This document shows positions 1-64,000 of a DNA stretch of 64,000 nucleotides, piece after piece. Numbering within the stretch: position 1 is the stretch's first letter; every line of letters begins with the position of its first letter. The notes beneath the pieces were generated by a model. It had not been told where the DNA came from. It saw only the letters and a program-made list of their open reading frames with translations, and made no database searches. The DNA comes from Candidatus Bathyarchaeota archaeon (lineage in GTDB: Archaea > Thermoproteota > Bathyarchaeia > Bathyarchaeales > Bathycorpusculaceae), in the NCBI GenBank assembly GCA_026014745.1, contig JAOZHS010000001.1:1-64000 (forward strand), read 5' to 3'. The translations under genes were made by a program, and so were the position numbers.

Positions 1-240
1 TTCTCCAGTATCAGGGGGCATATCAGCAGTCCAATAGACAAGCAACTGATCTTGAGCAACACCAATAACACTACTGCTAACACTACAGTAGATGTAGCTG
101 GTGTGTGTGACAGTATATGTAGCAGCAGAAGCATACGGAAGAGTAGCAGCAGCGATAGAAAGTAACAGAAGCATGGAGATTACGGTTGCGGTCAATTTCT
201 GATTGATTGACAAATGTTTTTTAAAATTCAAATTTGGCAT
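1..240 (-). CDS. Secreted protein, 5' part only
   Basis: An open reading frame of 80 codons starts at an ATG whose first base is 240 and runs off the left edge of the window. The first 40 residues look like an archaeal signal peptide: a basic start (N-F-K-K-H), a hydrophobic core around residues 20-33 (S-M-L-L-L-L-S-I-A-A-A) and an A-S-A-A cleavage-like site near residues 39-42. The mature part begins Thr/Ser/Val-rich, as in beta-sandwich surface proteins. No family can be named from 80 residues. Its stop lies outside the window. It reads in the same direction as the cdh operon, whose terminator lies between 372 and 431, so it is probably a separate unit. Confidence 0.6.
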   Translation of the reverse strand, partial: MPNLNFKKHLSINQKLTATVISMLLLLSIAAATLPYASAATYTVTHTSYIYCSVSSSVIGVAQDQLLVYWTADMPPDTGE

Positions 241-371
241 ACCTTTTCCAATTTTGTGGGCTTACATCCGAGCTAATGTCATTTAAGTTTCACTCACCCA
301 TAGTGAGTACTAAAAGCAGCAAACTGGTTGATTAATAGGCAAAAAGGCAAACCATAAGTAAACCACAAAGA

Positions 372-431
372 CGCTAATTTATTAGCGTTTAAAATATTTA
401 AAACGGAAAAAATAAGAAAAAGAAAGAATGG
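372..431 (-). terminator. Terminator region after cdhE
   Basis: Read on the minus strand, the cdhE stop is followed by a run rich in T (about 398-425), the usual archaeal termination signal. A perfect 7-bp inverted repeat (CGCTAAT at 372-378, ATTAGCG at 381-387) follows it. Together these probably end the cdh transcript. Confidence 0.5.
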
Positions 432-1865
432 CTATGGTTGCCATTTATCAATTATGTATTTCGCGATCTCACTGCTATCGCGTGGACCAACGAGGACTTT
501 CCAGCCGGAAAGTTCTTCGATTTCTCCGCTGATGCGTGAGGCTTTGCCGGGGCTGATGATTTTGCGGTGCTTGACTTTACCCTCGATACCGCTTGCTTTG
601 ATTGCGTCTGCGATGCGTTCTGCGGTTAGTTTGCGTCCTGCGACACCGCTGTCGATAGCTGAGCCTTCTGCGTCGACAACGATTAGGTAGGCGTTGGTCT
701 TGCTTGATTCGATGTCTGAGGCAACTGTGTAGTAGGTCAATGCGAAGTTGCTTGTGAACATTACTGGGCTGTTCTCATCAGGTGTGCCGAAGACTTTGAG
801 GCCTGGTGCGACTGCGACTGGTTTGCGTGGGTCAGTGTAGATGTTCTGGCGCAGTACTGCGAGGGGTAATAGACTCCATCCGTCGTTTCCGTGGAGGATG
901 AGTGCGTCTGCGTAACGGACAACCAGCATGGATGCGAGGTATGATTCGCGCCATTTGATGAGGTCGTCTGCTGTTTCGCCCTTGTTTGCCCAGACTGCCA
1001 TGGGTATGCCAAGTAGGGGTAGACCTGCGAGTTCGTCGCCGGCTTTTGTTGCTGCACGTCGTAGCATGGTGAAGTTGTTTATTGTGTCTTGTATGCCTTC
1101 GTTTCCGAAGGTTCCGGGGTCTAGGACGATGTCTTTAACGCCGTAGGTTTGAAGCGTCTTTGCGATTGACATAAGCCCGTCAAGGTTGTTTGGTGCAGAT
1201 GCAACAAGTGGTGCATCATACATGATTGCGAGTTCTGCCATGTCTTTCCAGTTTTCAGCAGTTGCAGCGTAGAGGAGTGGGCGTGCTTTTGGTGCTGCCA
1301 TCAAGCCTGCTTCCATAACTTGTGGGTTAAGGGCGCAAAGGACCATAGGTAGCTTGGTGGTTTCAGAGACTTTCTTGACACATGCTTTGAATTTGTCTGC
1401 GTCGTCGCTTGTGGATCGAACTGCGATCATGTCGAGTTTGAGGGTGTTGCCGATGTATTCAAAACTGAAGTTCTCAGTTTTCTGTACGCGGGCAACCACT
1501 TCGCTCTCAGGCATCTCGTCAGTAACGTCGATCGCGATTGCGGTTGGGTTTTTGTATGTGAGCTCGTGGCGGTACATGACAAGTTTGCCGCCGATTTTCT
1601 TGGCTTTGTCGCCAACACCGATGGTTATTTCTTTTACTGCGGGTTTGAGGAGCTCTTTTAGAGCAACATATTGTTTTGCGTATTCGGGTTTTTGGAGTGG
1701 CTTGCAAGCGTCTAGTTCTAGTTCGCGGTTGACAATCTTTGCGGCGAATGCCATACAGTTGTCTTGACCGCATTCTTTGCAGTTAGTTTTTGGTAGGTTC
1801 TTGTAAATGGTAATTGGGCTGAGTTCTTTTATTCCGCCTTTTTTCTCGTCTGCCATATCAGTCAT
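432..1865 (-). CDS. cdhE: CODH/ACS corrinoid iron-sulfur protein, large (gamma) subunit
   Basis: Large subunit of the corrinoid iron-sulfur protein. It takes a methyl group from methyl-tetrahydropterin onto cobalt and hands it to the acetyl-CoA synthase subunit. The N-terminus holds the [4Fe-4S] motif C-x2-C-x4-C-x16-C (Cys29, 32, 37, 54) that reduces the corrinoid. A TIM-barrel-like middle follows, and the C-terminal part (about residues 330-477) matches the corrinoid-binding region of the family. The length, 477 aa, is normal. It is the last gene of cdhABCDE, 6 bp after cdhD. The ATG at 1865 follows an AAGGAG only 2 nt away, so the second ATG three codons on is also possible. Identification rests on family resemblance of the whole chain and operon order. 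Confidence 0.95.
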   Translation of the reverse strand: MTDMADEKKGGIKELSPITIYKNLPKTNCKECGQDNCMAFAAKIVNRELELDACKPLQKPEYAKQYVALKELLKPAVKEITIGVGDKAKKIGGKLVMYRHELTYKNPTAIAIDVTDEMPESEVVARVQKTENFSFEYIGNTLKLDMIAVRSTSDDADKFKACVKKVSETTKLPMVLCALNPQVMEAGLMAAPKARPLLYAATAENWKDMAELAIMYDAPLVASAPNNLDGLMSIAKTLQTYGVKDIVLDPGTFGNEGIQDTINNFTMLRRAATKAGDELAGLPLLGIPMAVWANKGETADDLIKWRESYLASMLVVRYADALILHGNDGWSLLPLAVLRQNIYTDPRKPVAVAPGLKVFGTPDENSPVMFTSNFALTYYTVASDIESSKTNAYLIVVDAEGSAIDSGVAGRKLTAERIADAIKASGIEGKVKHRKIISPGKASRISGEIEELSGWKVLVGPRDSSEIAKYIIDKWQP

Positions 1866-1871
1866 GTCTCC

Positions 1872-3038
1872 TTAAGCCTTTACTTTGACCCAGTCTAGGA
1901 ACTTTGTTGGGTCTGCTTTTTTGTTTGCTGTTATGTAGTTAGTGACGTCTTTGAGGGTCTTAACTGCTGCTGGATGCATCATCATGAATACGTCGACACC
2001 TGCCGTGAGCAGGGTAAGCGCGGTGGTGACTTCCCAAAGTGGGCCTCTAAGTTCGCGTGGTTCCCAATCAGCTGACATCTTTAGCCATGCTTCACGGGCT
2101 GCCCAAGCGTTGGTTGTACCTGAGCTCATGGGCTGTGCGAGTTCCATGTCGCCCATTAATCCGCCTATGCGTGCACGTTCCATGTTAGTGAATGCGTAAT
2201 CTAAACCGTAACCTAAGGCTGCGGTGGTTAAGTCCATGACGATGTCTTCGCGTGATAGGTGGTCAAAGAGGCGCCTGTTTAGTTCGCGTGCAAAGTTGAG
2301 GTCCATTGGTGTGAATGCGAGTACTGCGTTGCCAGCTTTCTTGATGAATTTAGCACATTTTTCGCCATCCATGTCGCGTGTGACTGAGCTAATTAGGAAG
2401 CGTTCACCGGGGAATTGTGCACATACCTCTTCGAACAGAGCAGTGTCTTTTACTGGGTCACCGCATCCGCCGATTACGAGGGGTACGTCAACTGCTTGCA
2501 GAACCTTCTCGATGGTTTTGCATGCGTCTTTTGGTGATGCATCTTTGAGTAGTGGGTCAACGCTGATGAGGTGCATTGTAACCATGTCTGCGCCGAACTT
2601 TTCGACTGCAAGTTTTGCCCATGCTGCTGGGTCGCCGACGACGTCTTTAACGTGCATCTTGACGGCCTTGGACAGGGGAACTTCCATGTCGAAAACGTCT
2701 AAAGTTACGATTGGTTTGTGTGGTGTTGGGTTCTCAAAGGAATAGAAAGCAGGAGAGAGTTCTCCGCCGATAGTGACTGTTTTGCCGCGTGTGCCGCCAT
2801 CGCTCTTGGTTGCGCCTAGTTTGACTGTGGCGATTTTGTTGGGGTATTTCTCGATTGGTAGTTTGAATTGTGACTGTAGTAGACTTGTTGGTTTGCCTGT
2901 TGAGACGCCTGCGGGAAGCTTGAGCTTTGGTAGGACAGTTGCTGCCATGCCAGGGGTAAAGAGGATTTCCAGCTCCTTAGCTTCAAGTTGGAAGTCTTCC
3001 AACTCTATCTGCTTGAACTTTGCTAGCGCTGCTAGCAA
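1872..3038 (-). CDS. cdhD: CODH/ACS corrinoid iron-sulfur protein, small (delta) subunit
   Basis: Small subunit of the corrinoid iron-sulfur protein, a TIM-barrel partner of CdhE in methyl transfer to acetyl-CoA synthase. The segment K-F-K-Q-I-E-L-E-D-F near the start, the G-x-C-G-D-P-x-K-D barrel motif and the T-T-A-A-L-G-Y-G stretch are typical of the family. The start is uncertain. TTG at 3038 is the first canonical codon but has no clear ribosome site. The frame stays open upstream to a TGA at 3102-3104, and these codons read like protein (L-K-K-S-E-G-L-Q-L-S-D-D-L). A GGTGA overlapping that stop sits 6 nt before an ACG at 3095, so translation may start there (407 aa instead of 388). It lies between cdhC and cdhE. 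Confidence 0.93.
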   Translation of the reverse strand: MLAALAKFKQIELEDFQLEAKELEILFTPGMAATVLPKLKLPAGVSTGKPTSLLQSQFKLPIEKYPNKIATVKLGATKSDGGTRGKTVTIGGELSPAFYSFENPTPHKPIVTLDVFDMEVPLSKAVKMHVKDVVGDPAAWAKLAVEKFGADMVTMHLISVDPLLKDASPKDACKTIEKVLQAVDVPLVIGGCGDPVKDTALFEEVCAQFPGERFLISSVTRDMDGEKCAKFIKKAGNAVLAFTPMDLNFARELNRRLFDHLSREDIVMDLTTAALGYGLDYAFTNMERARIGGLMGDMELAQPMSSGTTNAWAAREAWLKMSADWEPRELRGPLWEVTTALTLLTAGVDVFMMMHPAAVKTLKDVTNYITANKKADPTKFLDWVKVKA

Positions 3039-3110
3039 GTCATCGGAGAGCTGTAGGCCCTCGCTTTTCTTTAGATCGTTGTTGTGGTGAGTCGTTTGAG
3101 TTCACCAGGT

Positions 3111-4517
3111 TTATGGCTTCTTATCGTCTTTGACGGTTTGGATGATGACTTTGTTGGCGTAGATCTTGGCGTCTTTGAGGATGATTTTGAATCCGCCGGC
3201 CATTATTGGCAAAGACCCTGCTGTTGCAACTGGCATCATGGTGCCTGCTGCTTCTTCGTTAACAGTGACTGCTGCGGTTTCTTCTGCGGGTGCTTCTTCA
3301 GCCCATCTTGCTACCACTGGGTGGTTCTTTGCCTTCAGGAAGGCTTTGAGTTCGTCAACGTTCTTTGCGTCTTCTTCAGTGGCGATTTTGTCAACTACGT
3401 CTGCGGGGATGAAGTCTTTGACTTTTTCTTTGACCTCTTTGGGTACCCAAACGATGCGGTTCCAGCCACCGTCTGCTGCGAAGAATTTGCTGCTTCGCAT
3501 ATATTCGATGGACATGCCGTGGAAGCCGTCGATTTGGCGTCCGCCTGCTGCAGAGTCTGCAATAGTGCTGAAGGGTAAGCCGTTTACGGTTGCGCCCTTG
3601 AAGTTTCTTTGCACTACTGCTAAGCCGTCAACTTCGGGGACGTAGAAGGTTACTGCTTCGAAGCATCCGCATGAAGTGTGTGGGTGGTCAAAGGCTGTGT
3701 ATAACCAGACTTGGTTGACTTCGCCCATGCTGCGTTTCTTTGCTGCTTCGTTGACGCCACTGAATTCGCCTTTTTCGGCGTTGATCATTTCGCCTCTTGG
3801 AATTGCGAAGACTGGACCCTTGGGGTCAATGCTTGCGGAGGCTTTACCGTCAAACCAGCTGATGGCACCGCAGTTGCTGTATCTTTGTGGTGTGATAACA
3901 CAAACGTGGCTTGGTGCGAATGATTGACAAAGTGCACATCCGTAGAATGTGTCTACTTCAGAGTCTTTTAGACCTCTGGCTTTTGCATCGCGTGATTCAT
4001 ATGCTTGGATTGCTGCGGGGGTCATTTCGTCGAGTTTTGCTGGGTCTGTGATGAAGGTAACTTGTAGTTTCTCTACGATGGGTAATTCGCTCTTGAAGAG
4101 GCGGTAGAGAACTTTGCCGATGGGTTCAAAGCTGTTGAGGCCTTTTTGGAAGGATTTTTTGCCGATGCGTATCCAGATGTCATAGCGCTGGTTTAGGTGC
4201 ATGAAGCCTTCGATGTAGTTAAGATAGCCATGAATGCGCCTTTCAAGGACACCTTCAAGACCTGCATCGAGTTTTGCGCCTGCCGCTTCAATGAGAACAC
4301 CGAAGGGATATGCGCCGCCTTCTTTGAGGTCTTTTAAGTCTGGGCCGATGATGGTGATTTTGCCATCGTCGACTTCATTCATGGGTTTTACTTTTGCCAG
4401 TTCAAACTTTTGTTTGACTGTTGGACCGCCGAGTTCGACTTGCATGTCGTTTCGTCGGATACGTTCACCTTCGTAGATGACGCCAACTTCTACGGGGATA
4501 TCTTTAAACATTGACAT
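3111..4517 (-). CDS. cdhC: CODH/ACS acetyl-CoA synthase (beta) subunit
   Basis: Acetyl-CoA synthase subunit. It joins a methyl group, CO and coenzyme A to acetyl-CoA at the nickel-containing A-cluster. The A-cluster cysteines are visible: Y-G-C-A-L-C about residues 193-198, S-N-C-G about 20 residues on, and T-S-C-G-C-F-E about residue 285. At 468 aa it is the short archaeal form, lacking the N-terminal CODH-binding domain of bacterial AcsB. The C-terminal 60 residues (Ala/Glu/Val-rich linker, then a hydrophobic stretch and K-I-I-L-K-D-A-K) form a variable tail. It starts 4 bp after cdhB; GGAGGA lies about 10 nt before the ATG. Its stop is at 3111, 15 nt before the likely ACG start of cdhD. 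Confidence 0.96.
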   Translation of the reverse strand: MSMFKDIPVEVGVIYEGERIRRNDMQVELGGPTVKQKFELAKVKPMNEVDDGKITIIGPDLKDLKEGGAYPFGVLIEAAGAKLDAGLEGVLERRIHGYLNYIEGFMHLNQRYDIWIRIGKKSFQKGLNSFEPIGKVLYRLFKSELPIVEKLQVTFITDPAKLDEMTPAAIQAYESRDAKARGLKDSEVDTFYGCALCQSFAPSHVCVITPQRYSNCGAISWFDGKASASIDPKGPVFAIPRGEMINAEKGEFSGVNEAAKKRSMGEVNQVWLYTAFDHPHTSCGCFEAVTFYVPEVDGLAVVQRNFKGATVNGLPFSTIADSAAGGRQIDGFHGMSIEYMRSSKFFAADGGWNRIVWVPKEVKEKVKDFIPADVVDKIATEEDAKNVDELKAFLKAKNHPVVARWAEEAPAEETAAVTVNEEAAGTMMPVATAGSLPIMAGGFKIILKDAKIYANKVIIQTVKDDKKP

Positions 4518-4521
4518 TTTC

Positions 4522-5067
4522 TTAGTTTCCTCCTTCTTTAAATTTTGAGGTCATGACTTTGAGGTTCGCAGCCCATTCTTCTAGGCTTGCGTTGGGGAAA
4601 GACCAACTTGCGTGTACATGATACATGTTGTCCAGAGTCATAGTTTTGAGAGTTGGTGCGAAGTGCTTTAGACCGCTAAGGATGAGTGCTTCCATATAGT
4701 AGGGCATACCGACGTACATGACTAGGTCTGGGTGTCCTTTGCCGTCTAGTCCCATCCAGGTTGGGTCGCAGACGCGTTGGCTAATTTCCATTGCATTCCA
4801 GAATGCTGCTGGAGTGTAGCCGCGTTTTACGAATTCGCCGACCATATGGGCGGTTGCGACAACTGGGACTTTGCTTGCGTTTGCTAAATCAATGATGTAT
4901 TCGATAGCTTGTTTGCCCTCCATCCAACGTTCAGTTACGTTGCTGCCCACAATAAGAAGGGGGCGTTGGGCTTTTTTGATCATTGCTACGGCTATCTCGG
5001 GTTTTTGGATTGGGTTTGCTTTTTTAGTTGCTGCAATTTCTGCACATTGCCATGGTTCACAGGACAT
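4522..5067 (-). CDS. cdhB: CODH/ACS epsilon subunit
   Basis: Epsilon subunit, which binds CdhA in the alpha2-epsilon2 CODH component and is thought to help electron transfer with FAD or ferredoxin. The protein (181 aa) has the Rossmann-like DHS/NAD-FAD-binding fold of the family. The core R-P-L-L-I-V-G-S-N-V about residues 33-42 is the typical first strand, and the C-terminal part carries the family stretch M-T-L-D-N-M-Y-H-V-H-A-S-W-S-F-P-N. It sits 13 bp after cdhA with a strong AGGAGGAG site 7 nt before its ATG. Length and gene order are those of archaeal cdh operons. Confidence 0.94.
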   Translation of the reverse strand: MSCEPWQCAEIAATKKANPIQKPEIAVAMIKKAQRPLLIVGSNVTERWMEGKQAIEYIIDLANASKVPVVATAHMVGEFVKRGYTPAAFWNAMEISQRVCDPTWMGLDGKGHPDLVMYVGMPYYMEALILSGLKHFAPTLKTMTLDNMYHVHASWSFPNASLEEWAANLKVMTSKFKEGGN

Positions 5068-5080
5068 AGTTTTTCTCCTC

Positions 5081-7426
5081 CTACTTCATCTTCCGGACCA
5101 TTCTTGGAAGCAATGTTGGGTCCGGAATTGTTGTTTCTTTCCAGTTGTTAGCTTCAAGGAGCTTGGTTATTTCATCTTTCATTGTGATTGGAACATCAGC
5201 CATTGTTCTGACGTAGAGGTGAACATCGTTTGGCATAACACCCAGGTAGCGTTTGTGTAAGTCGATGTAGTGGCTAAGTTTGCCTGCGCGTCCCTTCCAT
5301 GTGTCGTTTGGTCTAAAGCATAATTTTGCGATTTGAACGATGCATTCTTCTTTTGTTTCTGCGATTGCGAAGAGGTGTTCTGGTGCTGGACCGACGTTGA
5401 CTGTTTCGCCTGTACGTGCATCAAGGACATTCCAGTTGGATGGGTCTTCTTTTCTGCCTTGGAGTGTTCGTCTGTATTTGCTGCCGTGTGGGCCGACGAC
5501 GACTGGTATGCCTAAGCGCCAGAAGCCTGCGCCGATTGCGGCTGCTTTCTGTGAGTATGCGCCCCAAGCTAAGCCGACTGCGCCGAGTCTGTTGTGGATG
5601 TAGTCTGCGATTTCTTCGTAGTTGCCTCTGAGTGGGCGTTTTGCGAAGATGTTTGCTACTTTGATGGCTGCACCTGCAATGTGGCTGTTTGCAACGCATG
5701 AACCGACGTTGCTGACTCCTCCTGCTTCGAATCCGCCTGGGAATTCTTCGTAGAGGGTCTTGCCTTCGCTGTTGCGGTAGCTGCCTGCTGACATAGCGCT
5801 GCATCCGGAGAGGACAACGATGTATCGTCTGCTTGCGAATTCTCGGGCTATGTCGTAGACGTCTTTGCCGCCTTTTGGATAGTTGCTGCAGCCAACGATT
5901 GCAACGATACCTGGAATTTCGCCAAGTACGATTGGGCTGCCGACGTTGCGGATTTCGACGTCTGAGACTGCACCTCTGCCGCTTCGGCATAGGTTGTCTT
6001 CGCATTCCATCGATTTTTCGCCTGCTTTGACGATGAGGCTGTGGATCATGATTTTCTGGGGGCATGCTTGTTCGCATCTTCCACATCCGATACAGACTTC
6101 GTAGAGGTCTGTTAGAAGGGAGAGGTCACCGGCTGCTGCAGCTTTCATGGCTGGCGGAATTGCGTAGTCTTGTGGACAGTTACGTTGACAAGCTTTACAT
6201 TGTGTGCAAGTCTTTGCGATCGCAACAACTTCTTCAGCTGACGGAAGAACGCTCTTGCGTTTGCGCACTGGAGCAACTGTTTGTGCAACGCGAACCGCGA
6301 TTTCGCCGACTTTTTCGGGGTCAAGAACTAGTACACCGTTAACTTTGCCGCTAACGAGGTCTTCGACGATTGCGTCTACTGAGTCGTCTGTGCGGTTCTT
6401 AAAGCCAACGCAGTTCTTCTCTGAGGCTGCAATAACTGGTGCGCCAACTTTTGCTGCTTCGTCAGCTACGTCAGTTCTGATGCATTGTTCATCGAGAACG
6501 ACTACGTCTGCTAAACCGGCACGGATGAATCTGAGTTCCCAACTGATTGGGCCAACGATTCTTGCACGTGTGTAATATCGTGTCATGTCGTGGGCGGTAC
6601 AGCATAAGCCAACCACTTCGATTTTATCGTCAACTTTCTTTTCTTTTGCATAATCAATGATGCTGACTGATGGAACGACGTTGTGGCCAATGCACATGAC
6701 AACTGGTTTGGTTCTGTCGACGCTTCCGATACCTAACTTTACTAGTGGGGCTTCGGGGTCAGCTTTTGGATAACCGAGAGCTGAAATCTGAGCAATGTCG
6801 CCAATTTCCATACCGACGTGGTCACACATACCAACGTGGAATGCTTTAGATTCGAAGTCAAGGTTGCATGCTTCTTGACCTGTATGGGCTGTTGCAAGAA
6901 TTTGTGTGATTTGTTCTTCTACATATGCTAATGCATCGTCTAAGTCGCCAAGAGTTTCTGGTTTTATACCAGTTACAAGACGTGTGACTGGCGCTTCGAC
7001 TTTAACGTTTAATCCTCCGACATCCAAGGGGTACCTGCGGCCATATTTCTCAATTAAGTGGTGAACTAAGTGCCTTGAATGGGCTGAGTGGCACGCCGAA
7101 CCGATTGCACAAGCAATCATGACAATACGTGATGATTGGGCTGCGATGTCTAAGCCGCATGCGCCGCGTTTTCCGGCAGTCAAATCACATTTGCCAAAAG
7201 TACATAGACAGCAGCTGTCGCAGTCGGGCATGTAAAAGGGCTTGTATTTGGTGAGAAGCTTCATGTCCCAATCGCGCAGAGCAGTTACGGAGGGCATTGG
7301 AGTTGGACCCATCGGCTCAGCATAATTGTCGTTAATAACCTTGCCAATGGATAATTCCAAATTTTTTATTTGACCAACATTGGTCTTCATTTCGTCGATT
7401 TTTACATGGACGTTTTTACTAGTCAA
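5081..7426 (-). CDS. cdhA: Carbon monoxide dehydrogenase catalytic (alpha) subunit
   Basis: Nickel-iron CO dehydrogenase subunit: reversible reduction of CO2 to CO at the C-cluster, with ferredoxin as electron partner. Visible motifs: an N-terminal cysteine set for the B/D clusters (C-D-S-C-C-L-C-T-F-G-K-C about residues 69-80, then C-G), two ferredoxin modules typical of archaeal CdhA (C-T-Q-C-K-A-C-Q-R-N-C-P and C-I-G-C-G-R-C-E-Q-A-C-P, about residues 410-465), and a C-terminal half with V-G-C-S-N-Y, S-G-C-S-A-M and G-S-C-V-A-N cysteine motifs that ligate the C-cluster. The length, 781 aa, is usual. The start is a TTG preceded by AGAGGT. It is the first gene of cdhABCDE; the promoter lies at 7443-7485. 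Confidence 0.97.
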   Translation of the reverse strand: MTSKNVHVKIDEMKTNVGQIKNLELSIGKVINDNYAEPMGPTPMPSVTALRDWDMKLLTKYKPFYMPDCDSCCLCTFGKCDLTAGKRGACGLDIAAQSSRIVMIACAIGSACHSAHSRHLVHHLIEKYGRRYPLDVGGLNVKVEAPVTRLVTGIKPETLGDLDDALAYVEEQITQILATAHTGQEACNLDFESKAFHVGMCDHVGMEIGDIAQISALGYPKADPEAPLVKLGIGSVDRTKPVVMCIGHNVVPSVSIIDYAKEKKVDDKIEVVGLCCTAHDMTRYYTRARIVGPISWELRFIRAGLADVVVLDEQCIRTDVADEAAKVGAPVIAASEKNCVGFKNRTDDSVDAIVEDLVSGKVNGVLVLDPEKVGEIAVRVAQTVAPVRKRKSVLPSAEEVVAIAKTCTQCKACQRNCPQDYAIPPAMKAAAAGDLSLLTDLYEVCIGCGRCEQACPQKIMIHSLIVKAGEKSMECEDNLCRSGRGAVSDVEIRNVGSPIVLGEIPGIVAIVGCSNYPKGGKDVYDIAREFASRRYIVVLSGCSAMSAGSYRNSEGKTLYEEFPGGFEAGGVSNVGSCVANSHIAGAAIKVANIFAKRPLRGNYEEIADYIHNRLGAVGLAWGAYSQKAAAIGAGFWRLGIPVVVGPHGSKYRRTLQGRKEDPSNWNVLDARTGETVNVGPAPEHLFAIAETKEECIVQIAKLCFRPNDTWKGRAGKLSHYIDLHKRYLGVMPNDVHLYVRTMADVPITMKDEITKLLEANNWKETTIPDPTLLPRMVRKMK

Positions 7427-7442
7427 ATTGGAGAACCTCTGT

Positions 7443-7485
7443 AAAGGTTTACCTGTTACCTTTCTGACATTGTTTTTAAACCTTT
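7443..7485 (-). promoter_or_regulatory. cdh operon promoter with inverted repeat
   Basis: On the minus strand a TATA-like GGTTTAAAAAC (7474-7484) lies about 50 bp before the cdhA TTG. Its left part, AAAGGTTTA, is repeated in inverted form as TAAACCTTT 25 bp downstream (plus-strand bases 7443-7451 and 7477-7485). A half copy, AAAGGTAAC, lies between. The arms flank the expected transcript start, so a repressor binding there could block the TATA box. No regulator is identified. Confidence 0.45.
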
Positions 7486-7563
7486 CCAGATTTGTTATAC
7501 AAAAGTCACGGTGTAGATATAGATATGCAAGGTTAACAAAAAAAACGCAAAAAAAACTTGGGA

Positions 7564-8328
7564 TTAGAGATATCCCAAAGATTTCAGAATCTTCTGAACG
7601 GACAAATAGGCTTTGTTGGTGTTTGGCAAATCAAGCAGGGATTTTCCGTCCAAAACAGCCTCATCAAGCTCTTCGTCAGCAGCGATTTTGCCGAGATATT
7701 TGAGGTTCAAGTCAGCTTCTGCCTGTTTACCTCTCTCTTCGGGGAAACGGTAGCCGCCGACGAGGTAGAAATTCTCAAATTTCATGTCCACTTCTTTGGC
7801 GATTCTAATAGCACGGCGAACGTGGTCTTGAGATTTTTTAGAGTGATCTAAAATGTCAAATATGTCATTTACATCTGAAGTGATTCGGCGATTAAGATTT
7901 TCTAGTCCCGCTGGAGAATCAATGAGTATATACTTGTAATTTTTGGTCAAAGACTCCAAAGCGCCTTTTAGGGCAGAGTTAGGCATACAGTAGCAGCCCT
8001 CGACCCATTTGGTGCCAACAGCCATGAAATCAAAGCTTTTGCTTTCATAGAGGCCGTTTTCCCAAATTCTGCTTTCAATGCGCTCTGTTGGGGGAACCCC
8101 GATTGTGGTGCCGCCTTTCTCAATAAAGGTGCTTACAATGAGTTCAGCAATGGTGGATTTACCTGCTTCTTTGAGGTCAACGCCTAGCATTTCAGCGAGG
8201 TTCTGGTCTGGGTCAGCATCAACCAACAAAATCGGTGCTGTACCAGCTTCAACAAAACATTTAGCCATAAGAGCAGTGAAACTGGATTTACCTGTTCCAC
8301 CACGACCAACCGTAACAAGAGTTGTCAT
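7564..8328 (-). CDS. cooC: CooC-type nickel-insertion ATPase for CODH
   Basis: MinD/SIMIBI-class P-loop ATPase, likely delivering nickel to the CdhA C-cluster. The P-loop is G-R-G-G-T-G-K-S-S (residues 8-16), so the signature lysine of the deviant Walker A motif (K-G-G) is arginine here. D-A-D-P-D-Q-N-L follows the second strand (about residues 38-45). A C-x-C motif (G-C-Y-C-M-P-N, about residues 114-120) is the nickel site of CooC dimers. I-L-I-D-S-P-A-G-L-E matches Walker B. It lies 137 bp upstream of cdhA in the same direction and could share regulation. A second CooC is at 11174-11950. Nickel insertion is inferred from family and position. Confidence 0.88.
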   Translation of the reverse strand: MTTLVTVGRGGTGKSSFTALMAKCFVEAGTAPILLVDADPDQNLAEMLGVDLKEAGKSTIAELIVSTFIEKGGTTIGVPPTERIESRIWENGLYESKSFDFMAVGTKWVEGCYCMPNSALKGALESLTKNYKYILIDSPAGLENLNRRITSDVNDIFDILDHSKKSQDHVRRAIRIAKEVDMKFENFYLVGGYRFPEERGKQAEADLNLKYLGKIAADEELDEAVLDGKSLLDLPNTNKAYLSVQKILKSLGYL

Positions 8329-8507
8329 ATAATAAACCTCAAACGTTTACGCCTTTTTCATTAATCAAAGTTCAATATATTTTCTATGGTTTAAATGGCG
8401 GCTTTTTCTTGATGCAAACACAGGCAAAAAAGAAAGTGAACAACTTTTATAGGCGACAGAACCTTTGGCATTTACTGATGATTTTTTGTTTTTAGGGAGG
8501 TGAATAA

Positions 8508-8792
8508 ATGCTATTTGAAGCAATTCATACGCATCCAGCAGCACAATGCCCCTTGCTTATGCCCCAAGGTAAAGCAATGATTAAACAACTTTTCTCAGAA
8601 GAGAACATAAAAAAAGCAGGAGTCAAAATAGTCGCCGCCTACATGAGTTGCCCCCAAGACACAGGTGCAGACCACAAAGGCTTTTTCACCATCGAAGCTC
8701 CAAACCCAGAGGCTATAAAAAACTTCTTTGGACCAATGACCGTTGAAATCCGACCAGTTAAACCACTAAGTGAAGTCGCAAAAACACTATAG
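8508..8792 (+). CDS. Small conserved protein of unknown function
   Basis: A 94-residue protein I do not recognise. The alternating pattern (K-I-V-A-A-Y-M-S-C, G-F-F-T-I-E-A, M-T-V-E-I-R-P-V) suggests three or four beta strands with two helices, as in ferredoxin-like dimeric alpha/beta-barrel proteins (DUF3303/EthD-like). Cys17 and Cys46, with His7 and His9, could bind a metal, but this is a guess. There is no signal or membrane segment. A good GGGAGGTGA lies 6 nt before the ATG. It diverges from cooC across a 179-bp promoter region and stands upstream of the zinc-ribbon gene, so it belongs to the CODH accessory neighbourhood. Confidence 0.7.
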   Translation: MLFEAIHTHPAAQCPLLMPQGKAMIKQLFSEENIKKAGVKIVAAYMSCPQDTGADHKGFFTIEAPNPEAIKNFFGPMTVEIRPVKPLSEVAKTL

Positions 8793-8877
8793 AACAGGGT
8801 AAAAGGCAAGGAATAAACAGGCAAACTCCACAAAAAACCACATAAACAACAAAAGCAACCTATCCACGGTGCAAAAC

Positions 8878-9252
8878 ATGGAGTGTAAACGTTGCAAACT
8901 AACCCTCCAAGAAGGAGAATCCTACGAGCTCCACGGCAAAATTCTCTGTGAAGACTGCTACATGTATGAAACCAACCCGCCTAAAGGATGTGACCCAATG
9001 GCGGTTTCTTCGGCGCTCTCGATACGTAAACAACTCGGTCAAACAGGCAGCGCAGGCTTAACCGAGCAACAACAAATAATCTACAACACCATCATAGAAC
9101 ACGGCAAAATCACAAGAGAAGAACTATTAAAAATAACCTGCCTAAAACTCGAAGAGCTTGAACAGCAGATGGCTTTCTTTAGGCACTGCGAATTAGTCCG
9201 CGCTTTTCGGGGAGAAGACGGCAAAGTTTACTTAACGAAATGGGAAAAATAG
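8878..9252 (+). CDS. Zinc-ribbon and winged-helix small protein
   Basis: Protein of 124 aa (127 if the GTG at 8869 is used; GGTG six nt before the ATG favours 8878). Residues 1-35 form a zinc-knuckle or LIM-like half (C-K-R-C then C-E-D-C-Y). After a linker, residues 60-124 look like a winged helix: L-T-E-Q-Q-Q-I-I-Y-N-T-I, G-K-I-T-R-E-E-L-L-K-I-T, then a wing ending in G-K-V-Y-L-T-K. A DNA-binding role is likely; its targets are unknown. It converges on the flavodoxin gene, whose stop is directly adjacent at 9253. It could sense metal or redox state for the CODH region, but the sequence does not show this directly. Confidence 0.75.
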   Translation: MECKRCKLTLQEGESYELHGKILCEDCYMYETNPPKGCDPMAVSSALSIRKQLGQTGSAGLTEQQQIIYNTIIEHGKITREELLKITCLKLEELEQQMAFFRHCELVRAFRGEDGKVYLTKWEK

Positions 9253-9789
9253 TTAGAGCATTTTGCCGATGCGTTTAGCGTCGTCTTGGATGACTTTGAG
9301 TTGCTCTACAGTGGGTTTTCCACGAATATCACCTAGTCTACCCAAGGTGCTATGTTCAAGTGAACCGTGAAATTCACTAAGGACATACCATTCGTCTATG
9401 ACTCTAAAACCGATGTGCTCGAAATATTGCCCAATATCCTTCCCCACGGGGGTGGCTTCATCTATTCCTGTGTGGGGTCCTGAATAAGTTACAAAGATTA
9501 GGGCGTTTTTTCCGGGGACTTTTGGCGCTGAAGGCTTTATCTGACCGTTTTGGCGGTAATAAGCAAATTTTTTCTTCAAAAAAGCAGTCATCGGCTCAGG
9601 TGGATGCCAAGAATATGAGGGGCAACCTACGCAGACGAGGTCGTAGTCAAAGTAATCTATGGTTTCGGCTTCTTCGGGGGTTTTGATTGTTACTTGGATG
9701 TCGGCTTCTTCTAGGCCTTGTTTTATGGAGTTGGCGACTTTTTGTGTGTTGCCAGTTTTGGACCAATAAATTATCAATGCACTTTTCAT
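9253..9789 (-). CDS. Flavodoxin family protein
   Basis: A 178-residue flavodoxin-like protein, probably FMN-binding and used as a low-potential electron carrier or NAD(P)H:quinone-type reductase. The N-terminal phosphate loop is clear (Y-W-S-K-T-G-N-T-Q-K-V-A, residues 8-19). The isoalloxazine loops fit G-C-P-S-Y-S-W-H-P-P-E (about residues 55-65) and V-T-Y-S-G-P-H-T-G. The C-terminal region (G-F-R-V-I-D-E-W-Y-V) continues the alternating fold. Nothing is missing. A flavodoxin beside CODH accessory genes is a plausible partner for CODH or for the iron-sulfur assembly genes upstream, but the donor is not shown. Confidence 0.88.
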   Translation of the reverse strand: MKSALIIYWSKTGNTQKVANSIKQGLEEADIQVTIKTPEEAETIDYFDYDLVCVGCPSYSWHPPEPMTAFLKKKFAYYRQNGQIKPSAPKVPGKNALIFVTYSGPHTGIDEATPVGKDIGQYFEHIGFRVIDEWYVLSEFHGSLEHSTLGRLGDIRGKPTVEQLKVIQDDAKRIGKML

Positions 9790-9839
9790 TTCTTAAAACT
9801 CCTAGAAATTTATCGAATTATGATATATTAGGTTCTGGG

Positions 9840-10154
9840 TCATTGGTGGTTTAGAGATAAACAAAAGGGCGTAGGCTCAAGAAATTGGTGTTTTAAAGTG
9901 AAGAGCGCGTTGTATCGGCAGAATTTAGAGCAGTCTCCGCAGTGAACGCAGAGCGTTTCATTTATTTTTGGGATTGCTGTGTAGACGGGTTCAGTTCTGA
10001 AGGGGTTAGGATGCAGAAGAACGTGGGCATTAGGTTCTTCTACGTCGCAGTCTAAGAATTGAACGTCGCCTACTGAAAGAGCTAGGTTCACAGCTAGAGA
10101 GGTTTTGCCTGTGCCTCCTTTGCCGCTAGCATTCGCCACAATCACTTCTTTCAC
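9840..10154 (-). pseudogene. Truncated MinD-type ATPase with ferredoxin insert
   Basis: The first 85 residues match MinD/Mrp-like ATPases that carry an inserted ferredoxin domain and are normally about 280-290 aa. The P-loop A-S-G-K-G-G-T-G-K-T-S is intact (residues 9-19), D-C-D-V-E-E-P-N-A-H follows, then the first ferredoxin motif C-V-H-C-G-D-C-S-K-F-C-R-Y-N-A-L. After that comes a 20-residue unrelated tail and a stop. Only 50 bp separate the stop from the flavodoxin start, so the missing two thirds (second cluster, Walker B, C-terminal domain) were deleted rather than frameshifted. It is probably a remnant, though a 104-aa nucleotide-binding protein cannot be excluded. It lies downstream of the IscU-like gene. 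Confidence 0.7.
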
Positions 10155-10175
10155 CTACAATTCAAATACCAGAAA

Positions 10176-10598
10176 TTATGGGGCATGGGATTCTTCGTAC
10201 TCAGCAAGTGCCTTCTTGAGGGTTTTTATGGTGAATTCAGCGCATTCTTGTTTTGAGGGGGGCAATCCGCCTATTGCTTCTAAGACGTCATCTTCGGAGA
10301 GTCGTTTTGCGTGGATAAGTGGTTTACCTTTAACCAGAATAGTCAGTGCAGACATCGCAGATAAGGTGCCAGGGCATCCGTAACAGAGGAATTTTGCGTC
10401 TTCAACTATGTCACCATTGAGTTTTAGGTAGAGGCGGATTAAGTCGCCGCTGAAACCTAAAAAGACGCTGCTGACATCGGCGTTGTCGATGGTGCCAACG
10501 TTAACTTTGCTTTGGTACAGTTCGATGGATCGGGTGGTGTAGCCTAATTCGGCGAGTTGTTGGGCTTCAGTTATTTTTTCAGTCATAGAGTTTACCAT
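10176..10598 (-). CDS. IscU/NifU-like scaffold protein lacking the first cysteine
   Basis: A 140-aa protein resembling IscU/NifU N-terminal scaffolds for iron-sulfur clusters: N-V-G-T-I-D-N-A-D-V (residues 32-41), F-S-G-D-L-I-R-L-Y-L-K-L, C-Y-G-C-P-G-T-L-S-A-M-S-A-L, then S-K-Q-E-C-A-E-F. Classic IscU uses three cysteines. The first (the C of C-G-D) is serine here (F-S-G-D). The second and third sites are kept, and the second has an extra cysteine (C-Y-G-C). It lies 3 bp after the NifX-like gene and upstream of the truncated MinD ATPase. It may carry a cluster in another way or act in nickel/iron transfer to CODH. The family assignment is good; the function is unsure. Confidence 0.75.
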   Translation of the reverse strand: MVNSMTEKITEAQQLAELGYTTRSIELYQSKVNVGTIDNADVSSVFLGFSGDLIRLYLKLNGDIVEDAKFLCYGCPGTLSAMSALTILVKGKPLIHAKRLSEDDVLEAIGGLPPSKQECAEFTIKTLKKALAEYEESHAP

Positions 10599-10601
10599 GG
10601 T

Positions 10602-10976
10602 TTAATGATGGTGGTGAGCGTGGGAGCAGCCTTCAGATAATGCATCAAGTTTGCCCTGAGTGTAGGCTTCAACTGCTTCTTTGACGGTGGTTGCGGTGGT
10701 TTTTAGAACTTCTATGCCTGAACTGTTGAAGGCCATGATTCCGCGGGGTCCCATGCCATGGACTAGCATTGCTTTGGGTTGGAGTTTGGTTAGATGGTCG
10801 TGTGGGGAACCGATGCCGCCTAAGTGTTCGCTGACGTTTGCGACGTGGGTTATGTTTAGGATTGCGTTGTCGTCGAGTTCAATTATGGTAAAGAAGGGGG
10901 CTCTGCCAAAATGTTCTGCAACGGGGGCAGCTAAGCCATCTTGGGTTTCTGTGGGTATGATGATTTTGTCAGTCAT
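10602..10976 (-). CDS. NifX/NifB-C-terminal-like cofactor-binding protein with His tail
   Basis: A 124-aa member of the dinitrogenase iron-molybdenum cofactor family (NifX, NafY, NifB C-terminus): P-V-A-E-H-F-G-R-A-P-F-F-T-I-I-E-L (residues 18-34), then H-L-G-G-I-G-S-P-H-D-H-L and L-V-H-G-M-G-P-R-G. These small RNase-H-fold proteins bind metal clusters and occur in many archaea without nitrogenase. The C-terminus C-S-H-A-H-H-H-H is a ready nickel or zinc site. It is the first gene of a unit with the IscU-like gene (3 bp apart). Next to two CooC genes and the CODH operon, a role in metal handling for CODH is plausible, but this is inference. Confidence 0.82.
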   Translation of the reverse strand: MTDKIIIPTETQDGLAAPVAEHFGRAPFFTIIELDDNAILNITHVANVSEHLGGIGSPHDHLTKLQPKAMLVHGMGPRGIMAFNSSGIEVLKTTATTVKEAVEAYTQGKLDALSEGCSHAHHHH

Positions 10977-11173
10977 TCTGTTTCACCTCGTGGGGGAGCT
11001 TCAAGGTTAGCATTTGTTTAATTACTAAATCATATTAATACGTTCTGTTTAGAAAATAAACTCGCATTTACTGGGACACAATAACCAAACTACAGTAACA
11101 TTTTGACCAAACTTCTAATGAAAAAAAAGAAACAAAAATAACACAAAAGAAAACAAAAAGAAAGCTGACTGAA

Positions 11174-11950
11174 CTATGCCTTTTTCATCAAAAGGTCACA
11201 GATCTCATCAATAGCCTTAATCGCCGCCATATCCTTATTCCGCAACGGCGTCTGACCCATCATGTCTGCTTCAATGACTTTTTGGTCAAAGGGCACAAAC
11301 GAAAGCAACGCAATACCATTTTTGTCAGCAAAACTCTGCACAGCTTCCTTCTGAGCGTCATTCATCACTCGGTTAGCCACTAAAAAGAGCTGTTTCATGC
11401 CTGCCTGAGATGCCATGTCATGGATGTGTTTTGCGATTTCAAGAGATTTAAGGTTAGAATCCGCCACGATTAAGAGTGCATCGACTTGTCTTGCGGTTCC
11501 TCTGCCGATGTGTTCCACGCCAGCTTCAAGGTCTAAGACGACGGCTTCGTTGCGTTCCACCACGAGGTGCCGCATCAAAGCGCGTATAACGGCGTTTGGT
11601 GCACACATACACCCAGCACCCATAGACTGCACAGTACCCATAACAATGAGGCTGACGCCTAAAGGTGTGGGAACTGCATATTGTTTGACGATGTCGTCTA
11701 CAGTGAAGTTTAGGTTGTAGACGCCTGAGTAGCCTGTGCTGGTTTTGGAGTCAACGAGTTCCTTGTTCTCGGAGATAGGGACGATTTTTCGGGTTTGTTC
11801 AGGCGATAAACCAAGAGTTAAACCCAGATTAGGCGAAGAATCTGCATCAATCGCCATGGTCTTTAATCCACGCTGAGAAAAGCCATAAGCTAAACCGCCT
11901 GCGAGGAGAGTTTTACCAACGCCACCTTTACCAGAAACAGCAATCTTCAT
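11174..11950 (-). CDS. cooC: Second CooC-type ATPase
   Basis: A 258-residue CooC/MinD-family ATPase with the full deviant Walker A motif S-G-K-G-G-V-G-K-T (residues 5-13), A-I-D-A-D-S-S-P-N-L-G (about 34-44), a C-x-C metal motif in G-A-G-C-M-C-A-P-N-A (about 109-118) and V-V-L-D-L-E-A-G-V-E-H (Walker B region, about 136). This is closer to textbook CooC than the copy next to cdhA. The ATG at 11950 is chosen over an in-frame GTG three codons upstream because M-K-I-A-V-S-G-K-G-G is the family start. It stands alone, with about 200 bp before the next gene. It could serve the same CODH or another nickel enzyme. Confidence 0.88.
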   Translation of the reverse strand: MKIAVSGKGGVGKTLLAGGLAYGFSQRGLKTMAIDADSSPNLGLTLGLSPEQTRKIVPISENKELVDSKTSTGYSGVYNLNFTVDDIVKQYAVPTPLGVSLIVMGTVQSMGAGCMCAPNAVIRALMRHLVVERNEAVVLDLEAGVEHIGRGTARQVDALLIVADSNLKSLEIAKHIHDMASQAGMKQLFLVANRVMNDAQKEAVQSFADKNGIALLSFVPFDQKVIEADMMGQTPLRNKDMAAIKAIDEICDLLMKKA

Positions 11951-12066
11951 AACAATCACAAACTTACAAGCTTCCAGCCAGATTAATTTAGATTTCCTAA
12001 AAGCTCAGAAAAATTAACCGTGCAGTTGAAAAGCAGATTAACGCTGTTTTAAGACAGAGGTTTTTT

Positions 12067-12573
12067 CTAAATAGGCTTTACGGGTTGTTGCAGCACGGTT
12101 TTTCTGGGTAGAAAACCAAACCGACCATAGAAGTCGAAAGCGCCCTCATTGCCTACGCTGACCTCAACAATTTTTGATGTTGCACCCTGTTGTTCCATCC
12201 AAGCCAACGCATTCTGCATCAAGGAACCGCCAACACCCATATTGCGGTATTTGGCACGGACAAAAACTGACTCAATTTCACCAGTTTTTTCAACTACACT
12301 GCTGACCAAGTAACCTACCGTCTCGCCTGTGGCTTCATCAAAAGCCAAATCAACATGTAAAACGCCACGTTGAGCCTTCTTTAGGAGGTAAGCTTTGCGT
12401 TTCTCAAAAGTCATATCATTATAGTGGTCTTTGAAGTTGAGGGACCGCTGGCAGTGGTATTGGTTTAGGTCTATCCAGAGCGACTCGATTTGGTCAAGGA
12501 CATCGTGGTTTCCTTGGGTGTAGCGGATTTTGGGTTTATCAGTCAAGGTCTCGCCGAAGCACAAGTCTGTCAT
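12067..12573 (-). CDS. GNAT family N-acetyltransferase
   Basis: A 168-aa acetyltransferase of the GNAT fold. The acetyl-CoA-binding motif A is V-F-V-R-A-K-Y-R-N-M-G-V-G-G-S-L-M-Q-N-A (about residues 108-127), preceded by the strand E-T-V-G-Y-L-V-S-S-V. Motif B with K-I-V-E-V-S-V and A-F-D-F-Y-G-R-F-G-F follows. The substrate cannot be read from the sequence. It diverges from the FrhB-like gene (62 bp apart). There is no signal peptide. Confidence 0.88.
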   Translation of the reverse strand: MTDLCFGETLTDKPKIRYTQGNHDVLDQIESLWIDLNQYHCQRSLNFKDHYNDMTFEKRKAYLLKKAQRGVLHVDLAFDEATGETVGYLVSSVVEKTGEIESVFVRAKYRNMGVGGSLMQNALAWMEQQGATSKIVEVSVGNEGAFDFYGRFGFLPRKTVLQQPVKPI

Positions 12574-12635
12574 CTGAGTTTAAAGCTTTATTTGCTAAAA
12601 CACACCTAAATCTACAGAAAACAGGTCACGCTTTT

Positions 12636-13502
12636 ATGTCAAACAACAAAAGTGAACCCCAAAATTCCAGAGCAAAAGAGGACGCTGAAATTGAACAGCA
12701 ATTCCTTAAAGGAACCAAAGACCCCGAACTCGGCGTCCACTCCAACCTGTTTTCGGCGCGATGCAACTTTAGAGGGCAGGATGGCGGCGTGGTAACGGCT
12801 TTGCTGATTAAAGGGCTGAGGGAGGGCTTGTTTGATGCAGCCATTGTGGTTAAGCGCATGGAGGGGTATACTGCTGAGGCAGCGGTAGCGCAGACATCAG
12901 AAGAAATTGAGGAGGCAAAAGGTTCTAAGTACCTCAAAGTTAACGTTGCTAAAAAAGCCAAAGAACTCATAAAGCAAGGTAAAACCCGCTTAGCCGTTGT
13001 TTGCACACCCTGTGAAGGTAGGGTCATGCGGAAAATCCAGCAAGCCCTTGAGGATAAAGCCGAAATAGTGATTGTGGGGCTCTTTTGCTTTGAAACCTTC
13101 AACGCCAATCAACTAAGAGAACAGATAAAAATGCGACTGAACGTGGACGTGAATAGTGCTGAAAAAACAGAGATTAGGCAGGGTAAATTTACAATGCAGG
13201 TTGAAGGCAAAGAGTATGCCTGTAAAGTGAAGGAGTTGGACTGCGCTGCTGAGAAGGCGTGTGGGTTTTGTGGGGATTTTGTTTCGCGGTTTGCGGATAT
13301 TTCGGTGGGTTCGGCGGGTAGCAAGAGGGGGTTCTCAACGGTTATTGTACGCTCGGATGTTGGGGAAAAACTAATCAAAGGATTGGATTGCACCCTGGAG
13401 TCGGTGGATAAGGAAGATATCGCTAAATTGGTCAGGTTCAAGGCGGAACGCGCCAAAAAAGCCTTTGCAGCCTTACAAAACCCAGATATGCAACGCGTAT
13501 AG
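12636..13502 (+). CDS. Coenzyme F420 hydrogenase/dehydrogenase beta subunit family protein
   Basis: A 288-aa FrhB-like protein. Family members carry FAD and [4Fe-4S] clusters and pass electrons between F420 or ferredoxin and a partner. Matching parts are A-R-C-N-F-R-G-Q-D-G-G-V-V-T-A-L-L (residues 44-60), the V-C-T-P-C-E-G-R-V strand-loop (about 127), and the cluster motif C-G-F-C-G-D-F-V-S-R-F-A-D-I-S-V-G (about 210-226). It is not fused to another domain. The next gene, 102 bp on, is a MetF-like reductase, followed by cofE for F420 synthesis. Transfer of electrons from F420H2 to the MetF-like enzyme is therefore attractive, but unproven. Confidence 0.85.
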   Translation: MSNNKSEPQNSRAKEDAEIEQQFLKGTKDPELGVHSNLFSARCNFRGQDGGVVTALLIKGLREGLFDAAIVVKRMEGYTAEAAVAQTSEEIEEAKGSKYLKVNVAKKAKELIKQGKTRLAVVCTPCEGRVMRKIQQALEDKAEIVIVGLFCFETFNANQLREQIKMRLNVDVNSAEKTEIRQGKFTMQVEGKEYACKVKELDCAAEKACGFCGDFVSRFADISVGSAGSKRGFSTVIVRSDVGEKLIKGLDCTLESVDKEDIAKLVRFKAERAKKAFAALQNPDMQRV

Positions 13503-13604
13503 TCAACACTGCAAGAGAAAAATCTTGATTAACAAACTGTGGCTTATGCACGCAAAAGTTTTTTAGTCAAACCACTTATCCCTTTTAGCTGAGATGAAAA
13601 CTCC

Positions 13605-14330
13605 ATGAAAATCCTTAACGAGTTTGTCCCAACACGTAAATTTCTAAAGCTTGCAGATGAGCTCAAAGACTTAGTAGACGGCTGGAACGTAACTGACGGC
13701 GCAGCCGGTTTCCCCGCACCAAGCGGCGTCGTAGTCAGCTGCTTGCTCAAATACAAGTACCCAGAAAAATACGTCTGTCCCATCTTCATTCTCCACTACA
13801 AAGGCCCCGTTGAAGTCGGAGGATTAGCCCTCGCATCCGACGTCATTGGACTTGACGGTTTAGCAGTAACCATGGGCGACAACCCACGCTACGGCGAAGC
13901 CATCAAAATGCTCAAAAACTCTGAAGAAGCACGCGACTTCATCCGCAACACCGTCAAAACAAAGAACCTCAAGCTCGGCTGCTTACTAACCGCAAGACGC
14001 TCAATTGAAGAAACTCTTGCCCGCGTACGTGAGCCATGGGACTTCGTGTACTTCATGAGGCTCAACGATGACTCCCTTGAGGCACTCAAAGCAGTATCTG
14101 CGGAATGCAAAAAACTCAACAAGCCACTCTTCGCATACTTCCTGGTTGGAACATCCAAAAATACCGAAACAGTCAAACTGATCGGTTGGCCAACTGCCGC
14201 AACCATGGAAACAGTAGAAGAGAAAGCATCAAAACTTGTCGGCCTCGTCGACGGCATCATCGCAACCTGTGCAGGTGACGCTGAAGGCGACAAAATGATG
14301 CTCCAGAAACTCCAGAAATTCCGCGACTAA
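13605..14330 (+). CDS. Methylenetetrahydrofolate-reductase-like (MetF family) protein
   Basis: A 241-aa TIM-barrel protein of the MetF type, which reduces methylene-tetrahydropterin to methyl-tetrahydropterin. Typical stretches: W-N-V-T-D-G-A-A-G-F-P-A-P-S-G-V-V-V-S (residues 28-46), L-A-S-D-V-I-G-L-D-G-L-A-V-T-M-G-D-N-P (about 76-94), and L-G-C-L-L-T-A-R-R-S (about 124). It is shorter than standard MetF (about 290 aa), lacking most of the N-terminal E-F-x-P-P segment. Because CODH/ACS is close by, it may supply the last step of the methyl branch. The electron donor may be the FrhB-like neighbour. An alternative is a pterin-binding protein of other function. Confidence 0.7.
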   Translation: MKILNEFVPTRKFLKLADELKDLVDGWNVTDGAAGFPAPSGVVVSCLLKYKYPEKYVCPIFILHYKGPVEVGGLALASDVIGLDGLAVTMGDNPRYGEAIKMLKNSEEARDFIRNTVKTKNLKLGCLLTARRSIEETLARVREPWDFVYFMRLNDDSLEALKAVSAECKKLNKPLFAYFLVGTSKNTETVKLIGWPTAATMETVEEKASKLVGLVDGIIATCAGDAEGDKMMLQKLQKFRD

Positions 14331-14337
14331 ATCCTTT

Positions 14338-14362
14338 GAGACCTTTACGGTCTCCCCCTTAT
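14338..14362 (+). terminator. Terminator hairpin after metF-like gene
   Basis: A perfect 6-bp stem (GAGACC at 14338, GGTCTC at 14349-14354) with a 5-nt loop lies 8 bp after the MetF-like stop. A C/T-rich and then T-rich stretch follows. It separates the FrhB/MetF unit from cofE. Confidence 0.55.
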
Positions 14363-14433
14363 AATTTTAATTTCTTTATTTAAGACAAGATAAGCTTAAG
14401 TTCTAATTGCTAATATGCACTTTAGGCATCTTC

Positions 14434-15192
14434 ATGAATTCGGTTCAAGTCATTGCAGTCGAAGGCTTACCATTAATACAAAAAGGAAACAATTTAGGAA
14501 AACTCATCGTAGAAGCGGCAGAGAAACAGGGTACGCCACTTCAATCAAACGATGTGGTGGTAGTTACGCATGTGGTGGTTTCAAAAGCTGAGGGAAACGT
14601 CATCAACTTAGACACCGTAAATCCCTCTGAGCGAGCCCAAGAAATCGCGGCGCAAACCAAAAAGGACCCTGCCCTAGTCCAAGTTATTCTAAACGAAACC
14701 AAAGAAATCGTACGCATAGGACAAAACAGCATCATAACAGAAACTAAAAGCGGCATAATCTGCGCCAACGCGGGAGTAGACCGCTCAAACGTTTCTGGCG
14801 ACCGAAACGTGGTACCGTTGCCCGAAAACCCAAATGCATCCGCTCAACACATTCGAAGTGAAATTAAACGTGCAGCGGGAGTGGATGTGGCAGTTATTGT
14901 TTCGGACACTCATGGGCGACCGTTTCGGATGGGCGAAATCAACATTGCCGTGGGCACATCAGGGTTTAAGCCTATTCGAGACCGTCGAGGCGAAAAAGAC
15001 CTGTTTGGGTATGTTCTAAGAATTAAGCAGACGGCGGTTGCAGACGAGTTGGCTTCCGCCGCGGAACTCGTTATTGGGCAAGCCAACGAGGGCATCCCAG
15101 TTGCGATTATTCGAGGATACCATTATCTGCCAAGCGAAGAATCCTCAGCTACAAGTTTAACTAGGGCCAAAGAGAAAGACCTATTCCGCTGA
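14434..15192 (+). CDS. cofE: Coenzyme F420-0:L-glutamate ligase
   Basis: CofE adds glutamate residues to F420-0 using GTP to make the cofactor F420. The protein (252 aa from ATG 14434) has the full family pattern: V-E-G-L-P-L-I-Q-K-G-N-N-L-G near the start, D-V-V-V-V-T-H-V-V-V-S-K-A-E-G (about residues 40-54), C-A-N-A-G-V-D-R-S-N-V (about 110), V-I-V-S-D-T-H-G-R-P-F-R (about 152), and R-R-G-E-K-D-L-F-G-Y near 190. Starts 9 codons upstream are in frame, but M-N-S-V-Q-V-I-A-V-E-G fits the family. It implies that the organism makes F420, in line with the FrhB-like gene upstream. Confidence 0.95.
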   Translation: MNSVQVIAVEGLPLIQKGNNLGKLIVEAAEKQGTPLQSNDVVVVTHVVVSKAEGNVINLDTVNPSERAQEIAAQTKKDPALVQVILNETKEIVRIGQNSIITETKSGIICANAGVDRSNVSGDRNVVPLPENPNASAQHIRSEIKRAAGVDVAVIVSDTHGRPFRMGEINIAVGTSGFKPIRDRRGEKDLFGYVLRIKQTAVADELASAAELVIGQANEGIPVAIIRGYHYLPSEESSATSLTRAKEKDLFR

Positions 15193-15263
15193 CATGAGCG
15201 GTTTTCTTAACAAAGTTCAAAAACCTCAATGTCTAAAATAGCAGAAAATAGAAGGACAAAAAG

Positions 15264-15593
15264 ATGGAAGCACAAACCCCCAAAGAATTTTTCGAAAAAC
15301 AAGCACCAGCACAATTTAAAGCTGAAAAAGCAAAGGGCATCGATGTGGTAGCACAGATTAACTTAACAGGTATGGAAGGCGGCAACTGGACAGTTACCGT
15401 TAAAGACCAAAAACTCATCATAACCGAGGGCACCGACTCCGCAGCTGCATTAACGTTGAAGATGAGCGACGTTGACTTTATGTCAATGGTTAACGGGAAG
15501 CTGAGTGCCGAGAAAGCCTTCTTCACGGGGCGAGTGCAATTTAAAGGCAACATCGCCGTTGCGCTTAAACTAAAAGACGCGGGCTTTCTATAA
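15264..15593 (+). CDS. SCP2 sterol-binding domain protein
   Basis: A 109-aa single-domain SCP2-like protein that forms a hydrophobic pocket for lipids. The pattern fits: F-F-E-K-Q-A-P-A-Q-F-K-A at the start, then V-A-Q-I-N-L-T-G-M-E-G-G-N-W-T-V-T-V, A-A-L-T-L-K-M-S-D-V-D-F-M-S-M-V-N-G-K-L-S and A-F-F-T-G-R-V-Q-F-K-G (about residues 85-96). It has no signal peptide, so it is cytoplasmic. AGGACA lies before the ATG. It follows cofE on the same strand (71 bp) and converges with the cysteine-cluster gene, overlapping by 6 bp. The ligand is unknown. Confidence 0.88.
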   Translation: MEAQTPKEFFEKQAPAQFKAEKAKGIDVVAQINLTGMEGGNWTVTVKDQKLIITEGTDSAAALTLKMSDVDFMSMVNGKLSAEKAFFTGRVQFKGNIAVALKLKDAGFL

Positions 15594-16130
15594 GCCCAGC
15601 TTTTCGGTTACCTCTTTGGGTAATTCCTCTTCGCTTATTTTGAAGGTTTCAGGCTCATCTATCTTGTTGAGTTCACGGAGTTCATTGGCGCTAAGCTCCT
15701 TAACGAGGACCAAGATTTGTTTTTTGGCGACTTCAAAATGCGTCTGTAGGGTCGTTTGGTCTTTGTATAGGTCCCCTGCGTAGGCGCAGATGTTGGATTT
15801 TTTAAGGAAAAACTGCACTTTTTTGGTGGCAAAGTTAATGTCAAAAGTTATGGGCCCCGCAACGCAGGTTTCGGGTTTAACTGGGTGGATCATGCAACGT
15901 TTGGTGGTTTTGTCGTTGAAGACGCAACGTGAAGCCTCATCGACTGAAGGGTAGGAGTATTCTTTGGTTGTAAAAGGCATCGAGACAGTGATGCTGTTTT
16001 CTTTTAGGTATTGTTTGATGATTTTTTTGCGGTTCTCTGTCAAAGGGGGCTTTGCGTCTATGCAACAGATAATGCCGCATTCACTGCAAACATCGTAGGA
16101 ATAGGTTTTTCCTTTGTTATCTTCTGGCAT
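15588..16130 (-). CDS. YkgJ-family cysteine-cluster protein
   Basis: A 180-aa protein of the YkgJ/Fe-S or zinc cysteine-cluster family: C-S-E-C-G-I-I-C-C near the start, then C-V-F-N-D-K-T-T-K-R-C-M-I-H-P-V-K-P-E-T-C (about residues 66-86). The set of cysteines probably binds a metal. The ATG at 16130 is chosen because GGTGA lies 8 nt upstream; an in-frame GTG at 16142 overlaps that site. It follows the GCS2-like gene with little spacing, so both may be cotranscribed. No specific role is known for the family. Confidence 0.85.
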   Translation of the reverse strand: MPEDNKGKTYSYDVCSECGIICCIDAKPPLTENRKKIIKQYLKENSITVSMPFTTKEYSYPSVDEASRCVFNDKTTKRCMIHPVKPETCVAGPITFDINFATKKVQFFLKKSNICAYAGDLYKDQTTLQTHFEVAKKQILVLVKELSANELRELNKIDEPETFKISEEELPKEVTEKLGL

Positions 16131-16144
16131 TTTTGGTTTCACCT

Positions 16145-17332
16145 TTAGAAGAAGGGTTCATTATCATATAGGCACTTAATAAGGGTTGGATACACGTCTA
16201 GGATTGCTTCGTGGAAACTGGTTTTTTCTGCGCGACGCAGGATATTGGCGCGTATTGTGTCGGAGAGGCTGCCTGATTCGATTCGGCGCGCAATCAGGGG
16301 AAGATAGGGTTTTTCGTCGGGTGTGGCGTGTTGTTGAGCGATTTTTAGGTAGTATTGGCAGACTTGCCGCGCGATTTTTCCATGCGGATTAGCAACTGAG
16401 GCGGATAAGCCATGTTTGATTATGGCGTTGAAGTCGCTGACCAAAACATTATGGGGTAATAGTTCTGTCTCGCATTCAAGCAGCCCCCTTAGGGCGGCTC
16501 GCACAAAACAAGCCAACGCAACATCAGATTTTATGCATTCCTGCTCATCCATCACTCGGACCTCCAGCGCGGAACGGTCGAAACGGAAAATCACGCCCCG
16601 GGAGTTTACCCATTCCCGATTCAGCAGAATCTTATCCGCACCCTTCGCTGCCAAATCTCTGCTGTATCCACCAATGATGTCATGCTTGTACTGGCTTAAA
16701 GAGGACGCATATTCGGGGATAACGTCACCTGTTATGGAGGGGACTTGTTTTTGGCTAAGTTTGTAGAATTGAAGGCGATTATCAATATCGCCGCCGGGTT
16801 TCCCCTCATACATGGGCGAAGAAGCAGCGATGGCGGGGAGATAAACGCAGAGGTTGGTGAGCAGGTTGTGGGTTTTTATGGCGTCGGTTTCGGTTTGGAA
16901 GGGCAAATTGAGGTGGAAGCTTTGGATGTTTAGCCAGCCGTGCTGGTTGAGGTTGAAGATTTTTCCATACGCATCGTAGATTTGGCGGTGGTAGTGAGGC
17001 CAGATGGCTGTCTCGTGAAGTCTAAGCAAGGGATGCATACCGGTACCCAGCAATTTAGCCCCATGCTTCTCCACAATGCCGGCTAGTGTTGTGACGGCGG
17101 CTTGCATGGTTTGCTCGAAATCAACTGGCGACTTGAACGGCTCGTTAGCTTTGATTTCCATAACGTGCAACTGAAGCTCTTTGCCGAACGTGAATTGTGG
17201 GCATTCTATGAAGTTGATTATTCGTCCGCCGTAGGCTTTGATGATTTTGTCTGCGATAGGCAGAGGTTTTAGGTCTGCGCCTACCAGAGAGTATTCGTGT
17301 TCGGGTCCTATGACTTCGAGCGGTTTATACGT
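16145..17332 (-). CDS. Glutamate-cysteine ligase-like (GCS2) carboxylate-amine ligase
   Basis: GCS2/YbdK-type ligase of the glutamine-synthetase fold, which makes a gamma-glutamyl or similar amide bond with ATP. The first ATG in frame (17161) would remove the family's N-terminal motif. Upstream codons read without a break as L-E-V-I-G-P-E-H-E-Y-S-L-V, P-L-P-I-A-D-K-I-I-K-A and G-K-E-L-Q-L-H-V, which are core family segments with the metal-binding Glu/His. The frame closes at a TAA near 17356 with no ATG, GTG or TTG between. A GAGG site 7 nt before an ACG at 17332 suggests that start (395 aa). Later motifs include M-H-P-L-L-R-L-H and S-F-H-L-N-L-P-F. The gene follows the antiporter and is divergent from the ATP-grasp pair. 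Confidence 0.8.
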   Translation of the reverse strand, partial: TYKPLEVIGPEHEYSLVGADLKPLPIADKIIKAYGGRIINFIECPQFTFGKELQLHVMEIKANEPFKSPVDFEQTMQAAVTTLAGIVEKHGAKLLGTGMHPLLRLHETAIWPHYHRQIYDAYGKIFNLNQHGWLNIQSFHLNLPFQTETDAIKTHNLLTNLCVYLPAIAASSPMYEGKPGGDIDNRLQFYKLSQKQVPSITGDVIPEYASSLSQYKHDIIGGYSRDLAAKGADKILLNREWVNSRGVIFRFDRSALEVRVMDEQECIKSDVALACFVRAALRGLLECETELLPHNVLVSDFNAIIKHGLSASVANPHGKIARQVCQYYLKIAQQHATPDEKPYLPLIARRIESGSLSDTIRANILRRAEKTSFHEAILDVYPTLIKCLYDNEPFF

Positions 17333-17382
17333 AAGATTTCCTCGTTTTGGGTTTTCTCTTATGCGTTATGTTGGAGTCTGGT

Positions 17383-18591
17383 TTAAAGCTGACTATGATT
17401 ATCGTCCCAATCTGGCCAAACAGATTTCGTTTTGGGTTCACTTCTAAACGAGAATTTGATAAGATAGGGAGTTAAGAAAGCGGTAATCATGGTGGCGACC
17501 CCGATTATGGGCAGCAGAAAGTCACTTATCACGCCTAAGTCCTGACCTGCCTTTACGATTATGAAGGCGAATTCGCCGATTTGAGCCATCCCTAACCCGA
17601 CGCGCATGGATGTTTTTTTGTCGTAGCCAAACATGCGGGTTCCAAAGCCGCAACTTACGAGTTTTGTCAACACCACCGCGATGGTTATGACGATTGCTGG
17701 AAACCAATAGGAGGTGATTAGGGTAATATCCATCAAAGCGCCCATGGAGACGAAGAAAATGGCTCCAAACACGATTTTGAAAGGCCCAATTTCGCGGTTA
17801 ATTTCTTCGCGTACTCTTGAGCGGGCAAATACTACGCCGATTATGAAGGCGCCGATGGCTGCTGAGAAGCCGATTTGGGTCGCTAGGATTGCAAAGGCAA
17901 AGCAGATGCCTAACATAAAGATGTAGAGTAATTCTTGGTTTTGCACTTTGGCTATGCGGTTGGTGACTTTGGGTAAGAAAAGGCTGCCGATAACTAAGGT
18001 TCCTCCTATGAAAATCACCAGTTTCGCCACTAACCACATAGTGTCGGTTACGGAGATGACGTTGGCTACTGCAAAGTTTTGAAGCATCGCTAAAATAATC
18101 ACCACGACAACGTCTTCGACAACTAGGATGCCTAGCATGATGGTGGATGAGATTTCTTTCATGTGTCCTGAGTCGCTTAGAACTTTGGCGATGATGGTGG
18201 TGCTGCTGCTGGCGAGAGCGGCGCCCAAAAACAATGTGTCATACATGCCCCAATGCAAAGAGGCGCCAACGGCGTAGCTTATCAGAAGCATAGCGGTTAT
18301 TTCTATGGCAGAGACCCCGATTACTACGCGCCCGATGGAGCGGAGTTTCTGTATGGGAAATTCTAAGCCAACAGTGAAAAGTAGCAAAATTACGCCAATT
18401 TCAGCAAACACGTTTAGGAAGTCGATGTTGTTGACGAAGCTAAATGGCGGCGAGTAAGGCCCAATGATTATGCCTGCGATTAGGTAACCGATGACGAGGG
18501 GTTGTTTTAGCTTGTAGAATATGAATGCAACCACTGAAGCGATAACCATTAGGACAGCAAGGTCAGTGATGATTTGAAGCTCAAAGCTCAT
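17383..18591 (-). CDS. Kef-type cation:proton antiporter (CPA2), membrane domain only
   Basis: A 402-residue integral membrane protein with 12-13 hydrophobic segments, of the Na+/H+ or K+/H+ antiporter (KefB/KefC-like) family. Family signs: Q-P-L-V-I-G-Y-L-I-A-G-I-I-I-G-P (residues 30-45), F-T-V-G-L-E-F (about 75), A-L-A-S-S-S-T-T-I-I-A-K-V-L-S-D (about 122-137), G-I-L-V-V-E-D-V-V-V-V (ion-binding E-D), and M-A-Q-I-G-E-F-A-F-I (about 335). It ends soon after the last helix, so the RCK/TrkA-N domain of full Kef proteins (about 600 aa) is absent. The GCS2-like gene starts about 50 bp downstream; Kef channels in bacteria respond to glutathione, which makes the pairing notable. Confidence 0.92.
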   Translation of the reverse strand: MSFELQIITDLAVLMVIASVVAFIFYKLKQPLVIGYLIAGIIIGPYSPPFSFVNNIDFLNVFAEIGVILLLFTVGLEFPIQKLRSIGRVVIGVSAIEITAMLLISYAVGASLHWGMYDTLFLGAALASSSTTIIAKVLSDSGHMKEISSTIMLGILVVEDVVVVIILAMLQNFAVANVISVTDTMWLVAKLVIFIGGTLVIGSLFLPKVTNRIAKVQNQELLYIFMLGICFAFAILATQIGFSAAIGAFIIGVVFARSRVREEINREIGPFKIVFGAIFFVSMGALMDITLITSYWFPAIVITIAVVLTKLVSCGFGTRMFGYDKKTSMRVGLGMAQIGEFAFIIVKAGQDLGVISDFLLPIIGVATMITAFLTPYLIKFSFRSEPKTKSVWPDWDDNHSQL

Positions 18592-18650
18592 GCACAGAGT
18601 ACTATGTCACTGAAGATTATAAGGTTAGCAAGCGAATGTAAGGTAGGTCA

Positions 18651-18681
18651 CCAGCAGAGAAAGCTTTGCTGGCGTTTTTTT
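18651..18681 (+). terminator. Terminator-like hairpin with no upstream gene
   Basis: CCAGCA (18651-18656) pairs with TGCTGG (18667-18672) and is followed after CG by seven T (18675-18681). On the plus strand this looks like a terminator, yet no plus-strand gene ends here; the antiporter starts at 18591 on the other strand. It may end a short RNA from about 18600, or protect the next promoter from read-through. Confidence 0.4.
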
Positions 18682-18713
18682 GGGAAAAGGACCGATTTTA
18701 CGAGACTTTTTTT

Positions 18714-18762
18714 GTGAATATCAACTTGCAATGCGGTTGTATTCACAGTTAATTTTAAATAC
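18714..18762 (+). promoter_or_regulatory. Promoter of the RLAN/ATP-grasp pair with inverted repeat
   Basis: GTGAATATCAAC (18714-18725) and GTTGTATTCAC (18736-18746) form an 11-of-12 inverted repeat with a 10-nt spacer. It sits just upstream of a TATA box, TTTTAAATAC (18753-18762), which is about 47 bp before the GTG start at 18805. The position fits an operator. No binding protein is known. Confidence 0.5.
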
Positions 18763-18804
18763 AACTCACGAATAAGCCAAATCAAGTAAACTGGTGTACC
18801 ATGA

Positions 18805-19503
18805 GTGTTGGTCGTCTCAAATGTCGGCCTATCAGATGATTTACATGCGCTAAAACCTTCAGCGTTTCTTGAATCATCAATCAAAGACACTACCATCAAC
18901 ATTAGCACAAATTATCGTTACCTCAAATCAGGCTACTACGTGTCGCTACATGCAGAAGTCTTAGGCAGCACCGTTATCCCATCATGCGAAAACATCATCG
19001 ACTCCAGCCGCACCCCAATTCTACTGTTACGTGCAGCACGCGCCAACATCCCAACCTTGCCGTTTCTCGTTACCGATTCAGTCAAAAAAATCATCGACGA
19101 AATTCATCTGCCCGTGGTGGTTTTTGCAGTTAACCCCTTCATCTACGAAGGCTACGAAACCGCCCAAAACAAAAGCGCACTATATCGTGCAATGAAGAGC
19201 TTAGGCATGAACTACAAATTCACCGTATGCGCTCAACCCCTAGTAGGTCGAATGTTGACGGTTAAAACTGTTTTTGGGAAATGCCAAACCGTCGACGAAC
19301 AAATTCAGGGTATCGCCGAACAAGTTTTCCAACTCTTTAGGGTGCCACTTTGCAAACTGCACATCCAAAAAACACAGGACCAAGCGTTTCTCTGTGGATT
19401 AGAGCCCATCAAAGAATCTGAGTTGGCAAAGAATGACTTAGAGGTAATCTCCAAGGAGATTACGAGGCTGATTTCTCAGCAGGATGAACACCTCAGTGTC
19501 TAA
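18805..19503 (+). CDS. RLAN-domain protein (RimK-like ATP-grasp N-terminal domain)
   Basis: A 232-aa protein matching the RLAN domain normally found fused in front of RimK-like ATP-grasp ligases. Typical are the start L-V-V-S-N-V-G-L-S-D-D-L (residues 2-13), I-S-T-N-Y-R-Y-L-K-S-G-Y-Y-V-S-L-H-A-E (about 32-50) and F-A-V-N-P-F-I-Y-E-G-Y (about 106-116). Here it is a separate gene that overlaps the ATP-grasp gene by 20 bp, so the two are translated together and probably form a complex. GTG at 18805 is the start: a stop codon directly precedes it in frame. The function of the domain is unknown; it may recognise the substrate. Confidence 0.82.
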   Translation: MLVVSNVGLSDDLHALKPSAFLESSIKDTTINISTNYRYLKSGYYVSLHAEVLGSTVIPSCENIIDSSRTPILLLRAARANIPTLPFLVTDSVKKIIDEIHLPVVVFAVNPFIYEGYETAQNKSALYRAMKSLGMNYKFTVCAQPLVGRMLTVKTVFGKCQTVDEQIQGIAEQVFQLFRVPLCKLHIQKTQDQAFLCGLEPIKESELAKNDLEVISKEITRLISQQDEHLSV

Positions 19504-20374
19504 AATCGCATGCTTTGTCGAAAAATACAATTTCACTGACCCCAGAGAACAAGCTGCACTTCAAAACTTCAAAAATGCAGCTGAACAAGCAGGGTCACAA
19601 TTCAATTTCCTCTTCCGAGAAGACATCCAAACAATACCCAACTATGACGCCGTCTTCATACGCGCCACCACTGACCCCCTCTTCACCGCCTACATCGTCT
19701 CCAAAACCGCCTATGAACTCGGCTTAAAAGTCATCGACGACCCCCAATCCATCAAAATCTGCGCTAACAAAATCTACCAATACGAACTCTTCGAAAAACA
19801 TGACATCCCCCGCATCCCAACCGTCTTTTTAAGCAAAGACGAGTTACACCACAAAAAAATCAACGAAATCTTTAGCGAACTCGGCAAACCCGTCGTCATC
19901 AAAGCGCCTTACACAAGCTTTAGCCGCTACGTCGAAAAAGCCGCGTGTGAAACTAGCTTTCGAGATGTCGCTAAACGGTTCTTCAAAAAATCCGATGTGC
20001 TTGCCATCCAGAAATTTACGCCTACCGCGTTTGATTGGCGTGTCGGCGTCTTAGGCGACGATGTCCTCTACGTCTGCAAATACATGATTCCTAAGGGTAA
20101 ATGGAAGCATGGTGCTAAACTCCGCGGCAAACCCACCGTCGTGTGGGGGCGCACTGTTAGTTTGGAGAAGAAGGATATGCCGCCGCGTCTGCGGGAAGTG
20201 GCTTTGAAAGCCTGCAGCGTCATCGGCAAAGGCCTCTACGGCGTGGACCTAAAAGAAGTCAACGGAGATTACGTGGTGGTGGAGGTTAACGATAACCCCA
20301 GCATCTACGCGGGCTACGAGGACCAAATGGCCCCCGACATCTACAAACGTATCATCGCCTACCTATCCGATTAG
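19484..20374 (+). CDS. RimK-type ATP-grasp ligase
   Basis: A 296-aa ATP-grasp enzyme of the RimK/glutathione-synthetase type, which joins an amino acid or amine to a carboxylate through an acyl phosphate. Visible: an N-terminal pre-ATP domain (D-A-V-F-I-R-A-T-T-D-P, residues 55-65), K-P-V-V-I-K-A-P-Y-T-S-F-S-R (ATP-binding lysine and flexible loop, about 136-149), V-L-A-I-Q-K-F (adenine contact region), and D-L-K-E-V-N-G-D-Y-V-V-V-E-V-N-D-N-P-S (Mg2+-binding Glu and Asn, about 255-273). It overlaps the RLAN gene. The GCS2-like ligase lies across the divergent antiporter, so the genes may act in one pathway to a gamma-glutamyl compound. The substrate is unknown. Confidence 0.88.
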   Translation: MNTSVSKIACFVEKYNFTDPREQAALQNFKNAAEQAGSQFNFLFREDIQTIPNYDAVFIRATTDPLFTAYIVSKTAYELGLKVIDDPQSIKICANKIYQYELFEKHDIPRIPTVFLSKDELHHKKINEIFSELGKPVVIKAPYTSFSRYVEKAACETSFRDVAKRFFKKSDVLAIQKFTPTAFDWRVGVLGDDVLYVCKYMIPKGKWKHGAKLRGKPTVVWGRTVSLEKKDMPPRLREVALKACSVIGKGLYGVDLKEVNGDYVVVEVNDNPSIYAGYEDQMAPDIYKRIIAYLSD

Positions 20375-20440
20375 CCTGATGCTTTCGACACCCTTTTATT
20401 TCCTTATTTATTTAACCTGTGCATAACGGAGTTTGGACTT

Positions 20441-21418
20441 ATGCCTAAAGCATCACCTAAAGCACATAAAGTGGCAGTGAAAGATTACGAGTTCACAGAA
20501 AACATGACGGTAGATGAGCTTGTTAAACAGATGGAGGCGGCATGGGGTTTCACCGCTGGCAAGCTGGCGACAGGCGTCAACATCATGCAAGCCATGATAG
20601 AGGACAAAAAATGCGTCAAATTCCTCAGCTTCACCGCCGACATCATAGCTACTGGAACCCGAGGCGTAATACGCGAACTGGTCAAACGCAAACTCGTCGA
20701 CGTCATAATCACTACTTGCGGAACCCTAGACCATGACGTTGCCCGCTGCACAAAGGACTACTACAAGGGCAGCTTCATTATGAGCGACAGCAAACTCCAC
20801 AAGGAAGGCGTAAACCGACTTGGCAACGTATTGGTCCCCAACGACAGCTATGGCATAGTTATTGAAAAGAAAATCATCGCGCTCCTCGAAGAACTCTACA
20901 AAGAAGGCAAAAAAGAACTCTCAACAGCAGAGCTTAACCGCGAAATCGGTTTGCGGTGCTGCGACGAAACCAGCATTGCGTATTGGGCAGCCAAAAACGA
21001 CATACCTATCATTGTGCCGGGTCCAACCGATGGCTCCGTAGGTTACCAGCTTTGGTTTTTTAGCCAAGACCACCGTGACTTCCGTATAAATATTCTAAAA
21101 GATGAAGAGTACCTAAACAACCTCGTCTTTGACTCTAAAAAATCGGGTGCACTCATAGTCGGCGGCGGCATCAGCAAACACCACACAATTTGGTGGAACC
21201 AATTCAAAGACGGACTTGACTACGTCATCTACATAACCACCGCAGACGAATGGGACGGAAGCCTCAGCGGCGCCCGACCACGCGAAGCCGTGTCATGGGG
21301 CAAAATCAACGAAAAAGCCAAACGCATCATGATTGAAGGCGACGCCACCATGGTGATGCCCATAATGACAAGCGCCCTAATTGACCGCTTAAACAAGAAG
21401 CAAACTAAGAAAGCTTGA
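20441..21418 (+). CDS. dys: Deoxyhypusine synthase
   Basis: Transfers the aminobutyl group of spermidine, with NAD+, to a lysine of initiation factor aIF5A. The 325-aa chain has the archaeal family segments T-A-D-I-I-A-T-G-T-R-G-V-I-R-E-L (about residues 65-80), V-I-I-T-T-C-G-T-L-D-H-D-V-A-R (about 88-102), and the active-site lysine region G-G-G-I-S-K-H-H-T-I-W-W-N (about 240-252) followed by T-A-D-E-W-D-G-S-L-S-G-A-R and S-W-G-K-I. Nothing is missing. It follows the ATP-grasp gene (66 bp) and precedes a wHTH gene. This copy, with K-H-H, is the likely genuine enzyme; a divergent paralogue lies at 22110-23186. Confidence 0.93.
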   Translation: MPKASPKAHKVAVKDYEFTENMTVDELVKQMEAAWGFTAGKLATGVNIMQAMIEDKKCVKFLSFTADIIATGTRGVIRELVKRKLVDVIITTCGTLDHDVARCTKDYYKGSFIMSDSKLHKEGVNRLGNVLVPNDSYGIVIEKKIIALLEELYKEGKKELSTAELNREIGLRCCDETSIAYWAAKNDIPIIVPGPTDGSVGYQLWFFSQDHRDFRINILKDEEYLNNLVFDSKKSGALIVGGGISKHHTIWWNQFKDGLDYVIYITTADEWDGSLSGARPREAVSWGKINEKAKRIMIEGDATMVMPIMTSALIDRLNKKQTKKA

Positions 21419-21470
21419 AAACAATTCTTGTCAAGTTTTCTTAGTCAAGAAGTGATTTAAGCGCAGAAGC

Positions 21471-21487
21471 CCCTGATGCAATCAGGG
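21471..21487 (+). promoter_or_regulatory. Inverted repeat over the ribosome site of the wHTH gene
   Basis: CCCTGAT (21471-21477) and ATCAGGG (21481-21487) form a perfect inverted repeat with a 3-nt spacer. The right arm includes the AGGGA that serves as the ribosome site for the ATG at 21494. It could be an operator for the regulator itself or an RNA hairpin that hides the ribosome site. Confidence 0.45.
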
Positions 21488-21493
21488 ATTAAA

Positions 21494-22060
21494 ATGGCTA
21501 AATCCAACGGAGAAATCGAAACAGTCATCTTCCAAGCGCTTGCTCACCCAATGCGGCGCACAATAATCACTATTCTGGGAGGCAACACCAAGGGTCTGCT
21601 TTATACAGAGTTAATTACCGAGTTAGGCTTGCCAACTGGGAAAATGAATTATCACATTGAGCAGCTGGAAGGTTTAATCTTGAAAAATGAAGAAAACCGA
21701 TATGTTTTGACGTCTTTGGGCGTAAAGGCGCTCAACCAGCTAAACCAACTCAAAGCAGAGGTTACAAACGAGGACATGAAGTTCCTCAGTATCGCTGAGC
21801 AAAGTCGCAGAGGAAGTCTCGAGCCCATGCTGAAAGGATTTCTGCGGATATGTGTGTTTGGCTCCATCGCGGTCATCGTATTAATGGGTGTTATTGCCTA
21901 CGGAGCTTATTCGGAGGGAGCAGCCCCATTGTTTTTATGGGTAATTCTGCCAATTTTTATGGCTATCGAAGTTGGCGTTGCTATAGTACTTATTCGTGCG
22001 CTCAGAAATATACCTCCATGGCTTCGACGTTTGGAAAAAAAGGTCATAGAAACAAGCTAA
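21494..22060 (+). CDS. ArsR-type winged-helix protein with two membrane segments
   Basis: A 188-aa protein. Residues 1-95 form an ArsR/HTH_20-like winged helix: F-Q-A-L-A-H-P-M-R-R-T-I-I-T-I-L-G, L-L-Y-T-E-L-I-T-E-L-G-L-P-T-G-K-M-N-Y-H, L-E-G-L-I, then a wing with N-R-Y-V-L-T-S-L-G. Residues about 116-170 hold two hydrophobic segments (I-C-V-F-G-S-I-A-V-I-V-L-M-G-V-I-A and L-F-L-W-V-I-L-P-I-F-M-A-I-E-V-G-V-A-I-V). So it is a membrane-anchored DNA-binding protein, a layout common in archaea. ATG 21494 is used because AGGGA precedes it by 5 nt; another ATG six codons upstream is in frame. Its signal and target are unknown. Confidence 0.85.
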   Translation: MAKSNGEIETVIFQALAHPMRRTIITILGGNTKGLLYTELITELGLPTGKMNYHIEQLEGLILKNEENRYVLTSLGVKALNQLNQLKAEVTNEDMKFLSIAEQSRRGSLEPMLKGFLRICVFGSIAVIVLMGVIAYGAYSEGAAPLFLWVILPIFMAIEVGVAIVLIRALRNIPPWLRRLEKKVIETS

Positions 22061-22109
22061 ACTGCCAAAAATCAGCGTTTGCTATGAAAACAAAAAAGAA
22101 AAAAGGCGT

Positions 22110-23186
22110 TTATGCCTTTGGCATGTCTTTGAAGATCCAGCTTAGGTCTGGACCTTTCCGTTTTTCTGGGACGCGTTCGGATAGGGCGTGGCAAATCAGC
22201 GGCAATGCGATGGTGGCGTCACAGTAGCAGACGGCGCGGGTGCCTTCTTTGCTGTTGATTTTACCCCAGCTAATCGCCTCTTCAAGTGTACAACCCGATA
22301 ATCCGCCCCATTGTGGAGAATCAGTGGTGATTTGGATGGCGTATTTGTGGGGGTAATAATATTCCTGAAGCCCTTTGCGTAGACCGCCGTTTCGTCCTTT
22401 GACGCCTTCATCTTTAGTCATAGGCGACACGGATATGGCGATAAGCTGAGTGAGGTCTTTGGGGACGCCGCCGCCGATGTAGATGACGCCGACTTCTTTG
22501 GTTTTGGTTCCGATCTGGATGAATTGGTCAAATTCTTTCACAGAGTCAATGTGGACGTTGTGGCCTTGGTTTTTGGCGAGCAGGAAGGTTTCGCCGTAGG
22601 CGCTGTCAACCATAGCGGGGCTAAAGATGGGTACGCCGTGGGCTGCTGCGGTTGCGGTTATGGCGGGGATTTTCTTTTTGCCCAAATACTTGCCGAGTCC
22701 GTGGAGGAATTCGGCGCTGGTGTATTGGTAGTCTTGGTTGCAGGTCATAACGAAGTCAGTGACGACTTCTTCCATCTTGCGGTAGTCGGTTTCTTTGCCG
22801 TAAACGTCATAGTAGCGGTTAACGTCGTCGTGGAGGAGTTGCTCGTCGTTAACCATGTGGCTGCCTTGATAGTAGCCAAAACCCATAGCGTCCACGATGT
22901 CCTCAGACACGTTGGCGCCTGTTGAGACTAAGACGTCGATGAAGCGGTTCTCAATAAGCCAGTTAATTATGGTCCATTGCCCCGCAGTAGACATGGAGCC
23001 AGCGAAGCCCATAGCGATGACTATGTCTTTTTCTTTAATCATGTTTTCCCAGACGTCGACAGCTTCGCCTAGTTTGCGGCCTTGATAGGCGGTTTTACCC
23101 ATTTCTTTTAGTAATTGTGAGATAGGTTTCTGTTTGGTGACTTTGATTGGTTCGAGTTTCTTTTGGAAGTATGAATCGTTACTCAT
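22110..23186 (-). CDS. Deoxyhypusine synthase-like protein
   Basis: A 358-aa paralogue of deoxyhypusine synthase, more like the bacterial and archaeal deoxyhypusine-synthase-like group, some of which make homospermidine or related polyamines. It keeps M-G-F-A-G-S-M-S-T-A-G-Q-W (about residues 54-66), V-L-V-S-T-G-A-N-V-S-E-D-I (about 82-94), and G-G-G-V-P-K-D-L-T-Q (lysine in the active-site place, but D-L-T instead of H-H). S-G-C-T-L-E-E-A-I-S-W-G-K-I closes the core. ATG 23186 (M-S-N-D-S-Y-F) is chosen; GAGGTG lies 10 nt upstream, while upstream in-frame starts add a non-conserved leader. It converges with the wHTH gene. The real substrate is unknown. Confidence 0.85.
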   Translation of the reverse strand: MSNDSYFQKKLEPIKVTKQKPISQLLKEMGKTAYQGRKLGEAVDVWENMIKEKDIVIAMGFAGSMSTAGQWTIINWLIENRFIDVLVSTGANVSEDIVDAMGFGYYQGSHMVNDEQLLHDDVNRYYDVYGKETDYRKMEEVVTDFVMTCNQDYQYTSAEFLHGLGKYLGKKKIPAITATAAAHGVPIFSPAMVDSAYGETFLLAKNQGHNVHIDSVKEFDQFIQIGTKTKEVGVIYIGGGVPKDLTQLIAISVSPMTKDEGVKGRNGGLRKGLQEYYYPHKYAIQITTDSPQWGGLSGCTLEEAISWGKINSKEGTRAVCYCDATIALPLICHALSERVPEKRKGPDLSWIFKDMPKA

Positions 23187-23335
23187 TATTATTATGCACC
23201 TCGTTTTACTGTTAGGGGTCTTATATTTGAAATTTGTCATTGTGAAAAGATGCAACTAATTATTTCTAGCCCAAGAAAAACAAACAAGTAAACTTTATAC
23301 CTAATCCCATCTGAATAGAAAAAGGAGTTTAGGGT

Positions 23336-24880
23336 ATGCGTAAGGCTATTTTGGCGGTAGCTATAGCAAGTGTTTTTTTGCTTTCAAACTTGCTCGTGTT
23401 TTCTTGCAATGATGCACCTGCCCCAGTTATTGCTGCGGCTACAAATGATGAGGCGGCTTCTTCGAAATGGCTGTGGAATTTTACGGTTTTTAACACAACC
23501 GAGCACACACAGGACTTGACTGTGGGAACCCCCAAAGTCGCCAACGGATTAGCCTACGTTCGTTCAACCGAGGGCTACACCATACCTGGCGAAAAATATC
23601 ATGACCACTTTGGGTTTGGTCCCCCAGTGCACAGATTAGTATGCGTTCACGCTTTGAACTTATCCAGTGGTGAAGAGATATGGAATTTTACTGGAGGTTT
23701 CTCGTACACCGATGACGCCCGCAAGGTAGTTGACGACAAAGTCTACCTCTCAGACGACTCTGGCTTATATGCATTAGACGGCGCCACTGGCGCTCAAAAA
23801 TGGAATTTCACCAGTGACGGTTACATTAGGTGGTATGTGGTTAGCGGCGGCATTGTTTACCTCACCGTTGAAACCACCCAGCAACTAGTCTATGCCCTTG
23901 ACGCTGCAAGTGGTCATCAGCTTTGGAAATGGACTACCTCATATAATCCGGGTCTTCCCAGTCCCGCAATCGGAGACGACGCAATCTATTTGGGCACAAC
24001 CTACAAACCCTACCAATACTACGCCATCAGCATAAAGGACGGCAACGAACTCTGGAGTTCAGATGTCAACGGAAGAGTCGCTGATTCAGCATTCAGTGAT
24101 AGTGCCGTCTATTTCTATTCGAGCACCTTAGGCCAAACCTACGACGCCCCTACCGTTACCTACCTCAACGCTTTAAACACTCAAAACGGCGGTGCCCTCT
24201 GGAAACTCCCGATTGGCTACAGTAGCACTGGCACGCCCATTGTTGATGGAGACGTTGTTTATGCGGTGGGCAGGGAGGGCGCCTATAAGAAAACAGATGC
24301 GTGGCGCTTCGAGTGGGGCAACAGCAGCATTTACGCATTAGATGCCTCCAGCGGTAGCCCAATATGGACTTACTCTGCCAATGTAGACTTTACCCCGCTT
24401 ACCCTAAGAGACGGCATTGTTTATTTTTCTGAAAACGGAACCTTCAAAGCCCTAAACGCAGTTGACGGTACACAATTATGGAGCATCAACACAAACACAA
24501 ATGCATCCTCTACGCTTGTCGATGGCGTCTTCTACTATTGTTCAAATAACAGGCTCTACGCCCTAGATGCGGCAAACGGCAATAGCCTCGGCAACGTTTC
24601 AGTCGATAGCGATATGACTTTTAAAACAGTCACCCAAGGCGTCGCCTTCTTTAAAGCAAACAACACAATTCATGCGCTTAGTGTCCCTTGGAGCGAACAG
24701 CCCTCAACTACTCCGTCAGCTACGTCAAAAATTGAATCTCCACTAAATGCAGAACCTATAGACCAAACGCTGCTCTTGATAGCTGCTTCTCTTCTATTTG
24801 TGACGTTTGTGGCAATTGTCTTAGTTAAGAGGGTGAATAGGTTGAGAAAAATTCCACTGCAAAAAGGCTCACCAAGTTAG
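23336..24880 (+). CDS. PQQ-like beta-propeller surface protein with C-terminal anchor
   Basis: A 514-aa exported protein. Residues 1-35 are a signal peptide (A-V-A-I-A-S-V-F-L-L-S-N-L-L-V-F). The body has about eight PQQ/Trp-docking repeats, seen as recurring A-L-D-x-x-x-G-x-x-x-W stretches (for example A-L-N-L-S-S-G-E-E-I-W-N-F, A-L-D-G-A-T-G-A-Q-K-W, A-L-D-A-A-S-G-H-Q-L-W, A-L-D-A-S-S-G-S-P-I-W), which build one propeller. After a Ser/Thr/Pro linker, a membrane helix (L-L-L-I-A-A-S-L-L-F-V-T-F-V-A-I-V-L-V) and basic tail anchor it (about 478-514). No PQQ enzyme residues were recognised, so it is likely a binding scaffold. Its stop overlaps the next, convergent gene by 4 bp. Confidence 0.88.
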   Translation: MRKAILAVAIASVFLLSNLLVFSCNDAPAPVIAAATNDEAASSKWLWNFTVFNTTEHTQDLTVGTPKVANGLAYVRSTEGYTIPGEKYHDHFGFGPPVHRLVCVHALNLSSGEEIWNFTGGFSYTDDARKVVDDKVYLSDDSGLYALDGATGAQKWNFTSDGYIRWYVVSGGIVYLTVETTQQLVYALDAASGHQLWKWTTSYNPGLPSPAIGDDAIYLGTTYKPYQYYAISIKDGNELWSSDVNGRVADSAFSDSAVYFYSSTLGQTYDAPTVTYLNALNTQNGGALWKLPIGYSSTGTPIVDGDVVYAVGREGAYKKTDAWRFEWGNSSIYALDASSGSPIWTYSANVDFTPLTLRDGIVYFSENGTFKALNAVDGTQLWSINTNTNASSTLVDGVFYYCSNNRLYALDAANGNSLGNVSVDSDMTFKTVTQGVAFFKANNTIHALSVPWSEQPSTTPSATSKIESPLNAEPIDQTLLLIAASLLFVTFVAIVLVKRVNRLRKIPLQKGSPS

Positions 24881-25557
24881 TCGCTGGAGATGTTTTGCCA
24901 GAACCTTCTTTTCACGAAAATAAATGAGGTCAAACTTGTAATGAAAAGGGTACCCAGCAATATCGCGTTTGCCAAAGTAAACCATTGGACGTTGGTGCTT
25001 ACGGACAGCGCAACGGCTACAAAGACGTAGACAGAAGCTGCACCCAAGATAAGATGCAACGCTGTCACAAAACCGCCTACTTGTCCCGCTTTTATTTTCA
25101 TCCAGTTTAGACCCCGTTCTAGGTGCTTATTCACATCAGTGAAATCATCTAAAACCAAGGCGACTCCGCCCAAAATAAAGAACCTGCCCAAGTTAACCGC
25201 GACGCTTGTGCTATCCACAATGAATATGTTGAATAGAGTGACTCCGGGCACTAACAGAACCACGTAGGCGATTGTTAGGGCTATGACGATGAAGCCGTAG
25301 AGGTAATGGTGAAAGAGGAATCGGCCAGTGTGCAGACTACGCCCAAGGCTGGCGCTGGGATAGATGTTGAAGATGGCTGCGGCTATTGCGAGCCAGAATA
25401 TGTTGCCGTTTACGAGGTAGGGCGCGAAGGGTTTCCAGCCGGGGTAAGTCCAGTAGACGCCGCCAAGAATACTGACGACGCAGCCGATGGTTAGCAGCGC
25501 GTTGAAAACTAACGATACACTAAATATTTTTTTAATTATTGTCCTAGCTCTGCCCAT
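24877..25557 (-). CDS. Polytopic membrane protein of unknown function
   Basis: A 226-aa protein with about six hydrophobic segments (near residues 15-35, 50-66, 85-105, 122-140, 160-182 and 192-212). I do not recognise the family. Between segments 2 and 3 a H-T-G-R-F-L-F-H-H-Y-L-Y-G motif places three histidines near the membrane surface, and D-D-F-T-D-V-N-K-H follows segment 4. Such His/Asp sets occur in metal-dependent membrane enzymes of lipid metabolism, but this is only a suggestion. The gene is convergent with the propeller gene and overlaps its last 4 bp. Confidence 0.75.
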   Translation of the reverse strand: MGRARTIIKKIFSVSLVFNALLTIGCVVSILGGVYWTYPGWKPFAPYLVNGNIFWLAIAAAIFNIYPSASLGRSLHTGRFLFHHYLYGFIVIALTIAYVVLLVPGVTLFNIFIVDSTSVAVNLGRFFILGGVALVLDDFTDVNKHLERGLNWMKIKAGQVGGFVTALHLILGAASVYVFVAVALSVSTNVQWFTLANAILLGTLFITSLTSFIFVKRRFWQNISSD

Positions 25558-25648
25558 GAACAGCTGCCCGTCTATTGGTACCGCGCGTTATCTAAAAAAT
25601 CTACCTTAACTAAACGTAACTATCAGCCTATTTGGAGCCTAATAGCCA

Positions 25649-25786
25649 AGATATGCAGAAACGATAGAGAGGGGAGAGATGCAGCCTCATATTTGGGGCA
25701 TATTAGAAACTCTATGCATAAACCTAAAGAGGGGTAGTCACTATTGACTCAAAACAAGCGCATTAACATGTAGAAAAGAGGGGGAA
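25649..25786. repeat. Dispersed intergenic repeat, copy A, with two ORB-like boxes
   Basis: This gap after the guaA stop holds two related boxes in the same direction: ATGCAGAAACGATAGAGAGG (from 25652) and TATGCATAAACCTAAAGAGG (from 25713). The second continues as GGTAG, then TATTGACTCAAAACAAGC (25743-25760). The same order and nearly the same bases recur at 40932-41040 next to argS. The pattern of AAAC followed by a G run 5-8 bp later recalls archaeal origin recognition boxes, but the usual dyad half is not clear. Other options are a small mobile-element end or a conserved 3'-UTR element. Confidence 0.45.
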
Positions 25787-27337
25787 TTATTCCCACTCGA
25801 TGGTTGCCGGCGGCTTATGCGTCACATCATAAACCACGCGAGTCACCTGCGGAATCTCGTTAGTGATGCGGGTAGAAATCTTCTCCAGCACCTCATAGGG
25901 GATTTTTGCAAAACTCGCCGTCATAGCTTCACGACTCTCCATCGCACGCACCGCAACCACATAACCATAAGCACGAGCATCACCTTTAACGCCAGTGGCT
26001 TTCGTGTCAGTGACTACAGCGAAGTATTGCCAAAGATCCTCACAAAACGGATTTTTCTCGATTTCTTCGCGGACAATCTTGTCGGCACGCTTGGCTATGC
26101 GGACTTTTTCTTCACTTAAAATGCCGATAATACGAACAGCTAAACCGGGACCTGGGAAGGGCTGGCGGTTTACAAGTTCTTTAGGCAAATCCATCATGCG
26201 CGCGACTTTGCGGACTTCGTCTTTGTAGAGGTCGCGCAGGGGTTCGAGGATTTTTTTGAATCTAATTTTCTCAGGCAACCCTGCAACGTTGTGGTGGCTT
26301 TTGATTTTGTCGCTGTTTTTGCGGAAGCCAGATTCGATACGGTCGGGGTAGATGGTGCCTTGAATGAGGTATTCTGCGCCAGATTGGACGGCGATTTCCT
26401 CAAAGACGCGGATGAATTCTTCGCCCATGATTTTGCGTTTAGTCTCAGGTTCGGTTACGCCTTTGAGTTTAGCCATGAATCGTTCCTGCGCGTTAGCTAC
26501 GATGAAGCGTATGGGGTATTTTTCGAAGGTGGCGCGAATCGCTTCGGTTTCTCCTTCCCGCATAAAACCATGATCCACATAAACTGCGGTGAGTTTGTCG
26601 CCTAACGCTTTAGCCGCCAACGCGGTAGCAACGCTACTGTCGATACCACCGCTTAACCCGATGATGGCTCTGCCGCCGCTGGTTTCAACTTGGAGTTCTG
26701 TTACCATTTTACTGATGAGGTCTTCCATTTGCCAGTTTGCTTGGCATTTGCACACTTGGAAGATGAAGTTTTGAAGCATACGCGCACCTTTCTCGGTGTG
26801 GATAACTTCAGGATGCCACTGTAGACCATAGATGGGTTTGGTTTTGTGGCGGAACGCTGCGACGGGGCAGTTTTCGGTGTGAGCTAAGGCTTCAAATCCA
26901 GGGGGCGGAACAACCACTGTGTCGCCGTGGCTCATCCAAACCTTCTCGGATTCAGTTAAGCCTTCCAAGACGCCTACAGGCTTGTCGATGGCGACTTGGG
27001 CGATGCCGTATTCCTTGCAGATTGCGGGTTCAACTTTGCCGCTGGTAAGTTGGGCTAAAAGCTGATGCCCATAACATAAGCCCAAAACGGGGAGATTAAC
27101 GGATAGGATGTTTGGGTGAAGTTTAGGTGCGTTGGGTTCATAGACGCTTGAGGGTCCGCCTGAAAGGATTAAGCCTTTGACGTTGAATTTTTCGGAGAGG
27201 TCAGCTACTTCTTGGGGGGAAATGTCGTGGGGTACTATTTCGGAGTAGACGCCGTGCTCGCGGATTCTGCGACTGATTAGGTGGCAATATTGGCCGCCGA
27301 AATCAAGAACTAAGATAGTGTCATATTTGCTTGACAT
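25787..27337 (-). CDS. guaA: GMP synthase (glutamine-hydrolysing), two-domain form
   Basis: Converts XMP to GMP with glutamine and ATP. The 516-aa chain has an N-terminal class I glutamine amidotransferase (residues 8-195; nucleophile in G-L-C-Y-G-H-Q, His-Glu pair in W-H-P-E-V), an ATP pyrophosphatase domain (P-loop G-L-S-G-G-I-D-S-S about 225-233) and the C-terminal dimerisation domain ending in P-P-A-T-I-E-W-E. Many archaea split these functions into two proteins; here they are fused as in bacteria and some Thermoproteota. The ATG at 27337 is the family start (M-S-S-K-Y-D-T-I-L-V-L-D-F-G-G-Q). It stands alone, followed by repeat copy A. Confidence 0.97.
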   Translation of the reverse strand: MSSKYDTILVLDFGGQYCHLISRRIREHGVYSEIVPHDISPQEVADLSEKFNVKGLILSGGPSSVYEPNAPKLHPNILSVNLPVLGLCYGHQLLAQLTSGKVEPAICKEYGIAQVAIDKPVGVLEGLTESEKVWMSHGDTVVVPPPGFEALAHTENCPVAAFRHKTKPIYGLQWHPEVIHTEKGARMLQNFIFQVCKCQANWQMEDLISKMVTELQVETSGGRAIIGLSGGIDSSVATALAAKALGDKLTAVYVDHGFMREGETEAIRATFEKYPIRFIVANAQERFMAKLKGVTEPETKRKIMGEEFIRVFEEIAVQSGAEYLIQGTIYPDRIESGFRKNSDKIKSHHNVAGLPEKIRFKKILEPLRDLYKDEVRKVARMMDLPKELVNRQPFPGPGLAVRIIGILSEEKVRIAKRADKIVREEIEKNPFCEDLWQYFAVVTDTKATGVKGDARAYGYVVAVRAMESREAMTASFAKIPYEVLEKISTRITNEIPQVTRVVYDVTHKPPATIEWE

Positions 27338-27462
27338 TTAGGCTCAGAACTATTGGGGTTTCCGCACCTAATTTAATATTCCTATCCAAAAAAGCCTAAA
27401 CCACCGTTTCGACGCCGCCGACCTTTAAAATAGCATTCATTACCAGCGAGTTTAAACTAAAC

Positions 27463-27488
27463 TTTTATAAACATAATCGTATGATTAT
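27463..27488 (+). promoter_or_regulatory. Lrp gene promoter with palindromic site
   Basis: A TATA box TTTTATAAAC (27463-27472) is directly followed by ATAATC-GTAT-GATTAT (27473-27488), a 6-bp inverted repeat with a 4-nt spacer. It lies between the TATA box and the expected transcript start of the Lrp gene at 27548. This is where archaeal Lrp proteins often bind to repress their own gene. Confidence 0.5.
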
Positions 27489-27547
27489 CAAAAGGATGTT
27501 CCAAAAAGGCAGTCTCCTTTGAAAGAACGTGCAGGAACCGGATGGTT

Positions 27548-27991
27548 ATGGAACTGAACGAAACTGACCAAAAAATACTAAAAGGCCTCTTAGAGGACGC
27601 AAGATTCTCAAGTAGACAAATCGCTAAAAACGTCGGCGTCTCAGTAGGCACCGTTCTATCTAGAATAAAAAAGATGGAAGACGATGGCCTAATCAAAGGC
27701 TACTCCGTAATTTTGGACCATGAAAAACTTGGTTTCCAACTTACCGTCGTGACCGAAATCACCGTCTCCAAAGGACGACTCGTCGAAACCGAAACCGAAA
27801 TCGCAAAAATCCCCAATGTCTGCGGAGTCTACGACGTCACTGGCTTAACAGATGCCATAATCGTGGCGAAATTCAAGAACCGAGAAGACCTCGGCGCATT
27901 CACAAAAAGACTCCTCGCCTTACCCTACATTGAACGCACCAACACCCACGTCGTTTTATCCACGGTTAAGGAAAACTTCCGTCTACTCTAA
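27548..27991 (+). CDS. Lrp/AsnC family transcriptional regulator
   Basis: A 147-aa feast/famine regulator. Residues 1-60 form the helix-turn-helix (E-L-N-E-T-D-Q-K-I-L-K-G-L-L-E-D-A-R, then R-Q-I-A-K-N-V-G-V-S-V-G-T-V-L-S-R-I-K-K-M). A G-L-I-K-G-Y-S-V-I-L-D linker and an AsnC-type ligand/oligomerisation domain follow, with V-C-G-V-Y-D-V-T-G-L-T-D (about 100-111). The start M-E-L-N-E-T-D is typical; an in-frame ATG two codons upstream is equally possible. The palindrome in its promoter suggests self-regulation. Its effector is unknown. Confidence 0.93.
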   Translation: MELNETDQKILKGLLEDARFSSRQIAKNVGVSVGTVLSRIKKMEDDGLIKGYSVILDHEKLGFQLTVVTEITVSKGRLVETETEIAKIPNVCGVYDVTGLTDAIIVAKFKNREDLGAFTKRLLALPYIERTNTHVVLSTVKENFRLL

Positions 27992-28106
27992 AAACCAAAC
28001 AATTTTTCATTTATTTTTTACTGTTCAGACTCTTTATCAGCACACAACAGTATCAAACATGTTTCGATAATGGCTGCAAGCGCAAACCCGAAGCAGACCA
28101 AACGTT

Positions 28107-28421
28107 TCATCCAATGACTGATCTGGTCGTTAGGTTTTGGGCAATGACTACATTAGCGGGCATAAGCAATCCGTTTTCTGGCACAGGTTGTATGAAAAAG
28201 ATTTCTCCAGTCGGGTAGAGAACCACGGTGGAGCCGCAGGGTGCGGGAACAAGCAAAACAGTAGGGACCATATAGGTTGTATCATCAGAACGGAGCGCTT
28301 GGGGATTAACACAGTTGTAAACAACGGGGTTTTGGGAAACAAACGCCCAAGAAAACAAAACCGAAACCGCAACAACTCCAAAAACAATAAAGAGAAACTT
28401 TTGGTTGACTGACAGCTTCAT
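28107..28421 (-). CDS. Small membrane-anchored extracytoplasmic protein
   Basis: A 104-aa protein of unknown family. Residues 7-26 form one membrane segment or signal anchor (F-L-F-I-V-F-G-V-V-A-V-S-V-L-F-S-W-A-F-V). The rest would lie outside and holds two cysteines (Y-N-C-V-N-P and A-P-C-G-S) that could form a disulfide. ATG 28421 is used because GAGGCGG lies 5 nt upstream; seven further codons upstream are in frame. It stands between the Lrp gene and cysE without clear linkage. Confidence 0.65.
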   Translation of the reverse strand: MKLSVNQKFLFIVFGVVAVSVLFSWAFVSQNPVVYNCVNPQALRSDDTTYMVPTVLLVPAPCGSTVVLYPTGEIFFIQPVPENGLLMPANVVIAQNLTTRSVIG

Positions 28422-28520
28422 TGTACCGCCTCTGTACCTCATAGGGGTTAGTGGTACTTAATGCGATGTTTTAGAACAGCCTGTTCGACTTTTTGCACAG
28501 CCCACAACTATCGTTTGGGG

Positions 28521-29585
28521 TTAGGCTTTGGGTTTTTCTGTCTGATGATTTTCCGTTTTATATTTGAGTTCAGGCAAAGCCAAGGTAATTTTTGTTCCTG
28601 ACGCCACTGGACTCGTCACCCAAACGTTACCGCCAATAACGACATTATCTCCGATGACCGCATCTGGACCTAACAGGGTTGCGCCAGAGTAAATGACAAC
28701 ATTGTTACCGATTGTGGGATGGCGTTTGCGTCCCTTAATGATGTTGCCTTTCTCATCTTTGGGAAAACTCAAAGCACCCAAGGTAACGCCTTGGTAGAGT
28801 TTGACGTTGTCGCCGATTTCCGCGGTTTCACCAATAACGACGCCGGTGCCGTGGTCAATGAAGAAGTTTTTACCGATTTTTGCTCCAGGATGAATGTCGA
28901 TGCCAGTTACGGAATGCATGTGTTCACTCATGATACGAGGAATCAAAGGTACCCCGCGAAGGTAGAGTTCATGGGCAATCCGGTAGGTGGTTATAGCAAG
29001 AACGCACGGGTAACTGAGGATGACTTCTTCAGTGCTCACAGCTGCAGGGTCACCGCAAAACGCAGCTTGCACGTCGCCGCTAAGCGAGGACCGAATCTCG
29101 GGCAGCTTTTCGAGAAACTCTTTACCGACGACATGCGCCCGTTTTTGGCATACGTCTTGGGGGCATTCGCTGATTTTTCGGCAGATATATTTGAGGCTCT
29201 TTTCGATTTCGCCAGTCAAGCGTGTGTAAACGTGGGTGAGTTTGTTGCCGAGGTGATATTTGATGTTGGCTTTGGTGATTTCTGAGTCACCCAAGTAACC
29301 GGGGAAAAGAATAGTGAAGAGGTCTTCGAGCACTTCGATTACGACTTTTTTGCTGGGCAAGTCGCGGCCCTCAAGATGGTCCATGCCGCCGAACTGCGTA
29401 TAGCTTGACATGATGTCATCTACAAGTATAGGTAACCCTTTCTCCAGCCAGTCCTGCTCCACCTTGTCATTGTTACTCATCAGGGCATCTATCATGCGAT
29501 CTGGATTCCAGCAGTCGACGTCAAGGTTTTTTTCTCTGCATTCCGCACATTTTTTAGGTACAGACTGGTCAGGGGCTGTGCTCAT
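28521..29585 (-). CDS. cysE: Serine O-acetyltransferase (EpsC/CysE type) with long N-terminal region
   Basis: Acetylates serine with acetyl-CoA for cysteine synthesis. The C-terminal half has left-handed beta-helix hexapeptide repeats ([42 protein letters not shown]). The N-terminal 200 residues are helical, as in EpsC-type enzymes of archaea and plants-associated bacteria. Near the start is a C-x2-C-x9-C pattern (K-K-C-A-E-C-R) that may bind zinc. ATG 29585 gives 354 aa and avoids a leader overlapping cysK. It lies 55 bp after cysK, so cysK-cysE form an operon with the product of CysE as substrate of CysK. Confidence 0.9.
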
Positions 29586-29640
29586 TTTAATTGCCTTTCT
29601 TTGACTATTGTCAGGGGAGAATAAAAGCGTTGGTTTTGTT

Positions 29641-30579
<939 letters not shown>

Positions 30580-30597
30580 GTCAACCACCTAAATAAT

Positions 30598-30633
30598 ATA
30601 ACAGTGTTATGTGTGGTTGGTGCTATAAACCTT
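30598..30633 (-). promoter_or_regulatory. cysK promoter with palindrome at the start site
   Basis: On the minus strand a TATA-like GGTTTATAGC (about 30623-30632) lies some 25 bp before ATAACA-C-TGTTAT (30598-30610), a perfect 6-bp palindrome around one base at the expected transcript start. A repressor responding to sulfur or cysteine would fit there, but none is identified. Confidence 0.4.
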
Positions 30634-30716
30634 CCCCCAACCCCTCACCAACAACACCCAGCGCAAGGTAAAGCCTTTAAATGAGCCCTGCAACACTATA
30701 TCTCCGCAACAGTTTC

Positions 30717-30804
30717 GCGGAGGTCGCCCAGCATGGCCAAAGGCGTAGGACTGAGGCTCCTATCCCGCAGGGGTTCGTGGGTTCAAATCCCACCCTCCGC
30801 ACCA
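30717..30804 (+). tRNA. tRNA-Leu(GAG)
   Basis: The 7-bp acceptor stem GCGGAGG (30717-30723) pairs with CCTCCGC (30794-30800), followed by an encoded ACCA. The anticodon stem TAGGA/TCCTA encloses loop CTGAGGC, so the anticodon is GAG. A long variable arm (CCCGCAGGGG) marks class II leucine tRNA. The T arm is GTGGG-TTCAAAT-CCCAC. No intron is seen. A TATA box CTTTAAATGAG lies 31-41 bp upstream. Confidence 0.97.
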
Positions 30805-30910
30805 ACTTATTTCTTCAGTGGGGCGAACCTTCCGAGCAGCTAAAACTTTGCGTGTGAAGAATAGAAAGCGGAGCGCGAGATACCTTTAATGTCCTTCAAG
30901 ATTCTGGCAC

Positions 30911-31375
30911 CTATATGACGAAGTATTTGGGTGAAAGTTCTGTTATTTCACTCCAGAAGGATACATCCATGTCTTTAACGCCCGGAATGGCAGCTATCTC
31001 TTTTCTTATAGCAAACAAATGCTTGAAATCCTTAACAACACCGATAGCCATCAAATCATGGTCGCCCACAGTTTTTGAGGCTACTATGATGTCCTTTAAG
31101 CGGATCAATTCCTTTAAAATCTCAGAAGAATCAACCTGATTTGTTTCATCGCTTATGGGTGAAACATCCACCATGAAAACAGCCATCGCACTATAACCTA
31201 TCATTTTGGGATTAAGAACAATAGTCGACCCTCGTATGACTCCTTTCGCTTGAAGCGCATTATAGCGGTCAATTATCGTATCGGGGGAAACATTTAGTTT
31301 AATTGCTATCTGACGGAATGGCGTACGGGCATCGGCAATAAGCGCTTCAATAATGCAGAGGTCTATATTGTCCAA
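30911..31375 (-). CDS. Lrp/AsnC family transcriptional regulator
   Basis: A 154-aa regulator with an N-terminal helix-turn-helix (I-D-L-C-I-I-E-A-L-I-A-D-A-R-T-P-F-R-Q-I-A, then D-T-I-I-D-R-Y) and an AsnC ligand domain (V-G-D-H-D-L-M-A-I-G-V about residues 108-118). The start is TTG at 31375, right behind the stop of the neighbouring Lrp gene, so the two are translationally coupled and perhaps form mixed oligomers. They are divergent from the zinc-ribbon/gdhA unit and could control it. Confidence 0.92.
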   Translation of the reverse strand: MDNIDLCIIEALIADARTPFRQIAIKLNVSPDTIIDRYNALQAKGVIRGSTIVLNPKMIGYSAMAVFMVDVSPISDETNQVDSSEILKELIRLKDIIVASKTVGDHDLMAIGVVKDFKHLFAIRKEIAAIPGVKDMDVSFWSEITELSPKYFVI

Positions 31376-31376
31376 T

Positions 31377-31853
31377 TTAGTATTCCCCCGTTATTGCTTG
31401 TAGATCAAAGTTTTCAGGGCACAGAAGTATATCGCCAACCCATATGCTTGTACTAATCTCGCGTACCATAGGATGCGCTTTTATTACCTCTTTTACTTGG
31501 TTTAGTGTTGCCACATTTTTGACCAGAGCAAGAGCAAAGATACTGTTTTTGCCCATCGTTTGCGCAGAGAAAACTATATCGGGAATTTTTTTTATAAATT
31601 GTAATAATGGTTCGATATGGGAGAAGTCGGCACGTATTCCAAAACTGGCAACGCATTCACAGCCAAAGCTTTTAGGATTTAGTAAAACGCTTGTTCCTCT
31701 TGCTATGCCTGATCGTTCTATTTTTTTGAATCTTTTGCTGATTGTGTCAATGGAAACTTGGCATTCTTTAGCGATTGTAGCGAAGCTAGCTCGTGCGTCT
31801 TTTTGAAGTGCTCTTATTATGGCTATGTCTATTTTGTCTAGTTTTGTACTCAT
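31377..31853 (-). CDS. Lrp/AsnC family transcriptional regulator
   Basis: A 158-aa regulator, first of a tandem pair. The helix-turn-helix is I-D-I-A-I-I-R-A-L-Q-K-D-A-R-A-S-F-A-T-I-A then I-S-K-R-F-K-K-I-E. The ligand domain has M-G-K-N-S-I-F-A-L-A-L-V (about residues 105-116). It shares its layout with the next gene but is clearly diverged. The tandem pair next to glutamate dehydrogenase suggests nitrogen or amino-acid control. The shared intergenic region carries repeated sites (31932-32018). Confidence 0.92.
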   Translation of the reverse strand: MSTKLDKIDIAIIRALQKDARASFATIAKECQVSIDTISKRFKKIERSGIARGTSVLLNPKSFGCECVASFGIRADFSHIEPLLQFIKKIPDIVFSAQTMGKNSIFALALVKNVATLNQVKEVIKAHPMVREISTSIWVGDILLCPENFDLQAITGEY

Positions 31854-31931
31854 GTGTCTTCCCTGTAATTGCTCTATGTTAGTAGTTGATTGAATAATAA
31901 GGTAACGTGTGTTTAATCTGATCTGTTCGGG

Positions 31932-32028
31932 TTTTTAGACCTTTATTCTTCAATTCCGATAAAAAAACCTTTTTTAGCTTATTTTGTAGACTTTTATTGG
32001 TTAATAAGTCTAAAAAATCTTAAATATT
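31932..32028 (+). promoter_or_regulatory. Repeated sites and TATA box before the zinc-ribbon/gdhA unit
   Basis: Three copies of a TTTTTAGACnTTATT-like site occur: TTTTTAGACCTTTATT (31932-31947), TTTTGTAGACTTTTATT (31982-31998) and, inverted, AATAAGTCTAAAAAA (32003-32017). The last two face each other with a 4-nt spacer and touch the TATA box CTTAAATATTG (32019-32028). The start codon at 32059 would leave a leader of only about 9 nt. The flanking divergent Lrp genes are the obvious candidates to bind here. Confidence 0.5.
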
Positions 32029-32058
32029 GCCTCAATCATCTTAGCTCTTGGGGCTGTC

Positions 32059-32370
32059 ATGCGATTGGAAGAAGTATTTAATAAAACCGAGCGCAACTTT
32101 GAACAGGTTCTAAGAAAGAGATTTACTTGTGCCCATTGCGGTAAAACTTGGGTCGAATTGAAGGGCTTATTTTCAAAGAAAAAAGAGGGACAAGAAGACA
32201 TCTACATACAGGCAAGTCCAGAATCTGAAGTGTGTCAACATTGCAAATTCAGAACACAATCATGCCCAGCTTGCCACTCTACTGATGTCTACGAGATTAC
32301 TTTTCCCTCAGATGACACCCAAGATACGCCACTGAGCTTTGACCGTATACGCATAGTCAGCAAAAGCTAA
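32059..32370 (+). CDS. Zinc-ribbon protein of unknown function
   Basis: A 103-aa protein with three CxxC pairs: C-A-H-C-G-K-T-W (about residues 24-31), C-Q-H-C (about 58-61) and C-P-A-C-H-S (about 69-74), enough for one or two zinc ribbons. The N-terminal 20 residues are helical. I do not recognise the family. It lies 20 bp upstream of gdhA in the same direction and is the first gene behind the Lrp-site promoter, so it may be part of the regulation of glutamate metabolism or a stability factor; this is not shown. Confidence 0.78.
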   Translation: MRLEEVFNKTERNFEQVLRKRFTCAHCGKTWVELKGLFSKKKEGQEDIYIQASPESEVCQHCKFRTQSCPACHSTDVYEITFPSDDTQDTPLSFDRIRIVSKS

Positions 32371-32390
32371 ACAAAAGACGTGACAAGACC

Positions 32391-33731
32391 ATGTATAAAT
32401 CGCCTAAAGACTTTATGGAATATGTAAAAGACAAAAACCCAAATCAACCTGAATTTCACCAAGCAGTCGATGAAGTGATAGGTTCTATTTGGTCTGTTAT
32501 TGAAGAAAACCCGAAATACCAATCTGCAAACATCTTGGAGAGAATAATCGAACCCGAACGAACAATCATGTTTAGGGTAACCTGGGTTAACGATAAAGGT
32601 GAAACCAAAGTTAACAAAGGCTACAGAATCCAGATGAACAGCGCTATAGGCCCATACAAGGGCGGATTACGTTTCCATCCAAGCGTTAACCTGAGCGTTT
32701 TGAAGTTTTTGGCATTCGAACAGGTCTTCAAAAATTCATTAACCACCCTACCAATGGGCGGCGCTAAAGGCGGCTCTGACTTCGACCCTAAAGGTAAAAG
32801 CGACGCTGAAGTAATGCGCTTCTGCCAAAACTTCATGATAGAACTCAATCGCCATGTAGGACAAAACACTGATGTTCCAGCAGGAGACATCGGCGTTGGA
32901 GGACGAGAAATCGGCTACCTATTTGGCATGTATAAGAAACTCCAAAACGAATTCACCGGCGTACTGACGGGTAAAGGTCTTAATTGGGGCGGCAGCTTGA
33001 TTCGTCCTGAAGCAACGGGCTATGGTGCTACTTACTTTGCTGAAGAAATGCTCAAGGCAAAAGGCGAGAGCTTCGAAGGCAAGACTGTTGCAATCTCCGG
33101 CTCGGGTAATGTTGCTCAATATGCGGTAGAAAAAGTCAGTGAGCTCGGAGGTAAAGTCGTAACCTTATCAGACAGCGATGGAACAATTTATGATAGTGAG
33201 GGCATTTCAGGGTCAAAACTAGCCTATGTGATGGATTTAAAAAACAACAAACGTTGCCGCATCAAAGAGTATGCTAGCAAATATAAAAACGCGGAATACT
33301 GGGAAGGTAAACGACCCTGGGAGATTGAATGCCAAGTTGTACTGCCCTGCGCCACTCAAAACGAAATCAGCGCAGATGAAGCTAAATGTCTCATCAATAA
33401 TGGCTGTCTATGCGTAAGTGAAGGCGCCAACATGCCAACTGAACCCAAAGGCGTCAAATTATTTGTAGAAAATGAAATCCTTTATGGTCCAGGTAAAGCG
33501 GCAAATGCAGGCGGCGTAGCAACTTCAGGACTGGAAATGTCTCAAAACAGTATGCGTCTATCGTGGACACGTGAGGAAGTAGACGCAAGACTCCGCGCCA
33601 TCATGAGAAGCATCCATCAAACATGCGTTCGATACGGCAAAGAAGGCGACCACATCAACTATGTCAAGGGAGCAAACATTGGCGGTTTCGTGAAAGTAGC
33701 AGACGCAATGATAGACCAAGGTATCGTCTAA
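32391..33731 (+). CDS. gdhA: Glutamate dehydrogenase
   Basis: Hexameric glutamate dehydrogenase, 446 aa, linking 2-oxoglutarate plus ammonia to glutamate. The length and motifs are those of the NADP-type bacterial/archaeal class: G-Y-R-I-Q-M-N-S-A-I-G-P-Y-K-G-G-L-R-F-H (residues 79-98), the catalytic lysine in P-M-G-G-A-K-G-G-S-D-F (about 121-131), P-A-G-D-I-G-V-G-G-R-E-I-G (about 162-174) and the Rossmann motif S-G-S-G-N-V-A-Q-Y-A (about 236-245). The residue after the second Rossmann strand is Ser-Asp-Ser, in line with NADP use. It follows the zinc-ribbon gene in one unit. Confidence 0.96.
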   Translation: MYKSPKDFMEYVKDKNPNQPEFHQAVDEVIGSIWSVIEENPKYQSANILERIIEPERTIMFRVTWVNDKGETKVNKGYRIQMNSAIGPYKGGLRFHPSVNLSVLKFLAFEQVFKNSLTTLPMGGAKGGSDFDPKGKSDAEVMRFCQNFMIELNRHVGQNTDVPAGDIGVGGREIGYLFGMYKKLQNEFTGVLTGKGLNWGGSLIRPEATGYGATYFAEEMLKAKGESFEGKTVAISGSGNVAQYAVEKVSELGGKVVTLSDSDGTIYDSEGISGSKLAYVMDLKNNKRCRIKEYASKYKNAEYWEGKRPWEIECQVVLPCATQNEISADEAKCLINNGCLCVSEGANMPTEPKGVKLFVENEILYGPGKAANAGGVATSGLEMSQNSMRLSWTREEVDARLRAIMRSIHQTCVRYGKEGDHINYVKGANIGGFVKVADAMIDQGIV

Positions 33732-33757
33732 CTAGCTGAAGAACAGGAAAATTGACC

Positions 33758-34090
33758 ATGAATCTCTCTGCTAAAGTGATTTGGCGAACACAAAAAGACA
33801 CGCAAGTCTGCCCCATATGCAAGGCACTAGATGGCTACACGTGGACTATCAAATTAGGTGAATCTTACCCAAAAAAACTCATTCACCCAATTTATGGACC
33901 CGTTTATGACACAAGACTAGCAGCAAAGGGTAGCTTAGTTAAAGAAGAAAACGGTAACCAGTGCAGATGCACGATAGAACATCAACTGGATTTATCTGAA
34001 CCTCCAACCTGTGAGGATTGCTCACAAAATCAAAATGAGAAGCCAATCCAAGGGCAACAACCTGTTTCCGAATCTATTGCAGAGGGATAG
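33758..34090 (+). CDS. Phage Mu gpF/head-morphogenesis-motif small protein
   Basis: A 110-aa protein with the pattern seen at the end of Mu F-like head morphogenesis proteins: V-I-W-R-T-Q-K-D-T-Q-V-C-P-I-C-K-A-L-D-G (residues 6-25), then H-P, and N-Q-C-R-C-T-I-E (about 67-74). The Cys/His set probably binds zinc. A third Cys pair (C-E-D-C) follows. No other phage gene lies nearby, so it is either a domesticated domain or a remnant. ATG 33758 is chosen over a TTG two codons upstream. It lies 26 bp after gdhA. Confidence 0.7.
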   Translation: MNLSAKVIWRTQKDTQVCPICKALDGYTWTIKLGESYPKKLIHPIYGPVYDTRLAAKGSLVKEENGNQCRCTIEHQLDLSEPPTCEDCSQNQNEKPIQGQQPVSESIAEG

Positions 34091-34303
34091 ATGGGTTTTT
34101 ACCCTTCTATTATTTTTGTTTAATAGTTTAATATAGTAGAATGAATGTCGAAAAATCCCAGTTTTTGCTTATTTTAAAATATCTATGGTCGGTTAGCCTT
34201 GTGAGTTGATAAATGTTTCATATAGCAGCTCATATGTACACATATTTAATTTTCAATAGATTTTTTAGTAAAATATTCGATAATTGTATTAGGTTGTAAT
34301 CGT

Positions 34304-34456
34304 ATGACAAGAAAAAATTCGGCAATAAGAATGAACATTCAATCGAGTAAAGCCACAGGCGAGGAATGTGCTTGTTGTGGCACAAATAATCCCGAATATT
34401 TACTTGACGATAGGCAACTATGTTTAAACTGCTACAAAGCAGAAATTCAACGTTAA
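34304..34456 (+). CDS. 50-residue zinc-knuckle peptide
   Basis: A short frame of 50 codons with two CxxC pairs, E-C-A-C-C-G-T (about residues 22-28) and L-C-L-N-C-Y (about 40-45), 15 residues apart, as in a small zinc ribbon. The rest is polar. A TATA-like AAAATATTC lies about 30 bp upstream. No homologue comes to mind. It precedes a clear terminator hairpin, which supports it being a real transcription unit. Confidence 0.55.
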   Translation: MTRKNSAIRMNIQSSKATGEECACCGTNNPEYLLDDRQLCLNCYKAEIQR

Positions 34457-34481
34457 TCAGCTAGACCGCAAGTCTCCTTCA

Positions 34482-34506
34482 CCCCGCCAACGGGGCCTCT
34501 TTTCAA
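34482..34506 (+). terminator. Terminator hairpin
   Basis: CCCCG (34482-34486) and CGGGG (34491-34495) form a GC-rich stem with a 4-nt loop, followed by CCTCTTTTC. It lies 26 bp after the 50-residue zinc peptide gene on the plus strand. Confidence 0.6.
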
Positions 34507-34576
34507 AAAAATGAAAACCAGAGACCAAAAAGTCTATCACAAAAATAAAATACTGTTCTAAACATTCTTAGAAGCT

Positions 34577-35044
34577 GTGACTTGTTTGCCTCAAACGATT
34601 CGGTACCAGTTTACGCAGGTTTTTTCTGTCTCCGCTAAAGAGGCGTTTGACTGGTGCACAAACTTCGACGCAGCCGACAACACGTTGATGGGTGATACAG
34701 ATGCTAAACGTGAGATCATAAAAGTTGCCGACGGCGTGATCCTCCTCACCGACACCTTTACCACCTCGGCAGGAGCGATTGTTAAGCAGAAACTCGTCAC
34801 CCTCTACCCTCAGAGTCTCTTTTGGGTCTCCACCCACCTCTCGGGTCCACATAGGCATTCGCAGTTCCTCTACCAAATAACACCCCTAAGCAAAGACACC
34901 TCAATGTTGACTTTTACTGCCGCCCATATTGAATATGATAAAGACGCAGACCCCGCAGCCCTCTCCGAGGAGTTATGTGAGGCTGATGCTCAAGCATGGA
35001 AGCTACTAGCGGCGGCGATGGAAAAAGAGCTTAAAAAGAGATGA
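34577..35044 (+). CDS. SRPBCC/START-like domain protein
   Basis: A 155-aa single-domain protein resembling the SRPBCC (polyketide cyclase/START-like) fold: Y-Q-F-T-Q-V-F-S-V-S-A-K-E-A-F-D-W-C (residues 10-27), V-I-L-L-T-D-T-F, a run of strands, and a long C-terminal helix (L-S-E-E-L-C-E-A-D-A-Q-A-W-K-L-L). These domains bind hydrophobic ligands. There is no signal peptide. The GTG start at 34577 lies about 25 bp behind a TATA-like AAAATACTG, so the transcript may be leaderless. It converges with the R-G-W operon (77 bp apart). The ligand is unknown. Confidence 0.72.
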   Translation: MTCLPQTIRYQFTQVFSVSAKEAFDWCTNFDAADNTLMGDTDAKREIIKVADGVILLTDTFTTSAGAIVKQKLVTLYPQSLFWVSTHLSGPHRHSQFLYQITPLSKDTSMLTFTAAHIEYDKDADPAALSEELCEADAQAWKLLAAAMEKELKKR

Positions 35045-35120
35045 AAGTTCGGAATTGGTTTGGGCAGAGTTGGGGTTGCTTGGGAATCAACTGCGGATGA
35101 ATCGTTGGAGTTGTTTTTTA

Positions 35121-35735
35121 TCAGACCCGTTTCTTCCTTAGCGTTAATATGCCAATAACCAAAGAACCGATGCCGACTGACGCAAATATTGCAGTAGTCC
35201 ACAACCCGAGCCAATATGGATTGACCAAGTAGTTGAAGAACCAAAGCAAGGAAGACATACTGAAAGCTAAACCTCCCTTAAACATGTAGTTCCCGAAGCA
35301 ACGATGGGGTTTAACCCCGAAGAAGAATTCGCGGGCGCTTTGTTTTTTGTCAATTAAAAAACCAATCAGTGCTGCGATGGCACCTGAAAAACCAAGTATC
35401 GCAAAAGTAGCAATCCAAACAGGAAGAGCAGTAAACAGCGGATTGTCCGCAGGTATGTCTCCAAATCTTAAAAGTACCCTTTCTTGTTCATAAAAGAAAT
35501 AGGATTCTAAAGCGCCGAATAACCCAACCATTATACCCACATATCCAGCGCCTTTTAGATACCAAGTGTTCTGAATGATTTTGTAGTCTGGCACTGCATA
35601 ATAGAATTGTCGGGACGGAGGAGACGGATTTGCAGTGTTTGGAAAACTATGCGGCGGGGAAATTATTGTTGGAATAGAGGGGTCTTTGGGGAACCAACCT
35701 CGGATGCGGTGTTGTAGAGATTTTAACGCATTCAT
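35121..35735 (-). CDS. RGW-motif membrane protein 9 (last of the operon)
   Basis: A 204-aa protein of the R-G-W-[FL]-P family. The shared N-terminus is K-S-L-Q-H-R-I-R-G-W-F-P-K-D-P (residues 5-19), followed by a 40-residue Ser/Pro-rich linker and four hydrophobic segments (about residues 68-90, 98-120, 148-170 and 175-198). The start overlaps the previous stop by 4 bp (ATGA), showing translational coupling. Only the N-terminal motif is clearly shared with the sister genes; the membrane part is not closely alike. Function unknown. Confidence 0.8.
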   Translation of the reverse strand: MNALKSLQHRIRGWFPKDPSIPTIISPPHSFPNTANPSPPSRQFYYAVPDYKIIQNTWYLKGAGYVGIMVGLFGALESYFFYEQERVLLRFGDIPADNPLFTALPVWIATFAILGFSGAIAALIGFLIDKKQSAREFFFGVKPHRCFGNYMFKGGLAFSMSSLLWFFNYLVNPYWLGLWTTAIFASVGIGSLVIGILTLRKKRV

Positions 35736-36037
35736 GTTCGGGGTTTCCTTTGCGGAGAGGTTTTGTGTTTAACCAGAAAAGGAACCGCCGCCACCCCACC
35801 CCAGACGACGAATGCAACAACAGCATACCAAAGATAACCGCCTACGCCTTGGGTTAAACCTGCAATATCGCCGAGAACTAAAAGCGCCGCGCTTACTCCC
35901 ACGCCAGCAACAAGGGCTCTTGCAGTCCATCGAACCATAGGCGTATACTTGTCAGCGGGTTTTTGGGGTTTTGAGGCGGCAAACTCTTTGGGGAGCCAGC
36001 CCTGAACATGATTATTCAGCGACTTTTTCTTGTTCAC
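35732..36037 (-). CDS. RGW-motif membrane protein 8
   Basis: A 101-aa protein. The GTG at 36037 is chosen because GGAGG lies just upstream and because it places the family motif at the N-terminus: N-K-K-K-S-L-N-N-H-V-Q-G-W-L-P-K-E (residues 2-18). Here Gln replaces the usual Arg before Gly-Trp. After a short linker come two membrane segments (about 35-58 and 64-86) and a basic tail. It overlaps the previous gene by 26 bp. It is similar in size and layout to protein 7, its neighbour, suggesting local duplication. Function unknown. Confidence 0.75.
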   Translation of the reverse strand: MNKKKSLNNHVQGWLPKEFAASKPQKPADKYTPMVRWTARALVAGVGVSAALLVLGDIAGLTQGVGGYLWYAVVAFVVWGGVAAVPFLVKHKTSPQRKPRT

Positions 36038-36341
36038 TCTTCTCCGCCTCCGGGGGATGTTTTTTGGAGTAACCGTAAATAGCAACAAACGCGGCGCAGA
36101 CCCAAGCTCCAGCAGCAACTGCCGCATACCAGAAATAGGCGCCGTAGCCCACCGTGAACCTAAAAAAGTCTCCTAAAAGCACAAGCCCAGCCGCCGTAGC
36201 CGCACCAACTAAGATAGCCATCGCAAACCATGGAACCATATAGGGGATTTTGTGTTCAGGCTGCTTCTGGTGAATGATTAAGGTGGGTTCCTGTGGTAAC
36301 CAGCCTCTGAGTCTATGCTCTAAGCGATTCTTAAAAGTCAT
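36012..36341 (-). CDS. RGW-motif membrane protein 7
   Basis: A 109-aa protein starting with K-N-R-L-E-H-R-L-R-G-W-L-P-Q-E-P (residues 4-19), the operon's shared motif. A linker of about 15 residues leads to two membrane segments (V-P-W-F-A-M-A-I-L-V-G-A-A-T-A-A-G-L near 34-56, and Y-F-W-Y-A-A-V-A-A-G-A-W-V near 66-88). The tail is charged (E-A-E-K-S-E-Q-E-K). Its ATG directly follows the stop of the upstream gene. Function unknown. Confidence 0.8.
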   Translation of the reverse strand: MTFKNRLEHRLRGWLPQEPTLIIHQKQPEHKIPYMVPWFAMAILVGAATAAGLVLLGDFFRFTVGYGAYFWYAAVAAGAWVCAAFVAIYGYSKKHPPEAEKSEQEKVAE

Positions 36342-36845
36342 TTACACACTCTCCATGTTGATTTGTTTTTTGAGGTTTCTGTACAGTAAATTGTTAACTA
36401 AGAAGAACGCAGCCAATAGGGCAATCCACAAGCCCAAAGTTATCTCACTCGCGAGGTTTGGGTTTATCCAAAGATATGTTCCCAAAAATACGCCGATCAT
36501 ACCAACGTTGACCACCCCGATTATCGTAGCCACCCGCCGTCCCTCCTTTGTTAAGGGTTGATTTTGGATGGGTTCCCTGAACAAGACGCTCACAGCCACA
36601 GTAGCCAAGATGCCTATCCCTACTGCCGCGGAGGTTGCGTAGTTATTCCCCAGACCTAACCCATGCATTAATGCCATCATGATGAGGACTGTGGCGAAGG
36701 GTATGATGAAAATTGCTAGGCAATTCTTTAGGGTGAGGCGATGGCGGATATTTGGGTTTGCTTGCGCTGTAACTGTACTGGACAGGGCGGGGTCTTTGGG
36801 TAGCCAACCGCGAATCCGATTCAGGAAGGCTTTTGGGTTACTCAA
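36342..36845 (-). CDS. RGW-motif membrane protein 6
   Basis: A 167-aa protein with N-terminal K-A-F-L-N-R-I-R-G-W-L-P-K-D-P (residues 5-19), a polar linker and four membrane segments (about 37-58, 66-86, 102-124 and 132-154). The tail K-K-Q-I-N is basic. The start overlaps the previous stop by 4 bp. It belongs to the nine-gene family; the function is not known. Confidence 0.8.
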   Translation of the reverse strand: MSNPKAFLNRIRGWLPKDPALSSTVTAQANPNIRHRLTLKNCLAIFIIPFATVLIMMALMHGLGLGNNYATSAAVGIGILATVAVSVLFREPIQNQPLTKEGRRVATIIGVVNVGMIGVFLGTYLWINPNLASEITLGLWIALLAAFFLVNNLLYRNLKKQINMESV

Positions 36846-37363
36846 TTTTGCGCCTCCAATCCAGTGATGCCACTGCCGTTTGGGTACTTTCTTTTGCCCA
36901 CCAAGTAGCCGATTGCGCCGCCGACCGCTGGTGCTGCCGTTAGCGACAAAATTATAGCTGCTGAACCTGCGGCAAGGAATTGGCGTGGGAATAGCACAAG
37001 GGCAATCAGGTCGAAGACTGCAAACCCTATCCAGACGCCGCCAACAAGGTAGCCGACTCTTTTTCTTAGGTCAGGTCTGCGGTTGAGTAGGTATACAACT
37101 GCCATGCATGCGAGGCTCCAACCAATACCTGTCAAGCCATAACCCACTATGGTAGCGTCTATGTAGCCGAGCAGAAAAGGCACCACGACCAAGAGACCAA
37201 AAAGCGCATACGAGAAAGCCAGTCCCATCCAGAAGCGCCTGTTGAATTGGAATTTTGCCTCTGCGGGGCCTGCGCCGTTGAGGTTTAGGGTGTTGTTTGG
37301 GATGTTTGCGTCTTGTGGTAGCCAACCTCTTAGGAATTGTTTTGAACGCTGCTTTAACCCCAT
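36842..37363 (-). CDS. RGW-motif membrane protein 5
   Basis: A 173-aa protein with N-terminal K-Q-R-S-K-Q-F-L-R-G-W-L-P-Q-D (residues 4-18), then a linker with N-N-T-L-N-L-N-G and four membrane segments (about 45-68, 74-94, 105-126 and 130-152; the last is Gly/Ala-rich). It overlaps the previous gene by 10 bp. The Pro after the acidic residue of the motif is Ala here. Function unknown. Confidence 0.8.
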   Translation of the reverse strand: MGLKQRSKQFLRGWLPQDANIPNNTLNLNGAGPAEAKFQFNRRFWMGLAFSYALFGLLVVVPFLLGYIDATIVGYGLTGIGWSLACMAVVYLLNRRPDLRKRVGYLVGGVWIGFAVFDLIALVLFPRQFLAAGSAAIILSLTAAPAVGGAIGYLVGKRKYPNGSGITGLEAQN

Positions 37364-37695
37364 CGTAGCCCTCCTTTAGGTAGCAGACGCTGTTTGTAGT
37401 GGCGATAAATCACCACATTAACCGAAACCAGCGCGGCCGCAAAGGTTCCGAAAGCCAAAAGCGACATCTCCAAAGTCAAGTAATAGTGATAGATTGGTCG
37501 CAGAACCAAGAAATTGATGCCTAAAAAGACGTTGACTAATAGGGCGTTGGCTATGCTGGCGACCTTAAACGCTTTTTTGTCCAGCGCGGTCTTAGTTTCG
37601 GGCTTTGTTGGGTGGTAGGTCTGCAGGCTCTTTGATAGGGGTTCTTGTGGGAACCAGCCTCTGATGTGTGACTTTAGGCTTCGTTTTACCTTCAT
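37354..37695 (-). CDS. RGW-motif membrane protein 4
   Basis: A 113-aa protein from ATG 37695, two bases after the previous stop; upstream in-frame codons overlap the neighbour and are not conserved. The N-terminus is K-R-S-L-K-S-H-I-R-G-W-F-P-Q-E-P (residues 4-19). After a Lys/Pro/Thr linker come two membrane segments (about 44-66 and 72-95), then a basic end (Y-K-Q-R-L-L-P-K). Function unknown. Confidence 0.78.
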   Translation of the reverse strand: MKVKRSLKSHIRGWFPQEPLSKSLQTYHPTKPETKTALDKKAFKVASIANALLVNVFLGINFLVLRPIYHYYLTLEMSLLAFGTFAAALVSVNVVIYRHYKQRLLPKGGLRWG

Positions 37696-37697
37696 TT

Positions 37698-38327
37698 TTA
37701 GTCGGCTCCTTTGCTGTGGTTGGGCGCTTTTGGCATGAGAACAAATTCCAATCCGAACCAAGATTGCATTATTCGCATGTTTTTCTTCTTCTCAAAAGCA
37801 GCAAACAGGACAACTCGCGCTAATATCAGCGATAACATCAAGCTATACGTCGAGAAAAAAAACCCTTGGAGGGCAAAGCTAAAGGTGTTGAATTGGACAA
37901 ATAAACTTACCAAAACAAAGAGACTTACCAAAATAAGGAACAACATTGTTGGAGCAATCAACAGAAGCATGTCCTTACCATTTGGCCCGATTATGTACTC
38001 TTTGGAAAGTCGATTAAGTTGGTTTCTAGTAAAGATCCCGCATGCAACAAGACCAACCGCTGCCCCTATAATTATCCAAACCATAATTTGGAACACTGGC
38101 ATAGTGTGGATTTCAGATCTAAGCGCAAGAGAAATATTGAATGAGACCAGAAATATGTAAAAGACCGCAAAAGCACCAAAGGTTTTGGTTGCGCTCAATT
38201 TATAATCTGCTGGAATAACCCGAGGCGGTTGATGATTTTCGCTGATTATCCTTGTTTGTCGGATGGTTGAGCTGTACTCTTTGGGGAACCAGCCTCGGAG
38301 TTTTTTTAGGGTTTCTTTGGTTTCCAT
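37698..38327 (-). CDS. RGW-motif membrane protein 3
   Basis: A 209-aa protein. ATG 38327 gives the family N-terminus K-E-T-L-K-K-L-R-G-W-F-P-K-E-Y (residues 4-18). A 30-residue linker leads to four membrane segments (about 50-70, 79-100, 127-150 and 155-180). The loop K-E-Y-I-I-G-P-N-G-K-D is cytoplasmic by the positive-inside rule. It lies 11 bp after the previous gene. Function unknown. Confidence 0.78.
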   Translation of the reverse strand: METKETLKKLRGWFPKEYSSTIRQTRIISENHQPPRVIPADYKLSATKTFGAFAVFYIFLVSFNISLALRSEIHTMPVFQIMVWIIIGAAVGLVACGIFTRNQLNRLSKEYIIGPNGKDMLLLIAPTMLFLILVSLFVLVSLFVQFNTFSFALQGFFFSTYSLMLSLILARVVLFAAFEKKKNMRIMQSWFGLEFVLMPKAPNHSKGAD

Positions 38328-38338
38328 CGATTTCAGCC

Positions 38339-38623
38339 TCAGTGTTTGTATGTCCTCCAAACGAGAAATGCTGCCACAAGCAAGGGAACACCCGCAATCA
38401 GCAGCACAGCAACAACTTGTTTGGGGTAAAAAGGCACAAAATAAAAGAATCCGCCTAAGAGAGTAAAGCCTACGCCGACAGCACCTAAACCGCCCACTAA
38501 ACGTTCTCTAAAGCTGGACGGCTTGTTTGGCAAGAAGGGTTTAGGTTGACGGTTGTTTGCGTTCAACATGGGATCTGCGGGGAACCAGCCTTTAATTTTG
38601 TTCAACCCTTTCTTTAGGCTCAT
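38339..38623 (-). CDS. RGW-motif membrane protein 2
   Basis: The shortest member, 94 aa: K-K-G-L-N-K-I-K-G-W-F-P-A-D-P (residues 4-18; Lys in place of Arg before Gly-Trp), a linker rich in Asn/Pro, and two membrane segments (L-G-A-V-G-V-G-F-T-L-L-G-G-F-F-Y-F-V near 44-62, and V-V-A-V-L-L-I-A-G-V-P-L-L-V-A-A-F-L near 69-88). The start overlaps the previous stop by 4 bp. Function unknown. Confidence 0.8.
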   Translation of the reverse strand: MSLKKGLNKIKGWFPADPMLNANNRQPKPFLPNKPSSFRERLVGGLGAVGVGFTLLGGFFYFVPFYPKQVVAVLLIAGVPLLVAAFLVWRTYKH

Positions 38624-39462
38624 GCTTTCAGCTCCTGATACGGCATTTTCTTTAAGCTAGATGACGCTTGACTTCTACCTAAACTGACTAATGAAATGAC
38701 AAGAACACCCAGCAAACTGAATATCCCAGCAGCGAGAATGATGTTACCGCTGTCTCTGTAGGGGTAACTTATGATATAGCCGCTTTGAGCCCCATTAATA
38801 GGGGTCTCTATTGTAAATGAAGACGCACCCGCGTTACTGGCGTTACAGTATAACGTGAAAACAACCTCTGAAACTAGCGGTTCTAAACCTGCCGAACTAG
38901 GTTCAAACGGAGGTTTCAAGTCTACTGCGCTAAAGAGCAAGCCTGGTTTTTTTGCCTCATCGGGCACAAATGTACCTGTTTGATTGAATTCTTCTGGCGT
39001 ATACGCATTTAGTGTGGTGTTGAAGCGGACGTACTTTAACGTGGTAACATATGCTCCAGAACTGATGTTTCCAGGTTCGTTAAGATACACATAGAGCATG
39101 TTTACCCTGTTGGCAGGACCAAGAATACTTTCTTGTAGAGGCGGCGAAATGAAGAGGTGAATAGAAGAATTATAGTTGGTTCCGTCAATTTGGACGGGCT
39201 CATGATAAGTTACGCTGTTTATAGGCAAAGAGTAGGAGCCCTTGGTTGTAGACGCTGAGGTTAGATACAAGCCGCCCAGTATCAGGCATATAGATAAAAC
39301 CACAGCGACCAGTTGTGCCACATTGATTGTAAATTTTTCCCGGATGTGTTTGAGTTTTAGGGGGTTTGTATTAAGTTGAAGCTGCATCTGCTTGTCTAAG
39401 GTATAGGGGTCTTGTGGAAACCAGCCTCTTAGACGCGCTTCAAGTTTGTTTTTCAGGGTCAT
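38620..39462 (-). CDS. RGW-motif membrane protein 1, with extracytoplasmic domain
   Basis: The largest member, 280 aa from ATG 39462, which overlaps the regulator's stop by 4 bp. N-terminus K-N-K-L-E-A-R-L-R-G-W-F-P-Q-D-P (residues 4-19). One membrane segment (about 42-66) is followed by about 170 residues rich in Thr/Ser/Asn with many predicted beta strands and N-x-[ST] sites, then a second membrane segment (about 243-264) and a basic tail. This topology puts a beta domain outside and the R-G-W motif inside. It could be the sensor or effector of the operon. Function unknown. Confidence 0.8.
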   Translation of the reverse strand: MTLKNKLEARLRGWFPQDPYTLDKQMQLQLNTNPLKLKHIREKFTINVAQLVAVVLSICLILGGLYLTSASTTKGSYSLPINSVTYHEPVQIDGTNYNSSIHLFISPPLQESILGPANRVNMLYVYLNEPGNISSGAYVTTLKYVRFNTTLNAYTPEEFNQTGTFVPDEAKKPGLLFSAVDLKPPFEPSSAGLEPLVSEVVFTLYCNASNAGASSFTIETPINGAQSGYIISYPYRDSGNIILAAGIFSLLGVLVISLVSLGRSQASSSLKKMPYQELKA

Positions 39463-39941
39463 GCCTTTAACTCCGGAACGAGTTGGCAAAAAATCATGTG
39501 TGCCAGCTTTGCAGGATGGATATTTTGGGCGTCTGGGATTTCTATGCCCCGCTCTTTAGCGATGTCGATTAGGTATTGTCGGGTTTGGTTGAGAAAGATT
39601 GGGTCGGTGACTTCTTCGGGTGCGTCGTGCCAGTACCAGACTTTTAGTCCGTGGCTGGTGGTATAGGTGATGATGGCTTTCTTTTTTAGTCCTGGGTGGT
39701 AGCCTAGGAGGATGGCTTGTTTGGGGTAGAGTTTGGTGACTTGGAGGTCGTTGACGGCGGCGACGTCAAGGAGCGTGGTTTGGAGTTTGGCTTCGGTGGT
39801 TAGGCGGGTTTGGTTGACGTATTGGCGGGTGGTTTTGAGTTTTTCGGCGATATTGCTCACGGAAAGGCCTCGGCTTAGGAGTGCCCAGATGTCTTTTTGG
39901 CTTTGGCTGAGGGGTGAGGAGACGGAGCAGTTTGGCGGCAT
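39459..39941 (-). CDS. Helix-turn-helix regulator heading the RGW operon
   Basis: A 160-aa protein with a LuxR/sigma-70-region-4-like helix-turn-helix: L-S-Q-S-Q-K-D-I-W-A-L-L-S-R-G-L-S (residues 11-27) and S-N-I-A-E-K-L-K-T-T-R-Q-Y-V-N-Q-T (about 28-44). Residues 60-110 form a beta-rich domain (V-T-K-L-Y-P-K-Q-A-I-L-L-G-Y-H-P-G-L and I-I-T-Y-T-T-S-H-G-L-K-V-W-Y-W) that might bind a ligand. A helical C-terminus follows. It does not carry the R-G-W motif. It is the first gene, coupled by a 4-bp overlap to RGW protein 1, so it likely controls the operon. Confidence 0.82.
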   Translation of the reverse strand: MPPNCSVSSPLSQSQKDIWALLSRGLSVSNIAEKLKTTRQYVNQTRLTTEAKLQTTLLDVAAVNDLQVTKLYPKQAILLGYHPGLKKKAIITYTTSHGLKVWYWHDAPEEVTDPIFLNQTRQYLIDIAKERGIEIPDAQNIHPAKLAHMIFCQLVPELKA

Positions 39942-40022
39942 ACATTAAACCTCTGTAAACAACTATCTATTTACAAGTATTTAAGGCTGCCGAGAACACC
40001 CACCAAACCGCCAAAAACACGC

Positions 40023-40760
40023 TCAATTTAGAAGAATTTGGGCACCGCGCCCCTTTCTAACCCACACCAATGCAACAACCGCACCCGCAACCAGCAACGG
40101 CAAAACCACCCACCCAGAAAACTCAGGCGCAGAAGGCACAGGCGTCGCCGTAGGCAAAGGCACATTCCCTTCCTCTACCGTAAAGTGAACCACTTCAGAA
40201 ACAACATTAGGATACTTATACGCGTAAATGGGTTCAGCGTCAATATAACCAGTTCTGAAAGCAATGGCGGTATCATCAAGAGGGTCTCCGTCCGCATAGG
40301 TAAAAGAGAAAACAGTAACATTTAGCGTATGGCTACCCGTAGTCGTCTGATTCAACTCAAATAAATAATGAGTACTTTCACCATCAAATCCGCGAATAGG
40401 ATAGAGCGTCCGGTTTCCGTTAAAATATGACTGGACGCTGCCCGCAGTATAATTAATGAGAAGGTTGGAATCCAAGTAAACCTCAACATACTTCATTTCT
40501 CCAACATAGTAACAAGGGAATACCAATTGCATAGCGTACGTAGCCCATGATTCAGGTGCGGTCACAGTAAAATCGACAGGAACTTCAGTTTTATATGTGG
40601 CATAATCTGTGGGGGATTGAAAGGCAAGAACAGGTTTTTCCCGGTTAGGAGTGGTCGGCCAAGGAACAGGATTGGCAGCAACAAAAACGCTTTCGCAAAC
40701 TACAGAACCAAACATCAATAGAATCAAAAGTGTTGTTACAATAAATTTTGCGTTTGCCAT
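40023..40760 (-). CDS. Surface protein with PEF-type C-terminal sorting signal
   Basis: A 245-aa exported protein: signal peptide (residues 6-29, L-L-I-L-L-M-F-G-S-V-V), then a beta-rich domain (about 45-200) with Y-A-T-Y-K-T-E-V-P-V-D-F-T-V and T-T-T-G-S-H-T-L-N-V-T-V strands as in Ig-like modules. The C-terminus has a Pro/Thr linker, P-E-F-S-G-W, a hydrophobic helix and R-K-G-R-G. That tripartite end (P-E-F, helix, Arg/Lys) resembles archaeosortase-recognised sorting tags. No sortase gene is in the window. It is a single gene after an 82-bp gap behind the R-G-W operon. Confidence 0.78.
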   Translation of the reverse strand: MANAKFIVTTLLILLMFGSVVCESVFVAANPVPWPTTPNREKPVLAFQSPTDYATYKTEVPVDFTVTAPESWATYAMQLVFPCYYVGEMKYVEVYLDSNLLINYTAGSVQSYFNGNRTLYPIRGFDGESTHYLFELNQTTTGSHTLNVTVFSFTYADGDPLDDTAIAFRTGYIDAEPIYAYKYPNVVSEVVHFTVEEGNVPLPTATPVPSAPEFSGWVVLPLLVAGAVVALVWVRKGRGAQILLN

Positions 40761-41067
40761 TGTTGCCCATGAAATACCTGTAAAATAATATAATAAAATT
40801 TACGCTTTGACGCTTAGCGCACTATTGAGGCTTTCAATGTCGGGTTAACGGAAAACGGCGGCATTGTCGTTCATTGCTTTCTTTTTCGGTCAACGAACCT
40901 ATTTGCTGTCTATTAGGATCCTATTAGTGGTTCTATGCAGAAACCTATAGGGGGGTCTATTTGCCTAAGAGGGGTAGGTCGTATTGACAGAAAACAAGCT
41001 CAAAGACATATTGAAACCCAGTAGAAATGAGGGAAGAGAATATGTCTCTGAGGTCTCCAGAGGCTAT
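40761..41067. repeat. Intergenic region with dispersed repeat, copy B
   Basis: This 307-bp gap between the surface-protein promoter and the argS stop holds the second copy of the repeat seen near guaA. TATGCAGAAACCTATAGGGG begins at 40934, then GCCTAAGAGGGGTAGG (40963-40978), then TATTGACAGAAAACAAGC (40982-40999) and GTAGAAATGAGGG (41021-41033). The order matches copy A at 25649-25786. A 10-bp palindrome TAGGATCCTA lies at 40914-40923. The minus-strand promoter of the surface protein lies near 40780-40800. No gene is seen. Confidence 0.45.
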
Positions 41068-43035
41068 CTACATTTTTTCGGGCGCAACAACCCCAATCAA
41101 ATTCAACGCATTACTCATCACTATTCGGATTGCCTCGGTTAGGGCTATGCGGGCGTCGCTTAGTTCAGGTGAATCGGCTTTTATGACCGGGTAGGCGTTA
41201 TAGAAGGTGTTGAATTTGTCGGCAAGAGCGTTGGCGTAGTCAGCTATCATGTTGGGTTTTAGGTACTCGGTAGCTTCGATAAACATGTCAGGGAAACCTG
41301 CAAGGTTAAGGATAAGTTCCTTCTCCAACTTCTCAGCAAGCAACCCATAGGCGGGGTTCTCGGGCTCCCGAGCAGCTTTACGCAGAATGCTACAGGCGCG
41401 AGCATGAGTGTACTGCACATAGGGGGCGCTGTTGGTCTCAAAGTTAAGCACACGTTCCCAAGTAAACATCACAGGCTTACCCGGGTCCACATCAACAAGC
41501 GCGTAACGGACAGCGCCTAACCCGACGAACTCGGCGATTTTGTGCTTCTCCTCCTCGGAAAGCATAGGGGAACGTTTAGAGACTTCCTCATAGGCGCGGC
41601 GCACCGCTTCCTCTTGCACCTCATCAAAGGTAATGTAGTGCCCACGTCGACTACTCATCTTATAACCGGGTAGCGTGACGAGGTTGTAGGCGAAATGCAC
41701 CAGACTCTCTGCCTGCTCACCATACCCAAGGGCGTAAACCGCCAACTTGAGCTGCAACTGCGCCAAAGACTGTTCCATGCCTATGACGTTGATGACGCGT
41801 TGGGCGTTTTTGAATTTCCAAATCGTGTAGGCGATGTCGCGGGTAGTGTAGAGGGTGGTGCCGTCGGCGCGTACAAGCGTCAAGGGCGGAACCTCGTTAG
41901 CTTCACTTATCCCCAACTTGGGTTTTAACTCTAAAACTTTAGCAACCTTATCCGCATCAAACTCAAGCACACCTTCCTTGCTAAACACAAACGGCGTAGC
42001 TTTTAGCCGAGAAAGCACCTCGCTGACTTGGCTGCTCCACACAAAATCGCTCTCCCAATCCCACGAATCATACGTGACCCCGACACGTGCCATCGTTTGA
42101 CGGAAGCCTTCTAGACAGAGGTCGCTGACTTCGCGAATAAGCTGCTTGGCGTTGGGTTCATTGTCTTCATAGTTGCGGTTAAGGCGACTGATGATTTCCT
42201 CAGGGTTTTCATCTTCACTAATTTTAGTCAGCAAAGCCTCAAACAGCACAGGGAACTTTTCTTTGAGTTCCGCAGCTATGGACATCCACTCATCGATTTC
42301 CTTGTTGCACTTGACTAAGTCATCGGATGAATGCACCGTTATGGCTAAATCGCGGGCACGCTTAAGCCGATTAATCTCAACCACGCAACAGGTGACAGTG
42401 TAGATTTTGCCCACAAACAAATCCGCCTTCTCAGTAGGCTTAGGTCTGCCCAGCTTTTCATAACCATAAGCAACCACCGAAGACTGCCGCCCCACATCAT
42501 CAATATAGTAATGCCGCGACACCATATGACCGCGGTAGGCTAGGATGCGGGCGAGGGCGTCACCTATCATGGGGTTTCGGGCTTGCCCAATATGGATAGG
42601 ATGCAGAGGGTTAACGCTTGTGTGCTCCACAATCATTTTTTGGGGCGCAGAAGTTTTTACGAAGCCGTATTGCTGGTGGAGTTGTTTTATGGATTGCAGA
42701 GTTAACTCAGAGAATTTAGGGAAATTAAGGTGGAAATTGATGTAGCCTGCACCTGCGGTGGTCACCTTCTCGATGAGGTCAAACCCCGCGGGGTCAATGG
42801 CGGCAACCAGATGCTGGGCTAAAGCAAGCGGTTTTTGGTTGAGTTTCTTTGCCAACTCAAAACAAAGAGACGAAGCCAACTGGCCAAGGTCGATGTTGGG
42901 GGTTTTGTTTAAGTTTATTTGGGGTTGTTTGATTTCTGGCAGCGTCTTTTTCAACGCCTCGGCTAGGACAGTTCGGCATTCTTGTCGAAATTGGTCAAAG
43001 GGGTTCTGTGAAACCATGCTGCTCACTTCAGACAT
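41068..43035 (-). CDS. argS: Arginyl-tRNA synthetase
   Basis: Class I synthetase charging tRNA-Arg. The 655-aa protein has the N-terminal additional domain (about residues 10-115), the HIGH motif as H-P-I-H-I-G-Q-A-R-N (about 144-153), the KMSK region as K-M-S-S-R-R-G (about 460) and the C-terminal DALR anticodon-binding domain (N-F-E-T-N-S-A-P-Y-V-Q-Y-T-H-A-R-A at its start, typical of ArgRS). The length is normal. An alternative ATG seven codons in (M-V-S-Q-N-P) is possible. It is divergent from the HDAC-like gene and followed by repeat copy B. Confidence 0.96.
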   Translation of the reverse strand: MSEVSSMVSQNPFDQFRQECRTVLAEALKKTLPEIKQPQINLNKTPNIDLGQLASSLCFELAKKLNQKPLALAQHLVAAIDPAGFDLIEKVTTAGAGYINFHLNFPKFSELTLQSIKQLHQQYGFVKTSAPQKMIVEHTSVNPLHPIHIGQARNPMIGDALARILAYRGHMVSRHYYIDDVGRQSSVVAYGYEKLGRPKPTEKADLFVGKIYTVTCCVVEINRLKRARDLAITVHSSDDLVKCNKEIDEWMSIAAELKEKFPVLFEALLTKISEDENPEEIISRLNRNYEDNEPNAKQLIREVSDLCLEGFRQTMARVGVTYDSWDWESDFVWSSQVSEVLSRLKATPFVFSKEGVLEFDADKVAKVLELKPKLGISEANEVPPLTLVRADGTTLYTTRDIAYTIWKFKNAQRVINVIGMEQSLAQLQLKLAVYALGYGEQAESLVHFAYNLVTLPGYKMSSRRGHYITFDEVQEEAVRRAYEEVSKRSPMLSEEEKHKIAEFVGLGAVRYALVDVDPGKPVMFTWERVLNFETNSAPYVQYTHARACSILRKAAREPENPAYGLLAEKLEKELILNLAGFPDMFIEATEYLKPNMIADYANALADKFNTFYNAYPVIKADSPELSDARIALTEAIRIVMSNALNLIGVVAPEKM

Positions 43036-43109
43036 AGATGGCGATTTGTTGATTTTTGGGTTACATTTTTAATGTGAAAGCGCCTTTATGTGTCTAATGG
43101 AATTTAACG

Positions 43110-43958
43110 ATGAAGACCAAGATAGTCTTTTCACAAAAATGCTTAGGCTACGGCACATGGCATGTTGAAGGCCCTCAACGCATAAGAATCGCCCAAGAAT
43201 TCCTCGCCCAAAAAGGGTACGAGTTCTTGGAGCCCACCCCTGCAAGCGAAGACGCCCTTCTATCGGTTCATGACATGGATTACCTCTGGAACCTAAAGAA
43301 GGGATTAGTTGAAGACTCCGACAGCCCCGCCTACGATAACATCTTCGAGTTCGCCCGACTCTCCGCTGGCGGCGCACTTTTAGCCAGCCAAACCTGCGGG
43401 TTCGCACTTATGCGTCCACCAGGGCATCACGTTGGACGCTACGGAGCCGCCCTAGGCGTTTACACACGGGGGTTCTGTTATCTAAACAACATCGCTATAG
43501 CTGTAAAAGAATCCAACAAACGCACCCTAATTATAGACATTGACGGGCATCACGGAAACGGCACCCAAGAGGTTTTTTTGGGCGACGCTAAAGTCTCCTA
43601 CTTATCAATTCATCAATCGCCCAATTATCCCGGCACAGGCGGCGCAAGCGAAGCCAACTGCATAAATTACAGCTTGCCGCCCAATGTTGGCAGAAAAAAA
43701 TACTTCGAAACCCTAAACGCTGCACTCAAAGATGTTGACTTAAGCAAGTTTGAAGCGATTGCAGTCTCGGCAGGGTTTGATACCCATTTAGGGGATTTAG
43801 CATCCTTAGGTCTGGTGGAAGAGGACTATTTTGAAATAGGCAAAAAAATAGCCCTGTTGGGTAAACCAACGTTTTTTGTGTTAGAAGGCGGCTACATGGG
43901 TGAAAAATTAGCCGCTGACATAGACTCTTTTCTGAGGGGGTTTGAAGAAAACAAATAG
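43110..43958 (+). CDS. Histone deacetylase/AcuC/AphA family hydrolase
   Basis: A 282-aa zinc hydrolase of the HDAC superfamily. Key residues are seen: R-P-P-G-H-H (catalytic His pair, about residues 106-111), N-N-I-A-I-A-V, D-I-D-G-H-H-G-N-G-T-Q (zinc Asp and His, about 149-159), and the third zinc Asp in S-A-G-F-D-T-H (about 225). E-G-G-Y closes the site. It likely removes an acetyl group from a protein, polyamine or small molecule. Archaeal members act on Alba-like chromatin proteins or acetylpolyamines, but neither is shown here. It is divergent from argS and convergent with the ferredoxin gene. Confidence 0.93.
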   Translation: MKTKIVFSQKCLGYGTWHVEGPQRIRIAQEFLAQKGYEFLEPTPASEDALLSVHDMDYLWNLKKGLVEDSDSPAYDNIFEFARLSAGGALLASQTCGFALMRPPGHHVGRYGAALGVYTRGFCYLNNIAIAVKESNKRTLIIDIDGHHGNGTQEVFLGDAKVSYLSIHQSPNYPGTGGASEANCINYSLPPNVGRKKYFETLNAALKDVDLSKFEAIAVSAGFDTHLGDLASLGLVEEDYFEIGKKIALLGKPTFFVLEGGYMGEKLAADIDSFLRGFEENK

Positions 43959-43967
43959 AAAAAGAAA

Positions 43968-44594
43968 CTACTGTTCTTGCTTTTGTAGTTTCTTTTCTTG
44001 AGCCTTCTTGTTGAGGGCTTCAAGTTTTTCGGTTATTCGCTCAGAACGCGCTTCCGCAACGGAGAGCAAGGGTCGCCAGTCTTTCTTGTTAACGACCGAG
44101 GTTAACTGTTGAGCTTGCTGTGGAAGCGTTGCTAAAGCGTCATTGAAGCGTTTGTCAGCTTCTTCGTCAGATTCAACAATTTCAAGAGCTTCTTCAGGGC
44201 AAGTTTTTACACATTGCGGGTCACCATTACACAGATTGCACGCAATAGCTTTGCCAGTTTCAGCATGGATAGTTATTCCACCGTGGTCACAGGCTTGGAC
44301 ACACCAGTCGCATCCCTTGCATTTCTCATCATCAATAATGAGTAAACCAGTGGTTTGTGACTGAGTTATGGCGCGTTCGGGGCAGGCTTTCACACATTTA
44401 GCGTCAACGCATCCGCGGCAGCTGAGTGCAAAGTTAAATACGGGTGCCATGCGGACAACGCGAATTCTGGAATGAATAGGATTCCATATACCTTCGCCTT
44501 TTTCTACGGTGCAGGCGTACTCGCACATTCCGCATCCAATGCATTTGCTTGGGTCAACTGAAACAAATTTCCTTGATTGAATTTTAGCGGCCAT
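43968..44594 (-). CDS. Polyferredoxin (4x[4Fe-4S], HycB/CooF-like)
   Basis: A 208-aa electron-transfer protein with four ferredoxin motifs: C-I-G-C-G-M-C-E-Y-A-C (residues 18-28), C-R-G-C-V-D-A-K-C-V-K-A-C-P (about 58-71), C-K-G-C-D-W-C-V-Q-A-C (about 88-98) and C-N-L-C-N-G-D-P-Q-C-V-K-T-C-P (about 116-130). The 65-residue C-terminal tail is charged and helical. Such subunits pair with hydrogenase, formate or CO dehydrogenases or aldehyde oxidoreductases, but no partner gene is adjacent. ATG 44594 is preferred to a TTG four codons upstream. A CO dehydrogenase partner (cdhA at the other end) is possible, not shown. Confidence 0.9.
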   Translation of the reverse strand: MAAKIQSRKFVSVDPSKCIGCGMCEYACTVEKGEGIWNPIHSRIRVVRMAPVFNFALSCRGCVDAKCVKACPERAITQSQTTGLLIIDDEKCKGCDWCVQACDHGGITIHAETGKAIACNLCNGDPQCVKTCPEEALEIVESDEEADKRFNDALATLPQQAQQLTSVVNKKDWRPLLSVAEARSERITEKLEALNKKAQEKKLQKQEQ

Positions 44595-44606
44595 TGTAGT
44601 TACCAA

Positions 44607-44997
44607 ACCTTTGGTGATGTTAGAGTATCTCTGTGCATCATTGGCTTTTAACCGTTACCCAAGAAAAACAGTTTTTTGATGGAAGAGAGGTTGTATAAAC
44701 AAAATAACAAGGAAATTTCACTTTTAGCTATCGTTTGTTACATTTGATAAGCCAATAACCAACACCTACCGAATACTTGAACCAGCAGCCAACGCTAACC
44801 ATCCACCTTAAAGACCCACCCTCCACCCACATTTAAAATATAAAATGGCAAAAATTCGGTAGAAAACAAACCATTCTAACGTTTAGAGACGACTTTGAGC
44901 AGCCATTTAGTTACATATTTGCTGATTTAATGGTGGAAATCTGAACTCAAAATAAAGATGCTGATGCCAAAACAGTTTAAATAAATGAGCAAGTCTA
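44607..44997. promoter_or_regulatory. Intergenic region with two divergent promoters
   Basis: A gap of about 390 bp. On the minus strand, a TATA-like GGTTAAAAG (44645-44653) lies some 50 bp before the polyferredoxin ATG, and a near-palindrome CCAAACCTTTGG (44603-44614) is in its leader. On the plus strand, TTTAAATA (44976-44983) is the TATA box for the nucleotidyltransferase. An AT-rich block with TTTAAAATATAAAA lies near 44835-44850. No reading frame with coding character and no RNA fold could be recognised in the middle. Confidence 0.4.
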
Positions 44998-46107
44998 GTG
45001 GGATACGCAAGGTGGATTGCTCTGAAAGCATTGATTTTAGCAGGCGGCTTTGCTACAAGACTTAGACCGTTAAGTTGCACTAGACCTAAAACTCTCTTTC
45101 CAATCGTCAACAAACCACTGCTAACGTGGATATTTGAACGCTTAGCCGAAAGCGGAGTCGACGAAGCCATACTAGCAGTAAACGCGATTACACAATTCTA
45201 CATCCGGCAGTATCGCCCACCCAAATGCGGCTTAAAAATAAAGTTCTCCATCGACCCACCCAAGATGCCGCTTGGAACTGCGGGTCCCATCAAAAAAGCC
45301 GAGCAACTCATAGGGCACGATGAACCCTTCATAGTTCTCAACGGCGACATCTTTGCAGATATAGATTACAAAAAACTCATAGACACCCACAAATCCAAAA
45401 ATGCTCTTGCAACCATAGCATTATGCACCGTCGAGGATCCTTCGAGCTTTGGCGTAGCAGAAATGGTCAACGGTACCTGCATTAAACGCTTCATTGAAAA
45501 ACCACCTAAGGGCACAGCACCAAGCAACCTAATAAACGCTGGAGCCTACGTTTTGAGTCCCAAAGTTTTTGAGTATATCCCAGCCGGCAGGGCTGTTTCT
45601 ATTGAGCGAGAAGTATTTCCCAAGTTAGCAGCGGAAGGCAAGCTGTTTGGTTGCTGCATTGATGGTCGCTGGATGGATATAGGCAAACCTACAGAATACT
45701 TGGAAGCCAACAAAGAAATTTTGGATTCACTCTCCGCTAAGCGGGACTGCACCGGCAATTTTGTAGTTAACAATCCCGTTGCCCTTGATGCCGAGGTATC
45801 AGTGGGGCAAGACTCTGTTATTGGTCCCTACGCGATTATAGGCAAAAACGTAAAGGTAGGTAAAAATGTGCAAATATCTCACTCTGTCATATTCGCCGAC
45901 GCAGTCATAGATGATAATGCAGTCTTAAACCAAGTAATCATTGGAGAAGGCGCATACATAGGAAAAAGCGTTAAACTCAGTGAAGGCGTCATCATCGCAG
46001 ACCGAGCTAAAATCAAAGACGGAGTCCATGTGGCAGAAGAATGCGCGGTTTGTCAGGGTAAAGAAGTCGCTGAAAACATTTTAAACCCAAAAGCGATTGT
46101 AAAATAG
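44998..46107 (+). CDS. Sugar-1-phosphate nucleotidyltransferase with left-handed beta-helix
   Basis: Makes an NDP-sugar from a sugar 1-phosphate. The N-terminal nucleotidyltransferase domain starts A-L-I-L-A-G-G-F-A-T-R-L-R-P-L with P-K-T-L-F-P-I-V-N-K-P (GlmU/RmlA/GMP type). V-L-N-G-D-I-F-A-D and E-K-P-P-K-G follow. The C-terminal 110 residues have hexapeptide repeats (V-G-Q-D-S-V-I-G-P-Y-A-I-I-G, V-G-K-N-V-Q-I-S-H-S-V). The canonical start, GTG at 44998, would lie upstream of the transcript start expected from the TATA box. A GGTGG at 45011-45015 is 6 nt before a CTG at 45022 that would give the exact family start M-K-A-L-I-L-A-G-G. It begins a four-gene sugar operon. Confidence 0.9.
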   Translation: MGYARWIALKALILAGGFATRLRPLSCTRPKTLFPIVNKPLLTWIFERLAESGVDEAILAVNAITQFYIRQYRPPKCGLKIKFSIDPPKMPLGTAGPIKKAEQLIGHDEPFIVLNGDIFADIDYKKLIDTHKSKNALATIALCTVEDPSSFGVAEMVNGTCIKRFIEKPPKGTAPSNLINAGAYVLSPKVFEYIPAGRAVSIEREVFPKLAAEGKLFGCCIDGRWMDIGKPTEYLEANKEILDSLSAKRDCTGNFVVNNPVALDAEVSVGQDSVIGPYAIIGKNVKVGKNVQISHSVIFADAVIDDNAVLNQVIIGEGAYIGKSVKLSEGVIIADRAKIKDGVHVAEECAVCQGKEVAENILNPKAIVK

Positions 46108-46125
46108 TCTTGAGTTGAAACAGTT

Positions 46126-47496
46126 ATGAGCGCACGAAAGCTTTTTGGAACGAACGGTATTCGAGGACTTGTTAATATAGAATTAACTCCTGAGATGGCA
46201 GCAAAAGTTGGGGCATGTATCGGTACATTTTTTGGCGCAGGCAAAAATTTGCTTGTAGGCTTTGATGCCCGAACCAGCGGACCCATGTTTGCAAAAGCAG
46301 TCATTTCAGGCTTAACCGCAACAGGATGCAACGTGTACTTAGCAGGTATGGCGCCGACGCCCTCGTTGCAATTCGCCGTTAAAAACCACAAATTCGACGG
46401 CGGAGTCATAATCACTGCGTCTCATAACCCACCTCAATATAACGGCATCAAAGTCATTTGGAGCGACGGCATCGAAACCAGCCATGAACAAGAAACCGAG
46501 ATAGAAAACATCTATTTTGATAACAAAATCGTTTATGCACCATGGGACCATATGGGCGCAAAAGTAGATTTGCCAGCAGTAAACAACGAATACGTCCAAG
46601 CCATGAAAACCCATGTTAACCCTGCAAAAATCGCGACAAAACACTACCATGTCGTTGTTGATGGTGCTAACAGCGTTGGTGGACTTACTGCGCCGCCGCT
46701 TCTTCGGGAGTTAGGCTGCAAAGTTACAACCCTCAACGCCAACATTGACGGTACTTTCCCAGGCAGACAACCAGAGCCTCGACCCGAAAGTCTTGGCGAG
46801 TTGGCTGCTACAGTAAAAATCTTAGGTGCCGACATGGGCGTTGCGTTTGATGGTGATGCTGACCGATCCATCTTTGTTGATGCTAATGGCGCGATTTATT
46901 GGGGCGACAAAACGTTTGCAGTCGTCATTAAACAGTATCTACTCAAAAACAAGGGCGCAACAATCGTTACACCCGTAAGTTCCTCTACACTTATCAAAGA
47001 CACCGTAGAAGCATTCAAAGGCGAATTGGTCTGGACAAAAGTGGGCAGCGTAACAGTATCACAGAAGATGAAGGAACTGGGCGCCAAGTTGGGCGGAGAA
47101 GAAAACGGCGGCATCTTTTATGGACCTCACCAAGCAGTCCGTGACGGAGCTATGACAACCGCATTGCTGCTAAACATAATGGCAGACACAGGCAAGTCAC
47201 TTGCAGAATTAGTCGCTGAGGAGCCTCAGTACTTCCTTGAGAAAGGCAAAATCGAATGCCCAGATGAAAAGAAAGAAGTGGTTCTTCAAAAAATCAGCGA
47301 GCAAGTAAAGGGTGAAAACATCAGCACACTTGACGGCGTCAAAATCTGGTTCAGTGACAAAAGCGCGATTTTAATTCGTCCCAGCGGCACCGAGCCAGTG
47401 TTCCGGCTATACGCTGAGGCCAAAAGCCAAGAAAAAGCATTAAAGCTAGTGGCAGACTACACTTCATCGCTTGAAAAAATCCTACAAATGTTATAG
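46126..47496 (+). CDS. glmM: Phosphoglucosamine/phosphomannomutase
   Basis: Alpha-D-phosphohexomutase, 456 aa, isomerising glucosamine 6-phosphate or a related sugar phosphate. Motifs: L-F-G-T-N-G-I-R-G (residues 5-13), the phosphoserine loop T-A-S-H-N-P-P-Q-Y-N-G (about 96-106), the metal loop D-G-D-A-D-R-S (about 241-247), the sugar loop G-G-E-E-N-G-G-I (about 324-331) and the phosphate loop R-P-S-G-T-E-P (about 418-424). The E-E-N-G sugar loop suits phosphoglucosamine, though archaeal enzymes are often bifunctional. It lies 18 bp after the nucleotidyltransferase gene. Confidence 0.93.
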   Translation: MSARKLFGTNGIRGLVNIELTPEMAAKVGACIGTFFGAGKNLLVGFDARTSGPMFAKAVISGLTATGCNVYLAGMAPTPSLQFAVKNHKFDGGVIITASHNPPQYNGIKVIWSDGIETSHEQETEIENIYFDNKIVYAPWDHMGAKVDLPAVNNEYVQAMKTHVNPAKIATKHYHVVVDGANSVGGLTAPPLLRELGCKVTTLNANIDGTFPGRQPEPRPESLGELAATVKILGADMGVAFDGDADRSIFVDANGAIYWGDKTFAVVIKQYLLKNKGATIVTPVSSSTLIKDTVEAFKGELVWTKVGSVTVSQKMKELGAKLGGEENGGIFYGPHQAVRDGAMTTALLLNIMADTGKSLAELVAEEPQYFLEKGKIECPDEKKEVVLQKISEQVKGENISTLDGVKIWFSDKSAILIRPSGTEPVFRLYAEAKSQEKALKLVADYTSSLEKILQML

Positions 47497-47526
47497 TAGG
47501 AAGCGGCAAGCTTTGGAGAACAGTCA

Positions 47527-48828
47527 ATGCCCAATGTTTTACGCCTAAACCCACAAGATGTGGATTCGCCACAGAAACGCGCCAACTATACAGTGGGCAT
47601 TATCGGTTGTGGGCACAAAGGCATTTTTTACGCTAACGCATTCGCGCAGGCAGGTTTCCAAGTTATCTGCACCGACGCGGATCCCAGCGTAACCAAAAAA
47701 GTCACTCGAGGCAAAACAACCCGCTCAGAACCCCAAGCGGAAGCCGAACTAAAATGCCACATAACCGCTGGTCAGATAAGTGTGAGCGGCGACCGCAAAA
47801 AAGCCGTCACCCAAAGCGACATCATCATTATAGCGGTTGGCACAAAAGTCGATGAAAAGAAACAAACCGACGGCTCACAAATCCTTAGTGCCTGCAAACA
47901 AGTTGGAGCAGCGCTGAAATCTGGAGTTCTGGTAATTTATGGGGGAATAGGAGGATTTGGCTTCTTTGAGGGAATCTTAAAAGAAACCCTGCAGAACACC
48001 TCAGGACTCAAAGTAGGCGTAGATTTCGGTTTAGCCTACAATCCTCTTTTTGCAAAAGAAAATACAACAGTTACCGCAGGCGACAAAACCAGCCTAGAAG
48101 CAGCCACCACAATTCTAAAAACCATCGCCAAAAACCTCACCCAAATCCAAGACGTAAAAACCGCGGAGATAGCAACACTTTTCGCAATCACAAAACGGGA
48201 TGTAAACAGAGCGTTAGCTAACGAACTTGCAGTTTTCTGTGAACAAGCAAATCTCGATTATTATAAAACCGCAAAAACGCTCGGATTTAACGAGGCAGAA
48301 TTCTACCCCGCGATTGTTGAAGAAGAAGGGGGCGATGAATCGTATTTGCTCTTAGACGTCGCCGAAAACCTAAACGTTAAACTTCGATTGCCAACGTTGG
48401 CTAGGCAGATAAACGAGGATATGGTTAAACACGCGCTCAACTTGACTCAGGATGCATTGCGGCGCGGCGAAAAAACGTTGCGTAGATCGCGTATAGCCGT
48501 TTTGGGTTTAGGCACCCAAGAATCTGAGGGGCAACTTGTTAGGATGCTCACAGCAAAAGGCGCCAAAGTTAACGTATTTGACCCAAATGCGAAGAAAAAG
48601 CCTCAAAACGTCACAGCAGCCAAAGCCAACTTAAATGACGCCTTAGAAGGCGCAGACTGCATAATTCTACTGTCAAGACAGGATCAAGTGGGCAATTTGA
48701 ACCTCAAAAAGATCAAAGCGCTCATGAAGTCACCGCCAGTCATTGTGGATTTGGCAGGCAAATTTGAGCCCCAAGAGGTAGAAACAGAAGGGTTCATATA
48801 CCGTGGGCTTGGAAAAGAAACAAGATAA
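47527..48828 (+). CDS. UDP-sugar dehydrogenase homologue without the catalytic cysteine
   Basis: A 433-aa protein with the three-domain layout of UDP-glucose/UDP-ManNAc dehydrogenases: N-terminal Rossmann fold (V-G-I-I-G-C-G-H-K-G-I-F-Y-A, about residues 22-35), central helical domain (L-F-A-I-T-K-R-D-V-N-R-A-L-A-N-E), C-terminal domain (V-L-G-L-G-T-Q-E-S). In active enzymes a G-G-H-C-I-P-x-D-P motif carries the catalytic cysteine. The matching place here is E-E-E-G-G-D-E-S-Y, with no cysteine. So it may do only the first oxidation, a different reaction, or none. It lies between glmM and a Gfo/Idh/MocA oxidoreductase, 30 bp and 2 bp away. Confidence 0.85.
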   Translation: MPNVLRLNPQDVDSPQKRANYTVGIIGCGHKGIFYANAFAQAGFQVICTDADPSVTKKVTRGKTTRSEPQAEAELKCHITAGQISVSGDRKKAVTQSDIIIIAVGTKVDEKKQTDGSQILSACKQVGAALKSGVLVIYGGIGGFGFFEGILKETLQNTSGLKVGVDFGLAYNPLFAKENTTVTAGDKTSLEAATTILKTIAKNLTQIQDVKTAEIATLFAITKRDVNRALANELAVFCEQANLDYYKTAKTLGFNEAEFYPAIVEEEGGDESYLLLDVAENLNVKLRLPTLARQINEDMVKHALNLTQDALRRGEKTLRRSRIAVLGLGTQESEGQLVRMLTAKGAKVNVFDPNAKKKPQNVTAAKANLNDALEGADCIILLSRQDQVGNLNLKKIKALMKSPPVIVDLAGKFEPQEVETEGFIYRGLGKETR

Positions 48829-48830
48829 GT

Positions 48831-49781
48831 ATGCGCAAAATTGGCGTAGCAGTAATCGGAACGGGGCAATGGGGCAAAAACCATGCCCGCGTCTACAAAG
48901 AACTCCCCTCAACCGAACTTGTAGCAATATGTGACGTTAATGAGGAGCGAGCAAAGGCTATGGCAGCTCAGCATGGAGTGAAAGCCTACTCGGACAGCGC
49001 CGAGATGCTCAAAGACAAAAGCATTGAAGCAGTAAACGTATGCACCTGGTCCACCATCCTGGCACAGGAAGCTCTAAAAGTGCTCAACGCAGGCAAACAC
49101 GTCCTCGTAGAAAAACCGATGGCAACAACCCCCCAGCAAGCCCAGCAACTTGTTGAGACCGCAGAACAAAATGGCCTTCACTTAACGGTTGGGTTTTTGA
49201 TGCGTTTCATCCCCGGGTTGCAACAGATTCGGCAGTCCGTGGAAGACAAAAAAATCGGCGAATTAGTCTGCGCAACTGCCAAGCGCGTCTCACAGTGGCC
49301 TGAACGTATTGGCGACGTCGGCGTAGTTAAAGACACCGCCATCCATGACATAGACGTTATGCATTATATTTCAGGTGAGCAGCCTGTTTCGGTTTACGCC
49401 AAGATGGGTAGCATGCGTATCAAAAAATTTGAAGACTACGCACAAATCATGCTCAACTATAAAGACGGCAAAACCATGTTTATCGAAACCAACTGGCTAA
49501 CCCCCTATAAGACTCGCCAATTAACAGTCACAGGCAGCGACGCCATCATGAAACTCGACTACATAACCCAAGACCTATCCATCGAGATGCAGACTCAGAC
49601 GGTGCAGCCACGCGTGACATTCCAAGAGCCCTTAAAAGCCGAGCTACAGCATTTCGTGGACTGCATTGTGGAGAAAAAGAAACCCATAATCACTGGGCAA
49701 GATGGCGTAGACGCACTAAAAGTTGCCACGGCAGCCATAGAGTCTTCTGCCAAAAACAGGGCGATACAATTAGAAAGGTAG
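48831..49781 (+). CDS. Gfo/Idh/MocA family oxidoreductase
   Basis: A 316-aa NAD(P)-dependent sugar oxidoreductase. The Rossmann motif is V-I-G-T-G-Q-W-G-K-N-H (residues 8-18). The signature E-K-P-M-A-T lies at about residues 94-99, followed by G-F-L-M-R-F (about 120) and the catalytic-type D-T-A-I-H-D-I-D-V (about 166-174). This set is like the UDP-GlcNAc 3-dehydrogenases that start synthesis of 2,3-diamino sugars. It starts 2 bp after the cysteine-less dehydrogenase, so the two proteins may work together on one UDP-sugar for cell-surface glycans. Confidence 0.92.
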   Translation: MRKIGVAVIGTGQWGKNHARVYKELPSTELVAICDVNEERAKAMAAQHGVKAYSDSAEMLKDKSIEAVNVCTWSTILAQEALKVLNAGKHVLVEKPMATTPQQAQQLVETAEQNGLHLTVGFLMRFIPGLQQIRQSVEDKKIGELVCATAKRVSQWPERIGDVGVVKDTAIHDIDVMHYISGEQPVSVYAKMGSMRIKKFEDYAQIMLNYKDGKTMFIETNWLTPYKTRQLTVTGSDAIMKLDYITQDLSIEMQTQTVQPRVTFQEPLKAELQHFVDCIVEKKKPIITGQDGVDALKVATAAIESSAKNRAIQLER

Positions 49782-49783
49782 GG

Positions 49784-50053
49784 TTATTTTAGGTTGAAGG
49801 GCTTGCCTTCCGAAACCGTTTGGGCAGGCGCTTTCTCTTTCCATTTCTTTAAGAAAGGCAAATCGTCAGCTTCTTTTCGCAGCTCGTCGGGGAGCATTTC
49901 GGGGATTTCGTCGCGGATAGGGTACCAGCGTTGACATTTTGGGCAGACAATTAAGCCTTCGACGATTTCGTCTTTTTCCTCGAAAACGTAGAGTTCGAGT
50001 GGGTGATGTTTGTCAATTGGGCAGGCAAGAATTTCCATAAGCTTACGTTTCAT
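49784..50053 (-). CDS. Trm112-like zinc protein
   Basis: An 89-aa Trm112-type protein. It has I-L-A-C-P-I-D (about residues 8-14), then I-V-C-P-K-C-Q-R-W-Y-P-I-R-D-E-I-P-E-M-L (about 35-54), the typical strand-loop in which Trm112 grips a methyltransferase. Archaeal Trm112 activates several RNA and protein methyltransferases. The Trm5 gene follows 55 bp on in the same direction from upstream, but Trm5 is not a classic Trm112 partner. It is convergent with the Gfo/Idh/MocA gene. Confidence 0.88.
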   Translation of the reverse strand: MKRKLMEILACPIDKHHPLELYVFEEKDEIVEGLIVCPKCQRWYPIRDEIPEMLPDELRKEADDLPFLKKWKEKAPAQTVSEGKPFNLK

Positions 50054-50108
50054 AAGCGTCCACAGGGGATAGTTGTTGCCAGTTGAGTTATTAAAACTTG
50101 CTAAACAT

Positions 50109-50951
50109 CTAAGCTACCTCTATGTCTAAAACTGTTTGCCACCAATTTGGACCTGTACTCCTCACCCGCCGCGCCCCCACAAACTGATAGGTGACACATA
50201 AGCGGGTAAGTTGCGGTGCCACTTTTTGTTTAGTTAATTCCACAGGGTCCTCGCCCGCCGCAGCATGCTCAAATGAGTGGAAATGAATGGTGCCGCCTTC
50301 TTTTTTTAGCGCAGAAACCGCGAAGGGCAGGTATTGGAGTGCTAATTCAGGCAGCGGCATCAAAACACGATCAGCTACACCCTGCAGTTGGGTTTGGATG
50401 AGATCTTTTGCGTCACCAAGCAAAGCAGTAATCTTGCCGCTGACATGATTTAGTTGGATATTTTCTTGCATATAATGGAATGCTGTGGGGTTTATGTCGA
50501 TGGAGTAAACTTGAGCGTCGGGAACAGTTTTTGCGATAAGGACACTAAAGCACCCGACGCCAGCAAACATGTTAACCACAACTTCGCCAGATTTCACCAA
50601 AGATGCGATGCGACTACGTTCAAAGGATAGGCGTGGCGAGAAATAGCATTTCTCCAAATTCACCTTAAAGATGCAACCGTTCTCTTTGTAGGTAACTTCA
50701 GGTTTGTTTTCGCCCGCTAAAAGTTTCAGTTCTCGAACACGAAAACTGCCCTGAACAGCGCTGGTTTGAGAATAGACGGCTCTGAGTTTTTTGTGAATAT
50801 TCATTATTTGGTGGGCTACAATTTCAGCGTTTTTTGGGTTAGGCGTCTTTATTATGGCTACGTCTCCGATTATGTCAAAGGAATTGTAGACGCTACTCAG
50901 ATCTTGAGGGAACAACGAGTTTTGGAGTTTCTCTCGGAGACGTTTTCTCAC
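50109..50951 (-). CDS. trm5: tRNA (guanine37-N1)-methyltransferase Trm5
   Basis: Methylates G37 of tRNA with S-adenosylmethionine, the first step towards wyosine in tRNA-Phe. The chain has the class I methyltransferase core with V-V-N-M-F-A-G-V-G-C-F-S-V and V-Y-S-I-D-I-N-P-T-A, and an M-P-L-P-E motif in place of the usual N-L/P-P catalytic loop. The N-terminal domain (D-I-I-G-D-V-A-I-I-K) is of the Trm5 type. The track of canonical starts allows a TTG at 50999, but a TATA box (50988-50997) places the transcript start after it. GTG 50951 has GAGGAT 6 nt before it and is chosen (280 aa). It fits taw1 at 53924. Confidence 0.9.
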   Translation of the reverse strand: MRKRLREKLQNSLFPQDLSSVYNSFDIIGDVAIIKTPNPKNAEIVAHQIMNIHKKLRAVYSQTSAVQGSFRVRELKLLAGENKPEVTYKENGCIFKVNLEKCYFSPRLSFERSRIASLVKSGEVVVNMFAGVGCFSVLIAKTVPDAQVYSIDINPTAFHYMQENIQLNHVSGKITALLGDAKDLIQTQLQGVADRVLMPLPELALQYLPFAVSALKKEGGTIHFHSFEHAAAGEDPVELTKQKVAPQLTRLCVTYQFVGARRVRSTGPNWWQTVLDIEVA

Positions 50952-50987
50952 CGATATATCCTCTTTAGGGGGCAAGGTATTGGAAAT

Positions 50988-50997
50988 GTTTAAAAGC
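50988..50997. promoter_or_regulatory. Shared TATA box of divergent trm5 and rpoP
   Basis: GTTTAAAAGC reads as TTTAAAAG on the plus strand, 38 bp before the rpoP ATG, and as TTTTAAAC on the minus strand, 42 bp before the trm5 GTG. One nearly symmetric TATA box may therefore drive both genes in opposite directions. No second box was found for either gene in the 80-bp gap. Confidence 0.45.
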
Positions 50998-51030
50998 AAA
51001 ATACCTTTCTTTGTAGAAGAGGCGTTTCTA

Positions 51031-51192
51031 ATGGAAAGAACAGGAATTGTTTACGAATGTATGAGATGCGGATCTCGTGTACCTTCTGAAGAGTTAGAAC
51101 TTCGGGGCGGCGAAACCAAATGCATCATCTGCGGCTATCGAATTCTAAAAAAAGTTAAGCCGCCAGTAGTAAAACGAGTACGTTCAAAATAG
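51031..51192 (+). CDS. rpoP: DNA-directed RNA polymerase subunit P
   Basis: The smallest zinc-binding subunit of archaeal RNA polymerase (homologue of Rpb12). The 53-aa chain has C-M-R-C-G (residues 9-13) and C-I-I-C-G-Y-R-I-L (about 30-38), ending in P-P-V-V-K-R-V-R, which is the highly conserved tail. ATG 51031 is chosen; an earlier in-frame ATG would lie upstream of the expected transcript start. It is divergent from trm5 and shares its TATA region. Confidence 0.95.
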   Translation: MERTGIVYECMRCGSRVPSEELELRGGETKCIICGYRILKKVKPPVVKRVRSK

Positions 51193-51242
51193 AAAGGGAA
51201 CTCGTGTTTATTTACACGAGTGTAATTTTTGTTTATAATATT

Positions 51243-51536
51243 TTAGTAATAGTTTTGGTCGCCGAGTTTACGCAGTGCCTTTCCTTTAAGCTTCACCGAT
51301 TCTCCAAAGAAGTCATCGTCGAGTTCTTTTTCAACGGTTTGCCGCCGCACTGTTTCACCGCAGATACCTTGAGGCAGCAAACGACGCTTCATACACATCG
51401 AAAAGGTACAGTTCGCTACGTTGCATGGTTCTTCGGTCATTCTGCACCAAACAGAGTTGCGTCCGCGGAAATACATGGAGTTTTTGGCGCATTTAAAAGA
51501 TTGGCATGTTGGTGAACAAGCTTTTGATTGAGCCAA
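51243..51536 (-). CDS. Cysteine-rich small protein
   Basis: A 97-aa protein with nine cysteines in the first 60 residues: C-S-P-T-C-Q-S-F-K-C, W-C, C-N-V-A-N-C-T-F-S-M-C and C-G. The spacing suggests one or two metal sites or an Fe-S cluster. The C-terminal 35 residues are charged, with D-D-D-F-F. TTG 51536 is chosen because GAGGTG lies 6 nt upstream. I do not recognise the family, but the good ribosome site and residue pattern make it a real gene. It stands alone between rpoP (convergent) and the 694-aa surface protein. Confidence 0.72.
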   Translation of the reverse strand: MAQSKACSPTCQSFKCAKNSMYFRGRNSVWCRMTEEPCNVANCTFSMCMKRRLLPQGICGETVRRQTVEKELDDDFFGESVKLKGKALRKLGDQNYY

Positions 51537-51642
51537 CAGATACACCTCAACTGTCAAATAAAACTACTGTTTTGTCCTTGTATTTTCTTTATGTCCTCTA
51601 GATACCATATAAATCTTTTTCTACTTGAGGGTAAAAAACTTG

Positions 51643-53727
51643 TCAAGAGACAGGAGTAGTTTTTGGTTTGTTTCGTCTCTTAAGAAAGAGCTCTAATAGA
51701 GCAAACAGTATAACCGCCACTAACACGATTATGATAGTTAACAGGGTAGCCGCGGGAACTAGAAGTGAACCTAACGTAACATATTTTTCAAGTTTAACCT
51801 GCACAGTGGTGGGTTGGTTAACTGTTAAAGTATAAGCTTGATAACTCTCTGGGACACCTTGAGCTTGTGCAATTATCTGCATGTTGCCACCAATTATGTT
51901 ATCAAATGTCGCGACTCCATCGCTTTTGGTACGAATCATGAGGCTTTCGGTTTGAGGACCATTTAGGGTTACTTCAGCGTTGGATACAGGGATGCCGAAG
52001 AAATCCACCACTGTAACATCAACTTTAATGCCGTATAAGGTGCAGCGTATTTGTTGTTGGACGGAGTTAAATATCTGCAGGGTGGTTTCGTTGACTAAGA
52101 CGTTTTCTTTGTAGATTCTGACACGATAAGTGCCAAAGGTTACTAAGCTGTTTAATTCGCCGTTGCCATCCGTGTTAGCCGAATAAAACAGCCCATTTGT
52201 AACTTCAACAAGTTCTACACGAGCGTTAGGAATCGCACCGTGGCCGTAACCGACAACGGTAAGTGACACGTTTTTGTCGGGGCAAAGGATCACTACTTCA
52301 TTGATTGCCTGTGAGGGAAGATTGCTAACAGTGGTGTTGCCGCTGTTGAAGGCTTTACCATACATGGATGCTTCAATTGTGTATGTTGCGGATAGCAGAG
52401 TAGAGTTAAAGATGCAGCTACCTTGAGGGCTTGTCGTGTCAGTTGCGGTTGTTGTCTTTGATCCAGCTTTGAGTTCAATATTTACTGTGACAAAGGGAAT
52501 GGCTATACCATGAGAGTTCCTGACGGTAACTTTGAGATCTGTTAATTCGCATTGAACAATGAAGGTAGAGTCTTCATTCACAGTTATGTTGGCATGACCA
52601 ACAACGAGGTCATTCATTATTACAGTTATAGAGTGACCGCCTTTTTCGAGTTTAAGATTCGCAATACCGTCAACATCGTTTGTACTGCTGTAAACTGAAC
52701 TCGTTGCGACATCTTTTGCTTGAACTAAAAGACCCGAAGCCGCAACTCCCGCAAGGTTAGTGGTTTGCACTTTAACAGCATATCCCGGGACAGTGAAACG
52801 TTGGAAGTCTGGGAGTTGTTTGGCAGTTCCTTCGGGAGTGATTTTTAGGGTGTAATCTCCAATGGGAACATCAGAGGGAACAACCCATGAGGCAGTTATT
52901 GTGCCATCGGAAGAAGCCGCTACTGAGGTTGTCCCAACGGTTCCGCCTGAGGTGCTAGTTACCGTTATTGTGGCGGCTTGGTTTGGTTGATAGCCCATGG
53001 CTCTTATGCTTACGGTGTCGCCGCGGTGGTAAGTGGCGGAATCAAGTATGTTTACGGAGAAGTCGTTTTGGGCTAAGGATTGGGACTGGTTAAAGTAGAT
53101 GGTGTAGGTTCCAGGGTAATTTAGGGCTGAGCTGTCAGGTGTGGGTGTGAAGCTGCTGTCAGGGAAGCTGACTATGACGTTTGTTGTTCCTTTGGGGTTG
53201 GCGAGTCCTAAAGGAACAATCTTTGAATATTTCGCTGAATACTCGCCTGGAAGAGCCACACCTATGTTAGCGAAGTAGGAAACGCCCATTGCGCCTCCCG
53301 TTACGGTTATGTTGAATTGTACTGTGCTTCCTTCCTGCACCGAAGAAGGCACCGCGTTTATTGCATAACCAGTTTGAATAGCGAATTGGGATGAATAGTT
53401 AATGTTAATAGCGGTATCTCGAAAAATTAAGCCGTAGGAGCCAGCTGCCATTTCGGGAACGGTAAAGTTTGCATTTACATAGTGACCTTCAGCTTTGCCT
53501 GTGGCCACAACGGTTTTTGCAAATATAATCTGGTAGCTGCCATTTGGGCTAAATGTGTGTCCCACAACGTTTACGCGGCTGCCCACGGTACCGGTTGAGG
53601 ATTCTGGAGTAATCTGGCTTATGTATACGTCTCCGTCGGATAATTCCGCCGAATTAGCTAAGGGAACAAGTACAGCTGAGAACGCCAAAATGATTAAGAC
53701 CACAACTGTAACAAGTTTGTTATTCAA
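51643..53727 (-). CDS. Large Ig-like surface protein with C-terminal anchor
   Basis: A 694-aa exported protein: signal peptide (V-V-V-L-I-I-L-A-F-S-A-V-L-V-P, residues 8-26), then about six beta-sandwich modules. The early ones look like IPT/TIG or copper-amine-type Ig folds (I-T-P-E-S-S-T-G-T-V-G-S-R-V-N-V-V-G), and the later ones like carboxypeptidase-regulatory domains (L-K-V-T-V-R-N-S-H-G-I-A-I-P-F-V-T-V-N-I). One C-terminal membrane helix (about 655-685) and K-R-R-N-K anchor it. Many N-x-[ST] sites would allow N-glycosylation. The start is TTG with GGAG upstream. It is probably an S-layer-associated or adhesion protein. Confidence 0.85.
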   Translation of the reverse strand: MNNKLVTVVVLIILAFSAVLVPLANSAELSDGDVYISQITPESSTGTVGSRVNVVGHTFSPNGSYQIIFAKTVVATGKAEGHYVNANFTVPEMAAGSYGLIFRDTAININYSSQFAIQTGYAINAVPSSVQEGSTVQFNITVTGGAMGVSYFANIGVALPGEYSAKYSKIVPLGLANPKGTTNVIVSFPDSSFTPTPDSSALNYPGTYTIYFNQSQSLAQNDFSVNILDSATYHRGDTVSIRAMGYQPNQAATITVTSTSGGTVGTTSVAASSDGTITASWVVPSDVPIGDYTLKITPEGTAKQLPDFQRFTVPGYAVKVQTTNLAGVAASGLLVQAKDVATSSVYSSTNDVDGIANLKLEKGGHSITVIMNDLVVGHANITVNEDSTFIVQCELTDLKVTVRNSHGIAIPFVTVNIELKAGSKTTTATDTTSPQGSCIFNSTLLSATYTIEASMYGKAFNSGNTTVSNLPSQAINEVVILCPDKNVSLTVVGYGHGAIPNARVELVEVTNGLFYSANTDGNGELNSLVTFGTYRVRIYKENVLVNETTLQIFNSVQQQIRCTLYGIKVDVTVVDFFGIPVSNAEVTLNGPQTESLMIRTKSDGVATFDNIIGGNMQIIAQAQGVPESYQAYTLTVNQPTTVQVKLEKYVTLGSLLVPAATLLTIIIVLVAVILFALLELFLKRRNKPKTTPVS

Positions 53728-53923
53728 CCCTCGTCTCTCCGGAAACTCAAGTAACCATCTACTTGATGCTCATGTTTAACTAAGGGAGGATTTTAAACTT
53801 TGCCGTTTAATACAAAAACCCTCCAAGAAGCAGCTTAAACGTGAATTCACGCCCAGAAACCTTCTGATGGGGTGATTTTTAAAGGGCGGTTTCATTTGTT
53901 TGGTTTAGAATTATGGTGGAACC

Positions 53924-54889
53924 TTGGAGAGAAATACGGTTAATACGCTTTCCGCGGCGCTAAAAAAACAGAAATATCACTTAGTAGGCAACCACGCCGC
54001 CGTAAAACGCTGCAAATGGCTCTACGAATCCATTGTACATAACCGACCCTGCTATAAACAGAAATTCTACGGCATCCAAAGCCACCGCTGCATCCAAATG
54101 ACGCCGTCGCTGTATTATTGCACGCAGCAGTGCCTGTTCTGTTGGCGAGCGCAGAGCGGGGACTTGGAAGTCAAATGGGACGAGATGCACAATCCCAACC
54201 GAGACACACCTGAAGAAATCGTTGCGGGTTGTTTTCGTGCACAAGAAAAGATTATAAGCGGATACAAAGGTAACGAGAAGACGGATTGGCGTAAATTCCA
54301 AGAAGCCCTCCGGCCTAATCAAGTTGCCATCAGCCTCACAGGCGAACCCACTCTCTACGACCCGTTAGGCGAGCTAATAGGGGCTTTTCGGCAGAGGGGT
54401 TGCAGCACGTTTTTGGTTTCAAATGGCACGCTACCCTCCAAGCTAGGCAAGATAAGCAATGAACCCTCCCAACTCTACGTTTCACTGTGCGCACCCAACA
54501 AAGTAGTTTATCGGCGCGTCTGTCGACCACAGTTTCCCACTGCATGGGAAAAAGTCAACGAAAGCCTTGAGATGCTGCAGAGTTTCCGTTGCCGAACTGT
54601 TTTGCGGATGACGTTGGTTCGGGAACACAACATGAGCGCAGTTGAGGAATACGCAAAGTTGGTGGAGAAAGCTAACCCCACCTACATTGAAGCCAAAGCA
54701 TACATGCATATCGGTTTCTCAGGGTTGCGGTTGGGCTTTGACCACATGCCCATGTATGACGAGGTTAAGGCGTTCGCGGCACAGTTAGCGGAGAAAACGG
54801 GTTACAAAGTTATTGATGAAGCACCAGAGAGCCGAGTAGTCCTTTTGAGTCGACTGGAGAAACCTGTGAAAGTGGGAAGCGGCGTCTGA
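53924..54889 (+). CDS. taw1: tRNA 4-demethylwyosine synthase (Taw1/TYW1)
   Basis: Radical-SAM enzyme that joins m1G37 of tRNA-Phe with pyruvate to form 4-demethylwyosine. The 321-aa chain has Y-G-I-Q-S-H-R-C-I-Q-M-T-P (about residues 45-57), the radical SAM motif C-T-Q-Q-C-L-F-C-W-R (about 63-72), S-L-T-G-E-P-T-L-Y (about 136-144) and Y-I-E-A-K-A-Y-M-H-I-G (about 254-264), all typical. The flavodoxin domain of eukaryotic TYW1 is absent, as in archaea. The start is TTG 53924 behind GGTGG; an ACG four codons on with GGAG upstream is a weaker option. It uses the product of Trm5 (50109-50951). Confidence 0.94.
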   Translation: MERNTVNTLSAALKKQKYHLVGNHAAVKRCKWLYESIVHNRPCYKQKFYGIQSHRCIQMTPSLYYCTQQCLFCWRAQSGDLEVKWDEMHNPNRDTPEEIVAGCFRAQEKIISGYKGNEKTDWRKFQEALRPNQVAISLTGEPTLYDPLGELIGAFRQRGCSTFLVSNGTLPSKLGKISNEPSQLYVSLCAPNKVVYRRVCRPQFPTAWEKVNESLEMLQSFRCRTVLRMTLVREHNMSAVEEYAKLVEKANPTYIEAKAYMHIGFSGLRLGFDHMPMYDEVKAFAAQLAEKTGYKVIDEAPESRVVLLSRLEKPVKVGSGV

Positions 54890-55023
54890 TAAGTGCAGTA
54901 TGGCGATTTAAAGAAAAACGTTTTTGCCAGTTGTTATTTTAAACAATAAAGCAGAAGGTTGGATAAATTTAAATAGTATTCTTTTGCCTATGATAAAAAA
55001 GGTCAAGCGAGCGGTCACTGCCT

Positions 55024-55215
55024 ATGGTAAGCGAAGGAAGAGGAAGACTATTCAAAAGGAAAGACGGTAAATACTTAGTTTATCTACCTAAAGACTTAGC
55101 AGAAGACAGCATGTTCCCCTTCAAAGGCGGAGACACTATATTTGTCAAAGTTAGCTTCGCTCTTGGCGACAGTAAACTTTTAGTTGAAAAATGGTCAAGC
55201 CCCCAAGAACCTTAA
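55024..55215 (+). CDS. Small conserved basic protein
   Basis: A 63-aa protein: L-F-K-R-K-D-G-K-Y-L-V-Y-L-P-K-D-L-A (residues 9-26), then F-K-G-G-D-T-I-F-V-K-V-S-F and K-L-L-V-E-K-W. The pattern of a strand, a P-K-x-L-A turn and two more strands resembles an AbrB/SpoVT-like swapped-hairpin fold, which would bind DNA, but this is tentative. A TATA box AAATTTAAATAG lies about 50 bp upstream. It precedes the translin gene by 52 bp on the same strand. Confidence 0.7.
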   Translation: MVSEGRGRLFKRKDGKYLVYLPKDLAEDSMFPFKGGDTIFVKVSFALGDSKLLVEKWSSPQEP

Positions 55216-55267
55216 CCGCGGGAAACCAAAATAAACCCCTCCACGCATAGGTCTTAGCGGTGCTACT

Positions 55268-55915
55268 GTGTCTCTAAAAACAGTCCTCCAAGACATAAAA
55301 AAAGAGCTTATGGCAAAAAACCAAATACGCGAAGACACACACCAATCCATACGTAAAGCCACAAGCCTCTCCAAACAAGCCATCCTACGCATCCACCAAA
55401 AACGCTTAACCGACGCAGAAGAAATGATGACTAACGCTAAAGAAAGAATAACTGACCTAAAAAAACTCGCTGAACAATACCCTGAAATCATCTACGGCGG
55501 CATGCTGAGCGCGGCATTCCAAGAATACGCCGAAGCCAACATCCTTTTAACCTTAGTCAAAGAAGCGCGGTTTGTAACTCCAGCCGAAATCGGCGTACCC
55601 TCAATCGATTATGTTCTGGGTTTAGCGGATGTCATCGGAGAGTATAGGCGTTTGGCGCTGGATAATCTACGTGAAGGTAACGTGGAGCGGGGCGAAGAAT
55701 GCCTCAAAGTCATGGATGACATCTTCATTGAGCTCTTAGCGTTAGATGAAGCCTACGTTCTTGTCCCTGGACTACGCCACAAATCCGATATTGCACGCCG
55801 AATCATCGAAAGCACCCGAGGAGACATAACCATAGAGGTCCGCAGAAAAGCCCTCGAAGACCAACTAAAACAGTTCCAGATACCCAAACGCGCACGAAAA
55901 ACCAAGAAAGAGTAA
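55268..55915 (+). CDS. Translin-family protein
   Basis: A 215-aa, almost fully helical protein of the translin/TRAX family, which forms RNA- and DNA-binding octamers; TRAX relatives are RNases. Family marks are the long helix with R-E-D-T-H-Q-S-I-R-K-A-T-S-L-S-K-Q-A-I (residues 20-38), G-G-M-L-S-A-A-F-Q-E-Y-A-E-A-N (about 77-91), P-S-I-D-Y-V-L-G-L-A-D-V-I-G-E-Y-R-R (about 115-132) and a D-D-I-F-I-E-L-L segment. An E-x2-R-R and the Asp/Glu of the TRAX catalytic site may be present (G-E-Y-R-R). GTG 55268 is the start. It lies 6 bp before the endonuclease V gene. Confidence 0.9.
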   Translation: MSLKTVLQDIKKELMAKNQIREDTHQSIRKATSLSKQAILRIHQKRLTDAEEMMTNAKERITDLKKLAEQYPEIIYGGMLSAAFQEYAEANILLTLVKEARFVTPAEIGVPSIDYVLGLADVIGEYRRLALDNLREGNVERGEECLKVMDDIFIELLALDEAYVLVPGLRHKSDIARRIIESTRGDITIEVRRKALEDQLKQFQIPKRARKTKKE

Positions 55916-55921
55916 GGGTGC

Positions 55922-56593
55922 ATGCCCAAGTTAAGCAAATATTTTTCGGTGCAAAAAGCCCACCAAACCCAGCTTTGCCTCTCAAAAAAAGTTATCCGAA
56001 CAGACTGCTTACCCCAAAAAATCAGCACCGTAGGCGGCGTAGACGTTGCTTATGTGGGTGACTTAGGCATCGGCGCTGTGGTTGTTCTTGATTATGATTC
56101 ACTTGCAGTTTTAGAGTCGGCGGTAGCAACCTGCCAAGTCAACATGCCCTACATTCCCACGTTGCTGTCGTTTCGGGAACTCCCACCCGTAATGGCAGCC
56201 ATCCGAAAACTAAAGCAACAACCCGATGTTTTACTCGTGGATGCTCAGGGCTGGGCACATCCCTATCGATGCGGGTTTGCGACCCACCTCGGTTTAGCCC
56301 TCAGCAAACCCACAATTGGCGCCGCAAAGAGCCGCCTCATCGGTCAAGAAGCGCCTTGCGAAGGCAGAACGGTTTTGCTCGATAAGGGCGAAGTCATCGG
56401 AGAAGTCGTCACAACCAAAGCCGGGTGCAAACCCATCTACGTAAGCATCGGCAACAAGGTGTTGCTTGAAACAGCGGTGGCAATTGTTAGGCACTGCTCC
56501 AAAAACCGCATCCCCGAACCGACGCTACAAGCACACAAACTTGCCACTAAAGAGCGAAACCGATTGGCTGCGGAAAGCAAAGTAAATATCTAA
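55922..56593 (+). CDS. nfi: Endonuclease V
   Basis: Cleaves DNA or RNA next to deoxyinosine/inosine. The 223-aa protein keeps G-G-V-D-V-A-Y (catalytic Asp, residues 38-44), P-Y-I-P-T-L-L-S-F-R-E-L-P (about 77-89, with the catalytic Glu), L-V-D-A-Q-G-W-A-H-P (second Asp, about 104-113) and G-A-A-K-S-R-L-I-G (about 137-145). The usual D-G-Q-G-x-A-H-P has Ala for the first Gly. It forms a unit with translin upstream and the tRNA-binding protein downstream, an RNA-linked group. Confidence 0.93.
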   Translation: MPKLSKYFSVQKAHQTQLCLSKKVIRTDCLPQKISTVGGVDVAYVGDLGIGAVVVLDYDSLAVLESAVATCQVNMPYIPTLLSFRELPPVMAAIRKLKQQPDVLLVDAQGWAHPYRCGFATHLGLALSKPTIGAAKSRLIGQEAPCEGRTVLLDKGEVIGEVVTTKAGCKPIYVSIGNKVLLETAVAIVRHCSKNRIPEPTLQAHKLATKERNRLAAESKVNI

Positions 56594-56627
56594 AAACGCA
56601 GAATAGTAGCCCTTGAGCGTTAAAGAT

Positions 56628-56966
56628 ATGGCAGAACCCCAAGAAGTGTCGTTTGCTGACTTTGAAAAATTCGATTTCCGCATCGGAAAAATAATCGAAG
56701 CAACCACAGTTCCCGAGTCAAAGAAACTCATCAAAATGCAAGTCGACTTCGGAGAAGAGAAGCGCCAATGCATTGCAGGTCTACTCAAATACTACAAACC
56801 CGAAGAGTTAGTGGGCAAAAAATGCGTCTTCCTCACCAACCTGCAACGTCGCATGATTGCTGGGCTTGAGTCGCAGTGTATGGTTTTAGCTGCCGAAGAC
56901 GCCGCAGGAACTGTTTCGGTTCTGCAACCTGAAAAAGACATCTTGGAAGGCAGCAAAATAGGGTAA
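56628..56966 (+). CDS. tRNA-binding (EMAP II/MetG C-terminal/CsaA-like) domain protein
   Basis: A 112-aa OB-fold protein matching the C-terminal domain of MetRS, split off in many archaea. Typical are F-E-K-F-D-F-R-I-G-K-I-I-E-A (residues 11-24), K-K-L-I-K-M-Q-V-D-F-G, R-Q-C-I-A-G-L-L-K-Y-Y and M-I-A-G-L-E-S-Q-C-M-V-L-A-A (about 80-93). It likely binds tRNA as a helper for methionyl-tRNA synthetase. ATG 56628 is preferred; an in-frame TTG five codons upstream exists. It follows endonuclease V by 34 bp. Confidence 0.9.
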   Translation: MAEPQEVSFADFEKFDFRIGKIIEATTVPESKKLIKMQVDFGEEKRQCIAGLLKYYKPEELVGKKCVFLTNLQRRMIAGLESQCMVLAAEDAAGTVSVLQPEKDILEGSKIG

Positions 56967-57056
56967 CCCCCCTTTCCCCTGCCCGAAGAATAGTTACGGA
57001 AAAGTAAATTAATAATTGTCAGGGGTTATTGTAGTAATTTATTGTGAGGTCAATTT

Positions 57057-58067
57057 ATGGCAGCATCTGAAGAAGCACTTATGTGGGTCGAGAAGTACCG
57101 CCCCAAAACCCTCGACGACGTCGTCGACCTAGTAGACATCCGAGAAAGCCTAAAAGCATTCATGCGTAACCCCAAAACCATGCCCCACCTCATGCTCGCA
57201 GGCATCCCCGGCACAGGCAAAACCACCATCGCACTATGCATAGCCCACGAATTATATGGAGCAAACTGGAAAAACTTCACCCTCGAACTCAACGCCTCCG
57301 ACGAAAGAGGCATAGACACTGTGCGGGACCGCATAAAAGACTTCAGCCGCTACAGCCGCTCAGGCTTTGGCGACATACCCTTCGCCTTAATCATCCTTGA
57401 CGAATGCGACCAAATGACTGGCCCCGCCCAAACTGCGCTAAGGCGCATTATGGAAATCGGGTCGCGCACCTCACGCTTCATTCTAATCTGTAACCAGTCC
57501 AGCAAAATAATTGAACCCATCCAGAGCCGATGCGCAATATTTCGCTTCTCACGTTTAGAGCGTCAAGCTATGAAGGAGCATCTGCTGTTCATCGCCAAAA
57601 AAGAAAATGTCACGCTGATGCCTGAAGCCGCAGACCGCATAGTGGACTACTCTGAAGGCGACCTACGCCACGCCATAAACGCTCTGCAAACAGCGTCAGC
57701 ATATCGGGAAGGCGGGGTTGTTGACGAAAAAACCGTCTCATTAGTCATCGGGGAAGCTAGCCCCATGCTGGTACAAAAGATGATTCGCAAAGCACTCTAT
57801 GGTGACTTCACGGAAGCTCGAAAAACCATGTATGACATTATGGGTTCCTTTGGCTTTTCAGGCTCCGAAATCATACGTCAAATCCAGCGGGAAATCTACA
57901 AGATGTCAGATTTGACTGCTCAACAGAAAGCCGACCTCTCTGAAGTCATCGGCGAATATGACTATCGCCTCACACAAGGCGCCAACAGTGACATCCAACT
58001 CAGCGCGCTTCTGGCGCAGTTTGCCAAGTTTGGGAAACGCATAGAGGAAACATATGCTGCGGAATGA
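57057..58067 (+). CDS. rfcS: Replication factor C small subunit
   Basis: AAA+ clamp-loader subunit that, with RfcL, loads PCNA at primer ends. The 336-aa chain has W-V-E-K-Y-R-P-K-T-L-D-D-V-V (residues 10-23), Walker A G-I-P-G-T-G-K-T-T (about 47-55), Walker B I-L-D-E-C-D (about 114-119) and the arginine finger motif S-R-C (about 159-161). GAGGTC precedes the ATG. Its last 14 bp overlap the start of rfcL, giving translational coupling. Confidence 0.97.
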   Translation: MAASEEALMWVEKYRPKTLDDVVDLVDIRESLKAFMRNPKTMPHLMLAGIPGTGKTTIALCIAHELYGANWKNFTLELNASDERGIDTVRDRIKDFSRYSRSGFGDIPFALIILDECDQMTGPAQTALRRIMEIGSRTSRFILICNQSSKIIEPIQSRCAIFRFSRLERQAMKEHLLFIAKKENVTLMPEAADRIVDYSEGDLRHAINALQTASAYREGGVVDEKTVSLVIGEASPMLVQKMIRKALYGDFTEARKTMYDIMGSFGFSGSEIIRQIQREIYKMSDLTAQQKADLSEVIGEYDYRLTQGANSDIQLSALLAQFAKFGKRIEETYAAE

Positions 58068-59292
58068 TTTGTTGTGGGTGGAGAAGTACCGCCCCAAAAA
58101 AATCGAGGACATAGTAGGCAACGAAGAAGCTAAAGAGCTGTTTGTGGAGTGGCTCAAAAACAAGCGCCACACCAAAAAAGCAGTACTCCTCTACGGTTCT
58201 CCGGGCGTCGGCAAAACCGCGCTCGTGAACGCAGCCGCCAGAGAATTTAACTTCACAATTATCGAAATGAACGCCAGCGACACCCGCTCAGAAAAAGCCG
58301 TAAACGCCGTCGCTAAACCAGCCACCTCATATATGGCACTAGACAACTTTTCAGGCGGCGTCAAAACCCGGGGCAACATGTTGTTCCTTGACGAAGTAGA
58401 CGGCATCGCAGGTAACGAGGACCGAGGCGGCGTCAACGCCATCCTCAAAATCATCGAGGAATCGCTTGTGCCCGTAATCATGGCGGCAAACGACCCCGAT
58501 ATTGAAAAACTAAGACCCCTCAAAAAAGTGTGCTTGCTAGTGCGGTTCCATCAAGTCCGCATCCCCCTAATCATTGCACTGTTACAGAAGATTTGTAGGC
58601 TGGAGCATGTTGATGCAGAGTTCGAAGCGCTTGAACGCATTGCACAGAACAGCCGCGGCGACGTACGCTCAGCCATCAACGACCTGCAGAGCCTAAGCGA
58701 AGAAGACCACATCCTAACGCTGCAAGACACCGCAATGCTAAGTGTCCGCAACAAAGACACCAGCATGGACGAGACGCTGCGGGGCGTGTTTGCCGCTAAA
58801 TCCATCGCGGAAGCCTCCGGCCTGCTTAGCTTCTCCAACGTAGATTACGATGACTTTCTACTCGCGGTGAGTGATAATTTGCCTCGCCGATACACTGATG
58901 CAGATGAGCTTGCGGCAGCGTATGATTATGTTTCACGCGCGGATATGTTTAGGGGCAGAATCGGCACTGAGAACTGGCATTTGCTTAAATATTTCTTTAA
59001 TGAACTTGCCCAAGCCGCAGCCGTCAACCCAGAATCCTTCAAGCCCTTTGAATTCATCGCCCCACCCATACGCATCATCACCCTATTCTGGACCAAAAGC
59101 AAACGAACCATGCTAGATGCCATATGCGGCAAAATCGGAGCCCAATGCCACGTCTCGCATGAAATCGCCAAACACAACTTTGTCCCCTACGTTAAGCTTA
59201 TGCTGCAGAAGAAGAAGGCCAGCCCGTTGGTTGAGTGGTTCAAGTTTACACCTGAAGAAGTTACGTATTTAGTAACCATGGGTAGGTACTAG
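58054..59292 (+). CDS. rfcL: Replication factor C large subunit
   Basis: Large clamp-loader subunit, 412 aa. It has W-V-E-K-Y-R-P-K-K-I-E-D-I-V (residues 8-21), Walker A G-S-P-G-V-G-K-T-A (about 48-56) and Walker B F-L-D-E-V-D-G (about 112-118). The C-terminal part after residue 240 is shorter than in many euryarchaeal RfcL and lacks a clear PCNA-interacting (PIP) box at the end (M-G-R-Y); in other archaea a PIP box is usual. It overlaps rfcS and is 2 bp before the next gene. Confidence 0.95.
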   Translation: MLRNDLLWVEKYRPKKIEDIVGNEEAKELFVEWLKNKRHTKKAVLLYGSPGVGKTALVNAAAREFNFTIIEMNASDTRSEKAVNAVAKPATSYMALDNFSGGVKTRGNMLFLDEVDGIAGNEDRGGVNAILKIIEESLVPVIMAANDPDIEKLRPLKKVCLLVRFHQVRIPLIIALLQKICRLEHVDAEFEALERIAQNSRGDVRSAINDLQSLSEEDHILTLQDTAMLSVRNKDTSMDETLRGVFAAKSIAEASGLLSFSNVDYDDFLLAVSDNLPRRYTDADELAAAYDYVSRADMFRGRIGTENWHLLKYFFNELAQAAAVNPESFKPFEFIAPPIRIITLFWTKSKRTMLDAICGKIGAQCHVSHEIAKHNFVPYVKLMLQKKKASPLVEWFKFTPEEVTYLVTMGRY

Positions 59293-59294
59293 TT

Positions 59295-59627
59295 ATGGTT
59301 GTTTTGAATGCTAAGTCGTTTAAGTTGCCGCGGGTAGATAGGGAGAAATTCGTCAATTTGATTCGATTAGGGCTCGAATATGACCAGATGCGCGGTATGT
59401 TTTCTATTAAAAGCTACAATAACATCGAGAAGCTCATGGAAGCAATAAGTGCCATTTTGGGGTGTCCAGTGGTGTTTCAACAGAGTTGCATCCGATGCGG
59501 CAAAGACTTTGCGTGTAACAGTTGTAGCTACGAGGAGTTGTGTACGACGAAAAATTTGCCATTTAGCTGTGTGTGCCCACAGTGTCTGCGGGACCGCAAG
59601 CAGGCTGATTCTTATCTTAAGTTTTAG
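59295..59627 (+). CDS. Cysteine-rich protein coupled to rfcL
   Basis: A 110-aa protein 2 bp after rfcL. The N-terminal half is helical and without cysteines (P-R-V-D-R-E-K-F-V-N-L-I-R-L-G-L-E-Y). The second half has eight cysteines: C-I-R-C-G-K-D-F-A-C-N-S-C-S (about residues 73-86), C-T, then C-V-C-P-Q-C (about 93-98). They could form a zinc site or Fe-S cluster. I do not recognise the family. The tight coupling to rfcL suggests a link to replication or repair, but only by position. Confidence 0.75.
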   Translation: MVVLNAKSFKLPRVDREKFVNLIRLGLEYDQMRGMFSIKSYNNIEKLMEAISAILGCPVVFQQSCIRCGKDFACNSCSYEELCTTKNLPFSCVCPQCLRDRKQADSYLKF

Positions 59628-59741
59628 ACATTTGTTCAGGTGTTTTGGAGTTTTTTTTGTTTATTAATTCATGTCTAGTGTTGAACGGCTGTTTCATTTA
59701 TTTCGTATAATCGCAATTTTTTTCATATAGAAGATATTGAA

Positions 59742-59756
59742 TAGTATTAAATACTA
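59742..59756 (+). promoter_or_regulatory. Palindrome over the TATA box of the GltB-like gene
   Basis: TAGTATT-A-AATACTA (59742-59756) is a perfect 7-bp palindrome around one base. It contains the TATA-like ATTAAATAC and lies about 55-70 bp before the GltB-like ATG at 59811. A protein bound here would block the TATA box. AT-rich palindromes of this kind arise by chance fairly often. Confidence 0.4.
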
Positions 59757-59810
59757 AACAAACGCAATGAAACCCAATTCACCACCATAAAAAGTTGGAG
59801 AATTGGACAA

Positions 59811-61421
59811 ATGAGTGAACGAGTACACAAAAACAGTTCCTACCTCAACGGAAAATCCACCGTAGGAACTAACACACGCGTAAAAGACACGAGCACAATC
59901 AGCGGCATGTGCCCAATCTGCATCCACGATTGCCCAGTACTATGCGAAATTAGCCTGTCAGCTTTTCGTGGACGAGAAGCCCTCTACCCCGAACCAGCAC
60001 AATTTGGAACCAGCACCGCTGGCGCCCTTAAAAACTTCGGCTTAGACTGGTCACACTTCAACATCCAAGCCGGACTCTTTGAAGCCCAAGGCGTTGCTGA
60101 AACTTCTGAAGCAGCAATATTCCCCAACGCAAACACAGAAACCGTAATCGGCGGCATGCCCCTCAAGCTCCCCATATTAACAGGCGCATTTGGATCCACA
60201 GAGGTTGCCCGAGTAAACTGGGATGGATTAGCCATCGGAGCAGCACTCGCAGGAGTATCCGTGACTATCGGAGAAAACATCGCAGGAATGGATACCCAAG
60301 CCACATTAACTGATGGTAAAGTTACTCATTCACCAGAACTTAAACGCCGAGTAGACTCTTTCCGTAAGTTCTGGGACCAAAAATACGGCGACGTCATCAT
60401 CCAAACTAACGTAGAAGACCAAAGACTAGGCATAGACACCTATGCACTGTCCAAACTGGAAGTCAACATAATCGAACGCAAATGGGGACAAGGCGCAAAA
60501 GCCATCGGCGGCGAAGTCCGGCTGAAAAACCTTGAGAAAGCAATCCTGCTCAAAAAACGCGGCTACATCGTCATCCCCGACCCCGAAGACCCCGTGGTCC
60601 AACAGGCGTTTAAAGATGGCGTGTTCCACACGTTTGAACGCCACAGCAGAGTCGGCATCCCCAAAGAAAAAAGCTTCTTAGAAGACATTGAATGGCTACG
60701 CAAACAAGGCGCAAAAAAAGTGTTCCTAAAAACAGGAGCATACCGACCCAGCGCAGTCGCATACACAATGAAATGGGCATCCGAAGCAAAAATCGACGCT
60801 TTAAGCTTTGACGGAGCAGGCGGCGGAACAGGCATGAGCCCCGTACCCATGATGGATGAAATGAGCATCCCAACCCTATACCTACAAGCCCTCGTATTAC
60901 AGTGCGCCCAAATCCTCAAAGCCAAAGGCAAATACGTTCCCGACTTAGTTATGGCAGGCGGCTTTATCGAAGAAACTAGCATATTCAAAACCATCGCTCT
61001 TAGCAACTTCGGAGACGGCCCCCTTGTCAAAGCAGTACTTATGGGGCGCTCACCAATTACCGCAGCCATGAAAGCTGCCTACTTCAAAAAACTCGCCGCA
61101 GAAGGCAAACTACCCAAAAACTTCACCGACAAATTCGGCTCAACACCAGACAAATTCTTCATCGCCGCACCAGAACTCAAAGCAAAATATGGCAGTCGAT
61201 TTGGAGATATTCCGCTAGAAAGCATCGGCGTCTATACTTATCTAACCGACAGAGTCGGCGTGGGACTAAAGCAGCTAATGGCGGGTAACCGCAAATGGAA
61301 CCTTGGCCTGCTCAACAGAGGCGACCTCATGAGCCTGAGCACCATTGCCACGCAAGTCACAGGCATCCCATTAGCGCATGAAGTCGAAAACGACGCAGTC
61401 AAAAAAATCCTCGACTACTAA
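59811..61421 (+). CDS. Glutamate synthase-like FMN-binding protein with N-terminal cysteine cluster
   Basis: A 536-aa protein of the GltB-central-domain (FMN-binding TIM barrel) family. Barrel marks: P-I-L-T-G-A-F-G-S-T (about residues 121-130), G-A-G-G-G-T-G-M-S-P-V-P-M-M-D-E (about 338-353), D-L-V-M-A-G-G-F (about 381-388) and A-V-L-M-G-R-S. Full glutamate synthases also have a glutaminase domain, which is absent. Near the start is C-P-I-C-I-H-D-C-P-V-L-C (about residues 34-45), a likely [4Fe-4S] site. It may take electrons from ferredoxin; the real substrate is unknown. GGAG precedes the ATG. It is a single gene with a palindromic promoter. Confidence 0.88.
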   Translation: MSERVHKNSSYLNGKSTVGTNTRVKDTSTISGMCPICIHDCPVLCEISLSAFRGREALYPEPAQFGTSTAGALKNFGLDWSHFNIQAGLFEAQGVAETSEAAIFPNANTETVIGGMPLKLPILTGAFGSTEVARVNWDGLAIGAALAGVSVTIGENIAGMDTQATLTDGKVTHSPELKRRVDSFRKFWDQKYGDVIIQTNVEDQRLGIDTYALSKLEVNIIERKWGQGAKAIGGEVRLKNLEKAILLKKRGYIVIPDPEDPVVQQAFKDGVFHTFERHSRVGIPKEKSFLEDIEWLRKQGAKKVFLKTGAYRPSAVAYTMKWASEAKIDALSFDGAGGGTGMSPVPMMDEMSIPTLYLQALVLQCAQILKAKGKYVPDLVMAGGFIEETSIFKTIALSNFGDGPLVKAVLMGRSPITAAMKAAYFKKLAAEGKLPKNFTDKFGSTPDKFFIAAPELKAKYGSRFGDIPLESIGVYTYLTDRVGVGLKQLMAGNRKWNLGLLNRGDLMSLSTIATQVTGIPLAHEVENDAVKKILDY

Positions 61422-61482
61422 ATCCCCATCCTTCTCTTTCTTTTTTATTTCTAATTTCATCTAGGCGCTAAAGCATTTTTTG

Positions 61483-62817
61483 CTAGCTTTTGCTTAACAA
61501 ACTTGTTTTGGTGTTCCATAAGAGTCCTGAGAGTACAATTGCAAATCCCAGATATTGAACACCCATCAAAAGCGGGTCGTGATTTGTGGGTGTGTTGAAG
61601 AGGGTGTAGCCTACGGGTTGACCGATTTCGACTTGGAACAGTAGGTAATTGTTTGAAGCAATGGCTTGGGCGTAACCAAAATCAACCAGCACCACAGCTG
61701 CAAACAAAATGACCGAGAGAACTGTTAGGGCAAAAACGATTTTCTTTGTCCGCTCAGTTACTACGTTTGCCTTTAGAGCCACACTTTTACTAACCAACGA
61801 AGCGGCTATTAAACAGAAAAACGGCAGCGAGAGGTAAGTGTATTTTATGGCGTTGTTGTAGGGCGCCTTAAGGTTCAAGCCAGCCCCCAAAACAGTATCA
61901 ATTAACACTATGGGCAAAATCATCGCCAAACAGAATAAGTCGAAAACCTCAACCTTTGACAGGTCCTTTCTAAAAGAAAAAGTTACAAGCAACGAAAGAG
62001 CCACAGCGATGCTGAAGAAAACGCCTAAGCCGTAGTTCCACAGAAAAGTGCCCACAAAAAAGTAAGAGGGAACAATGCCACTGTAATTGGGGTCGCTAAA
62101 ATCGCTATGACCGAAAACGGAAAACACGCTTTGACCCAACACAGCTTCAAACCAAAATAAAAAAGATAACAACACTGGCAAGAGGAAGAGGACGAGTTGA
62201 GTCAGGATGTGTTTGTAGTTTTTTGGTTTAGAATATATGTAGAAAAGCAGCAGGGGTATAATGATGAAGATTGCGAAGGCTTTTGTGAAAAGTGCGGCTG
62301 CAAAGAAGATGCCAGTTAAAAAGAAGTATTTGTCTGAGTTTTTATGGATGGCTAGAATTCCGATGTAGAGGCAGAGTAGGCTCAAAAATAGGCATTGGAC
62401 ATCTATGAGGAAGCTTCGGGAAAACACTAGTTCCCAAGGACTCAGAGCAAATAGGGAAGCTGCAAGTAGCCCAGTTGGTTTGCCATAAAAATGTGTGCCG
62501 ATTAGACAAACTATCAGAGTACTTCCGAGCGCTAACAGGGTTATTAGTATAACGCCTACGTTTGGGGTTTGACCGAAGAGGCTTAAAAACACAGCCTCAA
62601 AGTAGAAGCCTAAAGGCATTTGGTTGATGAGAGTGCCGAAGCTGTTGGTGTAGGGCATGCCCCATTTTAGTACGCCTACCGCGGCTTGGAATTCCCATTG
62701 GGTGTCGCCGTTGTAGAGGGGTCCGATGGAGAGGTAGATAAGCACAGTTCCGACTAGAAGGCTTAGGAGGGGGTAGTCTTCGATTAGCAGTTTTTTTAGG
62801 TTGGCTCTGCTAAACAT
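61483..62817 (-). CDS. Membrane glycosyltransferase (GT39/PMT-like)
   Basis: A 444-aa integral membrane protein with about 11-12 hydrophobic segments. The first outer loop has G-D-T-Q-W-E-F-Q-A-A (about residues 37-46), the place of the catalytic acidic residue in dolichyl-phosphate-mannose-dependent mannosyltransferases and ArnT-like enzymes. L-A-A-S-L-F-A-L-S-P-W (about 117-127) is typical of the fold. It likely moves a lipid-linked sugar to a protein or lipid outside. The neighbouring surface proteins and the nucleotide-sugar operon make glycosylation of the cell surface a plausible setting. Confidence 0.85.
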   Translation of the reverse strand: MFSRANLKKLLIEDYPLLSLLVGTVLIYLSIGPLYNGDTQWEFQAAVGVLKWGMPYTNSFGTLINQMPLGFYFEAVFLSLFGQTPNVGVILITLLALGSTLIVCLIGTHFYGKPTGLLAASLFALSPWELVFSRSFLIDVQCLFLSLLCLYIGILAIHKNSDKYFFLTGIFFAAALFTKAFAIFIIIPLLLFYIYSKPKNYKHILTQLVLFLLPVLLSFLFWFEAVLGQSVFSVFGHSDFSDPNYSGIVPSYFFVGTFLWNYGLGVFFSIAVALSLLVTFSFRKDLSKVEVFDLFCLAMILPIVLIDTVLGAGLNLKAPYNNAIKYTYLSLPFFCLIAASLVSKSVALKANVVTERTKKIVFALTVLSVILFAAVVLVDFGYAQAIASNNYLLFQVEIGQPVGYTLFNTPTNHDPLLMGVQYLGFAIVLSGLLWNTKTSLLSKS

Positions 62818-62959
62818 AGAGACCCATAACTAGCTTTTGATACGGTTAGGTGGATAAAACTTTTCGTTAAAAACCGCCCAAATGATTCAGCACAGGGCAT
62901 CCGTATACAAAAGCATCAACCAAACCCACAAAACTATAAAAACAAAGACTTGCCGTGTA

Positions 62960-62997
62960 GAGTAGAATAAAAAAGAAGGTAAGGAAAGGGTCCTTAC
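62960..62997 (-). terminator. Terminator after dockerin-like gene
   Basis: Read on the minus strand, GTAAGGA (plus bases 62991-62997) and TCCTTAC (62979-62985) form a 7-bp stem overlapping the stop codon of the dockerin-like gene, followed by CTTCTTTTTTATTC. Confidence 0.6.
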
Positions 62998-63761
62998 ATG
63001 TTGGCTGCAACTGTTGTTAAGTCTGCCAAATCAATCTTTGCGTCATTGTTGTAGTCTAGTTCAGGGTTGTAGTTGCCCAAGCCTGGGAAAGACCGGAAAC
63101 AACCAAAGACATGCATTAAATCAGCGAGGGTTGGGTGTGGAGACGCGGTGAAACTGAAGGGACTAATTTGGTTAGTGGATGTTGTCATAGAGGTTTCAAC
63201 CCCCTGCAACACATCGACGCCGTCAATGGTTAATGTGAATTGTTTCCAATCGGGGGTTATGCATAGTTGACCGTTGGCTCTTGTTACTATTGGTGTGACT
63301 TCTCGAACGGTGTTTATTGGAGCGCCGTTTTGGTTAAATTCGGTTGTGATTTCGACTTTTTTGATGTTCCAAAGCCCAGTAACATTTACAATGGCATCAT
63401 CTTGCCGTCTAATGGAAAGCAACATTACAAGCCGTGCATTGTAGCTGACAAAGCTATATTGTCCTTCTCCGGTGGGTTTGGTAGCTGGAAACGGCGGCTG
63501 GTTTGACCAGGTTGCATCAACGGTAACCCAGGGTTTAAACACGGGAGGGGGCACGTTAGCGGTTTTTGCGTTAACAGTTATAGAACCTCTATAATTGTCA
63601 GTTCCCCATTGGGTAACTGCACCATGATACCGCATCCAACGTACGATAAGTGGCGGGGGAGTGGAAGTCTCAGTATTTTGTGCAAGCGCTTGAGAAATTA
63701 GTGTCGAAAAACAGCTGGCGGCCAAAATCGTGATAATTATTGTAGCTAACATTTTTCGCAT
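62994..63761 (-). CDS. Secreted protein with half-dockerin C-terminus
   Basis: A 255-aa secreted protein. Residues 1-26 are a signal peptide (M-L-A-T-I-I-I-T-I-L-A-A-S, cleavage near A-L-A-Q-N). The middle is beta-rich with many Trp and Thr. The end holds one calcium-binding dockerin/EF-hand loop, D-Y-N-N-D-A-K-I-D-L-A-D-L (about residues 236-248), after L-A-D-L-M-H-V-F-G, which looks like a decayed first half. There is no anchor, so it may be held by a cohesin-like partner or released. ATG 63761 starts the signal peptide; upstream in-frame ATG codons would add a charged leader. A terminator overlaps the stop. Confidence 0.78.
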   Translation of the reverse strand: MRKMLATIIITILAASCFSTLISQALAQNTETSTPPPLIVRWMRYHGAVTQWGTDNYRGSITVNAKTANVPPPVFKPWVTVDATWSNQPPFPATKPTGEGQYSFVSYNARLVMLLSIRRQDDAIVNVTGLWNIKKVEITTEFNQNGAPINTVREVTPIVTRANGQLCITPDWKQFTLTIDGVDVLQGVETSMTTSTNQISPFSFTASPHPTLADLMHVFGCFRSFPGLGNYNPELDYNNDAKIDLADLTTVAANM

Positions 63762-63985
63762 TTCATTTCGCCTGCCCCTCTGTAGTCGATTCATCAATAA
63801 AGCATTAACTACCGCCAAAACTTCAGTAAAACCTCAATTTATGTTTATTTTGTCATATTATTGTTTAGTTTTGTTTATTTTTCATTTTTAACATCGATTC
63901 AAGCCGCTTAAAATGGCGAAAAAGAGTTTTTTGATTTTCATAAAAGTCTTAAATAACCAAATCAAGCAACCTATAACGGAACAAA

Positions 63986-64000
63986 ATGAATCAAGTGCTT
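63986..64000 (+). CDS. Possible start of a gene cut by the window edge
   Basis: An ATG at 63986 opens a frame (M-N-Q-V-L) that runs to the end of the window. A TATA-like TCTTAAATAA (63948-63957) lies about 35 bp upstream, as expected for a transcript with a leader of about 8 nt. With only five codons nothing can be said about the product. Confidence 0.3.

Follow-up and report, generated by a model that had tools for sequence, protein, structure and literature searches.

The weak AUU start codon of bacterial infC serves autocontrol, and ACG, a poor start codon in other systems, initiates AAV VP2, yeast ALA1 and the upstream ORF of plant GGP; some ACG starts are conserved. The AUU start of infC, which encodes initiation factor IF3, is itself conserved (Butler 1987, as cited in PMC9845219), and the same article cites an ACG start for the Sendai virus C' protein. 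In chloroplasts, editing of ACG to AUG is known (PMC9845219). A survey of 36 prokaryote groups found AUG starts replaced almost only by GUG and UUG, with 2 CUG and 1 AUU among 61,358 and ACG unmentioned (PMC5622118). No report of an archaeal ACG start was found in the literature searched, with most subscription journals outside its reach.

The gene gcs2 lies in a window of 64,000 nucleotides from a Candidatus Bathyarchaeota archaeon, the whole stretch of DNA analysed here. Its stop-to-stop frame (16145-17365, minus strand, 406 aa, translated as RIRENPKRGNLTYKPLEVIGPEHEYS...PLPIAD...GKELQLHVME) is open throughout, and the in-frame TAA that bounds it upstream is at 17366-17368. The sequence-only reading had reported no canonical start back to this stop, and a scan of this frame agrees: no ATG, GTG or TTG is found between the TAA and codon 55, counted from an ACG at 17330-17332. 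The GAGG noticed in the same reading, a Shine-Dalgarno-like motif 7 nt before the ACG, is located at 17340-17343. Counted from the ACG the gene (16145-17332) has 395 codons plus a stop. Its first downstream canonical codon is a TTG at 17168-17170 (codon 55) and not an ATG as had been supposed; the ATG at 17159-17161 (codon 58) is the next. The accompanying prediction that automated calling would truncate the protein was right, as a standard gene caller takes the TTG and gives a 341-aa protein without the conserved N-terminal motif.

Upstream of gcs2, an antiporter gene ends about 50 nt before the ACG. A TATA-like box, TTTAAA (17382-17387, minus strand, about -55 from the ACG), overlaps the end of this gene and was assigned by sequence match only. 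No Rfam match to a structured RNA was found at the gcs2 start. Two nucleotides after the gcs2 stop lies a gene for a putative zinc- or iron-chelating protein with a CxxCxxCC motif (PF03692; 15588-16142, minus strand), which may be co-transcribed with gcs2.

Judged by profile match and predicted fold, the gcs2 product is a putative GCS2/YbdK-like carboxylate-amine ligase. PF04107 (GCS2) matches residues 56-295 of the 406-aa frame (E 8.5e-33, 114.4 bits against a gathering cut-off of 21), and truncating the frame at the TTG weakens the match. The YbdK/GCL fold is seen in the predicted model (pLDDT 82; Foldseek E 3.5e-13 to 1tt4), which resembles YbdK (1r8g, 1tt4) and plant glutamate-cysteine ligase (2gwc) at TM-scores of 0.67-0.71 by query length. 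Against the NCBIfam YbdK and GshA models the best score was 40.1 bits, short of the curated cut-off of 176.4, so the product is not classed as a true YbdK or GshA. It shares sequence match and fold with YbdK/glutamate-cysteine ligase family 2 (PF04107), but is a distinct bathyarchaeal branch.

Core family residues had been read in the frame upstream of the first ATG, and the alignment bears this out. Among 17 sequences from Bathyarchaeota and Archaeoglobales, G9, P10, E11, E13, D28, K32, N40, K51, E52 and Q54 (numbered from the ACG) are invariant, and all ten, including GPExE and KE, lie upstream of the TTG. The first strand of the model (residues 11-17, EHEYSLV) is located there too, and a TTG start would strip it away along with one helix and two further strands. 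The first eight residues of the model have low confidence, so the fold by itself does not fix the start. In Archaeoglobales homologues an ATG immediately precedes GPEHEF, at a point six codons into the reading from the bathyarchaeal ACG, and 12 of 39 relatives have ATG, GTG or TTG at codons 7-8 from the ACG, as would fit translation from a downstream codon (in the window gene the TTG at 17170 or the ATG at 17161), with the upstream block (including TYKPLEVIGPEHEY) untranslated or non-essential. Such a start is very unlikely: in the window gene it could not come before codon 55, at the cost of the invariant residues and structural elements above. The codons from the ACG to GPEHE also vary mostly synonymously, like coding sequence, and the first canonical codon after the ACG shifts from codon 7 to codon 58 among relatives. 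On the strength of these comparisons, it is highly probable that gcs2 translation starts at the ACG, where ribosomes would be placed by the GAGG element on a short leader, and that the protein thereby includes the GPEHE N-terminus.

When the family, the order, the class and public genome contigs were searched, 57 distinct homologous start regions were recovered. In 39 of these, all distinct and drawn from independent bathyarchaeal assemblies, ACG occupies the start position. Because the sources are mostly metagenome assemblies with common ancestry, the 39 cannot be counted as so many independent observations, and the proper control is synonymous divergence at other columns. Codon 1 is ACG in 37 of 37 full-length genes, whereas in the 37 other four-fold columns with a conserved amino acid the commonest codon reaches 27-65%, none of the 56 two-fold columns is fixed, and ACG makes up 19.8% of threonine codons within the same genes. 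Selection for a threonine side chain would not produce such a pattern. The full-length relatives have 394-399 codons counted from the ACG, and it is at this codon, in most cases preceded by GAGG, that sequence conservation sets in. Of the 39 genes, 34 match the Shine-Dalgarno sequence over 4 nt or more at start spacing (14% in shuffles). Most relatives have TATA-like motifs, by sequence match, at about -45 to -50 or -55 to -72, which implies short leaders.

Since nearly all close relatives share the ACG, it appears as a conserved start, neither a local defect nor a sequencing error. The sequence-only reading had offered two possibilities, use of the ACG or a lost start. The first is strongly favoured. 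An intact frame, conserved in more than 20 genera, speaks against a lost start or pseudogene, and the agreement of independent assemblies against an assembly error; both were rejected. A fortieth ACG (L046) is followed after about 40 nt by a one-base insertion (CACCGAATTT) that breaks the frame and probably reflects misassembly or recent pseudogene formation.

An upstream start on a longer leader was likewise rejected. Canonical codons upstream in frame occur in 13 of the 39 genes, at scattered positions and often behind a TATA-like box, and none is present from the in-frame stop to the ACG in the other 26, the window gene included. In one relative (L006) the in-frame stop stands two codons before the ACG (TAA TCT ACG). 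Twelve of the 39, again with the window gene, have no ATG, GTG or TTG in any frame within 40 nt upstream, which leaves no room for a frameshifted leader frame.

Canonical starts were detected at or near the homologous site in a few genomes. An ATG exactly at the ACG position, the sign of a genuine start that the sequence-only reading had hoped to see in relatives, is present in the bathyarchaeal homologue L075 (ATG TAC GAG), while in L050, L112, L070 and L073 an ATG is found one or two codons upstream. In L070 and L073 (two genomes of one genus) it is two codons up and is followed by drifted codons (ATG ACT CCT; ATG ACG CCG), the old ACG position now being CCT or CCG. At this position distant homologues carry Lys, Asn or another residue, with a canonical start close by. 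In the gene tree the ACG genes form one supported clade (97/98), with only the L070/L073 pair and L046 as exceptions, so that a single gain of ACG and a single change to ATG suffice.

Further ACG starts were located by comparing 400-kb stretches of related genomes. The second one in the window belongs to cdhD (acetyl-CoA decarbonylase/synthase delta subunit; frame 1872-3101, gene 1872-3095, minus strand; NCBIfam TIGR00381 above cut-off). Its ACG (3093-3095) lies 6 nt behind a Shine-Dalgarno-like GGTGA (3102-3106), and there is no canonical start before the conserved N-terminus. At this one aligned position behind GGTGA, ACG is found in 14 genomes, TTG in 12, ATG in 2 and GTG in 2, i.e. 16 of 30 are canonical. 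In 9 of the 14 ACG cases the GTG within the Shine-Dalgarno element shares the frame and is a possible alternative start; in the other 5, the window genome included, it is out of frame and no other in-frame start exists.

The hflX gene (L137:16188-17456, G000:C1:236188-237456; TIGR03156 above cut-off) has its ACG behind GGAGG. Across 115 bathyarchaeal genomes the start position is ACG in 101, ATA in 3, ATG in 2, ATC in 2 and ATT in 1, and four of the remaining six have ATA or ATT one place upstream at normal Shine-Dalgarno spacing. Relatives L282 and L307 have a canonical start at this position. No canonical in-frame codon is present upstream in 112 of the 115 (three have one). Outside the class, most Thermoproteota examined have canonical hflX starts.

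These substitutions bear on two other ways of decoding the ACG. Editing of C to U in the mRNA before translation, as in plant chloroplasts, would turn ACG, exactly the codon it could rescue, into AUG, and the base preceding the ACG is never G in the 39 gcs2 genes. It is still highly improbable, since C-to-U changes cannot yield AUG from the ATA, ATC and ATT of hflX relatives; to our knowledge, mRNA editing of this start-codon kind has not been described in archaea. A dedicated initiator tRNA with anticodon CGU could read ACG, and the genome does encode a tRNA with this anticodon. Judged by eye, however, that tRNA resembles an ordinary Thr elongator, the sole initiator-like tRNA (L092) has the anticodon CAU, and a CGU initiator would not read the hflX substitutes either, which makes such a tRNA extremely improbable. 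The CAU initiator, the elongator-like CGU tRNA and the hflX codons ATA, ATC and ATT point most simply to the normal initiator tRNA starting at ACG despite a mismatch, with help from the Shine-Dalgarno element. We infer that the ordinary methionine initiator reads ACG through a mismatch at the middle position and that the first residue is Met.

Because the end of an MBF1-like gene (named by eye) runs into hflX, one may ask whether the ACG is a start at all. It might be kept by the overlapping upstream gene, or by a -1 frameshift at CGA AAG behind a Shine-Dalgarno-like element. The MBF1-like frame reads CGA AAG at hflX in many genomes, and CGA AAG is a frameshift site in Bacillus subtilis cdd, as listed under reference 18 in PMC5009743. 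An ATG would often create a stop (TGA) in the MBF1-like frame, so the overlap could explain part of the hflX ACG. As a general account it is vanishingly improbable: in 32 hflX ACG genes (among them L355, which comes from outside the class and carries an ATG four codons upstream) the upstream stop falls at or before the ACG, so that overlap and frameshift both fail to apply; gcs2 does not overlap any gene upstream of it; and in cdhD the ACG swaps with TTG, ATG and GTG.

The fourth putative ACG start is that of a gene for a DUF2795 protein (L140:11811-12098, G000:C1:291811-292098, minus strand), where the codon lies behind GGAGGTGA. Most same-genus copies have ACG behind GGAGGTG and two (L248, L250) have ATG. 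This is the weakest of the four ACG cases, because the GTG of the Shine-Dalgarno element is in frame in a few copies.

Two further genes with unusual start regions were observed. An FAD-dependent, geranylgeranyl-reductase-like oxidoreductase (named by eye; G065:C1 at about 225410, L190, plus strand) has ACG behind AGGTGA, and its GxGxxG motif is not preceded by any canonical start. A sugar-nucleotidyltransferase-like gene (G018:C56 at about 166060, L174; G000:C1 44989-46107) has an apparent CTG start, and its G029 counterpart has GTG. Candidates G000_338 and G000_694 were set aside since they resembled wrong-frame or start-misaligned hits.

ACG starts are rare, not common. A scan for aligned swaps between canonical and other starts uncovered no ACG swaps among the sampled pairs; it missed cdhD, for which G018 has an in-frame GTG inside the Shine-Dalgarno element and the G029 copy lies outside the sampled stretch. 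Four ACG genes from a sample of about 400 kb, together with the lack of casual swaps between ACG and canonical codons, point to this rarity. The enrichment of codons behind Shine-Dalgarno motifs in a single genome (four 400-kb samples) gave a ratio of 0.44 for ACG, at low power with only 51 ATG hits. The sequence comparisons argue strongly that ACG serves Bathyarchaeia as a fourth, rarely used start codon in gcs2, cdhD, hflX and the DUF2795 gene.

ACG is outside the start set of standard callers, and proteins beginning at it would therefore be annotated in truncated form; for gcs2 the conserved N-terminal motif would be lost. That the third base has stayed fixed while the family diverged is difficult to account for if the weak start brings no benefit. 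By analogy with the AUU of infC, the weak codon in gcs2 and hflX may be retained because it sets an upper limit to expression or couples it to initiation stringency (aIF1-type proofreading), a conjecture to which we give not quite an even chance. Slightly less likely is the wider proposal that ACG would be a fourth start codon genome-wide and that AUG, GUG and UUG would be kept out of gcs2 and hflX by selection, making them a stringency-dependent class, the counterpart of infC. HflX, as a GTPase that associates with ribosomes, might then act back on its own start codon. The ACG genes give concrete material for studying how start codons are assessed by archaeal initiation factors and whether genes take advantage of that.

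Compared with known systems, the bathyarchaeal genes share the codon with eukaryotic and viral ACG starts, but those rely on scanning and not on Shine-Dalgarno positioning. Chloroplast genes likewise have a genomic ACG, which is edited to AUG there, whereas the ATA, ATC and ATT of hflX argue against editing here. The differences from infC are that the codon is ACG and not of the AUU type, that the genes are archaeal and that gcs2 and cdhD are metabolic. In other respects infC is close: particular genes have a conserved non-AUG start behind a Shine-Dalgarno element at start spacing, no canonical start is in place, the codon itself is conserved and some relatives have a canonical start. In hflX, moreover, several weak codons replace one another and AUG is nearly avoided. 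Both gcs2 and hflX appear to combine, as infC does, a strong Shine-Dalgarno element with a weak start codon that is barred from improving.
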